Positions 1 to 38,574 of a stretch of DNA of 38,574 bases are shown one piece after another. The position numbers and the translations under genes were made by a program. The DNA is from Anaerolineae bacterium. GTDB lineage: Bacteria; Chloroflexota; Anaerolineae; Aggregatilineales; UBA3940. Within the stretch, counting starts at the first letter, position 1. Each line of letters begins with the position of its first letter. The stretch lies in contig JAFGLD010000055.1 in NCBI GenBank assembly GCA_016928235.1, positions 1 to 38,574 on the forward strand. Reading direction: 5' to 3'. The notes under the pieces are model-generated. The model searched no databases and had not been told where the DNA came from. It was given only the letters and a program-made list of their open reading frames with translations.

Positions 1-167
1 CGCCTATTGCCAGATTGAGCACTGGATTGAGGTCGAGTACACTACCGAGCGCATTCACTCCTCTCTCGACTACCTCACTCCATCTGAGTTCGAGGCGGCT
101 TATCACAGCCGCGTAAATCTTCTTATCTCACCCTGATTTCTGTGTCCAGATTTTGGGGCGCAGTACA
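1..167 (+). mobile_element. Right end of an IS3-family insertion sequence (truncated by window edge)
   Basis: Holds the 3' end of the transposase gene followed by a terminal repeat at 143-167. Read inward from the end, this repeat begins TGTACTGCGCCCCAAAATC, the TGT...-type end common in IS3-family elements. The left part lies outside the window, so completeness and target duplication cannot be judged. The sequence directly after the end is a dispersed repeat also found at 13229. Confidence 0.75.
2..136 (+). CDS. IS3-family transposase OrfB, C-terminal fragment
   Basis: The 44 C-terminal residues of a DDE integrase-type transposase are visible, open from the window edge to a TGA at 134-136. 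They contain YTTERIHSSLDYLTPSEFE, the typical IS3 OrfB/rve ending (hxxRxHxxLxyxTPxEfe). The catalytic DDE residues would lie mostly upstream of the window. Whether the full gene is intact cannot be seen. Confidence 0.8.
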   Translation, partial: AYCQIEHWIEVEYTTERIHSSLDYLTPSEFEAAYHSRVNLLISP

Positions 168-260
168 GTGTCGCGGCATAAGTAATCCGTTGGTTATGGC
201 CACATGCGAAACACTTAAACAGCTGGGTATGAAGGGCTTCTCTTTACTGCCGGGCTATTT
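168..260. repeat. Dispersed repeat R1 (second copy at 13229-13322)
   Basis: About 93 bp matching 13229-13322 with three substitutions and two 2-nt indels. Both copies contain the inverted arms GTGT(TT)CGC / GCGAAACAC around an inner GGCATAA / TTATGGCC pair, so the transcript could fold into a hairpin. In this copy the first arm has lost two bases at the border with the IS3 end. Probably a fragment of a mobile element; no protein function is assigned. Confidence 0.7.
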
Positions 261-329
261 CCGCCCAACTGTACTAGGTGGCTCATCGTCATGCCGTAGA
301 TCGATTGTTCCGGGAAATGGCGGATGATT

Positions 330-377
330 AAAAATCGGAGGAGACTTCCTGCCGAAGAAGCTGGAAATCTCCGGATT
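330..377 (-). terminator. Possible intrinsic terminator of the minus-strand membrane protein gene
   Basis: Read on the minus strand, an imperfect stem (AATCCGGAGATTTCC pairing with GGAAGTCTCCTCCGATT) is followed by a short T run at 334-330. It lies 15 bp after the stop codon at 392. The stem has bulges, so this is a moderate call. Confidence 0.4.
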
Positions 378-391
378 GGAAGATATCAATC

Positions 392-751
392 TTATGAGCG
401 AGGTGATGGGTCATACAAGGCTTTGGCAATCAGGATGGCGCCCAACTCAAATATGGCAATGACGATCCAGTTGAGACGAACTATATTACCCAATAGCATA
501 TTGACTATTCCTGCCAGGCCAGTTGCAACCATCAAAATGGCTAATGCATACATCAGCCAGCCGGCTCTCCAATCAGGCTGCATATCCTGGTAGATGGCCG
601 CGCCGAGCAAAATCAGACCAGGCAAAAAGAGCATTAGTGAGCGAAGATCGTCAGGCAAAACAACATACAAAACTGCCGCGACGACTAATACCATTCCCAT
701 GATCAGGAGCTCAAAACGAAACTCTTCTGTTGACTTATTCCCCTGTAGCAT
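392..751 (-). CDS. Small four-helix membrane protein of unknown function
   Basis: 119 residues, almost entirely hydrophobic, with about four membrane segments (roughly 13-32, 36-53, 65-84, 91-111) separated by short polar turns. The ATG at 751 is preceded by GAGGAG at good spacing, which supports the start. No catalytic motif or named family is recognised. It stands alone on its strand, divergent from the LapA-like gene across a spacer that carries a MITE (916-996). A possible terminator follows at 330-377. Most likely a small inner-membrane protein; function unknown. Confidence 0.65.
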   Translation of the reverse strand: MLQGNKSTEEFRFELLIMGMVLVVAAVLYVVLPDDLRSLMLFLPGLILLGAAIYQDMQPDWRAGWLMYALAILMVATGLAGIVNMLLGNIVRLNWIVIAIFELGAILIAKALYDPSPRS

Positions 752-1145
752 ATCCCATTCTCCTCAGTTGGTGATCTCTTTAATCATTGAAAGTATAGCG
801 GGATCGGAAGTTGGAGCAACAAGTCAAGGGCAACGTTGACATCTGCAAAGCAATGGCCTATTCTGGATATGATCGTTAAGGCAGTGATGAACAACAAGTG
901 ATAAACAATGGACAGTAGACTTTATCGGTAACAGGCATGTTATGCGTAAAATCCGGCTTATTTTATGCGTAACTCAGTTGTTTTCGACAAAGTCTACTGG
1001 GCAGCCCGGTCACAGGTCAAACACAAGTGGCTGACCGGACGAGTTCCTTTTGCTCTTCCACTGCGAACGTTGGCCGAAAACTCTTCTGGAGAACTACATC
1101 TCATTCTTTGTTCGGGACACTAAACATCAATCAGGAGAATACCCA
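752..1145. other. Intergenic region with one MITE
   Basis: This 394-bp spacer between divergent genes contains the MITE at 916-996 and the presumed promoters of both genes. No further gene is seen. An in-frame extension upstream of 1146 exists but lacks a ribosome binding site and reads like non-coding sequence. Confidence 0.6.
916..996. mobile_element. TA-flanked MITE, copy 1 (81 bp)
   Basis: Terminal inverted repeats TAGACTTTATCGG / CGACAAAGTCTA (one mismatch within 12 bp), with TA at both outer edges. The centre is a second palindrome, GTTATGCGTAAAAT / ATTTTATGCGTAAC, fully pairable in RNA if G-U pairs are allowed. Same length and about 85-90% identical to the copy at 29541-29621. TA ends suggest mobilisation by an IS630/mariner-type transposase, which is an inference. 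Confidence 0.75.
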
Positions 1146-1478
1146 ATGGCAATTCTGATCATCATTCTGTTTCTGGCCTTGTTAGTGGCGATTGCGACTG
1201 TCATCCTGGCACTCTATAACTCTGAGATCATCACAGTAAGCTTTCTGGCCTGGAGCTTCCAGAGTTCGTTGGCAGTTTTGCTGTTGACATCCTTTGGAGC
1301 AGGAGGACTTGTAGGCTGGCTGATTACCCTCCCATCATCCATCAAGAAAAGCCTGACTATTTCCGGGAACAAGAAGAAGATCGAAAACCTGGAAAAGCAG
1401 TTGTCTTCCAAAACTTACAACTTGCCTAAGGTCGATGATGAGGTCATCCAGTCTACGAACACGCCCTCAGAGCCATAA
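1146..1478 (+). CDS. LapA-like (DUF1049) membrane protein
   Basis: 110 residues. Two membrane segments (about 2-21 and 37-60) are joined by a short loop containing NSEIITVSFLAWSFQSSL. A basic, coiled-coil-prone cytoplasmic tail follows (about 66-85, KKKIENLEKQL). This two-helix plus short coiled-coil layout is that of the lipopolysaccharide-assembly-protein-A-like domain family (DUF1049), whose molecular role in non-LPS bacteria is unknown. The ATG at 1146 has AGGAG about 8 nt upstream; a longer reading frame from 1050 has no such site and a non-membrane N-terminus. A GNAT gene follows 50 bp downstream with its own ribosome binding site. Confidence 0.75.
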   Translation: MAILIIILFLALLVAIATVILALYNSEIITVSFLAWSFQSSLAVLLLTSFGAGGLVGWLITLPSSIKKSLTISGNKKKIENLEKQLSSKTYNLPKVDDEVIQSTNTPSEP

Positions 1479-1528
1479 CAAATAACGGTTGGATAATATG
1501 CCTGAAAAGTCAACCGGAGGAGTTACAA

Positions 1529-1969
1529 ATGAGATTGAAGCCACCGGGCCGGCTTACCACAAGTGATTATCCGCGCGTCATGGCATTATGGCAGGCTGCC
1601 GGGTTACACATCAGACCTACCGGACGTGACTCGCAAGAGGCATTTGCGCGACAAATGGCAGGCGGTCTCCAGACTGTCATTGGCGTTGAAACAACCAGCG
1701 GCAACCTGATCGGTGTGGTATTGGCGACACACGATGGGCGCAAGGGTTGGATCAACCGGCTGGCGGTACATCCCAGTTGGCGCCGCCAGGGTGTGGCCAG
1801 ACTGCTGATCGCTGCGGCGGAGGACGCGCTGCGCGAACAGGGTATTGAGGTGATTGCTGCGCTGATCGAGCCAGGGAATACACTGTCGCTGGCATGTTTC
1901 CGCAATAGCGGATACGAGGAATATATAGGGCTGCACTATGTCAGCAAGCGCAGTCGAGCTGATAGCTGA
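1529..1969 (+). CDS. GNAT-family N-acetyltransferase
   Basis: 146 residues, one GNAT domain. The acetyl-CoA pyrophosphate-binding loop is clear (RRQGVARLL at about 91-99, matching R/Q-x-x-G-x-G/A), preceded by the INRLAVHPSW strand and followed by the PGNTLSLACFRNSGYEE segment near the C-terminus. Start ATG at 1529 follows GGAGGAG. Substrate is not predictable from sequence: the family acetylates amines ranging from ribosomal protein N-termini to antibiotics and small metabolites. It converges on the SH3b-protein gene, with a shared palindromic terminator between them. Confidence 0.85.
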   Translation: MRLKPPGRLTTSDYPRVMALWQAAGLHIRPTGRDSQEAFARQMAGGLQTVIGVETTSGNLIGVVLATHDGRKGWINRLAVHPSWRRQGVARLLIAAAEDALREQGIEVIAALIEPGNTLSLACFRNSGYEEYIGLHYVSKRSRADS

Positions 1970-2112
1970 TCGCAGATACCGGAAAATGCCTTTGCGAGAT
2001 TCCCTGATCGAGGCACTCAACATGGCCCACATCGAGGATCCGGAAGCCGCCATGGCAATGAAAGCCAGGTAAAAGACATAAGATCCCGGTTCCAGACATG
2101 TCGATACCTGAA

Positions 2113-2142
2113 CAAAGAGGCAGCCATATGGCTGCCTCTTTG
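2113..2142. terminator. Bidirectional terminator-like palindrome
   Basis: A perfect 30-bp palindrome with arms CAAAGAGGCAGCCAT / ATGGCTGCCTCTTTG. It lies between the convergent GNAT gene (ends 1969) and the SH3b-protein gene (ends 2170), with A-rich and T-rich edges so that it can serve both directions. Confidence 0.7.
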
Positions 2143-2169
2143 TGATCATGTCCGAGTTACAGTGTAGGG

Positions 2170-3324
2170 CTACTCGACAGGCAGGTTTGTGACATCGGCG
2201 GTTGCAATGATCACCCAGGCCGCCACCCATCCTTCGATGCCTTCGTACCGGACCTTGAGCCAGTTGCAGGCTTCCGTACGGGACAGAAGCTCAGCCTTAC
2301 CGACCGGAGGTAAGACGCCTATCTGTTGACTATCCAGACTGGGGGCCGACCGGATATAAACATCATACAGCCCACGGCCCGTGATTACCTCTGGTGCCTG
2401 GCCGATTTCCACCAGATCCGACGTGACAGGCACGGTAGATGTATCGTTGGAGGTCACCACCACCCATCGAGCCACCCAGCCAACGGTGCCGTTGCGGTTG
2501 ATTTGGAGCCAGTTGTAGCCCGCGTTGCGGCCGACCACCGCAGCCGATTCGTTAAAGAGCAGCGCATCGATAACAACCCCGTCTACACTTGGCGTAGCGC
2601 GGATATTCGTTCTGGAGGGAGATTTGACGGTGATCCCGCTGTCCGGCAACAGTGGCGCCTCCAGCGTCACGTGTGGAACGTTGTCCGGCACTATGGTTGG
2701 CGTTGTCTTTGACACAGATGGAGTAGACTGCTTCGATGGCGTGCTTGTGGCGCCCCCAATAACCGGAAGAGCATTGACATCGTTGTCGAGGAGAACGAGC
2801 CAGAAAGCAGCCCATCCCCTGATGCCATCGTACTCGATGAATACCCACGAGCTGGCTTCATTGCGACCTTCGGCGGAGGCTTTGGCCATGTAAGGCAGCC
2901 GTCCTAAACTGGCGGCCTCTATACTCGGTTCGGATCGAATGTTGACATTGAAGGGCGACTTCAGATCAAACGGGCCGGGATCACCAACAGGAACGGGATC
3001 GATCTCGGTGGTAACCGGCAGGAGGCTGGTGTCCCCCGAATAAACTGTGACCCAGGAAGCAGCCCAGCCGGTTATGCTGCCGTATCGTAACTGAATCCAG
3101 TTATTAGACTCGTTACGGCCAATCGCCGTTGCTTTTTCACCGGCCGGCAAAATGCCGATGACACTGCTGTTGAGACCTGGCGTGGCGCGGATATTGACAT
3201 CATGGATTGAGTGTCCGATGAGTACAGTGACATCCTCCGCCTGCGCAACAGAGCTTGTCGCGAATAGTCCTACAACCCCACCTAACAACAAGAGCAACAT
3301 GATCGAGAATTTAGTTTTAGACAT
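2170..3324 (-). CDS. Secreted protein with four SH3b domains
   Basis: 384 residues. An N-terminal signal peptide (about 1-30, hydrophobic LLLLLGGVVGLFA, then SVAQAE) is followed by four bacterial SH3 (SH3b) repeats at about 38-95, 121-178, 232-290 and 317-374. Each shows the NIRxxPS...IGxLP...GRNxxxNWIxxxYxGxxGWxAxW pattern. A Thr/Ser/Pro-rich linker (about 193-212) sits between repeats 2 and 3. SH3b domains usually bind peptidoglycan or other envelope ligands, so an extracytoplasmic scaffold or adhesion role is likely; no enzyme domain is present. The ATG at 3324 is preceded by GGGGGG at 9 nt, better than the in-frame ATG at 3339. Last gene of a probable minus-strand operon. Confidence 0.85.
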   Translation of the reverse strand: MSKTKFSIMLLLLLGGVVGLFATSSVAQAEDVTVLIGHSIHDVNIRATPGLNSSVIGILPAGEKATAIGRNESNNWIQLRYGSITGWAASWVTVYSGDTSLLPVTTEIDPVPVGDPGPFDLKSPFNVNIRSEPSIEAASLGRLPYMAKASAEGRNEASSWVFIEYDGIRGWAAFWLVLLDNDVNALPVIGGATSTPSKQSTPSVSKTTPTIVPDNVPHVTLEAPLLPDSGITVKSPSRTNIRATPSVDGVVIDALLFNESAAVVGRNAGYNWLQINRNGTVGWVARWVVVTSNDTSTVPVTSDLVEIGQAPEVITGRGLYDVYIRSAPSLDSQQIGVLPPVGKAELLSRTEACNWLKVRYEGIEGWVAAWVIIATADVTNLPVE

Positions 3325-3403
3325 GGCTTGACCCCCCATCCTTCAGACCGGCATCGCAATCCAGCAACCGGCATAGCTGACTGTGATCTCTACAAACATC
3401 CAA

Positions 3404-4144
3404 TCAGTCAGCGCATAACATTGCGACAGAGACATTGTCTCTGGCAGGCATACTGAGCGCACATTGAATCAGCGCATCGGCTGCCTCCGAAGCCGACTTA
3501 CCTAGTATAACATTCCGGATTGTGCTGTCGTCAAGAACACCATACAGGCCATCCGTGCATAGGAGCAGAACGTCGCCTGATTCAAGAATATCATCCGGCC
3601 AGATATCAACTTCGATGGTTGTTTCTGAGCCTAATACCCGATCCAGTACATGCCGCAGCGAGTGATTTGCTGCCTGTTCCAGCGTCAACAAGCCTTCTTT
3701 GACACGCGCATTAACCCAGGTGTGATCGTCGGTAATCTGGTAACTCTCTTGTCCTCGAATAAGGTAGGCCCGGCTGTCCCCTACACTGGCTATCCAATAA
3801 ACATCGTCAATGACCAATGCCACAACGACCGTACAGCCCATCCCCTCTGTATCGGGTGAAAGCAAACTTTTCTGGTAAATTCTGGAGTTGGCCGCGGTGA
3901 TAGCTTCCAGCAGGCGCCCTGGAACATCGCCGGATGAGGGTACTCCCTTATCGATGAGATGCTCATATATTACGGCGATGGCTTCCTGGCTGGCCATGTC
4001 GCCTGCTTTGGCCCCTCCCATGCCGTCAGCAACTACCAACAAGGCTGTCTGAGGCGGCCCATCGATGAGAACGCCTGAGATGCTGTCCTGGTTTTGACCT
4101 TCACGGGGGCCGCGATCAGTTTTAAGGCCAATGCTGAGATTCAT
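3404..4144 (-). CDS. PP2C-family serine/threonine protein phosphatase (Stp1-like)
   Basis: 246 residues, the usual size of bacterial PPM/PP2C phosphatases. Metal-binding and core motifs are present: the N-terminal RGPREGQNQD, VADGMGG at 38-44, SVGDSRAYL, LLLCTDGLYGVL and a C-terminal DNVSVAMLC. These enzymes remove phosphate from Ser/Thr residues and usually oppose Hanks-type kinases. No kinase is seen in this window, but a triple-FHA ABC transporter at 23684, a potential reader of phosphothreonine, is present. It lies between the lipoprotein and SH3b genes on the same strand (gaps 111 and 79 bp), suggesting an envelope-signalling unit. Confidence 0.9.
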   Translation of the reverse strand: MNLSIGLKTDRGPREGQNQDSISGVLIDGPPQTALLVVADGMGGAKAGDMASQEAIAVIYEHLIDKGVPSSGDVPGRLLEAITAANSRIYQKSLLSPDTEGMGCTVVVALVIDDVYWIASVGDSRAYLIRGQESYQITDDHTWVNARVKEGLLTLEQAANHSLRHVLDRVLGSETTIEVDIWPDDILESGDVLLLCTDGLYGVLDDSTIRNVILGKSASEAADALIQCALSMPARDNVSVAMLCAD

Positions 4145-4255
4145 TCCAAGTTATCCCTGCCCTCGTAGATTAATGAAAGCCCGAAACCATCCCGACTCCT
4201 ATTGTAAAGCCCTTTGCCGAACGTGCAAATTTGTTGCCTTTACCAGCCGGTTGGC

Positions 4256-5638
4256 TTACGGCTGGCTGGTACTGCTGGGGGCACTTTCTGACGTACCTGT
4301 AGACATAGCATTGGGAGTACTCCCAGGAGTGCCCTCGACTGTCACATTTTCGGTAGGGGTGCTCGGTGGCTTCAGCGAAGAATCGCCTATACCAACTGTC
4401 TCGGCTTCTACGAATGTCACTGAGTGATCGGCCTGGCCGCCAAGGTTGACAAAAGTGAAATCGAACGGCTGAGATTGCCCTGGCTCAAGCCGCAGCCCGA
4501 TTCCCAGATCGGGTACTGAAAAACCGATCACTCTTCCTTCTTTATCATAAACAGCAATAACCAGTCGCACATTCAGCACTGCCATCAGGCCAGGATTGGA
4601 AACAGTGCCCGAAACAACCAACTGGCGACGAGCATCCAGTTTGGCATCCGATTCGATGGTCAGGGCTGTCGTATAATTGGAATCAGATCGAGCAGGCTCG
4701 GCATTGACCCGCTCAGAACAAACCGTGACATCAGCAGGCAGATCTTCGACAACAATGGAAAATGGGATCGTTGCGCCCTTCGGGATCACCCTGAGCGCCG
4801 GCTCACCGGTGACCTCCTTGAGGATAATGTCGTTTTTGTCACAGATAGATACCCGCACCTGGATATTACCGGCATTTGCGGGAGAGGCGTTGTAGATTTC
4901 GCCCGTGTAATGGGTGGCCTTCGATTTGTCCCGCCAGAGCAGGGAGTTGATCACCAATAGCTCTGCCGGGTTGATAGCTGCAACTTGATTCCCCCACGCG
5001 GCCTGTGGATCGACCATCATACTGGAGGCAACCGAGGACAAAGCCGTGGTCAAAACAGATTTGTCATTCTCGGCTAGAAAGATTCGCAAACCTGTGAAGT
5101 AGGGCCCAATCTGCTGGACAGTCAGCGTCTCTTGCCCCTTGCCACCTCGACCGTCATTATACAAAAACACAGCCTGGATGCGCCCATCTGCCAACAGATC
5201 CTGACTAATCTGGCCGTAGGCAGGGATGGCAGAGTAGTTCATCTGGATGAAACTCTGAAGCCGATCGAGCACGGCTTGGGATGATAGTTCACCTGTGTTC
5301 TCGATGTCCACAATGAACCGGCTGCCAAAACCCACTGGTGAATCGAATCGCACCAGGATGTGACGGTCGGTCGAGTTGTCTATAGCTTCCCAATCACTGG
5401 GATAAGCAATCGCGAAGACACCAGAACGATGGCGATAAGTGGCGAATTCACGCTCTATCTCGGCGAACGCTGGCGTAGGGGTATCCAACATCATCGTCAT
5501 GGTTGGCAATACCAGGGCAGACTGAGTTCCAATGTAATCCGGCGGCGCAACGGTGGGTTCCGGCTCACACCCACCCAACCCGGCAATCACGCCAAGCAAC
5601 AATACAACTTTCAACCCAAAAGGTATCCGTTTTATCAT
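4256..5638 (-). CDS. Lipoprotein with PsbP-like region and FxLYD-like C-terminal domains
   Basis: 460 residues. A lipoprotein signal peptide ends in AGLGGC with the lipidated Cys at 24, so the mature protein should be anchored to the outer face of the membrane. Residues about 65-210 (GVFAIAYPSDWEAID...) resemble PsbP/DUF1795-type folds used to fit extracellular ligands. Two beta-rich segments at about 225-310 and 325-405 resemble FxLYD domains (TGEIYNASPANAG..., VSGTVSNPGLMAV...). The tail is Thr/Ser/Pro-rich. The start ATG is preceded by AGGGA, and the gene begins 10 bp after the methyltransferase stop, so the two are co-transcribed. Function unknown; family matches are by eye. Confidence 0.7.
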   Translation of the reverse strand: MIKRIPFGLKVVLLLGVIAGLGGCEPEPTVAPPDYIGTQSALVLPTMTMMLDTPTPAFAEIEREFATYRHRSGVFAIAYPSDWEAIDNSTDRHILVRFDSPVGFGSRFIVDIENTGELSSQAVLDRLQSFIQMNYSAIPAYGQISQDLLADGRIQAVFLYNDGRGGKGQETLTVQQIGPYFTGLRIFLAENDKSVLTTALSSVASSMMVDPQAAWGNQVAAINPAELLVINSLLWRDKSKATHYTGEIYNASPANAGNIQVRVSICDKNDIILKEVTGEPALRVIPKGATIPFSIVVEDLPADVTVCSERVNAEPARSDSNYTTALTIESDAKLDARRQLVVSGTVSNPGLMAVLNVRLVIAVYDKEGRVIGFSVPDLGIGLRLEPGQSQPFDFTFVNLGGQADHSVTFVEAETVGIGDSSLKPPSTPTENVTVEGTPGSTPNAMSTGTSESAPSSTSQP

Positions 5639-5648
5639 CGATCAATCC

Positions 5649-6419
5649 CTATCGCGTGGCGATCACAAATAAGCGAGGGCTTTCCTCTTCGTAAGGGCTA
5701 AAATCGTAGTCGCCGCATAGTTCGATGTCAGAAAACCCGGCCTGCCTTAACAGCAGGCGCATCTCAGATGCCATCGTGTAGCGCATCTGCAGCGGTACCA
5801 GGTCGCGATGGACGACACCATCCGGCCCAATCCGATCGTAGACCCAGGTGAGAGACATGATCTGTGTGGCACGATCAACAGTGGCCAGTGACTGCTGCAT
5901 CACCGGCTGCCCGGTTTCAGGATCGGCAAACTGGCGCTCAATGACCAACCCCGGCGTATCTTCTACCCGGAACATCTCGATAGGGTTGGCAATATCGATG
6001 GCCAATCCACCGCCTGGCTTGAGGTAAGCAGCCAATTTATTCAGCGCCGCTAACTGCCGGTGTTGTTCCAAGAGATGCATAAATCCATTATAAGCAAAAA
6101 TCGCCAGACCGAACCGATCATTCAAAGCCATCTCTGTGACGTCAATGTGATGCCAGACTGGTTGTATGGGCTGTGTGATGTCTGCCTGTCTGGATCGAGC
6201 CCGATCCAGCATTGGCTGGGATGTGTCGATCCCTATCGTTGCAATGCCTTGCCGGGCAAGCGCAAAGGCAATCCGCCCGGTACCACAGCCCACATCGAGC
6301 ACCGGCCCACCAAAACGATCGGCCAACAGGCTGTAAGCCGGGATATCCACAGCATAATCGGCGGTTTCTGCATCGTAATAGCGTACCAGCGCCGCATAAG
6401 GATCGTTCATCAATTCCAT
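5649..6419 (-). CDS. Class I SAM-dependent methyltransferase
   Basis: About 256 residues. Motif I, VLDVGCGTGRIAFALARQG, and the acidic residue ending the next strand (IGIDTSQPML) mark a Rossmann-fold methyltransferase. The family shares the N-terminal DPYAALVRYYDAETADY segment and the FAYNGFMHLL loop. Substrate unknown; small-molecule or lipid methylation is typical. The start is uncertain: GTG 6443, ATG 6419 and ATG 6410 are all in frame and none has a strong ribosome binding site. Its stop is 10 bp before the lipoprotein start, so it probably heads the minus-strand operon. A MITE lies just upstream (6511-6572). Confidence 0.85.
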   Translation of the reverse strand: MELMNDPYAALVRYYDAETADYAVDIPAYSLLADRFGGPVLDVGCGTGRIAFALARQGIATIGIDTSQPMLDRARSRQADITQPIQPVWHHIDVTEMALNDRFGLAIFAYNGFMHLLEQHRQLAALNKLAAYLKPGGGLAIDIANPIEMFRVEDTPGLVIERQFADPETGQPVMQQSLATVDRATQIMSLTWVYDRIGPDGVVHRDLVPLQMRYTMASEMRLLLRQAGFSDIELCGDYDFSPYEEESPRLFVIATR

Positions 6420-6510
6420 TTTGCCGGCATATCGATATGACACCTCAGCGTCAGAAGATTAAGACCGCCCCAGTTTAGCACATGGCCTGGGCACTTTACA
6501 ATCGATGATT

Positions 6511-6572
6511 GGTTCTGTTGACATTTCCGTATATTTAGGGTGCGGGTTTTAAGTACAAATGTCAACAGAACC
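6511..6572. mobile_element. 62-bp MITE with perfect 16-bp terminal inverted repeats
   Basis: GGTTCTGTTGACATTT at 6511-6526 and its exact reverse complement at 6557-6572 enclose 30 bp of unrelated sequence. The same end, AATGTCAACAGAACC, recurs at 13343-13357. No clear target duplication is visible. It sits between the divergent methyltransferase and manA genes, so it may carry or disturb their promoters. Confidence 0.7.
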
Positions 6573-6634
6573 TAGAAATCAACTTGCGGCCAACGCTTGT
6601 TGGACGGCCAACCATAGCGTTCATCCCGGTTCCC

Positions 6635-7681
6635 ATGTATGATTCGTTGGTAATAGACCATCATCCACCTGAAAGGACTCGCAAAATAACAAACCGAACA
6701 CTATCTCCCTTAACCTTCACTCCTATCCTCAAAGACTACATCTGGGGTGGTCGTAACCTGGAAAAGCTGGGACGCGACCTGCCGGAGGGTATTGTCGCCG
6801 AGAGTTGGGAAATCGCCGGTCATGAAGATGGTAGCACGGTAGTGGACAGCGGCCCGTGGGCCGGCAAAAAGCTTACCGACATTCACGCTGAGTTGGGTCT
6901 TGATCTCATCGGGCACAATAATAGATGGGCCCAGGAGCGGAACAAGTTCCCGCTGCTCATCAAGCTGCTCGATGCCAACCGCCCCCTGTCTGTTCAGGTC
7001 CATCCTGACGATGATTATGCGCTGTCTCACGAGGGTAACGAGTTGGGCAAGACCGAGATGTGGGTTATCCTCCGCGCCGACCCGGGGGCAGAGGTCATTC
7101 TAGGTGTCAAGGAGGGAACGACCCCTCAGGCTTTTCGTCTGGCGCTCGAAGAAGGTCGGCTGGAGCCCTATCTGCACCATATCCCTGTCGAGGCAGGTGA
7201 TCACATCTGTGTCCCAGCCGGCACACTGCACGCCATCATGGGTGGTCTGCTCATCGCCGAGATCCAGCAGAACTCTAACACAACCTATCGAGTATATGAC
7301 TGGAACCGCGTGGGCGCCGACGGCAAGCCGCGCCCGCTTCACGTCGACAAAGCGCTGGATGTCATCGATTTTGACCAGATCGAGCCGGAACTGCATCCAC
7401 CGGAGCAGATATCGGAGAGCAGTGGGGTGCGTCGAGCCGGGTTGTGTCGCAATACGTACTTCGTCACGGAGCGCGTCAAGATGGCCGAAGGCTCGGTCTA
7501 TCATGGCGCTTGCATGGGTGACAGCCTGGAAATCTGGGGGATAATCGAGGGCAGGGTAGAAATCAGCAATATGACCATGCAGGCCGTCCGGTTCGCGCTA
7601 CTTCCTGCCATGTTGGGTGAGTTTTCAGTTACGGCCCTCACCAGATCCACTTTGCTGCGCATCTACGTGAGTGCCGTATAG
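6635..7681 (+). CDS. manA: Mannose-6-phosphate isomerase, class I
   Basis: Interconverts mannose-6-phosphate and fructose-6-phosphate, feeding GDP-mannose and exopolysaccharide synthesis. The core begins PLTFTPILKDYIWGGRNLE. The Zn ligands are visible as QVHPDD (Gln121, His123), Glu141 in GKTEMW and His199 in VPAGTLHAI. At 348 residues from this ATG it matches the short bacterial form. The true start is unclear: ATG 6635 has no good ribosome binding site. A good one (GAAAGGA, 6671-6677) is placed correctly only for an in-frame ATA at 6686, which would give the usual short N-terminus. A MITE ends 62 bp upstream. Confidence 0.88.
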   Translation: MYDSLVIDHHPPERTRKITNRTLSPLTFTPILKDYIWGGRNLEKLGRDLPEGIVAESWEIAGHEDGSTVVDSGPWAGKKLTDIHAELGLDLIGHNNRWAQERNKFPLLIKLLDANRPLSVQVHPDDDYALSHEGNELGKTEMWVILRADPGAEVILGVKEGTTPQAFRLALEEGRLEPYLHHIPVEAGDHICVPAGTLHAIMGGLLIAEIQQNSNTTYRVYDWNRVGADGKPRPLHVDKALDVIDFDQIEPELHPPEQISESSGVRRAGLCRNTYFVTERVKMAEGSVYHGACMGDSLEIWGIIEGRVEISNMTMQAVRFALLPAMLGEFSVTALTRSTLLRIYVSAV

Positions 7682-7804
7682 GCTGTTATACAGAACGGCC
7701 CTGGTTTGCCTCGCGCATTTGGTCTGTGTCAATCTTGAATTGCTAATGGTCAGGCAAGACACAAACCTGACAAAGCACTCTGTCATGTAGAAAGAAGAAA
7801 ATCG

Positions 7805-8695
7805 GTGAACGACATCACCATCAAACAAGCCAATGCAGAAGACTTTGAGACTATTTCGAAGTTGATTGCAGATCAAAACAAAAATCCTGATACTCATTGC
7901 ATTCAAAGTGACACGGGTAATAGTTATCAAAGTATTCATAATGAGATGGTCCGCCTCGATTCGGATGCCGGAATTTGCTTCGTGATGGCCTTTCAAAATG
8001 GCGAAATGATTGGAACTATGGGGTGTGAGTTGGATCAAGATCTGGGTCGGGGGTGGACAAGAGGTCCATTTATCACATCAACAACAGATGAATGGGAAAA
8101 TGTCGCATCTGCCCTTCTTCAAGGGCTGCAAAATATATTACCCTCAACTATTCACCAGCTAGACAGTTTTTTGAATATCGCAAACGAACGAGGCAATACC
8201 TTCTATTGTGGACACGGTTTTCAACAACTTCGGCTGGTTCACGTGTATGTTGCCACAACTTTTGAAAATTTGTTGGAGAACTTACACGCCTGCCAATCTA
8301 TAGATCCGTCTCAGGCACAGAATTTTGTTGCCCTACATGAGAGTATTTTCACTCAAACGTATGCAACAGGTCAAAGAATTTTGGACAAACTTGGCGATGA
8401 TCACCAGGTATTTGTTTACACTCAGGGAGATGAGATTCTGGGTTATGTATATGCGGCAATCGAAGAAGATACAGGCGACGGCTCGGTGGAATTTATCGGT
8501 GTACGAGAAGAGGTTAGAGGAAAAGGCATTGGCCGGCAACTCCTGCATACAGCTTTACAATGGCTATTTGAAGGTAAGAAGGTGCATCAAGCAATATTGG
8601 TTGTCAATGATAATCTGACAAATGCTCGATCGTTATATGAGAGTGTCGGATTTCGTCTGAAATATACAGGTATAAACACTAGAAAAGAATGGTAA
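7805..8695 (+). CDS. Two-domain GNAT acetyltransferase
   Basis: 296 residues from a GTG start preceded by an AGAAAGAAG purine stretch. The C-terminal half (about 150-290) is a complete GNAT domain with VEFIGVREEVRGKGIGRQLLHT carrying the R-G-x-G-I-G acetyl-CoA loop, then NDNLTNARSLYESVGFRL. The N-terminal half (ITIKQANAEDFETISKLI...) looks like a second, degenerate GNAT domain without a clear loop. The gene is visibly more AT-rich than its neighbours, which hints at recent acquisition. Substrate unknown. No operon partner is evident. Confidence 0.8.
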   Translation: MNDITIKQANAEDFETISKLIADQNKNPDTHCIQSDTGNSYQSIHNEMVRLDSDAGICFVMAFQNGEMIGTMGCELDQDLGRGWTRGPFITSTTDEWENVASALLQGLQNILPSTIHQLDSFLNIANERGNTFYCGHGFQQLRLVHVYVATTFENLLENLHACQSIDPSQAQNFVALHESIFTQTYATGQRILDKLGDDHQVFVYTQGDEILGYVYAAIEEDTGDGSVEFIGVREEVRGKGIGRQLLHTALQWLFEGKKVHQAILVVNDNLTNARSLYESVGFRLKYTGINTRKEW

Positions 8696-9010
8696 TCAGA
8701 GATTTCCGGTTTGGGTAATTTTGATGTCACGTCGTCCATGTGTGTTTTGGCGTCGGCGGGCTACGGTATCCCAAATCACATTGCCGGGCCTGTTTTGAGG
8801 CTCAACATAAACTCTCGGATGCGATTTTGGAGCCGGCTTCGCTCGATGTGTGGTCGTTTTTCCGAAAATGGAAGGCAAAAATCATCGCAACCCATCGCAC
8901 AGTTTGTTGTACACACTATTTCCGGATCCTACTCTGCTGAGTAGCCTTACCGATTATTGCGTATAATATTGATAGAAATATAGGGCTATTTTGAGAGAGG
9001 ATGCAATTAC
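8696..9010. other. Intergenic region without recognised gene
   Basis: Contains only short open frames with no ribosome binding site and no recognisable protein motif. A TATAAT hexamer at 8963-8968 followed by GAGAGG near 8994 suggests the promoter and leader of the DUF4126 gene, but no good -35 box is visible. Confidence 0.5.
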
Positions 9011-9562
9011 ATGGAAATCTTTACAGCCTTTGGACTTTCGGCCAGTGCAGGCTTGAATGCCTACCTTCCATTGTTGATTGTGGCGGTCTGTGCCAAGCTC
9101 GAGATTTTTACTTTGCAAGAACCCTTTGATGTAATGACCAATTGGTGGGTGATTGGTGTATTGGCCGTTTTGTTGATCGTGGAGATATTGGTAGACAAAG
9201 TCCCCGCAGCCGACACAGTTAACGATATTATCAATACCATCATCCGGCCTGCGGCCGGGGCCATTTTGTTTGCCGCCAGCGCCAATATTGTCACCGATCT
9301 CAGCCCGGTGATCTCCGTCATTTTAGGGCTGTTGATCTCCGGCAGCGTGCACGCTGTCAAGGCAACGGCTCGCCCAGTTCTCACGGCAACAACAGCCGGT
9401 ATCGCCAACCCGGTGGTCAGTACAATAGAAGATGTTGTCTCAGGTATCACATCGCTGGTAGCGATTCTGCTGCCCTGGCTCGTGCTTCTCATTGCGACTG
9501 CGGGTATTGTCTTGTATCTGTGGTGGCGTCTGCGACATTTGGAGCGCCAGGCAGCGCCGTGA
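9011..9562 (+). CDS. DUF4126-family membrane protein
   Basis: 183 residues. Five or so membrane segments and the conserved opening GLSASAGLNAYLPLL, then DKVPAADTVNDIINTIIRPAAGAILFA, match the DUF4126 family. The middle SGSVHAVKATARPVLTATTAG and the following NPVVSTIEDVVS are also family features. The function of the family is unknown; the repeated small-residue helices suggest a transporter-like or channel-like fold. The start ATG follows GAGAGG. It stands alone, with long non-coding spacers on both sides. Confidence 0.85.
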   Translation: MEIFTAFGLSASAGLNAYLPLLIVAVCAKLEIFTLQEPFDVMTNWWVIGVLAVLLIVEILVDKVPAADTVNDIINTIIRPAAGAILFAASANIVTDLSPVISVILGLLISGSVHAVKATARPVLTATTAGIANPVVSTIEDVVSGITSLVAILLPWLVLLIATAGIVLYLWWRLRHLERQAAP

Positions 9563-10302
9563 AAGGCTATGAGGTTACACTTAGGCCATACCAGAATAAC
9601 AAATGCTCTTTTCGATCAATGCCTTCGCCAATGCCGTCATTCCCGCGAAAGCGGGAATCCATCTATCACTCGGTCGAATGGAGGCCATTGTCTGACTTCT
9701 AAGGACAACCTGCCGGGACATTTATTTCTTTGGAATGGCCTTATTGGATGAACAAGAGCATAACAGCAGAATGGAGATGGGAAGAGCCAGGGTCTAGAGA
9801 GTCTGTCTACGGGTTGTTTTTGACAAGAACCATTGTGGGCAAAAGTCGTCGATGCTGGCTCCTATCTCCCAGTGGTACAGGATAAGAGCGAGCACCTGTC
9901 CCTATCATGGAATTTCCCTGTGGATGTTTGTCCTATAATCGTTGCCTGGGGTTCCTCTATCCATCCTAAAATCATCCCAACAGTATCTCATAATCATCCC
10001 GGCCATTCATGAAAGCTCCATGCTCGGATTGCCGTCTCGTCAATGGACGAGGAGGAGCAGTCTCAGCGATTTCTTCACCACTGTGATCGCTTATGGTTAT
10101 CGTGTTTTCTCGATATGGAGGTAACGTTGCATTTCTCGGCGCTTTTTATGCGTAAAAAAGCCACAACAGAGACATTGTCCCTCGAATTGTTGAGAAGATA
10201 CCCCATAGCTTATTCAGGAAACGCCCGACCCCCATATGATTGTCCCAATCTCATCATCCAATGCGAGGACGGTCTCGATGCCGACAGCGGCGAAACCATG
10301 GG
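9563..10302. other. 740-bp intergenic region
   Basis: No gene is supported. The short open frames at 9942-10306 lack ribosome binding sites and protein motifs. The region holds one dRS3-like palindrome (9639-9658) in an ATTCCCGCGAAAGCGGGAAT context. The rest could be decayed DNA; nothing else is recognised. Confidence 0.5.
9639..9658. repeat. dRS3-like palindromic repeat
   Basis: ATTCCCGCGAAAGCGGGAAT is a 20-bp palindrome that fits ATTCCC-N8-GGGAAT, the consensus of the neisserial dRS3 repeat. Related dispersed palindromes occur in many bacteria. Single copy in this window. Confidence 0.5.
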
Positions 10303-11553
10303 TTAATGCCGCGTGACACCTGGGTCGAAGTGAAGTGGCAGCATGATGGTAAAGGTTGTGCCAACACCTAGATCGCTTTCAACCGTAATGCTGCCACCAT
10401 GTCCTTCAACGATGCGTCTGGTAATCGCCAAACCGAGCCCGGTTCCTGTCGTATACCCCTCGGTATCCGCAACACGATAAAACTTCTCAAACATGTGGGG
10501 AAGATTTTCCGGCGCGATACCCAACCCGGTATCCCGGACTGTGACAACGATGTGTGGTTCGTAGTGGGCGGCAGTCACGGAAACACTTCCCTTTTCACGA
10601 TTATATTTAATGGCATTGGTCAGGAGGTTGAGAACAACCTGCTTGAGCTTTTCGCCATCGCCGGTCAGGGATGGTAATGGGGCGGGGGATATCTCCAATT
10701 TTAGGCTGATGTGATGCTCGTCAGCCTGGGGCGAGACGGTTTCGACGGCACTTTGCAAGATTTCACCCAGGTCGATCGGGTTACGAGCCAGGCGGCTGCG
10801 GCCAGACTCCAACCGGGCCAAATCCAGGAAATCGGTTGTCATACGTGTGAGACGCTTTGTTTCCTGGGCGATAGTATTAACCATCTGCATATGTTGCTCG
10901 GGAACGAGGTCGGCGCGTTTGAGGATGTGGGTTGTTGCGTTGATGGCAGCCAGCGGGGTTCGCAGCTCATGGACCATTTCGGAGATGAAGTCATTCTGTT
11001 GGAACAGCCGGGCATTCTCGATAGTCAGCGCAGCCTGAGCAGCCAGCGTGGTCAGCGTGCTGATATCCTCGTCGGTAAAGGGGTGATCGTCTTTCTTGTT
11101 GAGGGCTTCCAGACAGCCGATCACTTTGTTGTGTGCTCGCATGGGAACGGCCAATAAGCTGCGTGTCTGAAAATCGCTCTCCTCATCCACCTTGCTAAAG
11201 AACATTGGCTCAGATCTTGCATCAGTGATAACCAGCGGCTCGCCATGTGACACAACCCAGCCCGCAATACTGTTCTCGAGCGGGACATCGATGGATGCCA
11301 GAGAGACGCCCATTGGATCAAAGGCAGCTTCGAAGCGAAGGGTGCCCGTGGCCTTATCCAGCAATAAAATCGATGACGCTTCTGTATCAGTTAGCTCAGC
11401 AGCAGCCACCACGATCTGCTCGAGCAACACACTGATATCCAGTGTCGAGATGAGCGCCCGGCTGAGTTCCATCAGGCGCTCGTAGCGGGCTAAAATCCTG
11501 ACATACTTCCGCAATATGGTATTGGGTTGTTTTGCCTGTTCGACCTGTGTCAT
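10303..11553 (-). CDS. GAF-domain sensor histidine kinase
   Basis: 416 residues, no membrane segment, so cytoplasmic. A short coiled N-terminus leads into a GAF domain (about 30-183). HisKA follows, with phospho-acceptor His195 in SEMVHELRTPL, then HATPase_c with the N box NLLTNAIKYN (about 309-318), G1 DTGLGIAP (341-348) and G2 TGTGLGLAI (369-377). All catalytic residues are present. GAF domains bind small ligands or chromophores; no bilin-type Cys is evident in the aligned region, though this was only read by eye. The ATG at 11553 is chosen over 11598, whose extra residues look non-coding. Likely paired with the response regulator at 12558-12986. Confidence 0.9.
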   Translation of the reverse strand: MTQVEQAKQPNTILRKYVRILARYERLMELSRALISTLDISVLLEQIVVAAAELTDTEASSILLLDKATGTLRFEAAFDPMGVSLASIDVPLENSIAGWVVSHGEPLVITDARSEPMFFSKVDEESDFQTRSLLAVPMRAHNKVIGCLEALNKKDDHPFTDEDISTLTTLAAQAALTIENARLFQQNDFISEMVHELRTPLAAINATTHILKRADLVPEQHMQMVNTIAQETKRLTRMTTDFLDLARLESGRSRLARNPIDLGEILQSAVETVSPQADEHHISLKLEISPAPLPSLTGDGEKLKQVVLNLLTNAIKYNREKGSVSVTAAHYEPHIVVTVRDTGLGIAPENLPHMFEKFYRVADTEGYTTGTGLGLAITRRIVEGHGGSITVESDLGVGTTFTIMLPLHFDPGVTRH

Positions 11554-11621
11554 GCTGTGCCTGCCTGTTTTAAACTCTTTGCATGTCAGAAAAACCATGG
11601 CTGGTGTGGAATGGGGTGTGT

Positions 11622-11651
11622 ATTATTTTCAGTTTAACGCCACATTGACAA
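11622..11651 (-). promoter_or_regulatory. Candidate promoter of the histidine kinase gene
   Basis: On the minus strand, TTGTCA (11651-11646) and AATAAT (11627-11622) are separated by 18 bp, close to the sigma-70 consensus, and lie about 70 bp before the ATG at 11553. This suggests that the kinase can be transcribed apart from the upstream gene. Confidence 0.35.
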
Positions 11652-11791
11652 GCAATCAATTTTATAACCACTCAGTTACCAGTCGTTAGCCTTTAATTGT
11701 GAATTGTATATGCTTTCAACAGTCTACCAGGGGCGGGAGAAATAGGTGTAGGATAGGCCCCATGCATGGTTTGTTTGTCGCAGATGAGGGT

Positions 11792-12511
11792 TTACTGCTC
11801 ATTGCTGAGGCCTTGCAGATCGTCGTTGATGGCGTGCCACTCAACCAGAGCATCCTGAGGCAAAGGAGCAAGCGACAGAAAAGGCTCTAATCTCAATTGT
11901 ACAGTGAGCAATCCTTTCTCACCAAATTGATAAACTCGGCTCAAAAGCTCGTCAGGGGTGAAAGACAGCAGGTCGGCAATCGTATGGATGCCACCTCGCT
12001 TCAATGCCCTATGAAAGTGGGTGGGCAATTTCAGGATATCAATACTAAGCCAGTAGGCAGGAACACGGCGCAGAACATCCAGGGGCCAACCAGGGGGAAT
12101 CGCAGCCTCATTGGAATGCTTGCGCCGAGAAGTGTGGACAGTTTGAAATGCCTTTTGTTTAGTCTGGGTCTTGTCGGGCGGCAGGTTACGGCTGTAGCGA
12201 TTGGCTACCACTACCACTTCAAAGACATCAGGCGGAGGATTTTCTCGTAGGTATGTTCTAAGAGATTTCTGGACAGGCAAAATATCTTTTGACCTGACGA
12301 TTCGCTGTAGATCGGTCTGTGTCAGTGACAGCACATCGGCGATCATATGCATGGCCACTCGTTTGAGATTGAGATAATATTGATAAGGCAAATTATTCAG
12401 GACGGATATCCCTTGTTGATAAGCAGGAACAGCCAAAACAGCTTCCCGAGGCCAGCCAGGAGGCAAGTTCTCTATGGCAAAGAGGATCTCATACAAGGAT
12501 GTCATGTTCAT
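11792..12511 (-). CDS. Protein of two RNA-polymerase-alpha-CTD-like domains
   Basis: 239 residues made of two diverged copies of one unit. Each starts with PPGWPxxxxxxVPAY (about 17-31 and 139-153), then has a helix-hairpin-helix segment like the alpha-subunit C-terminal domain: 35-88 and 156-211. The second is clearer: SIDILKLPTHFHRALKRGGI, then HTIADLLSFTPDELL and YQFGEKGL, matching the alpha-CTD pattern LxxSxRxxNxLkxxgIxTxgdLlxxtexeLlxxxnfGkkSl. There is no alpha N-terminal (assembly) domain. The position of E. coli Arg265, which contacts DNA, appears to be His. It lies 46 bp after the response regulator on the same strand. Role unknown; DNA, RNA polymerase or protein binding is inferred. 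Confidence 0.7.
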   Translation of the reverse strand: MNMTSLYEILFAIENLPPGWPREAVLAVPAYQQGISVLNNLPYQYYLNLKRVAMHMIADVLSLTQTDLQRIVRSKDILPVQKSLRTYLRENPPPDVFEVVVVANRYSRNLPPDKTQTKQKAFQTVHTSRRKHSNEAAIPPGWPLDVLRRVPAYWLSIDILKLPTHFHRALKRGGIHTIADLLSFTPDELLSRVYQFGEKGLLTVQLRLEPFLSLAPLPQDALVEWHAINDDLQGLSNEQ

Positions 12512-12557
12512 GGGAATCAGTCATTCATCGTTCCAAAGGCATAGGCCGACTTTTTGC

Positions 12558-12986
12558 TTACTTTGGCGGCAGCTTCACAACACATAGCCAGAAATCTTCT
12601 ATCGCCTGTACCACTCTGATAAATTGGTCCAGGTCAACAGGCTTAGAGATATAGCAATTCGCATGCAGGTTATATGTCATCAAGATGTCTTGTTCAGCCT
12701 CTGAGGTGGTTAATACAACTACCGGTATGCGCCTCAATTCTTCATCGGATTTTATTTCTGCTAAAACCTGGCGGCCATCTTTTTTGGGTAAGTTCAGGTC
12801 AAGCAAGACGACATCCGGCCGCAGCGCATCTGTGTAGTCTCCCTCATGCCGCAAGAAAGACATAGCCTTAACCCCATCATCGACAACATACAGCTTGTTG
12901 TTGACATGGGCTTCTTTCAGTGCCTCGGCTGTTAAACGTACATCACCTGGATTATCTTCCACCAATAAAATAGAAACTGGATCCAT
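12558..12986 (-). CDS. Single-domain response regulator (Rcp1-like)
   Basis: 142 residues, receiver domain only. Acidic pocket Glu10-Asp11, phospho-acceptor Asp63 in [13 protein letters not shown], Thr93/Thr94 in VVVLTTSE and Lys115 in YISKPVD are all present. The insertion [13 protein letters not shown] after helix 2 is typical of the Rcp1 group, which partners phytochrome or GAF-type histidine kinases. There is no output domain, so it must signal through a protein partner. The start ATG follows ACAGGAG. A 9-bp inverted repeat lies just upstream (13003-13035), and the two-alpha-CTD gene follows after 46 bp, so the two are likely co-transcribed. Confidence 0.92.
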
Positions 12987-13002
12987 AAGTCATAACTCCT
13001 GT

Positions 13003-13035
13003 GTTTTAGGGTCGAATTTCTAACGGCCCTAAAAC
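13003..13035 (-). promoter_or_regulatory. Inverted repeat in the leader of the response regulator gene
   Basis: GTTTTAGGG (13003-13011) and CCCTAAAAC (13027-13035) are exact reverse complements with 15 bp between them, ending about 17 bp from the start codon, directly upstream of the ACAGGAG ribosome binding site. It could be an operator or an mRNA hairpin that controls translation. Confidence 0.4.
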
Positions 13036-13203
13036 CGAACCTGTAACATACAAATGGGAATAGCATTTGAATCACTATCCCTCATTACAATAATGGTCCC
13101 GATGTCGACAACCTCGATAAATTACACGACACCTTTGCCGTATCACATAAAAGGTTAATATAATGCTATGCGATGCACGCAAAATCGACAAGTGGGTCTC
13201 ATG

Positions 13204-13357
13204 CTATTGACATTTCTTTATGATAGCTAGTGTTTCGCGGCATAAGTAAGCCGTCGGTTATGGCCACATGCGAAACACTTAAACAGTTGGGTATGAAGGG
13301 CTTCTTTACTGCCGGGCTATTTAGAGCACTTTTTACCGTATTAATGTCAACAGAACC
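13204..13357. mobile_element. Degenerate element of the GGTTCTGTTGACATT family containing repeat R2
   Basis: The right end AATGTCAACAGAACC (13343-13357) is identical to the MITE end at 6558-6572. A weaker left end, CTATTGACATTTC (13204-13216), matches the opposite end of that MITE. The interior is repeat R2. The left boundary is uncertain. Confidence 0.45.
13229..13322. repeat. Dispersed repeat R2 (copy of 168-260)
   Basis: The intact copy of the repeat next to the IS3 end: arms GTGTTTCGC and GCGAAACAC enclose GGCATAA...TTATGGCC. It continues through GGGTATGAAGGGCTTCT and CTGCCGGGCTATTT, where similarity to R1 stops. Confidence 0.7.
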
Positions 13358-13509
13358 CGGTGTTTCGTGTAAGCCCATAGTTGCGTGAGATATCATGGAT
13401 AGTAGCCAGGTTGATATGTTGTGATGCATGGCTCACTTGTCGCTCTTCATTATCGTTCCTCCTAAGATATTTTCTATACATGGCTTATGGTATAGGATTG
13501 ATATTGTCT

Positions 13510-14514
13510 ATGTTGCCCATGATAGAAATTAAGCACCTGCAAAAAGTCTCTGGCACACACAGCTTGCTGCACATTGAATCGCTCACGGTCCAGGCTGGGC
13601 AGATAGTGGCAATAGTCGGACCGGTGGGCAGCGGCAAGAGCGAGCTTCTGGCACTACTGCTGGGCCAGTCGCAGCCGACTGCGGGTGAAGCACGCCTATG
13701 CGGTCTGGCCCCATGTCATCATCGTAGACAGATCGGTGAACGAGTAGGCGTAGCGTTCCGTGACCTGGGGCTATATGAGCGTCGAACAGTTCGCAACAAC
13801 CTGGTCTTTCACTGTATTCTGCGTGGTCTGCCTGCACGGCGTGCCGATGAAGTTTTGGCTGAAGTAGGGTTAGTCGATCAGGCTAACATAAGAGCGGGCA
13901 AACTGTCCCCTAACCTGGCACGTCGTCTGGCCTATGGACGGGCAATTCTCCATCAGCCACAGGTGCTACTGATGATGGAGCCGTTCTCTGGGTGTGACAC
14001 AGTCTCGTGTGAGATACTTTCGGAATCTATCTATCAAAAGGCACAGGCAGGCTGTAGCGTTTTGATTCTGTCGCATGAGGGAATCGGGCTGGCAAGCTTG
14101 TGCAGTGCGATCTACTCGCTCAATCAAGGCCGCTTAAGCCATGTCAATCTGCCGCGTGACCATTCTCGCCATGATCTCCCTTTCAAAATCCCTGCCCGAC
14201 AAGAGGGTCAGGTAATACTCATCAACCCGGCTGATCTGCTGTATGCAATAGCTGATGACGATCAAACACGCCTGCACACCCTTCAGGGACAGAGCATTCT
14301 CAGCCATCTGACGATGGGAGAACTCGAAGCACGCCTGGGGCGTAACGGCTTCTTTCGTGCCCATCGCAGCTATCTGGTCAACTTGCAGCGTGTCAAGGCT
14401 GTTATTCCTTACACACGCGATAGCTATACCCTGATCCTCGATGATCAGTCCAATACCGAAATCCCTCTGAGCAAGAGCGCCGCAAAAGAATTACGCGATC
14501 TCCTTGGATATTGA
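13510..14514 (+). CDS. ABC-type ATPase domain fused to a LytTR DNA-binding domain
   Basis: 334 residues. Residues about 4-215 are an ABC ATPase: Walker A GPVGSGKS (37-44) and the H-loop LILSHE are intact. The Q-loop Gln is Arg (AFRDLGLYERR), the signature is LSPNLARR instead of LSGGQ, and Walker B reads LLMMEP with the usual Asp replaced by Met. Residues about 232-332 are a complete LytTR domain (FFRAHRSYLVNLQRVKAVIPY...), the DNA-binding fold of AgrA-type regulators. There is no membrane segment. Probably a nucleotide-responsive transcription regulator rather than a transporter motor. The start is ATG 13510 or 13519. It heads a plus-strand group with CPBP protease and ABC-2 genes. Confidence 0.85.
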   Translation: MLPMIEIKHLQKVSGTHSLLHIESLTVQAGQIVAIVGPVGSGKSELLALLLGQSQPTAGEARLCGLAPCHHRRQIGERVGVAFRDLGLYERRTVRNNLVFHCILRGLPARRADEVLAEVGLVDQANIRAGKLSPNLARRLAYGRAILHQPQVLLMMEPFSGCDTVSCEILSESIYQKAQAGCSVLILSHEGIGLASLCSAIYSLNQGRLSHVNLPRDHSRHDLPFKIPARQEGQVILINPADLLYAIADDDQTRLHTLQGQSILSHLTMGELEARLGRNGFFRAHRSYLVNLQRVKAVIPYTRDSYTLILDDQSNTEIPLSKSAAKELRDLLGY

Positions 14515-14552
14515 TCGGCCAAACACCTGCTCCCCACCCCCTTTTATCCGCT

Positions 14553-14588
14553 ATTCACCGCTCTTTTCAGCCATCCACCGGTTTTTTG
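14553..14588 (+). promoter_or_regulatory. Direct repeat, candidate LytTR operator
   Basis: ATTCACCGCTCTTTT (14553-14567) and ATCCACCGGTTTTTT (14573-14587) match at 12 of 15 positions and start exactly 20 bp apart, about two helical turns. This is close to the spacing of direct repeats bound by LytTR dimers such as AgrA. The second repeat runs into the -35 box of the candidate promoter. Binding is an inference. Confidence 0.5.
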
Positions 14589-14613
14589 CCGCGAATGGCT
14601 GTTTTGCTATGTA
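14586..14613 (+). promoter_or_regulatory. Candidate promoter of the CPBP/ABC-2 genes
   Basis: TTGCCG (14586-14591), a 16-bp spacer, then TATGTA (14608-14613), with TAGAAT overlapping at 14612-14617. It lies about 88 bp before the protease ATG and directly downstream of the direct repeats, the usual place for an activator-dependent promoter. Confidence 0.35.
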
Positions 14614-14700
14614 GAATGTGACACCGAAAGAAATCAAAGGTGTGCAGTTACCAAATGCCTACATCACTATTACAATCAAGAAGAAATCTAAGGAGATATC

Positions 14701-15729
14701 ATGTCAACGTTTTCCCCTTATTTAGATGCTGCCCGTCAGGGTCGTAGTGCCTGGTGGATCTACGTGCTTGGCCTGTACCTTATCCTGTTGGTCTGGCTGG
14801 GTGTTGGCTCCTTTGTCACACTAATCCTGATTCTGCTGTTCGGAGCGTTTACCAGCCATAAAGAGGCGGGAAACACAATCAGTATTGATCTCAACTTTGG
14901 GGGCCTGCCGGCTGAGCAGATGTTTATTGCTGTCAATATTGGCTTTATTCCCTTCCTCCTGGCGGTTGTGCTGGTAGTCTGGCTGGCACATGGACGTTCC
15001 CCCAAGAGTCTGATTACACCTTTCAATCGCATCGATTGGCACCGGGTTGGGCTGGCTTTTGTCATATGGATGGCTGTTGTAGCCTTGATCAGTATGGTGG
15101 AATTCCTGATATGGCCAGACACCTTCCGCTTTTCCTGCCAGCCAGGCCGGTATCTGGCTTTCCTGTTTGTGCCTCTAATATTCACTCCCATCCAGATTGC
15201 TGCCGAAGAGTTGTTTTTCCGTGGTTATATCTTGCAGGGCATGGGGCTGCTAACTCGCAACCGGCTTTTGCTAATCGGTATTTCAAGCCTGTTGTTTCTC
15301 TTGCCACATCTCGGCAATCCGGAGTTTTATCTTGGCGAGAATGTCTGGAGCAATTGCATATTGACAGGACTTGGTATTCTGGTTTTTGGGGTGTTGCTGG
15401 CCTGGGCTACGCTGAAGGATCAGACACTTGAAGCAGCTTTGGGACTACATGCGGCCAACAACCTCTTTGTTGGCCTGTTGGTCAACTTTGAAGGCTCGGC
15501 GCTGACTACTCCGGCACTGGTGATGACCACACACTATGACGCTTTATTCAATCTGGTGATGTTGTTGTTTGGCGCGGCGATTTTTGCAGTTTTGATGTTC
15601 GGTGTCTTTAAGCGACAGTTGCCTGAAATGCCTGTTGAGGCCATTGATGAAACAGTTTGTAAAGGTCATCAAAGTGGAAAACCCGATACGTCAGTTCAAC
15701 AGCGACCATGTACTGAACTCCGCATATGA
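14701..15729 (+). CDS. CPBP-family (Abi) intramembrane metalloprotease
   Basis: 342 residues with about eight membrane segments. The CPBP/Rce1 motifs are intact: EELFFRG (Glu169-Glu170, Arg174), a His in LPHLGNPEF (His203) and HAANN (His250, Asn254). Such proteins are intramembrane proteases; some process lipidated peptides and others confer self-immunity to bacteriocins. The start ATG follows AAGGAGATATC, a near-ideal ribosome binding site. The last 27 residues overlap the decayed ABC ATPase in another frame and look unlike family tails, so the C-terminus may have been altered by that decay. Preceded by the ABC-LytTR gene and a candidate LytTR operator. Confidence 0.9.
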   Translation: MSTFSPYLDAARQGRSAWWIYVLGLYLILLVWLGVGSFVTLILILLFGAFTSHKEAGNTISIDLNFGGLPAEQMFIAVNIGFIPFLLAVVLVVWLAHGRSPKSLITPFNRIDWHRVGLAFVIWMAVVALISMVEFLIWPDTFRFSCQPGRYLAFLFVPLIFTPIQIAAEELFFRGYILQGMGLLTRNRLLLIGISSLLFLLPHLGNPEFYLGENVWSNCILTGLGILVFGVLLAWATLKDQTLEAALGLHAANNLFVGLLVNFEGSALTTPALVMTTHYDALFNLVMLLFGAAIFAVLMFGVFKRQLPEMPVEAIDETVCKGHQSGKPDTSVQQRPCTELRI

Positions 15730-16080
15730 GAAAGGCGAACGCTCCGGTATCCTGGATCCGAATGAGGCCGGCAAGACCATCACCATCAAAGAGCTAAACA
15801 AGTAGCTGAGCCCGCTGCCGGATGGGCGTGTGGGCCAGCTGTGACATCATCACCGAATATAAGCAAACCAGGCCCACTATTGGTATGCTCTTTAAGCACC
15901 AGACCTCTAGCGAGAGGCTGATGGTCAATGCCGGTTTGTATGGCATAGCCGATGGCCTTGATCTACAGGATATCTGCGTTCCCTGGATACGATTAAAATC
16001 CGGATCGTGGGTATGTGAGCTTGGTTGAAAGTGGCTCACGAAGAGCGCCGAGTACGGTTTGGATGAGCCGAGGGGCAAAC
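15647..16080 (+). pseudogene. Decayed ABC-transporter ATPase (NatA/ABC-2 type)
   Basis: From ATG 15647 one frame reads VIKVENPIRQFN...YEKGERSGILDPNEAGKTIT, a mutated copy of the VENLTKxF...KGExxGLLGPNGAGKTTTIK start of ABC-2 ATPases (Walker A GPNGAGKT now DPNEAGKT). It stops at 15803-15805. From 15822 another frame resumes with the expected next segment: RPTIGMLFKHQTSSERLMVN, then LYGIAD, equivalent to RRxIGxLFQxxxxxxRLTVxENLxFIA. The rest up to about 16080 is too eroded to align by eye. It is the expected partner of the intact ABC-2 permease 114 bp downstream. Confidence 0.75.
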
Positions 16081-16085
16081 AATCT

Positions 16086-16114
16086 TGCTTCGGCCGGATG
16101 ATGGGGCCGAAGCA
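16086..16114 (+). terminator. Hairpin between the ATPase relic and the permease gene
   Basis: TGCTTCGGCC (16086-16095) pairs perfectly with GGCCGAAGCA (16105-16114). No T run follows, so it may be a weak terminator, an mRNA-processing hairpin or part of the decayed region. Confidence 0.3.
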
Positions 16115-16193
16115 GGATAAATATTGATTCCGAATTCAACTGAGGCGACTCTGGGGGATAGTTTCATCCAATCGGCCTGAATGGGGATTTAGA

Positions 16194-17309
16194 ATGAACT
16201 GGCGAATGGTGTTATCTGTTGTTCTCAAAGACCTGGTAGATGTTGTCAGAAATCCATACCTGCTCTTTTCGATCATTCTACCCATTGGCTTCTCACTGCT
16301 GTTTCAGGTGATTATGCCTAATCAACAAGAGATAGGCCGATACAAGATGCTCCTCTATGATCCGGAAGATTCCCGCTATGGGATTATTCTCCAGGAACAT
16401 CAATCCTTGGATATTCTGTTGGTGGCTTCAGAGGCAGAGGTGGAAAAGCAAATCAAAGCAGACAAAGAGGCCATTGGCGGTATTGTGATCCTGCCAGGAT
16501 TTGACGCGGCCCTGGAAAGAGGAGAGAAGCCCAAGGTTAAAGTATTTGTGAATGAGAAATCGCTTGGCTGGAAACAATTTGTGTTTCGCTCTATCATCGA
16601 CGATCAGGCCTGGCTATTGGTACGGCAAGAGTTTCCCATTGAACTGGTCTGGAATGACAAAGAATCCGCAGAAAGCGAAATACAAGGGCGCGTCATAACA
16701 TTCGATTTCACATATTTTATTATGCTCCTGCTGCTGGTTACGGGCCTGATCATGGTTGGTGTATGTGTTGTACCTATGCTGATGGTGGAAGAGAAGGAAA
16801 AACATACCCTCGAAGTCCTGCTCGTGGCTCCGGGCGGCCCTATGGAGATAACTGCTGGAAAAGGACTTGTTGGCCTGGTTTATAGCTTGCTGGTGGCAGG
16901 TCTCTTGTTGGCTCTCAACAATGGGTTCGTTGGGAACTGGCAGGTAACTCTGCTGACGGTTGTATTGGGTGCCTTGTTTACGACTGGCATTGGGCTATTG
17001 ATAGGTATGGCGCTCAAGATTTTGCAACAAGTATATACTGTTTCGTCTGTGGTAATGCTGGTACTGATTTTTCCGACAATGGTCAGTATATTTGGCCTGC
17101 CTGAACCCTTTAGCGCAATCCTTTATTTGTTTCCTACCTACTATCTGAATCAGTTATTGATAATCTCGTTGTCAGGCAGCGCCACGCTGTCAAACATTGC
17201 TCCTCGTCTGACAATTCTGGCTGTCAGCGTGTTCCTGGTCTTTTTCGCAGTGATCTGGATGCTTCATCGCGAGCGCAATTGGTATTGGCAAACATCACGC
17301 AATCAATGA
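16194..17309 (+). CDS. ABC-2 type transporter permease (NatB-like)
   Basis: 371 residues. The layout is one N-terminal membrane helix (about 22-42), a large extracytoplasmic domain (about 43-175), then five helices from about 176 onward. The cytoplasmic coupling segment VVPMLMVEEKEKHTLEVLL and the following VAPGGPMEITAGK are diagnostic for the ABC-2_3/NatB group. These export peptides, antibiotics or Na+ with a separate ATPase subunit. That subunit is decayed just upstream, yet this gene has no internal stop or frameshift. The last 7 bp overlap the convergent DUF1461 gene. Either the permease now uses another ATPase, or it has only recently lost its partner. Confidence 0.88.
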   Translation: MNWRMVLSVVLKDLVDVVRNPYLLFSIILPIGFSLLFQVIMPNQQEIGRYKMLLYDPEDSRYGIILQEHQSLDILLVASEAEVEKQIKADKEAIGGIVILPGFDAALERGEKPKVKVFVNEKSLGWKQFVFRSIIDDQAWLLVRQEFPIELVWNDKESAESEIQGRVITFDFTYFIMLLLLVTGLIMVGVCVVPMLMVEEKEKHTLEVLLVAPGGPMEITAGKGLVGLVYSLLVAGLLLALNNGFVGNWQVTLLTVVLGALFTTGIGLLIGMALKILQQVYTVSSVVMLVLIFPTMVSIFGLPEPFSAILYLFPTYYLNQLLIISLSGSATLSNIAPRLTILAVSVFLVFFAVIWMLHRERNWYWQTSRNQ

Positions 17310-18019
17310 CTGGTGCGCAACTTCCACCACGCCAAGCCGCCGATGATGATTGCCTCGATCAGCACGCCGCCAAACATCAGCACAAAGGCATCGACCCAGA
17401 ACTGCTCTGGGAACAGCCGGATCAGCGTATCGGAGGTGGGAAATATCCAGCTTGTACCTTCAAAGAAGAGGCCGTGGAACTGAGCGAACAGCCAGTCGAA
17501 AGCAGTCGTTGCTGCGATCAGCCCGGCTATGATCAGAGCAATCGTCAAGATGCTGCCTGATCGCAGCGCAGCGTACAGACCTGGGCGCGTTTGCAGGGGG
17601 ATTGCCATTAGCATAACCGCAATGGTGTATAAGGCAATCAGGCTCACCCCAAAGCGTGTCAGCCCCTGGGTGACCTTTTTAACATCGTTCATGTGGGAAA
17701 GCTCACGCTCGTTGTAAAGGGGCGTCCCATCCGATAGGCTTTGCTCGGAAAGGAATTCCTCGCCCTGTTCGGTAAACAGGTACTCCAGCGCCAATGGGCC
17801 GTACAATAGACGATCTGCCTGGGTAAAGCCAAACGGATCGGCAGGAAAGAGTGGCCGGCTGTATTCCCACTGTATGTAAGGTGGCATCATCAGAACACGG
17901 GCGGTGCCCAGCAGCAGCACTAACGGTAAAGCTGCTACCAGAAATACCTGTAAGATCGATACCAACCATCCCGGCAGCACCATTCTCTCCGTTTTTTCGT
18001 TGATTGTTGTGGATGACAT
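17303..18019 (-). CDS. TIGR01906/DUF1461-family integral membrane protein
   Basis: 238 residues with about five membrane segments. Family features are visible: the first helix near the N-terminus, a long extracytoplasmic loop with NERELSHMNDVKKV (the H-x-x-DV motif), and the C-terminal FHGLFFEGTSWIFPTSDTLI followed by PEQFW. The biochemical function is unknown. The ATG at 18019 follows AGAGGA at 9 nt and is preferred to a longer frame to 18295 whose extra residues come from a non-coding repeat-like spacer. Its 3' end overlaps the ABC-2 permease gene tail to tail. Confidence 0.85.
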   Translation of the reverse strand: MSSTTINEKTERMVLPGWLVSILQVFLVAALPLVLLLGTARVLMMPPYIQWEYSRPLFPADPFGFTQADRLLYGPLALEYLFTEQGEEFLSEQSLSDGTPLYNERELSHMNDVKKVTQGLTRFGVSLIALYTIAVMLMAIPLQTRPGLYAALRSGSILTIALIIAGLIAATTAFDWLFAQFHGLFFEGTSWIFPTSDTLIRLFPEQFWVDAFVLMFGGVLIEAIIIGGLAWWKLRTSH

Positions 18020-18356
18020 AGAGCACATTCCTCTGAAAATAGTGACGAGTGATGAGTTAACTGGGTCTTTGCCAGTTTTTGGCTCAGGCTCTTTTTCGCC
18101 GCAGAGCCCACAGAGTTTTTTTAATATTTTTCTTTGCGATCTTGGTGTACTTTGTAACGAATCTATGCACATTGGCAAAAAGGGCGAAATTCCAACGGTT
18201 GTAAAGAGACTCGATGTGGTAAAAGTGGGCTTCGAAGGTTGGACATCTTCAGACAAATAAGCGCGATGATGGTCCAATTGAAATCCAACCTGCATCGTCC
18301 CGCTATTCCGCGTTGATCAAAAACTATGAACTGTAAGATGTCGACTGTAAACTCCC
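18020..18356. other. Intergenic region with degenerate repeat-like sequence
   Basis: Contains, on the minus strand, a TCTGTGGGCTCTGCGGCG-type stretch resembling widely dispersed bacterial spacer repeats. CTATTCCGCGTTGA at 18303-18316 recurs at 22190-22203. No gene is supported. Confidence 0.45.
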
Positions 18357-19934
18357 CTACTGACAGGGGAGTGCGGAATCCCCGCTCAGGGCGAAGTTCA
18401 CCAGGATGGAATCGGTCAACAGCTCGACGGCGGCACGGTCGTCGGTAAACAACATGCCCTCTTGGGCTGTCGGACGGATCTGCCGGTGAGCCATCGCGAT
18501 TATTTTGGGTAAGAGAGGGTGGATATCCGCGGGGAGTTGGCTCATATTTTCGATCAAATTCTCCGGTGTCGTCTGCTGGACTGTGGCAACCAGGACGCTG
18601 TTACAAGTATTGGGTATGTCGATGACGTGTACCGATGCAAAAACCTGTCCGAGCGTCACGGCGAAAGCATCGACTACTCTCCGGTCGCTTGCCGTTCGCC
18701 CGGCATTGATGACAACCACGCCGCGCTCCGTGAGGTGATCGTAGGCCTCTTGAAAGAACTCGACCGTCGTCAGGTGCCAGGGGACATAAGGCATCCGGTA
18801 GGCATCGATACCGATCACATCGTAGCTGCGAGTGCTGGTTGCTAAAGCATAACGACCATCTTGTACGATGACGTTCAGGTTGGGCTCGTTCATCCCAAAA
18901 TACTCACGTCCAACCGACACAATGCCTGGGTCGATCTCAATGCCATCGATGGGAATAGGCCCAAAAACCGCTGTGTACTGCTTGGCAATCGTTCCCCCCG
19001 CCAGTCCAATCTGTGCCATGCTGCCGACATCAGCGGGTGAGAAAGGGGGATTGTTGAAAAAAGGAGCTGCGAGAAAATAATCCCACTGCCCACCTGTTTC
19101 CAGGAAGTCGGGATGATCGGGGTAGTACTGTGAGTGAATAGCCTGGCCTTCGTTGAGCATCAGGATGTTAGCCTGGCCTAATCGCACCACCTGGACATAG
19201 TTATAAGCTGTCTCATCCTCATAGAGCAGCGTCATGTTGGCATGGAGTGGGCGCATTGGTCCACGAAGAAATAGAGCGGCAAGCACGATCAACACGATGG
19301 GCATCCATATCCATTTGAGCATCTCTTTCCTGGAGACCCGCGCCAGTCCAACCAGCGCCACTGCCAGCAGCATCTCAGCCAGCAGCAGGAATGTCCAATT
19401 AGTGCCAATTGCCGGGATCAGGACGAGTGTCGGCACGAAAGTCCCGATGATGCTGCCGATGGTTGAGATAGCATACATGCGCCCCGATACGCGCCCGGAG
19501 CTCTCAGTGTCCTGGATTGCCAGCCGGATGGCAAAGGGTGATACAGTACCCAGCAATGTTACTGGGACGGCAAACAGGATCAGCACTGCGCCGAACGACC
19601 CGACTATAATTGGGACACTGATATTCAAGATAGCACGTGCAGCAAATTGCAACACTGGGTGTGCGACGATAGGGATCAATCCTGCAGTAAATGCCCCCCA
19701 GGCGATCACCCGGTAAAAGGTCACATCTTGGGGAGATCGATCGGCGATTCGCCCTCCCAGGAAATAGCCTGCTGTCAAATACAACAGGATCAAGCCGATG
19801 ATATTAGCCCATACTGCGTTGCTGGTGCCAAATACCGTACCCAGAAGTCGTGATGCCCCTAATTCGATGCCCAGGGTGGTCAGCCCGGCAGCAAAGACAG
19901 CCAGATAGAGATAGCGTTGCGATGATGTTTTCAA
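18357..19934 (-). CDS. Spermidine-synthase-like protein with N-terminal membrane domain
   Basis: 525 residues from a TTG at 19934, chosen because GAGGAGG lies 11 nt upstream; the longer frame to 20057 runs into a mobile element and adds an unlikely N-terminus. Residues about 5-230 hold seven or so membrane helices of the type found in membrane-bound spermidine-synthase-like proteins (LTTLGIELGASRLLG...). Residues about 250-500 are the aminopropyltransferase/methyltransferase-like fold: GLAGGT near 310, EIDP near 334, QDGR near 379 and GIDAY near 376. Catalytic and polyamine-binding residues are only partly conserved by eye, so true spermidine synthesis is unproven. Promoter region lies next to the element at 20058. 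Confidence 0.85.
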   Translation of the reverse strand: MKTSSQRYLYLAVFAAGLTTLGIELGASRLLGTVFGTSNAVWANIIGLILLYLTAGYFLGGRIADRSPQDVTFYRVIAWGAFTAGLIPIVAHPVLQFAARAILNISVPIIVGSFGAVLILFAVPVTLLGTVSPFAIRLAIQDTESSGRVSGRMYAISTIGSIIGTFVPTLVLIPAIGTNWTFLLLAEMLLAVALVGLARVSRKEMLKWIWMPIVLIVLAALFLRGPMRPLHANMTLLYEDETAYNYVQVVRLGQANILMLNEGQAIHSQYYPDHPDFLETGGQWDYFLAAPFFNNPPFSPADVGSMAQIGLAGGTIAKQYTAVFGPIPIDGIEIDPGIVSVGREYFGMNEPNLNVIVQDGRYALATSTRSYDVIGIDAYRMPYVPWHLTTVEFFQEAYDHLTERGVVVINAGRTASDRRVVDAFAVTLGQVFASVHVIDIPNTCNSVLVATVQQTTPENLIENMSQLPADIHPLLPKIIAMAHRQIRPTAQEGMLFTDDRAAVELLTDSILVNFALSGDSALPCQ

Positions 19935-20057
19935 AAGGATTGTAGCCTCCTCACAATAGCCACAGGGGATTATACTCGCTAATGCGGATCGCGTCAGAGA
20001 GCTATAGTCTAAAGGGACATCCCAGATGCCATCAAGACGATATTGGTTGTTCGACAA

Positions 20058-20433
20058 TAGACTTTATCGGCAATAACTGAGTAGCCCCCGGGTATAACAA
20101 GGTCATGTTGGTGTGCCGGTCAAACTCGTTTTGCTGCTTAAAACCTCGTCCCTAACAACCTTCGATAGATGGCCGGTAACCTTCTCCCCTTCTCCATGCG
20201 TGGAGAGGGGGAGCGCCGAGGTTGGTAACCGAATAGAGGGCACAAGGGGTGAGATTAAAAGCCTCAAAACGACCAACTATGCTGTCCGCACATGTTGCCA
20301 AGATGCTGTCAGCAGACAGGATCGGCCTCATCAATCAAGCGGGTCTGAGAACCGCCCCTATGAGGTATTAAATCTGAGTTACACAAAACAAGCCGGGCTT
20401 TACGCATGGTACGCCTATTATCGAGAAAGTCTA
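20058..20433. mobile_element. Composite or interrupted TA-flanked MITE, copy 2
   Basis: TAGACTTTATCGGCAATA at 20058-20075 faces an inverted end CGAGAAAGTCTA at 20422-20433, with TA at both outer edges. The right 60 bp contains the MITE's central palindrome in reverse orientation (GTTACACAAAACAAGCCGGG, then TTTACGCAT). The 300 bp between is unrelated and includes the hairpin at 20184-20213. Either one element with an insertion or two truncated copies. Confidence 0.55.
20184..20213. repeat. Hairpin repeat inside the composite MITE
   Basis: CTCCCCTTCTCCA (20184-20196) and TGGAGAGGGGGAG (20201-20213) are inverted copies with one mismatch and a 4-nt TGCG loop. It resembles GC-rich hairpin repeats dispersed in other bacterial genomes. 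Confidence 0.5.
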
Positions 20434-20579
20434 ATACCCCAGTAGGCTCTTTATGCGCTAAAATATCTTCGCTATTATCGACCTGTGGCCAGACATCCAC
20501 TCGCTCAGATGGAATCGTTTTGGCTTTTTGGGGGTTTCAATAGTCAGCTAACATAAAACTAAATGAGGAGCATGACATA

Positions 20580-21851
20580 ATGAGTGAAGGTGAACAGGCA
20601 ACACAAGCGACCAATGAGACAACATCGTTTTACGATCGGCCCAATGTTCAAAAAGAGATCATCCCTGTTGCAGGTGGCATTCCTTTCGGATTTGAAACTG
20701 TGATAAACACCGACCTGGGAATCGGTGGAGTCTATGGAGCCTGGGGACCAAGCTATGACAATAATGCCCTGCCTGAGTTTATCGAAGGGCTGACCGGTGA
20801 GCCGCTCGACAAGTCGGAATCGATGGATCTGGCAGATCTGGGCTTTGTCAGCCGGCATCATACCCCTACACAGCTCAGCAAGGATGAGCACCGCGAGCTG
20901 GAGCTCGAAGTTGGTGAGCGGCTACTGCGCCAGACTCTCGCAGTCAATAGCTGGGATCCGGCAGATGTAAGCGGATTGCTTCTTGGGTTAACTGCCCCAG
21001 TGACCGATGACTACGTCGAGCAGCTCGCCCAACGCATTGGCCTTCCAAATAACGCCTTGAAGTTGAGTGTTCATAAGGCTTGCGATGGCGCAATGGGGGC
21101 ACTACACCTGGCATTGAACCCCGAACTGTCGCCTCCGGGTTATGTTAATATCGCCGAGCACCTGCGTGGTAAAAAGGTGTTGGTAGGCGGGATCGAGGGA
21201 TTGAGCCGTCTGATATCACTGGCCGAATCCTACGACAGACATGCGCTGCAGTTGTTTGGGAATGGCGCCGGGATCATGGGAGTCATTCCAGGCGAAACGA
21301 TGAAGTTTCTGGTAGGGAGAACCCGCGAAAACTTCGACGAAGAGGGCGCGTTGAGGGTGCGGATGTACTACCCGCATTCGCGTGAAAGAGTACCAGGTAA
21401 ATCGCTGCTCGAAGTTTCCCAGGTTGGGCCCGATCATATCCGCATTGCCGGACTGATGCCCGAGCCGAATGCCGGAGAAGCGATCGAGATGGCCGGATTG
21501 ATGGGGATGGTGAAGTTGTTCGTGCGTACGGGTGTACAGGTGGCCAGCGAGGTCTTCCAGGATTATCAAGACTTGATGGAAAAACTGGGCCAGTCAGGCA
21601 AGTCGCTCAAGGTGGCCGTGATTCACCATGCCAACTACAAAATCAATTTGCTGATATCAAAGCAGCTCTCAAAGGGAGGTATCAATCTTCCGATGCCTTG
21701 GGTATTGAGCGATTTTGGGAATATCAGCGCGGCATCTGCCATGATTGCATTCCTGCGGCAGCTCGAAGACATTGACCCTGGTGACCATGTGTTGCTCGAC
21801 GGATTTGGCGCCGGCACCTATTATGATGTGATGGCAGTGTCGTTTGGCTAG
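20580..21851 (+). CDS. 3-oxoacyl-ACP synthase III-like (KAS III/thiolase-fold) enzyme
   Basis: 423 residues, about 100 longer than housekeeping FabH because of an N-terminal extension and internal insertions. The KAS III triad is visible: Cys168 in HKACDGAMGAL, His349 in IHHANYKI (compare HQANxRI) and Asn381 in FGNISAAS. The C-terminal LLDGFGAGTYYDVM matches the family glycine-rich end. It should catalyse a decarboxylative or head-to-head Claisen condensation of acyl thioesters. It stands alone, with a strong terminator, so it is not part of a fatty-acid operon. Substrate unknown; an OleA-like or specialised-lipid role is possible. Confidence 0.85.
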   Translation: MSEGEQATQATNETTSFYDRPNVQKEIIPVAGGIPFGFETVINTDLGIGGVYGAWGPSYDNNALPEFIEGLTGEPLDKSESMDLADLGFVSRHHTPTQLSKDEHRELELEVGERLLRQTLAVNSWDPADVSGLLLGLTAPVTDDYVEQLAQRIGLPNNALKLSVHKACDGAMGALHLALNPELSPPGYVNIAEHLRGKKVLVGGIEGLSRLISLAESYDRHALQLFGNGAGIMGVIPGETMKFLVGRTRENFDEEGALRVRMYYPHSRERVPGKSLLEVSQVGPDHIRIAGLMPEPNAGEAIEMAGLMGMVKLFVRTGVQVASEVFQDYQDLMEKLGQSGKSLKVAVIHHANYKINLLISKQLSKGGINLPMPWVLSDFGNISAASAMIAFLRQLEDIDPGDHVLLDGFGAGTYYDVMAVSFG

Positions 21852-21885
21852 ATATCCTGAGGAGGCCTCATCATAATCTGAAATA

Positions 21886-21931
21886 AAGACAATCGGCCTT
21901 CAGATCTTTTTCTGGAGGCCGATTGTCTTTC
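21886..21931 (+). terminator. Strong hairpin after the KAS III-like gene
   Basis: AAAGACAATCGGCCT (21886-21900) and AGGCCGATTGTCTTT (21917-21931) form a perfect 15-bp stem with a 16-nt loop, ending in TTT. It lies 35 bp after the stop codon. Confidence 0.8.
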
Positions 21932-22100
21932 ATCGTATTGGGATCCATACGATCGGAGGTAGATGTAGCGTCACTCTAAATACAACTTAGGCTCAATAGA
22001 GCTTGAATTCAAGCCATAGGTTGATTCATGCTCGGACAGAAAGAACGAGCGATAAGACATGGTCTGGGAGGTAACACACCATACCTTTTGCTTTCCCCTC

Positions 22101-22359
22101 CATACGTGTCAACTTAAGCAAGAAACCTTCGGCTCAACGCGGAAAACTGGGGGTAGGTTAAGAAACCGGGTTTCTTCCAGCTTTTCCCACTATTCCGCGT
22201 TGAGCCAAAACTTCTTGATGTCTTTCAAAAAAGATCATGATCTTTTCTCGAAAACTTCTTGATCTTTTCCAAAAACATCCCGATCTTTTTCTTGACTTGA
22301 CTTGTCAAATCTGTTGTCGATCAACAAGGACAGCAAATGACCTTAAGTTGATAATTTTG
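22101..22359. mobile_element. IS4/IS231-like miniature element with 10-bp target duplication
   Basis: The left end CATACGTGTCAACTTAAG (22101-22118) and right end CTTAAGTTGATAATTTTG (22342-22359) share the inner TCAACTTAAG inverted. They are flanked by perfect 10-bp direct repeats CTTTCCCCTC at 22091-22100 and 22360-22369. CAT...TCAACTTAAG ends and 10-12 bp duplications are features of the IS231 group of IS4-family elements. There is no transposase inside. An AAAAGATCATGATCTTTT palindrome (22229-22246) and imperfect GATCTTTT repeats fill the right half. Confidence 0.7.
22131..22206. repeat. Nested 76-bp inverted-repeat element
   Basis: GGCTCAACGCGGAA (22131-22144) and TTCCGCGTTGAGCC (22193-22206) are perfect 14-bp inverted ends. 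Inside is AAGAAACCGGGTTTCTT, a near-palindrome like repeats common in cyanobacteria and Chloroflexota. A partial match to one end occurs at 18303-18316. Confidence 0.55.
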
Positions 22360-22410
22360 CTTTCCCCTCTTTCCCATCTCCCAATCCCCAACCTCCATTT
22401 GTATTACAAC

Positions 22411-22440
22411 TTAGACAGGGGAGCCATACGACACTATAAT
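22411..22440 (+). promoter_or_regulatory. ruvB promoter
   Basis: TTAGAC (22411-22416), an 18-bp spacer and a perfect TATAAT (22435-22440), about 32 bp before the ruvB ATG. It lies 51 bp downstream of the miniature element's right end. Confidence 0.6.
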
Positions 22441-22472
22441 CGTGGCAGCCATCATCAACGAAGGGAAGCTGC

Positions 22473-23501
22473 ATGTCCGAAGAAGATCGTATTGTCTCAG
22501 GCCAAAAACAGAGCGACGAAGTCACCAACGTCGATGCTGCCCTGCGCCCGCGTGCACTGTCTGACATCTATGGGCAGGATGGGCTGGTGGAGAACCTGCG
22601 CATCCTGGTCGAAGCAGCCAAGTCGCGCGACGAGTCGCTCGATCACATTCTGTTTTACGGGCCGCCAGGTCTGGGAAAAACCTCGCTCAGCCACGTCATG
22701 GCCAATGAGATGGGTGTCAACATCCGCATCACCGCCGGCCCGGTGATCGAACGGGCTGGTGACCTGGCTGCCATCTTGACCAATATGCGCAAGGGAGACA
22801 TTCTTTTTATCGATGAGGTTCACCGTCTGGGGCGCGCCGTCGAGGAGGTACTTTATCCGGCCATGGAGGACTTTGCCCTCGATATCGTGATCGGCAAGGG
22901 GCCCAGTGCCCGTAACATTCGATTGAAACTGCCGCGCTTCACCATTATCGGAGCGACGACGCGCCTGGCGTTGATGACTGCCCCACTGCGCGCCCGTTTT
23001 GGGGCGGTTTATCGCCTGGATTTCTACAGCGAGGAAGCTATCTGCTATATTATTGAGCGGGCAGCAACGATGCTCCAGGTGCCCATCGAGCCAGACGGAA
23101 CAACCGAGATCGCGCGACGGGCGCGCGGCACGCCGCGTGTGGCGCTTCGACTGCTGCGTCGCGTGCGTGATTACGCCCAAGTGCGGGCTACTGGGGTGAT
23201 ATCGTCGTCGGTTGCTCAGGAAGCACTCACACTGATGGCAATCGATGATCTGGGACTGGACGACATCGACCGGCGGGTTCTGCACAGCATTATCGATAAA
23301 TTCAGCGGCGGGCCGGTTGGGCTGGAGACGATTGCTGCCGCGATCAATGAAGAAGCTGACACGATCATGGACGTCTACGAGCCTTATCTCTTACAGCTTG
23401 GTTTCCTGGAGCGAACGCCGCGTGGCCGTGTAGCCACCAAACGTGCCTATGAACACCTCAACTACGAGGATAACCGGGGCGACCAGCCACGCCTGTTTTA
23501 G
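22473..23501 (+). CDS. ruvB: Holliday junction branch migration ATPase RuvB
   Basis: 342 residues, normal size. The ring-forming AAA+ motor drives branch migration with RuvA and hands junctions to RuvC. Seen: [12 protein letters not shown] near the N-terminus, Walker A GPPGLGKT (63-70), Walker [10 protein letters not shown] (111-119), sensor GATTR, the arginine-finger region PLRARFG, and the C-terminal winged helix with [12 protein letters not shown] and [17 protein letters not shown]. The start ATG follows AAGGGAAG. It is not next to ruvA or ruvC here. It has its own promoter and is followed 182 bp later by the FHA-ABC gene. Confidence 0.97.
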
Positions 23502-23683
23502 GTAGGGAACTCTTCGATTGTGAGGCTGGTTGTGAAGTGCTGTCCAAGAAACAGGAACGAACAGCCAGTTGCTAAGGAATGGTGACTAAATAACTTTCCC
23601 ATCCTGGGCTTACAATCAGGACTGCGATTGGGCAAGTTAATAAATTCTCATTCCCAAATAGTTTGTCTACAGGAGACTTGCTA

Positions 23684-26629
23684 ATGTCTGTTCCACCAGA
23701 ATCCGAATCGACACGGTTGCTCGATATTCCCCATTTGAACATTAGATGGCCGGACGGGCGAGAGGAACGTTTCACTTTAAGAGACCTGACGCGTATCGGA
23801 CGGCGCGTAGGGCAGAATGACATCACTGTCCCATCGGAATTCAAGACTATATCAGGCACCCATGCCGAAATCCGCGCCACGTCAGGAGGGTTCGAGATTA
23901 TCGATCTGAACAGCTCTAACGGCACACATGTCAATGGCCGGCGCATCTCAGCAGCCACGCTTCTGACAAACGGCGATGATATTCGCGTTGGCAACGAGAG
24001 TGTTGGCCAGGCAGTTCATCTAACCATTCACACAGGAGATATGGCCCCAACAGGAGCACGTCCCAAGGTTGTGCCCGCTGCTATATCTGCCCCTGATTAT
24101 CCCATCGACCAACCTTACCTGGTCACACGTTGGCCCTCCGGAGAAGAGATTGTCTTTGCCATTGAGAAAGATATCGTGTTATTAGGACGCGCTTCTCAGG
24201 CCGATGTCATCTTTCCCCAGACCATCCGCTTTGTTTCCAACCGTCATGCCGAGATCCACCGCGCCGCGACCGGGTTTACCATCGTCGACCTCGGCAGTCT
24301 GAATGGTACTTATGTCAACAATCGACGACTGAACCCGGCTGAACCGGCGTCTTTGCATCATGGCGCTGTTATTCGCATTGGAGATGATGATTTTGGTGCC
24401 TCGATTGGCCTGACCTTCCACGATCCGACTGAAGTGTCACCGGATTATCGTGGCTATACCTCACTGGGCAGTGTATCCGATCTGTCGATGGCTGAGATGA
24501 TAGTGATCGGGCGAGATCCCGCGTGCGGCATCGTCCTAGACGCGCCTAACGTTTCTCGCAAGCACGCTGCTATCCGGCCCCATGAGGGCACGCACATCAT
24601 CAGCGATCTGGATAGCTCGAATGGGACATACGTTAACGGACAGCCGGTTAAGCAGACAGTGCTCAATGCTGGGGATGTTGTTCAGATCGGCACCTATGTC
24701 CTGGCTTACGATGGGCAAAAACTCTCTCGCTTCGATAACCAGGGCATGCGGATGGATGTGAAGGATGTCTACAAGGCTGTCAGCACAGCCAAAGGCAAAA
24801 TTCGCATCCTGGATGATATCAGCCTGACGGTCATGCCCCGTGAGTTTGTTGCCCTGGTCGGCGGCAGCGGCGCCGGGAAAAGCACGCTGCTCGATGCCCT
24901 GAACGGCTTTCGACCGGCCAAGGGCACCGTCATGCTGAATGGGCACCATCTCTACAAGGAGTACGATAGCTTCCGCACTCAGTTTGGCTATGTGCCGCAG
25001 CATGATATCTTGCACGCTTCGCTGACGGTCGAGCGGGCACTGAGTTATGCCGCCCGATTGCGTCTTCCGGGTGATGTTACCTCCGCGGAGCGCAAAAAAC
25101 GGATCGCCCAGGTCCTCGAAACGGTCGGCATGAACGAGGACAAAATCCGCAGGACGCGCATTAGCTCACTGTCCGGCGGCCAGCGCAAGCGGGTCAGCAT
25201 CGCAGCCGAGCTGTTAGCCGAGCCGAAGCTCTTCTTTCTGGATGAGCCAACGTCCGGCCTCGACCCGGGTCTTGAGAAGAAGATGATGTATACCATGCGT
25301 CGCATGGCAGACGAAGGGCGTACGGTCATCCTGATCACCCATGCTACCAGCAATATCGTGCAGGTCGATCACGTTGCCTTCCTGTCGCAGGGGCGCCTGG
25401 TCTATTTCGGCCCACCCCAAAATGCCCTCGATTTCTTTGAGGTTGATGACTTCGCCGACATCTATGAGAAGATCGAGCGGAATGGCAAAGAGTGGCATGA
25501 TGTCTTCCACAACCAGAAATCTGAATACTTTCAGCAGTATGTCGTGGAACGGCAGCAGACCAGCCAGGGATTGATGCCAGGTATCCCCAAGAAGGTTGGG
25601 GCTGAGCCATTCCAGGCGCTTGGGAGCATGGCACGGCAGTTCAATGTCTTCTCCCAACGAATGAGCAGCATCCTGTTGAGTGAGAGGCTGTCGTTGATGG
25701 TGCTGCTGGCGATCATGCCGATCATTGCCATCTTTTTGATGCTGGTTGCTCAGCCCGATGTACTGGTGGGGCGTCAGGACGTCCTCCGGGATGTGGGCAA
25801 GGCAGCGCAAACGATGACCAAAGCCTATATGCCCACGGTGGACGCGCAGACCATTCTATTCAGCATGAGCCTGGCGGCAGTGCTGATCGGCCTGTTTACC
25901 GCGTCGAACGAGTTGGTGAACGAGCGACCGGTCTACTTACGAGAGCGGATGATCAACCTGAAGCTCATTCCTTATATCGCCAGTAAGTTGTTTGTCTGTA
26001 GTATTCTGGCTTTAATCCAGTGTGCCTTGTTGATGATGTTTTTAGGGGCCAAGATCAACTTCCCCAGCGAAGGAGTTCTTTTGCCCAGTCCATTGGGCCC
26101 ATTCGAGCTGTACATTACCCTTTTCCTGGCAACGATGGCCAGTGTGGCCATGGGACTGTTGATCTCGGCGATATCCTCATCGACCAATATGGTATCCTAC
26201 CTGATCCTGATCGTCCTGTTCGTCCAGATCATCTTTGCCGGCTCGATCTTCGATCTACGTGATAATCCCGTTGAGCCGGTTTCTTACCTGACCGTGACAC
26301 ACTGGTCGCTGGTCGGCCTTGGTACCACATCCGATGTTAACGGGCTGGCCAAACACACAGTAGGCTGTGGAAACAAGATGGAGTTGGATAAGGATTCGAT
26401 TGAGGTCGATTTTGTCGAGGGGGTGCCGGAGGTCAATACCGATAACGTCCGCATGATCGAGACCGATGAAAAGGAGTGTCGCAGCGCGCCAATGGACAAG
26501 GAAGATATCTCGGTTGCCTATGGCGAGGGTTTCTTCTCCCTGATGGGGGTCTGGGCGATCTTGATTTTCTTTGGCGCTGCTTTTACCGGCGCGACACTGA
26601 TAGCACTCAAGAGATACGACAAGATGTAG
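23684..26629 (+). CDS. Triple-FHA ABC transporter (ABCG-like half transporter)
   Basis: 981 residues. Three FHA domains come first (about 18-118, 145-248, 265-345), each with the GR...SxxHAxI...DLxSxNGTxVN core; the third has the canonical GRDP...NVSRKHA and SSNGTYVNG. FHA domains bind phosphothreonine. Then an ABC ATPase (about 355-590): Walker A GGSGAGKS (393-400), signature LSGGQRKRVS and Walker B LFFLDEPTSGLD. The C-terminal part (about 640-975) has six membrane segments of the ABC-2/ABCG type with a large loop holding several Cys. Start ATG 23684 follows AGGAG; a TTG at 23663 is less likely. Export controlled by Ser/Thr phosphorylation is inferred. Confidence 0.93.
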   Translation: MSVPPESESTRLLDIPHLNIRWPDGREERFTLRDLTRIGRRVGQNDITVPSEFKTISGTHAEIRATSGGFEIIDLNSSNGTHVNGRRISAATLLTNGDDIRVGNESVGQAVHLTIHTGDMAPTGARPKVVPAAISAPDYPIDQPYLVTRWPSGEEIVFAIEKDIVLLGRASQADVIFPQTIRFVSNRHAEIHRAATGFTIVDLGSLNGTYVNNRRLNPAEPASLHHGAVIRIGDDDFGASIGLTFHDPTEVSPDYRGYTSLGSVSDLSMAEMIVIGRDPACGIVLDAPNVSRKHAAIRPHEGTHIISDLDSSNGTYVNGQPVKQTVLNAGDVVQIGTYVLAYDGQKLSRFDNQGMRMDVKDVYKAVSTAKGKIRILDDISLTVMPREFVALVGGSGAGKSTLLDALNGFRPAKGTVMLNGHHLYKEYDSFRTQFGYVPQHDILHASLTVERALSYAARLRLPGDVTSAERKKRIAQVLETVGMNEDKIRRTRISSLSGGQRKRVSIAAELLAEPKLFFLDEPTSGLDPGLEKKMMYTMRRMADEGRTVILITHATSNIVQVDHVAFLSQGRLVYFGPPQNALDFFEVDDFADIYEKIERNGKEWHDVFHNQKSEYFQQYVVERQQTSQGLMPGIPKKVGAEPFQALGSMARQFNVFSQRMSSILLSERLSLMVLLAIMPIIAIFLMLVAQPDVLVGRQDVLRDVGKAAQTMTKAYMPTVDAQTILFSMSLAAVLIGLFTASNELVNERPVYLRERMINLKLIPYIASKLFVCSILALIQCALLMMFLGAKINFPSEGVLLPSPLGPFELYITLFLATMASVAMGLLISAISSSTNMVSYLILIVLFVQIIFAGSIFDLRDNPVEPVSYLTVTHWSLVGLGTTSDVNGLAKHTVGCGNKMELDKDSIEVDFVEGVPEVNTDNVRMIETDEKECRSAPMDKEDISVAYGEGFFSLMGVWAILIFFGAAFTGATLIALKRYDKM

Positions 26630-26702
26630 TGTTACAACCCGGGCATCTTGAATGCGTAGAATTGATTCCAAGAGTATTCGCTACAATCAGGAGAAGAAAG
26701 TC

Positions 26703-27143
26703 ATGAAGCAAGCTATTGAAGATTTCATCAACAGCAAACGCGTCGCTGTCGTTGGGGTGTCTCGGAACGGGAAGAAGTTCGGCAATATGATCTATACCGA
26801 GCTAAAAGATCGCGGGTATCAGGTTTTTCCGGTCAATCCTTCCGCTCAGCAGATCGATGGAGAGACATGCTATCCTGACATCACAGCCTTAAAAGACCGG
26901 ATCGACGCGGTAGTTATCTGTGTTCCGTCCACGCAAGCTGAAGCTGTCATGAAAGAAGCCGCCGCGGTTGGCCCTCGGAATGTGTGGCTTCAACAAGGAT
27001 CCGAAACCCCGGAATTGGTGCAATTAGGGCAAGATTTGGGGCTCAACATGGTCTCTAAGCGGTGTGTCTTGATGTATGCTCCGCCGGTGCGTTCGTTTCA
27101 CGCCTGGCATCGGGCTTTTGCCAGGTTGTTCGGCCAATTATAA
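26703..27143 (+). CDS. CoA-binding domain protein (YccU-like)
   Basis: 146 residues, a single CoA-binding Rossmann domain as in the succinyl-CoA synthetase alpha N-terminus. Features are KRVAVVGVSRNGKKFGN (nucleotide loop), VFPVNPSAQQIDG, AVVICVPS, and NVWLQQGSETPEL, the last matching the family's W-x-Q-x-G motif. A Cys in VSKRCVLMY is also typical. Free-standing proteins of this type bind CoA; their role is unclear. The ATG follows AGGAG at 8 nt; a longer frame from 26652 is rejected. It starts 73 bp after the FHA-ABC gene and may be co-transcribed. It converges on moaA. Confidence 0.88.
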   Translation: MKQAIEDFINSKRVAVVGVSRNGKKFGNMIYTELKDRGYQVFPVNPSAQQIDGETCYPDITALKDRIDAVVICVPSTQAEAVMKEAAAVGPRNVWLQQGSETPELVQLGQDLGLNMVSKRCVLMYAPPVRSFHAWHRAFARLFGQL

Positions 27144-27149
27144 ACCTTA

Positions 27150-27182
27150 TGAGGCCACCCGATTTTCAGCCTGGTGGCCTCA
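27150..27182. terminator. Hairpin between convergent genes, overlapping the moaA stop
   Basis: TGAGGCCACC (27150-27159) and GGTGGCCTCA (27173-27182) form a perfect 10-bp stem with a 13-nt loop. It lies just after the CoA-binding gene and overlaps the last codon of moaA. No strong T run on either side. Confidence 0.5.
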
Positions 27183-28163
27183 CCCGCCAATCTCGGACAT
27201 TTGGCGATTGGCAGCAATGTCATTCTCGGCCAGGCCGTGGCCCCAGGGCTTCTGCCATATTCCGGTCAGGATCAGATGTTGGAGTTCGGCCCGCGTTGCG
27301 CCCTGGCGCAGCGGCGTCAACAGATCGACCTCTTTTTCTCGCAGCAGGCAAAGCCGCAAGCGCCCATCGGCGGTCAGCCGAACGCGAGAACAGGTCGCGC
27401 AGAATGGCGCGCTCACCGAGCTGATAAAACCAAGATCTCCTTGTGCGTTTTTTAGCTTATAGATCCGCGCTTCACCGTCCAGCTTTCCGCCATTCAGCAT
27501 ACCCAGAGGTCCCAACTGTGCCTCAATCGTTGATCGCAGCTCGGCCTCCGTCACGATCTGTGCCTGCTGGAAATCGCCCAGCCCACCCAGCGGCATCATC
27601 TCGATAAAGCGTATCTGCCAGGGATGTTCCAATGTCAGCGCGGCCAAATCGACAACATCCTGCCCATCATTCATACCGCGTGAGACGACAGAATTGAGCT
27701 TGATCGGCAGCAATCCTGCTTCCTCGATGGCCAGGATGCCCTGCCGGACATCCTCTACCCTTCCCCAGCGCGTGATCTGCCGAAATCGCTCAGGGTTGAG
27801 TGTATCGACGCTGATATTACATCTTTTCAGTCCTGCTTCGGCCAGGGGCTTCGCCAGTTTATCGAGTAGTATCCCATTGGTAGTCATCGATACTTCTCCG
27901 GCACCTGGCGTAGCACACATCTCGCGCACGAGTTCCACAATGTTGGCCCGGGTAGTTGGCTCGCCACCGGTGAGCCGGAACTTATCAAAACCCAGATCGA
28001 CAAACAGGCGAAAGAGTGTGATTATCTCATCATCCTGCATCATCTCCGCATGAGGCCGGAAGACCATGTCTTCCGGCATGCAATACACGCAACGCAGATT
28101 GCAGCGGTCGGTCAAGGAGATACGCAGATAGCGAATATGGCGGCCAAAACGATCAGTTACCAC
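27180..28163 (-). CDS. moaA: GTP 3',8-cyclase MoaA
   Basis: 327 residues. This radical-SAM enzyme starts molybdenum cofactor synthesis by converting GTP to 3',8-cyclo-GTP, which MoaC then processes. The N-terminal cluster motif CNLRCVYC (Cys21, Cys25, Cys28), LTGGEPT, and the C-terminal cluster Cys255/Cys258/Cys272 in FCATCSRVRLTADGRLRLC are all present, as is the C-terminal Gly-Gly needed for catalysis. The start is GTG at 28163, with AAGG about 11 nt upstream. No other moa or moe gene is visible, so the pathway is scattered. Confidence 0.96.
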   Translation of the reverse strand: MVTDRFGRHIRYLRISLTDRCNLRCVYCMPEDMVFRPHAEMMQDDEIITLFRLFVDLGFDKFRLTGGEPTTRANIVELVREMCATPGAGEVSMTTNGILLDKLAKPLAEAGLKRCNISVDTLNPERFRQITRWGRVEDVRQGILAIEEAGLLPIKLNSVVSRGMNDGQDVVDLAALTLEHPWQIRFIEMMPLGGLGDFQQAQIVTEAELRSTIEAQLGPLGMLNGGKLDGEARIYKLKNAQGDLGFISSVSAPFCATCSRVRLTADGRLRLCLLREKEVDLLTPLRQGATRAELQHLILTGIWQKPWGHGLAENDIAANRQMSEIGG

Positions 28164-28516
28164 AAAGAGTTTACCTTAAAGCCCGAATTCCAACCTGTCA
28201 AATCGTTCGAAGATCTGATAACCGTAATTGGAGACATGCTGTACTGGACATGATGACCGTTGAACTTTTCCAACAGGACAGCAACTGTTTTCACAACGTC
28301 GATCATGTTAGCAAGATTCTATTGTACCGGAGAAGCATTAGCAAACCGGCATTTTGGGAACATTCAGGTAAGTTTTGGTTTCAATCTGCCAAAGCCACTA
28401 GGCAATCGCTCAGATTCTCGGTACACTAGTGATCGTTGCGAACGTCATCCAAAACTATTTGGAAAAGTTGGACGGGAGAACTTCTCCCGTTTTTTGTGTG
28501 TTGAGGATGTTTTGCC
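28164..28516. other. Intergenic region with leader terminator
   Basis: The spacer between divergent moaA and the orphan membrane gene. Apart from the hairpin-plus-T-run at 28472-28495, nothing is recognised. The sequence upstream of the hairpin contains CCAAAACTATTTGG and GGAAAAGTTGG, which might form competing structures; no known riboswitch consensus was identified. Confidence 0.45.
28472..28495 (+). terminator. Intrinsic terminator just upstream of the orphan membrane gene
   Basis: ACGGGAG...CTCCCGT (28472-28490) with a five-base loop is followed by a six-T run (28490-28495). It lies only 21 bp before the ATG at 28517, so any transcript starting further upstream would meet it before the gene. 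It is either an attenuator or an insulating terminator. Confidence 0.7.
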
Positions 28517-29491
28517 ATGTACAGATTTATCCAAAAAACCATAGACTGGGGCGTCAAAGTAGCCAGTCTGGCCATCACTGGTCCTGCCACCTGGGTTGTT
28601 GCAACGCAGTTGTTTAGCGATATCTCTAATCCAATCCTGTTGTTTGTCATGAGAGCGTCAGCCGTCTTTCTCATCGAAGGTGTCCTGTTGTCAAACTGGC
28701 TCCTGCTCGAATTTGACAAGGATGCTACGCCGGAGATCAAAGCTCGTTATGGGATCACGGCTCTGGCTATGTATATTTCTCTTTTAGTGATTGGTTGGCG
28801 GCATGAAGGGCCAACCGGCCTGGTCTTCCGCCTCGCATTATTAGCTGCGCTTGTTGGCAGTGGTTGGGATACTTACGTGTATACCTGGCAGCGGGCAACG
28901 TCGAAGATCGATCGTTCGGCGGAAAATGCTTCCAGAGTGAAACGGCACGCTCGCAAGCTGTCCATTAAGGAAGCTATCTTCCGCCGTGAGGCAGAGCATA
29001 CTGCGCAGGTAGCACTCATCGAAGCGCAGTCAATGGCTTCGTTGGAGCAGACCTCACTGTATGGTCAGCGTATGATCGCCGGTGTTCACCTTGAGGACAA
29101 GGTCGAGCGCAAGAAGCTTCTGGAAGCAGAAGAGGCTATGGAACTGCCCGCCAACGGGAAAAAAAAACGGCTTCCGGCTCCCAGTCAGATAATCTTGCCT
29201 CCCGATTTGATAACGCTCGACTATACCGGAGACCCGAACTCGCCCGACCACCAAATGAAACGCAGCATCCTGGCCGCTTTCGCGGAAGATCCTAGCTATA
29301 CAGAGGAGAACCTGGCATCTAAGTTTGGTACCTCTTCGGAAGTTGTCGCCGTTTCAATCGGCGATCTGGTCGAGGGTGGTTTACTCCATCGTGACAAGCG
29401 TGGACGGTATGTCCCAGCTAACACTCTGGTACCTCTTGGAGAGGGCGGTCGGACAAAAGTACGGAAGCGAAACGGTAGCAAAACACGCTAA
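28517..29491 (+). CDS. Orphan protein: four membrane helices, coiled coil, winged-helix-like end
   Basis: 324 residues. Four hydrophobic segments (about 13-31, 40-64, 78-96, 103-118) come first. A highly charged helical region with coiled-coil character (about 125-208) and a basic linker (KKKRLP) follow. A C-terminal segment (about 245-300, RSILAAFAEDPSYTEENLAS, then EVVAVSIGDLVEGGLL and RDKRGRYV) looks like a winged helix. No family is recognised; the layout resembles membrane proteins of phages and conjugative elements. The gene sits between a terminator 21 bp upstream and a strong one 3 bp downstream, like an independently transcribed cassette. AGGATG precedes the start. Confidence 0.7.
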   Translation: MYRFIQKTIDWGVKVASLAITGPATWVVATQLFSDISNPILLFVMRASAVFLIEGVLLSNWLLLEFDKDATPEIKARYGITALAMYISLLVIGWRHEGPTGLVFRLALLAALVGSGWDTYVYTWQRATSKIDRSAENASRVKRHARKLSIKEAIFRREAEHTAQVALIEAQSMASLEQTSLYGQRMIAGVHLEDKVERKKLLEAEEAMELPANGKKKRLPAPSQIILPPDLITLDYTGDPNSPDHQMKRSILAAFAEDPSYTEENLASKFGTSSEVVAVSIGDLVEGGLLHRDKRGRYVPANTLVPLGEGGRTKVRKRNGSKTR

Positions 29492-29493
29492 CC

Positions 29494-29526
29494 AAAAGAC
29501 GCCGGATTAAATCCGGCGTCTTTTTT
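29494..29526 (+). terminator. Strong intrinsic terminator
   Basis: AAAAGACGCCGGAT and ATCCGGCGTCTTTT form a near-perfect long stem with a 3-nt loop, followed by a T run to 29526, starting 3 bp after the stop codon at 29491. Confidence 0.9.
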
Positions 29527-29540
29527 GATCGGCCTGATAG

Positions 29541-29621
29541 TAGACTTGATCGGCAATAGTCATGCTATGCGTAAAATCCGGCTTATTTTATGTGTAACTC
29601 TGTTGTTTTCGATAAAGTCTA
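29541..29621. mobile_element. TA-flanked MITE, copy 3 (81 bp)
   Basis: TAGACTTGATCGG / CGATAAAGTCTA ends with TA at both edges; same length and central palindrome (GCTATGCGTAAAATCCGGC) as the copy at 916-996. It lies between the terminator and the NifU-like gene, about 125 bp upstream of that gene's start. Confidence 0.75.
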
Positions 29622-29746
29622 TTGTGTTCCACTATATCATGATCTACATTCTCGCGAATAACCCATGTAATATGATTTTTCTCCGCGAATCCACTATACT
29701 GATGATGGTAACACGCAGAGAAATACGCAGAATATTTGAGGGTATC

Positions 29747-30025
29747 ATGAGCGATCTGCCACAATATATCCCAGAGCAACATTTGAGCGAGCATGATCGG
29801 ATGAAGGGGCTCATTGAATTCTTGAGTGCCTATGTAGAACAGTACCATGGTGGCTGGGTCAGGTTTGCATCCTTTGACGGCAAGACTTTAACCGTGGAAA
29901 TGGGAGGAGCCTGTGCCGGTTGCCCGCTGTCAGCTAACACGCTGCATGGCTGGGTCGAGGGTACTGTGCGCCAATTCTTCCCGGATATTGAAAAAGTGAC
30001 AGGCATCGAGGTTGCGAATCCTTGA
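29747..30025 (+). CDS. NifU C-terminal-domain (Nfu-like) iron-sulfur scaffold protein
   Basis: 92 residues, essentially one Nfu domain. The CxxC that holds a bridging [4Fe-4S] cluster is present as GGACAGCPLS (Cys56, Cys59), followed by TLHGWVEGTVRQFFPDIEKV as in the family. It delivers clusters to apo-enzymes; MoaA nearby is one possible client, though this is a guess. ATG 29747 follows TTGAGGG at short spacing. A TATACT box lies at 29695-29700. The longer upstream frame runs through the MITE and is not coding. It precedes the convergent shikimate-kinase-like gene. Confidence 0.85.
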   Translation: MSDLPQYIPEQHLSEHDRMKGLIEFLSAYVEQYHGGWVRFASFDGKTLTVEMGGACAGCPLSANTLHGWVEGTVRQFFPDIEKVTGIEVANP

Positions 30026-30135
30026 TGTTTCGCAACCAGGCTTGCCGATGGTGTCAGGCGCAAAACATGCGAGCTGCTGTGCACCAAGACCTTACACGAT
30101 CTGTGGTCGGTGGCAACAGGTCGTACAGTCCTGGT

Positions 30136-30807
30136 CTATTTACGTCTGGCCGCACCGAATTTTGTGGATTGCCCCTTCTTGTCGGAAAGCCCCACCGTAA
30201 TCTTTGTGGGCGGTTTAACGGGAGGGCGTGCCCCATAGCGGAAGTGTTTCTCGTCCGGCTCTCCACCTGCCCAGATGTTAATCAGGTAGTTGGCCTCTTC
30301 TTCGATCGTCAGGTGTGTGATATCGAACTGTAAAACGTGCGGATCGTTGGCTATGGCATATTCGCGTCGAACCCGGCTTAACATGCGCCGTCGCATTGTC
30401 GCATCGCGGTAATCTTGTTCGCTGACCAGATGCAGGCGCCGCAACTCTTCACCAAGCTCGCAGGTCAGGCAAACGATCAACCCTACTTCGGAAAAGACAC
30501 CGAAATTACGCGGGTCCAACAAGGCTCCTCCGGGAATCACGACGACCGCCCGACGCATGAGAGCCGCTTGACGACAAAGGTTGTACTCCAATGAGCGTAA
30601 ATGCGAGTCCCCGTACAGCTCTCGGATCTTGGAGATGCTCATCATTTCCCTGACCTCGATCTCCTCATCCAGGTCAAAGAAATCAACACCCAATTGCAGG
30701 CCAATATGCCGGCCAACAGTTGTCTTGCCAACGCCCAAGGCGCCGGTCAATACCAGATTCCGATAGGGCAGATCGATGCGAGAGATCGACGAGGTGTCAG
30801 TGGCCAT
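30136..30807 (-). CDS. Shikimate-kinase-like P-loop protein
   Basis: 223 residues, longer than AroK (about 170) by a basic C-terminal tail. Walker A is GALGVGKT (22-29). The FFDLDEEIE strand, the HLRSLEYNL helix (Arg71, Glu74, matching FRxxE) and IPGGALLDP (GG at 93-94) follow the shikimate kinase order. A LID-type RRMLSRVRREY is also present. The IPGGALL motif departs from the usual GGG, and no other aro gene is nearby, so the substrate is uncertain. The tail (PPVKPPTKITVGLSDKKGQS) looks disordered. The following gene upstream on this strand (DUF6391-like) ends 29 bp before it, so both may be co-transcribed. Confidence 0.72.
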   Translation of the reverse strand: MATDTSSISRIDLPYRNLVLTGALGVGKTTVGRHIGLQLGVDFFDLDEEIEVREMMSISKIRELYGDSHLRSLEYNLCRQAALMRRAVVVIPGGALLDPRNFGVFSEVGLIVCLTCELGEELRRLHLVSEQDYRDATMRRRMLSRVRREYAIANDPHVLQFDITHLTIEEEANYLINIWAGGEPDEKHFRYGARPPVKPPTKITVGLSDKKGQSTKFGAARRK

Positions 30808-30836
30808 AACTATCCATTATCACAACTATCCAACCG

Positions 30837-31382
30837 TCAGCTTGATTGTGTTTTGATGCGATGAACGGTGAGATTGCCCTTGGTGATCTGTTGTATCTCC
30901 ATAATTTCCATGTCGGCAGGATCGCCAAGCGTGGTGACATATTGCTGTAGTTGGAGACCAAGTGGCTGCCCTACCATGACCGCCAGCATGAGCATGAGCG
31001 CCAGTAGAGGCAGGCGCTGCAATTTGCCAAAACGTTCCTTCTCCGAGCCAATCAGCGCGAATAAGGTGGCCAGTGCGCCGATCAGGGCGACGGCGACGAG
31101 GTTGGTGCCACAATTGGGATGAACGGCGAGCTTGTGCTCGCCGGCGCGCATCCGATGAAGGGCCATATTTGCGCTCTGCCGGATGACATCGGTGGGGACG
31201 TCACCGTACAGCCAGAAACCATTCATGTCTGAGCGCCCAACGACTCTGAGATCCGGCACACGACCGGCCAAAAGGTGAATCGTGGCATGTTCCAGACCAT
31301 GGTTACGCCGCACACGGCGGATGAATGGTATATCTAAAAGGACTTGTAGCGTTGACAGTTGCCTCTGGATGAAATTTCTCAT
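30837..31382 (-). CDS. DUF6391-like membrane protein
   Basis: 181 residues from ATG 31382, which has GGGG at 7 nt; ATG 31403 is a less likely start. A conserved-looking motif RRNHGLEHATIHLLAG lies near the N-terminus. Then come GEHKLAVHPNCGTNLVAVA leading into a membrane helix, and a second helix (LLALMLMLAVMVGQPLG). The NHALEHAT and HPNCGTN signatures resemble DUF6391, known from cyanobacteria and Chloroflexota, of unknown function. The His/Glu-rich motif suggests metal binding. Family assignment is from memory of the motif, not a search. Confidence 0.65.
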   Translation of the reverse strand: MRNFIQRQLSTLQVLLDIPFIRRVRRNHGLEHATIHLLAGRVPDLRVVGRSDMNGFWLYGDVPTDVIRQSANMALHRMRAGEHKLAVHPNCGTNLVAVALIGALATLFALIGSEKERFGKLQRLPLLALMLMLAVMVGQPLGLQLQQYVTTLGDPADMEIMEIQQITKGNLTVHRIKTQSS

Positions 31383-31588
31383 CTGATACCCCAAAATATC
31401 CATCTAACGTTGGGAAAATACTGTTCATAGCCAATTACTGAAAACTGAGCACCTGAATGATGCAGACAGAAAACTTGATCATCAGGTTTTACATATTTAC
31501 GCTTAACCTGGCGCATCAAGCAGCACCAGGTAGCCGAGTAGTTACCGTCAAAGTATCGACTGAGGGCAAAACGTGCTCCGAGAATACC

Positions 31589-32599
31589 CTACAGCAGGCA
31601 TCGCATCTGTGTCAGGTTATGAGTCTTGCGGAAGCCGGCTGCCTGCGCCATCTCTTCGACATGGTTGTCCTCAGCCACTGTTTCCAGGCGCAGAGACCAG
31701 CCCTCAAATGCATGGTTATCCAGGATCCATCGAAGCAGTGACTGCCTACCGTCCGGGTCCCGCAGATCCGGATCCAGGAACAAAGATAACCTGGCGGCAT
31801 GCCAGCCCGACATATCGATCCACAGCACACCCAGCAGCCGGTTTGGTCGATCAGGGTCAGGCAGCACCCGGTGATCCTGATATTGTCCCCCTAACAGCTT
31901 GCCTATATCACTCAGCAAACCTCCCTGCAGTTGAGAGCGTTCGATGGGATGTCCCCAGTTCATCGCGCCGAGTCGTGCCCGATTGTAGATCAGGTCAGTC
32001 TCGGTGGCTATATCTTGGGAGCGGCGTGACCGAATATGCCAGGTATTGGCATCCGCAGATGATACTAGTTGATGCAACCCCGTTCTTTCCCAAATGCCCA
32101 GAGTCTCATAGCCGGTAAATCCCAATTTCTTGTAAAGCTCCTGAGCGCCTGTATTGGCAGCATCGACTTGTAAAGCAATCCACCGGCCACGCTGCTCGCG
32201 CACAAATTCGATGCCGGCTCTCATCAGGGACAAAGCTATTCCCTGGCGACGGTAATCAGGATGAACCGCCACGTTGGCGACCAGCCATCCTGGCCCCAGC
32301 CAGGGATGTGCACCGCCAGGATATAAGCTGGCGTTGCCGATCACATGGCCGCCAATCCGCCAGACAAACCCTGTTCCAAGCCCTGGCCTATCCAGTATGA
32401 TCAATGGCCAGGTCAACGGCCACAAACGGGCGATAAATTTCATCTCCTGGATGGCTGAACGCCCGCCGGCATCCATTCCGGATGAAAAGCATTTCTCGAC
32501 AAGCTCTGCGATCTGGAAAAGATCGCGCCCCGGCTTTGTACGAGACAGACCGTCTCCTGGTTGGGCCGTTCGATGGGGCTGGGTGAGAGCAGCCGTCAT
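31589..32599 (-). CDS. Tandem GNAT-domain acetyltransferase
   Basis: 336 residues with two GNAT folds. The first (about 26-175) is complete: VANVAVHPDYRRQGIALSLM contains the R-R-x-G-I-A acetyl-CoA loop, followed by VDAANTGAQELYKKLGF. The second (about 190-336) keeps the overall order (LGVLWIDMSGWHAARLSLFL, then RLETVAEDNHVEEMAQAAGF) but lacks the loop, so it is probably structural or substrate-binding. The start ATG follows AAGG. Substrate unknown. The 666-bp region upstream carries two mobile elements. Confidence 0.85.
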   Translation of the reverse strand: MTAALTQPHRTAQPGDGLSRTKPGRDLFQIAELVEKCFSSGMDAGGRSAIQEMKFIARLWPLTWPLIILDRPGLGTGFVWRIGGHVIGNASLYPGGAHPWLGPGWLVANVAVHPDYRRQGIALSLMRAGIEFVREQRGRWIALQVDAANTGAQELYKKLGFTGYETLGIWERTGLHQLVSSADANTWHIRSRRSQDIATETDLIYNRARLGAMNWGHPIERSQLQGGLLSDIGKLLGGQYQDHRVLPDPDRPNRLLGVLWIDMSGWHAARLSLFLDPDLRDPDGRQSLLRWILDNHAFEGWSLRLETVAEDNHVEEMAQAAGFRKTHNLTQMRCLL

Positions 32600-32770
32600 A
32601 AGTAGTGAACCTTTTCCATGCGATTATCGTCAATGCGAAAGGGCAGTCGCCAACCAAATTGGATAACAGGAACGAATAGTTTAAGGCTCAACAACATAAT
32701 TAGTATACAACATAGAACAGTGACTGTAACCGGAATGTCTCCGGTTTTCAACCATTCATTGAAAACACAA

Positions 32771-32829
32771 TAGACTTTATCGGGAATAGCTGAATTACGC
32801 ATAGGATTCTTATTGACCGGTAGAGTCTA
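32771..32829. mobile_element. TA-flanked MITE, copy 4 (59 bp, internally deleted)
   Basis: TAGACTTTATCGGGAATA at the left and CGGTAGAGTCTA at the right, TA at both edges. The central palindrome is reduced to ATTACGCATAGGAT, so it is a shortened version of the 81-bp copies. Confidence 0.65.
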
Positions 32830-32963
32830 ATCTGCACTACTTGTCCTGCCTCAGAGATTTTTGGTGGCTTGAACGCATCGGTAGATTGTAATCCGACCAG
32901 TACCATAGTCATCGCTGGAGCAAGTTGCAACATGAAAAGCCGAATCGCTAATCCCGGTTAAAG

Positions 32964-33107
32964 CATAAGTGTCAACTTAAGCTCAATCGTAGTGTGTGAT
33001 TGGCTGTTAGCTGTTAGCTTTTGGCTATTAGCTTCTGCCAGTCTCCGCGAGCAGAGAGCTAAAAACAGATCACAGAGCAACGCCAGACCCTTAAGTTGAC
33101 ACCTATG
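32964..33107. mobile_element. IS4/IS231-like miniature element, 144 bp, with 10-bp target duplication
   Basis: The ends CATAAGTGTCAACTTAAG (32964-32981) and CTTAAGTTGACACCTATG (33090-33107) are inverted copies with one mismatch in 18. They are flanked by perfect 10-bp direct repeats CCGGTTAAAG at 32954-32963 and 33108-33117. The interior has no coding capacity and contains imperfect TTAGCT-rich repeats. It belongs to the same family as 22101-22359. Confidence 0.8.
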
Positions 33108-33265
33108 CCGGTTAAAGATATGTCCGTCCAGAACATGGTTGGTAGGGCTGTGCTTTTTACCATTCTTTCGCTATACTGACAGGCGCAATCGACGTTCGCT
33201 CCGGGCCGGAGGAGCAATTTGCTGACATTGTTGGCCGGCCAGGATGCCACATAGCGCGGGAGGTA

Positions 33266-34297
33266 GTGGCCCCCGAAGGAGGTGTGACAAGAGCAATTCT
33301 GACCTGTTCCCCCTATTTCATCGACCCGGCGCTCAACGAAATACGCCGCCACCATTCCCAGATAACCGTTATCCAATCCATTTCTCCCGGGTATAGCCTT
33401 CTCGATACCCCAGGCTCGTTTGAAGAGCTGACCCGCCCCTGGCGGCATCGACTACCCATTTATCTCCACCATCTGTTTCCTGTCCATGTCGATATTCCCC
33501 TGGAGGCTGCCTTCGATGATCTCAAGCGGCTCAAACAGGCCATCCGGCGTATAGCACCATCGAAGGCGAGCGTTCAAGTGCGCAGCACAGTCGAGATAGA
33601 GACACCGGGTGTCTTGGAGAAGATACAACGATACCTGGCAGGGAATCATGTGTGTCATCGACCTGAGCCGCCAACCGGGCAAATCGTGTCCGTCTTGATC
33701 GCTCCGGAGCAGGCCGGCCAGCGAGCTTATCTGGGTGTATCGTGGGCTGCCCATAACCTGTCGCCCTGGGCAGGTGGCCAGATCCCGGTTACCGAACCGG
33801 TAGCCAACCGGGCCGGCTACAAGCTGCTGGAAGCAATAGCCACGTTTTCCATCCGGCTAAAAAAGGGCGATCAGGCTCTCGATCTGGGCGCCGCGCCGGG
33901 AGCCTGGACGACGCTTCTGCGACGGCGTGGTCTCAAAGTGACAGCAGTTGCTCCTACGCCGCTCTACCCCTGGTTGGCATTCGACGCAGGCGTGAGCTAC
34001 CAGCCGATGCTTGCCCAGGAATATCTCGAATGCTGCCGGACTGTCTTTGGTGTTATTGTCAACGATATGCGACTCGATGCTCAAGACTCAGCCCGCCTGA
34101 TGGTCGATTATGCCGCTCATCTGCGCCAGGACGGGGTTGCCGTGATGACACTCAAGCTGCGCAGTCGCAATCAGCAACGGGTGATGGATCATGCTTTCCG
34201 CATTCTCCGCCAGGCTTACAGGATCATCCGGGTGCGGCAGCTGATCAGCAACCGCCACGAGGTGACACTCTTTCTCCGTCACAAGGCAGCAAAGTGA
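33266..34297 (+). CDS. RlmM/FtsJ-like RNA 2'-O-methyltransferase
   Basis: At least 343 residues. The C-terminal half is an FtsJ-type methyltransferase: SAM motif LDLGAAPGAWT (205-215) and the full K-D-K-E tetrad as Lys186 (GYKLLEA), Asp267 (VNDMRL), Lys297 (TLKL) and Glu332 (HEVTLF). The central part (about 138-172, VSVLIAPEQAGQRAYLGVSW) is THUMP-like, as in RlmM, which methylates the 2'-OH of C2498 in 23S rRNA. The N-terminus is unclear: GTG 33266 and 33284 lie too close to purine-rich sites, and the frame is open upstream to about 33143 with coding-like residues but no ATG, GTG or TTG. Confidence 0.82.
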   Translation: MAPEGGVTRAILTCSPYFIDPALNEIRRHHSQITVIQSISPGYSLLDTPGSFEELTRPWRHRLPIYLHHLFPVHVDIPLEAAFDDLKRLKQAIRRIAPSKASVQVRSTVEIETPGVLEKIQRYLAGNHVCHRPEPPTGQIVSVLIAPEQAGQRAYLGVSWAAHNLSPWAGGQIPVTEPVANRAGYKLLEAIATFSIRLKKGDQALDLGAAPGAWTTLLRRRGLKVTAVAPTPLYPWLAFDAGVSYQPMLAQEYLECCRTVFGVIVNDMRLDAQDSARLMVDYAAHLRQDGVAVMTLKLRSRNQQRVMDHAFRILRQAYRIIRVRQLISNRHEVTLFLRHKAAK

Positions 34298-34435
34298 GCA
34301 ATAAATACCGGCCGGGCGTCGATGAGATGGGCGACAGCCATAAACATCATGCTCAATCTCCAAATCGAAGACGCTCTGCGTCAGGTTGCTTTGCTGCTGC
34401 CGGCACGGGCACATCCGGGAACACTGTCAGGTTGC

Positions 34436-35308
34436 TCACAGATCAACACCCAAGAACTGGCGGACCAGGTAGCCAATCACGAACGACAGGCCTGCCACGC
34501 CCAGGCTCAATCCGGCCATTTCGAAGAAGCGCGCACGGAAAGGCTCGTCTTGTGCAACCGAGATGTAGTAGTTGAAGGCAGCGATGATCAGGACGGCAGT
34601 GCTAAGCGCAATGGCCAGATCGATATAGTAGTTGGGGATAAGCAGGTAAGGCATGATCAAAAGAGCGACTGTCATGATGTAAGCAATGCCTGTATAGACG
34701 GCTGCCCGGACCGGGTGTTTAGAAGTCTTTTCCGAACGGGTTGACAGATATTCTGAGGCTGCCATCGACATCGCGGCCGCGATTCCGGTGATGAGACCGG
34801 AGAGCGCGATCAGCCTGGTGTTTTGGAAGGCCAGTGTCAGACCGGCCAGCGCGCCGGTCAGCTCGACAAGCGCATCGTTAAGCCCCAGCACAACCGAGCC
34901 GGCATACTGGAGAAGCTCCTCGTCCAACATGCCGATCAATGCATGCTCATGTTCGTTCTCGTCCCGGATCCAGGCTTCTACTGCCGGGATAGCCTGCTGG
35001 AGATCGGTGTAGTTTGCCTGGGCAGCTTCTTCGCCACGCTCCATCAGCTTGATGCCAAAGGTGAGCCCAAACACACGGCTGATCAGAACATACTTCCAGA
35101 TGGCAAACCGATCTGGACTGACCGCCTTTCCGGTATATTTCTCCCAGTCTTGAGCATGGCGAAGCTCATCCTGCGCAATCCTTTCGAGAATCTGGCGATT
35201 TTCTGGAGACGTCACCATCTGGGCGAGCTGCCGGTAAATGTAGTATTCGGTCAGCTCGAGGCGTTGGTAAATCAGAAGTTGTTGGCGTATTTTGGGATCA
35301 AGTTCCAT
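34436..35308 (-). CDS. Ferritin-like/VIT1 fusion protein (MbfA-like iron exporter)
   Basis: 290 residues. The N-terminal part (about 1-130) is a rubrerythrin/ferritin-like four-helix domain with candidate di-iron ligands in LELTEYY (Glu18, Glu21), DELRHAQ (Glu48, His51) and DENEHEHALIGML. The C-terminal part (about 135-290) is a VIT1/CCC1-type transporter with five membrane helices, GLNDALVELTGALAGL in the first and SMAASEYLSTRSE after the second. Proteins of this layout, such as MbfA, export iron or move it across membranes in response to oxidative stress. It starts 11 bp after the thioredoxin-VKOR gene, so the two form an operon. Confidence 0.92.
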   Translation of the reverse strand: MELDPKIRQQLLIYQRLELTEYYIYRQLAQMVTSPENRQILERIAQDELRHAQDWEKYTGKAVSPDRFAIWKYVLISRVFGLTFGIKLMERGEEAAQANYTDLQQAIPAVEAWIRDENEHEHALIGMLDEELLQYAGSVVLGLNDALVELTGALAGLTLAFQNTRLIALSGLITGIAAAMSMAASEYLSTRSEKTSKHPVRAAVYTGIAYIMTVALLIMPYLLIPNYYIDLAIALSTAVLIIAAFNYYISVAQDEPFRARFFEMAGLSLGVAGLSFVIGYLVRQFLGVDL

Positions 35309-35319
35309 ATCTGTTACTC

Positions 35320-36414
35320 TTATTTAGCGTTCGACGGGAACAGAGCTGACAAGGCTATTTTGCCAGGTGTAAGGCTCAACCAGAAGAGTAGCGTCATCAG
35401 AATGGCCGATACCAGGCACCAGGCACAGGTTGCGCCGATCACAAATGGCTCCAGGAAAGTCAGGTAAATTGAGAATAACAGGCCGAAGACCGCCATGCCC
35501 AGCATGGCAGCCATAGCCAGGTTGGCCAGTTTGCCCTGGCCATAACGACCGAGCACCCATGCCGCCAGAATAGCAATGTAGCCCGCCACGCCCAGTACGC
35601 CAATCGGCAGCACACCAAACAGCCGGGCATAGCTGCTCTGATGAACAGTCCGGCAGTCACCTACCGGCCCGCACACTGCCTCTACTTGAGCGACCTCTAC
35701 ATAGGCCAGATATCCGGCCACGATCAGGCCGATAGCGCACAGAGCCGGGATTGCCCACTTCCAGAGACGGTCTGATGGAATGTTGATCACGGGCAAGAAA
35801 AAGATGCCTGTACCAGCCGAGACAACCATAACAAGCAAGACGATAAGGGCCAGTGTGTTTCCGGCCAGGTCATTGGTAAATCTGGCAACCAGATCCTTGC
35901 TGGTGTTTTTGGTCAGGAATTCCTTCGGATCCGCTGTGGTAGAAGACAAAATAACAATCGCAGGTGATGACTGGTTGACAGCATCAGCCAAACCAACAAT
36001 AGCAGGGCAATCAAGACCACCCTGCGCCAGGTGCTGTTCAATCAAGTCAGGAAGTTGCTCTGGGATATCCCCTGAACCAATCAGATACCGATCACCAATG
36101 ATCAGGAATGGTACACCGCCGCTCTCCAGTCCCAATTGCGTAATCGCTGCCTGGTAGAGCGTATAGCCGTCAGGCTGCGATGCATCAATGGCAAGGATTT
36201 GCAGGTGTTGGCCGTATTGCTCAAATAGAGGCGGCAGGACTTCGTCGATAACATAGTGGCAGTGGCCGCAGTTGGGGGAATAAAACAGCACGACGTGTAC
36301 AACGTTATCAGGAGATTGTGCGACAACCTGCCGTTCAGGTAAGAGCCAGAAACCGGCCAGCAAGAAAACAACAAGCAACCATTGAGAGAACCGTTGGATC
36401 AACCATTGGGTCAT
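35320..36414 (-). CDS. Thioredoxin-VKOR fusion, disulfide-forming membrane oxidoreductase
   Basis: 364 residues. A signal-anchor helix (about 12-32) leads to an extracytoplasmic thioredoxin-like domain (about 36-135) with active site CGHC (49-52) and the cis-Pro segment GGVPF. A helix (about 186-208) then connects to a VKOR domain (about 218-350) with loop Cys248 and Cys254, the conserved QSSYA, and the quinone-side CAWC (330-333). Such proteins oxidise thiols of exported proteins and pass electrons to quinone. In the well-known cyanobacterial enzyme the VKOR part comes first; here the order is reversed. ATG 36414 follows GAGGTG. Operon with the ferritin-VIT gene. Confidence 0.92.
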   Translation of the reverse strand: MTQWLIQRFSQWLLVVFLLAGFWLLPERQVVAQSPDNVVHVVLFYSPNCGHCHYVIDEVLPPLFEQYGQHLQILAIDASQPDGYTLYQAAITQLGLESGGVPFLIIGDRYLIGSGDIPEQLPDLIEQHLAQGGLDCPAIVGLADAVNQSSPAIVILSSTTADPKEFLTKNTSKDLVARFTNDLAGNTLALIVLLVMVVSAGTGIFFLPVINIPSDRLWKWAIPALCAIGLIVAGYLAYVEVAQVEAVCGPVGDCRTVHQSSYARLFGVLPIGVLGVAGYIAILAAWVLGRYGQGKLANLAMAAMLGMAVFGLLFSIYLTFLEPFVIGATCAWCLVSAILMTLLFWLSLTPGKIALSALFPSNAK

Positions 36415-36661
36415 AATATCACCTCGAATAGATGCGCCAATAACGACTATCGAGTATATCCGGACCTTCCGCGTCGGGCACATTTTTGGGTTGTGCAGGA
36501 TGCTCTCTAGCTGCCCCTCTATGTTGAGGCCAGGCTGAATCGTCGCAGCTTATACCAATCGCCGAGTCGCGCCGGATATCCGTTTTATACGGTACAATCG
36601 ACCTTGCATGAGATCAATTGTATAGCCTATCCATGCATCGTAGAAAGTGAAAGAGGGCATC

Positions 36662-37447
36662 TTGCGAGTAGTTGTATGCGTCAAAGAGACGCCAGACACG
36701 GCGGCCAATATCGAGGTGAGCGAAGGCATCGTGACTTGGAGTGGAACATCGCCTGTGATCAATCCCTGGGACGAATATGCCGTCGAGGAATCGCTGTTGC
36801 TGAAAGAGAAAGGTCTGGCAACTGTGTGCACAGCCATCACGATGGGCAATGAAGATACCTGTGAGGGGATCAAACACGCCATTGCCATGGGAGTCGATGA
36901 GGCTGTTCTGGTCAGCGATCCGGCTCTGGCAAAGGCCGACACATTGCTGACATCCCATGCGCTATCTCAAGCCATCCGCCGGTTTGATCATGTTGGCCTT
37001 GTCATTTTTGGCCGCCAGGCCATCGATGGGGATACCGGCCAGACGGCTGTCCAGGTTGGACGTCGATTGGGTTGGAATACTCTGACCTACGTTTCCAAAA
37101 TTCTGGCCCTTGATGTTATCGCAGGCACAATAACCGTCGAGCGAATGCTGGAGCAAGGCAAACAGGTTTGTATCGGCAGGCTCCCCACTGTGATCAGTGT
37201 GCTCAAATGTATCAACGAACCCCGTTATCCGTCCTTTATCGGCCTGCGCAGAGCATCTCAGTTCGAGATCCCGGTGTGGAGTGGCGCGGATGTGATGTTG
37301 GATCCTGCCGTCACATCAAAGGTAACCTGGCCGGAGGTTTCCAACGTTCCTGTTCACGCCGGCTTTGCTGAGATCATCGAGGGGACAACTGCTCAGGAGA
37401 AAGCCGAAAAACTGGTCGAGAAGCTGATAGCAGACAAGGTGATATAG
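36662..37447 (+). CDS. etfB: Electron transfer flavoprotein beta subunit
   Basis: 261 residues from a TTG at 36662, chosen because GAGGG lies 6 nt upstream and the protein then starts RVVVCVKETPDT as in the family (KIVVCVKQVPDT). Also present are NPWDEYAVEESLLL, GRQAIDGDTGQT (the AMP-binding and partner-contact region) and LPTVISVLKCINEPRYPS. EtfB with EtfA carries electrons from acyl-CoA and other dehydrogenases to the quinone pool. It ends 2 bp before etfA, so the two are translationally coupled. Confidence 0.95.
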   Translation: MRVVVCVKETPDTAANIEVSEGIVTWSGTSPVINPWDEYAVEESLLLKEKGLATVCTAITMGNEDTCEGIKHAIAMGVDEAVLVSDPALAKADTLLTSHALSQAIRRFDHVGLVIFGRQAIDGDTGQTAVQVGRRLGWNTLTYVSKILALDVIAGTITVERMLEQGKQVCIGRLPTVISVLKCINEPRYPSFIGLRRASQFEIPVWSGADVMLDPAVTSKVTWPEVSNVPVHAGFAEIIEGTTAQEKAEKLVEKLIADKVI

Positions 37448-37449
37448 CC

Positions 37450-38427
37450 ATGAGCGGAGTCTGGGTTTGGATTGAGCAGGTTGGCGGGAAAGCAATCAAT
37501 GTCTCGTGGGAAGCTGTTGGCCTAGCTCGCAGTCTGGCCGATGATCTGGGGCAGACGGTGATCGCCCTGGTCTTTGGTGCGAATGCCTCCGAGCTGGCAC
37601 ACGAAGCATTTCAATACGGAGCAGACAGGGCTATTGTCTGCGAGGATGCGACGCTGGCCGAATTCAGGTTGGAGCCCTATGCAACTCTGGTCAGCCGGCT
37701 GGCCCAGGAGCGCCGGCCGGCTGTAATCCTGGCGGGCGCATCGTCGTGTGGGCGTGACCTGACTGGCGCAGTTGCCGTCGATTTGGAAACCGGCCTGATC
37801 TCCGATGTCATTGGCATAGGGTGGGAAGATGGCATGTTGAAACTGGTACGCCCTGTCTATACTGGAAAGCTGTTGGCGAAAGAGATATGCGGCAGCAGCC
37901 CACAGATCATCACAATCCGCAAACGGGCGTTCCAAGCCCCAGTAGTGGATGAAAAACGCACAGGGAAGATCGAGACGGTGGCGGCGGCGCTGGCCGAGGA
38001 TGATATCGTTACCAAAATTGTCAGTATGGAAGCATCGACCGGTCAGATCGGCCTAGCTGATGCGTCGATCATTGTCTCCGGTGGGCGAGGCGTCGGCGGG
38101 CCGAATGGGTTTGATCTGCTGTGGCAGTTTTCCAATGCCATCGGCGCGGCACTGGGGGCCAGCCGCGCCGCCGTCGATGTGGGTTGGATTGACTATGAAT
38201 ATCAGGTTGGACAGACCGGCAAGACTGTCTCACCCGATCTATATATTGCCTGTGGCATCAGCGGAGCTATTCAGCATCAGGCCGGCATCCGGACAGCTAA
38301 GGTAATCGTCTCGATCAACACCGATCCCGAAGCTCCGATCCTGAAGACGGCACGCTATGCTATCGTGGGAGATGTAGTCGATGTTGTCCCTTCCCTGATG
38401 GAGGCTTTCGAGAAGCGGCTGGGATAG
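37450..38427 (+). CDS. etfA: Electron transfer flavoprotein alpha subunit
   Basis: 325 residues. The N-terminal half has the Rossmann-like domain (VWVWIEQVGGKAINVSWEAV...). The C-terminal half is the FAD-binding domain with IIVSGGRGVGGPNGF, GASRAAVDVGW, GQTGKTVSPDLYIACGISG, then AIQHQAG and VSINTDPEAPI, all diagnostic for EtfA. It binds FAD and forms the heterodimer with EtfB. No ETF-quinone oxidoreductase gene or dehydrogenase is visible next to it within the window. Confidence 0.97.
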   Translation: MSGVWVWIEQVGGKAINVSWEAVGLARSLADDLGQTVIALVFGANASELAHEAFQYGADRAIVCEDATLAEFRLEPYATLVSRLAQERRPAVILAGASSCGRDLTGAVAVDLETGLISDVIGIGWEDGMLKLVRPVYTGKLLAKEICGSSPQIITIRKRAFQAPVVDEKRTGKIETVAAALAEDDIVTKIVSMEASTGQIGLADASIIVSGGRGVGGPNGFDLLWQFSNAIGAALGASRAAVDVGWIDYEYQVGQTGKTVSPDLYIACGISGAIQHQAGIRTAKVIVSINTDPEAPILKTARYAIVGDVVDVVPSLMEAFEKRLG

Positions 38428-38468
38428 TAACCCCATTCAGATTGGCGTATGGTGGCCTGCCTATATGG

Positions 38469-38490
38469 TAGACTTTATCGAAAAAATGGG
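38469..38490. mobile_element. TA-flanked MITE end, copy 5 (partial)
   Basis: TAGACTTTATCG at 38469-38480 matches the left end of the TA-MITE family. No inverted partner is seen before the window ends, so it is either truncated or continues beyond 38574. Confidence 0.45.
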
Positions 38491-38574
38491 CATGGTTCAA
38501 AACAGGAAAAGGCATCTTTACAAATTGAGTAAGCGAAAACGGTGACCACCTGATAAGATTGAGATACACATCCA

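Follow-up and report, generated by a model that had tools for sequence, protein, structure and literature searches.

The closest described system is the C-terminal domain of the RNA polymerase alpha subunit (alpha-CTD), in which Arg265 is described as crucial for contacts with UP elements and with some activators (PMC2988021). The literature searched, which was mostly open-access, yielded no paper on alpha-CTD proteins of the accessory or free kind. The locus studied here lies in a 38,574-nucleotide stretch of DNA from an Anaerolineae bacterium (contig JAFGLD010000055.1 of assembly GCA_016928235.1), referred to throughout as the window. It encodes a 239-residue protein that an initial annotation had read as two alpha-CTD-like domains without the alpha N-terminal domain (alpha-NTD). 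Judged from its sequence, the protein is a tandem pair of alpha-CTD-derived modules, free of the alpha-NTD. Its parts and its two neighbours are as follows.

11792..12511, minus strand: gene for the double alpha-CTD-like protein (239 aa, ATG start; open frame, codon-position pattern, only alpha-CTD families match)
12419..12466, minus strand: GWP..VPAY segment of half 1, residues 16-31, LPPGWPREAVLAVPAY (half alignment and pattern match)
12221..12418, minus strand: alpha-CTD-like module 1, degenerate, at about residues 32-97 (accessory profile score 18.4 bits; identity to module 2; no Pfam match alone)
12101..12220, minus strand: basic linker, residues 98-137 (pI 10.5, charge about +5)
12053..12100, minus strand: GWP..VPAY segment of half 2, residues 138-153, IPPGWPLDVLRRVPAY (pattern match and half alignment)
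11852..12049, minus strand: alpha-CTD-like module 2, residues 155-220, with the C-terminal extension common to accessory alpha-CTD modules (Pfam, hhalign, accessory profile)
12558..12986, minus strand: stand-alone response-regulator receiver (Pfam Response_reg, E 1e-18), its stop codon 46 bases upstream of the start of the alpha-CTD gene
10303..11598, minus strand: soluble GAF-HisKA-HATPase sensor kinase (Pfam), 193 bases downstream on the same strand

The internal duplication described in the initial annotation was borne out. The pattern PPGWPx6VPAY occurs twice (residues 17-31 and 139-153), and the blocks that contain it, residues 16-97 and 138-220, share 39-43% identity (43% over 84 columns in one alignment). 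Smith-Waterman alignment of one half against the other scored 132, whereas 1000 shuffles averaged 26.5 and never exceeded 45. With the GWP segment removed, the halves still scored 76, and shuffled sequences reached at most 46. Shuffling ruled out chance resemblance, both between the halves and of half 1 to the alpha-CTD. Identity between the halves was 0.58, 0.63 and 0.37 at codon positions 1, 2 and 3, respectively, and this excess at positions 1 and 2 over position 3 indicates that the similarity has been kept at the protein level and that the frame is very likely coding. The GC content of the gene was ordinary for the window.

Residues 155-207 in half 2 matched the Pfam family RNA_pol_A_CTD (PF03118) with an E value of 8.1e-9 and 35.5 bits, against a curated cut-off of 23.8. 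RNA polymerase alpha subunits, through their C-terminal domain only, led the results of the PDB sequence searches, of NCBIfam and of a two-row profile of the halves. The proposal of two alpha-CTD-derived domains is supported, the alpha-CTD being the best family in every profile search, and the annotated absence of the alpha-NTD held as well: profile searches of the ORF gave no match to the N-terminal dimerisation domain, all matches being confined to the CTD region. The normal RpoA of the host genome, with an intact CTD, is encoded on another contig (G000:C191). Comparison with RpoA CTDs by hhalign gave a probability of 97% for half 2 and of 50% over 25 columns for half 1. Searched alone, half 1 found no match in Pfam, and it scored 18.4 bits with the profile of accessory alpha-CTD modules described below, for which the best of 2000 shuffles reached 6.0. 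Half 1 is thus a degenerate copy, tied to the alpha-CTD mainly through half 2. We infer the helix-hairpin-helix fold of the modules from homology. AlphaFold run on the window's own sequence, without relatives, returned no usable model, with a pLDDT of 39 for the full protein and of 62 for half 2 with half 1 as its sole alignment partner, and Foldseek found no structural match with these predicted models.

The DNA-contact residues were compared at eight positions in E. coli alpha-CTD numbering. Positions 265, 268, 269, 271, 296, 298, 299 and 302 are R, N, C, K, G, K, S and E in E. coli, H, R, A, K, G, K, G and T in half 2, and Q, L, N, K, R, K, D and P in half 1. Six of these (Arg265, Asn268, Gly296, Lys298, Ser299 and Glu302) are kept in 10 of 10 RpoA CTDs of the class, where position 271 is Lys or Arg; half 2 retains only Gly296 and Lys298 and half 1 only Lys298, the Gly of the hairpin being replaced in half 1 by Arg at the 296 equivalent. 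The His noted earlier in place of Arg265 was confirmed for half 2, half 1 having Gln there, and the suggested loss of UP-element recognition gains stronger support than had been claimed for it, both halves and most of the other contact positions being altered. Since nearly all accessory modules keep Arg265, the loss is specific to the window protein, and on these residues UP-element recognition by either module is unlikely. A free double alpha-CTD could in principle occupy UP elements and so block RNA polymerase, and the protein does carry two alpha-CTD-type modules with no NTD. Because the UP-element-binding residues are substituted in both modules, however, a competitor of this kind is disfavoured and we regard it as very improbable.

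Many helix-hairpin-helix proteins bind the DNA backbone, and the protein might bind DNA without sequence specificity, its helix-hairpin-helix folds and basic linker lying on the backbone with a recognition unlike that of UP elements. Consistent with this, the linker is strongly basic (pI 10.5, charge about +5) in a protein of pI 9.1 overall, neither the linker nor module 1 is acidic, half 2 keeps the Gly296 and Lys298 equivalents and half 1 the Lys, and HHH_5 was the second Pfam match for the protein, below threshold. Yet the Arg265, Asn268, Ser299 and Glu302 equivalents are gone from both halves, the hairpin Gly is lost in half 1 and half 2 is net acidic, and we consider non-specific DNA binding somewhat unlikely.

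The GWP..VPAY segment had been put forward as a possible new small domain, which our searches did not support. The PGWPx6VPAY pattern, searched as DNA, matched twice in the window and in none of 100 dinucleotide-preserving shuffles. Contigs of the species collection held 26 exact matches, which look like chance because none of their reading frames (0/26) shows an alpha-CTD-like domain; viral contigs held none, and among 396 genomes of the class a convincing pair was present only in the window's own genome. The search for further GWP..VPAY repeats that had been proposed thus yielded no convincing one outside the window protein, and a widespread domain was ruled out, the other motif matches lying in frames without an alpha-CTD-like domain. 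At about 16 residues and with no relatives found, the segment is better regarded as an N-terminal extension that both modules carry and that is specific to this lineage. Orthologues of the protein were likewise absent from a back-translated peptide scan of 84,980 species, from 249 genomes of the class and 61 near relatives, and from the 396 class genomes when these were searched with the two-row profile of the halves, leaving no conservation outside the window's genome to support a function. A phage or plasmid origin was rejected, relatives there being limited to RpoA-like matches, as was membership of a defence system, the window protein having no PADLOC match.

The best profile matches were mostly accessory alpha-CTD modules from other families in the same class and not the native alpha subunits of that class. 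Such modules occur in sets of three followed by sigma-70 region 4 and a HARE-HTH part that matches weakly (L005/L125), as a pair with sigma-4 and HARE-HTH (L123), singly at the N-terminal side of a DUF3670-SNF2 helicase (L126), and singly with sigma-4 in three genomes of the window's own order (L129-L131). A profile built from 17 such modules scored 58 bits with half 2, compared with 31.7 for the profile of class RpoA CTDs. Common to the window halves and the accessory modules are a canonical loop length, where class RpoA and bL31 modules carry an insertion of 3-4 residues, and a C-terminal L..YL..xPxP extension. RpoA CTDs from the other classes of the phylum equal the accessory modules over the core (joint-profile score). 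The case for an origin among accessory modules therefore depends mainly on the C-terminal extension and on the difference from the class's own RpoA. The nearest single sequence to half 2 was the SNF2-linked module of L126 (46% identity over 65 columns). A tree of these short domains did not resolve the relationship: no starred branch holds the window halves, and the tree speaks neither for nor against their monophyly. Accessory alpha-CTD modules, whether free or fused, are, to judge by sequence, widespread in Chloroflexota; the window protein is an unusual member of this wider kind and appears to be an offshoot of the alpha-tail module family that is probably DNA-blind.

With relatives of this kind, the protein might also be an evolutionary remnant, the N-terminal piece of an alpha-CTD repeat/sigma-4/HARE protein that has drifted without function since its C-terminal part was lost. 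Several alpha-CTD repeats do precede sigma-70 region 4 in relatives, three with a single alpha-CTD belong to the same order, the distribution is that of an orphan and half 1 is degenerate. The genome also holds no sigma-4/HARE partner gene beyond ordinary sigma-factor-like matches; a split gene with its partner elsewhere was rejected, these matches spanning about 57-96 residues. However, the 239-codon frame is intact, identity between the halves is well above that of position 3 at codon positions 1 and 2, and the retention of GWP..VPAY by each copy points to constraint since the duplication. Neither the ORF nor the 190 bases downstream contains a sigma-70 region 4 or HARE part, and even a trace of sigma-4 is missing from those 190 bases. 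On balance we consider a functionless remnant unlikely.

Further alpha-CTD fusions were met. A ribosomal protein bL31 with a C-terminal alpha-CTD module is encoded in the window's own genome (L014, 1468-2217, minus strand), in L010 and in L119 (5499-5990, plus strand). Ribosomal_L31 and RNA_pol_A_CTD were above the Pfam cut-off in L014 and L119, L010 was recognized by alignment and reading, and the class has three or more genomes with this fusion, the window's own among them. A ribosomal protein bS16 with a C-terminal alpha-CTD module was seen in L122 (3478-4098, minus strand), and NusA with two C-terminal RpoA-type modules in L119 (2619-4667, minus strand) and L121 (1858-3858, minus strand), the domain evidence coming from L119. 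Together, the NusA, bL31 and bS16 fusions suggest that in this group the alpha-CTD links transcription to translation. The helicase of L126 (1895-5272, minus strand) comprises DUF3670, SNF2-rel and Helicase_C, with the alpha-CTD module at its N-terminus. In L118 (2-1711, minus strand, running off the contig end) a single frame leads from PNP_UDP_1 (phosphorylase superfamily) through a pair of alpha-CTD modules to sigma-70 region 4, and the alpha-CTD part of this protein also resembles a section of the PADLOC PglW profile.

The spacing of 46 bases makes co-transcription of the response regulator and the double alpha-CTD gene possible. In a sister species, orthologues of both neighbours (90% identical in amino acids and 80% in nucleotides) lie on different contigs and beside other genes. 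The alpha-CTD gene was not found in that species, where about 220 bases are visible upstream of the kinase, and its gene arrangement does not support a conserved operon with the neighbours. The arrangement in the window suggests, weakly, that expression or activity of the alpha-CTD protein is tied to the response regulator and sensor kinase; because the sister species separates the neighbours and shows no such gene, the signalling link is tenuous and may be accidental.

Elsewhere in the window, positions 13222-13323 hold an interspersed repeat of about 96 bases with dozens of copies at 94-99% identity in the same genome; the sister species has related copies at 88-94%. A second interspersed repeat at 9583-9742, with several genome copies (82-94%), includes the perfect GC-rich hairpin TTCCCGCGAAAGCGGGAA. 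An ABC transporter ATPase and a LytTR DNA-binding domain share a single ORF at 13381-14514 (plus strand), downstream of which are membrane-protease-like and ABC permease-like ORFs.

With the DNA-contact surface lost in both modules, protein-protein contact is the most likely mode of action. Our leading explanation, to which we attach slightly less than even confidence, is that the protein would serve as a stand-alone two-module adaptor or decoy that works on the transcription machinery through protein contacts. Its two accessory-type modules, separated by a basic linker and each bearing a GWP..VPAY extension, would derive from the phylum's pool of accessory alpha-CTDs, known by their sequences from fusions to sigma-70 region 4, HARE/winged-helix and SNF2. 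Both modules have lost the DNA-contact surface at the level of individual residues, and in place of reading UP elements they may bind the transcription machinery or a regulator that normally docks on the alpha-CTD. Co-orientation hints faintly that the response regulator/sensor kinase pair could govern expression or activity. A more specific version, which we think distinctly unlikely, would make the free, DNA-blind double alpha-CTD a soluble docking platform, titrating or redirecting RNA polymerase or the regulators that depend on the alpha-CTD and acting as an anti-activator or adaptor, with the neighbouring response regulator in control and GWP..VPAY as a new binding element.

If the adaptor explanation is true, the activator-docking domain of RNA polymerase has become a regulatory component in its own right. 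Taken with the sigma-4, SNF2, NusA, bL31 and bS16 fusions, it suggests the alpha-CTD as a general transcription-connecting module of the phylum, and a domain mobile in this way is of no less interest than the single orphan. The alpha-CTD family itself is already known; what is new here is an alpha-CTD module freed and doubled.

Compared with the RNA polymerase alpha-CTD (PF03118), half 2 is a significant member of the family. Unlike the alpha subunit, the window protein has no alpha-NTD, carries two modules in tandem and has lost the DNA-contact residues; it adds the N-terminal GWP..VPAY segments and the C-terminal extension, and it lacks the 3-4 residue insertion of the class RpoA CTD. In the bL31, bS16 and NusA fusions (L014, L122, L119) the module is likewise detached from the alpha-NTD, but the tested bL31 modules, bS16 and the double-module NusA score higher with the class RpoA profile than with the accessory profile, in contrast to half 2. 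The SNF2 helicase of L126 has a single module, fused to DUF3670-SNF2, which keeps Arg265 and Asn268. The alpha-CTD-repeat/sigma-4/HARE proteins (e.g. L125, L127, L123, L129) differ from the window protein in having sigma-70 region 4 and HARE/winged-helix parts, and most of their modules keep the Arg265 equivalent that it lacks. They are nevertheless alike in their tandem modules of canonical length and in the C-terminal extension of the L..YL..HPLP type, and it is with their profile that half 2 reaches its best score.
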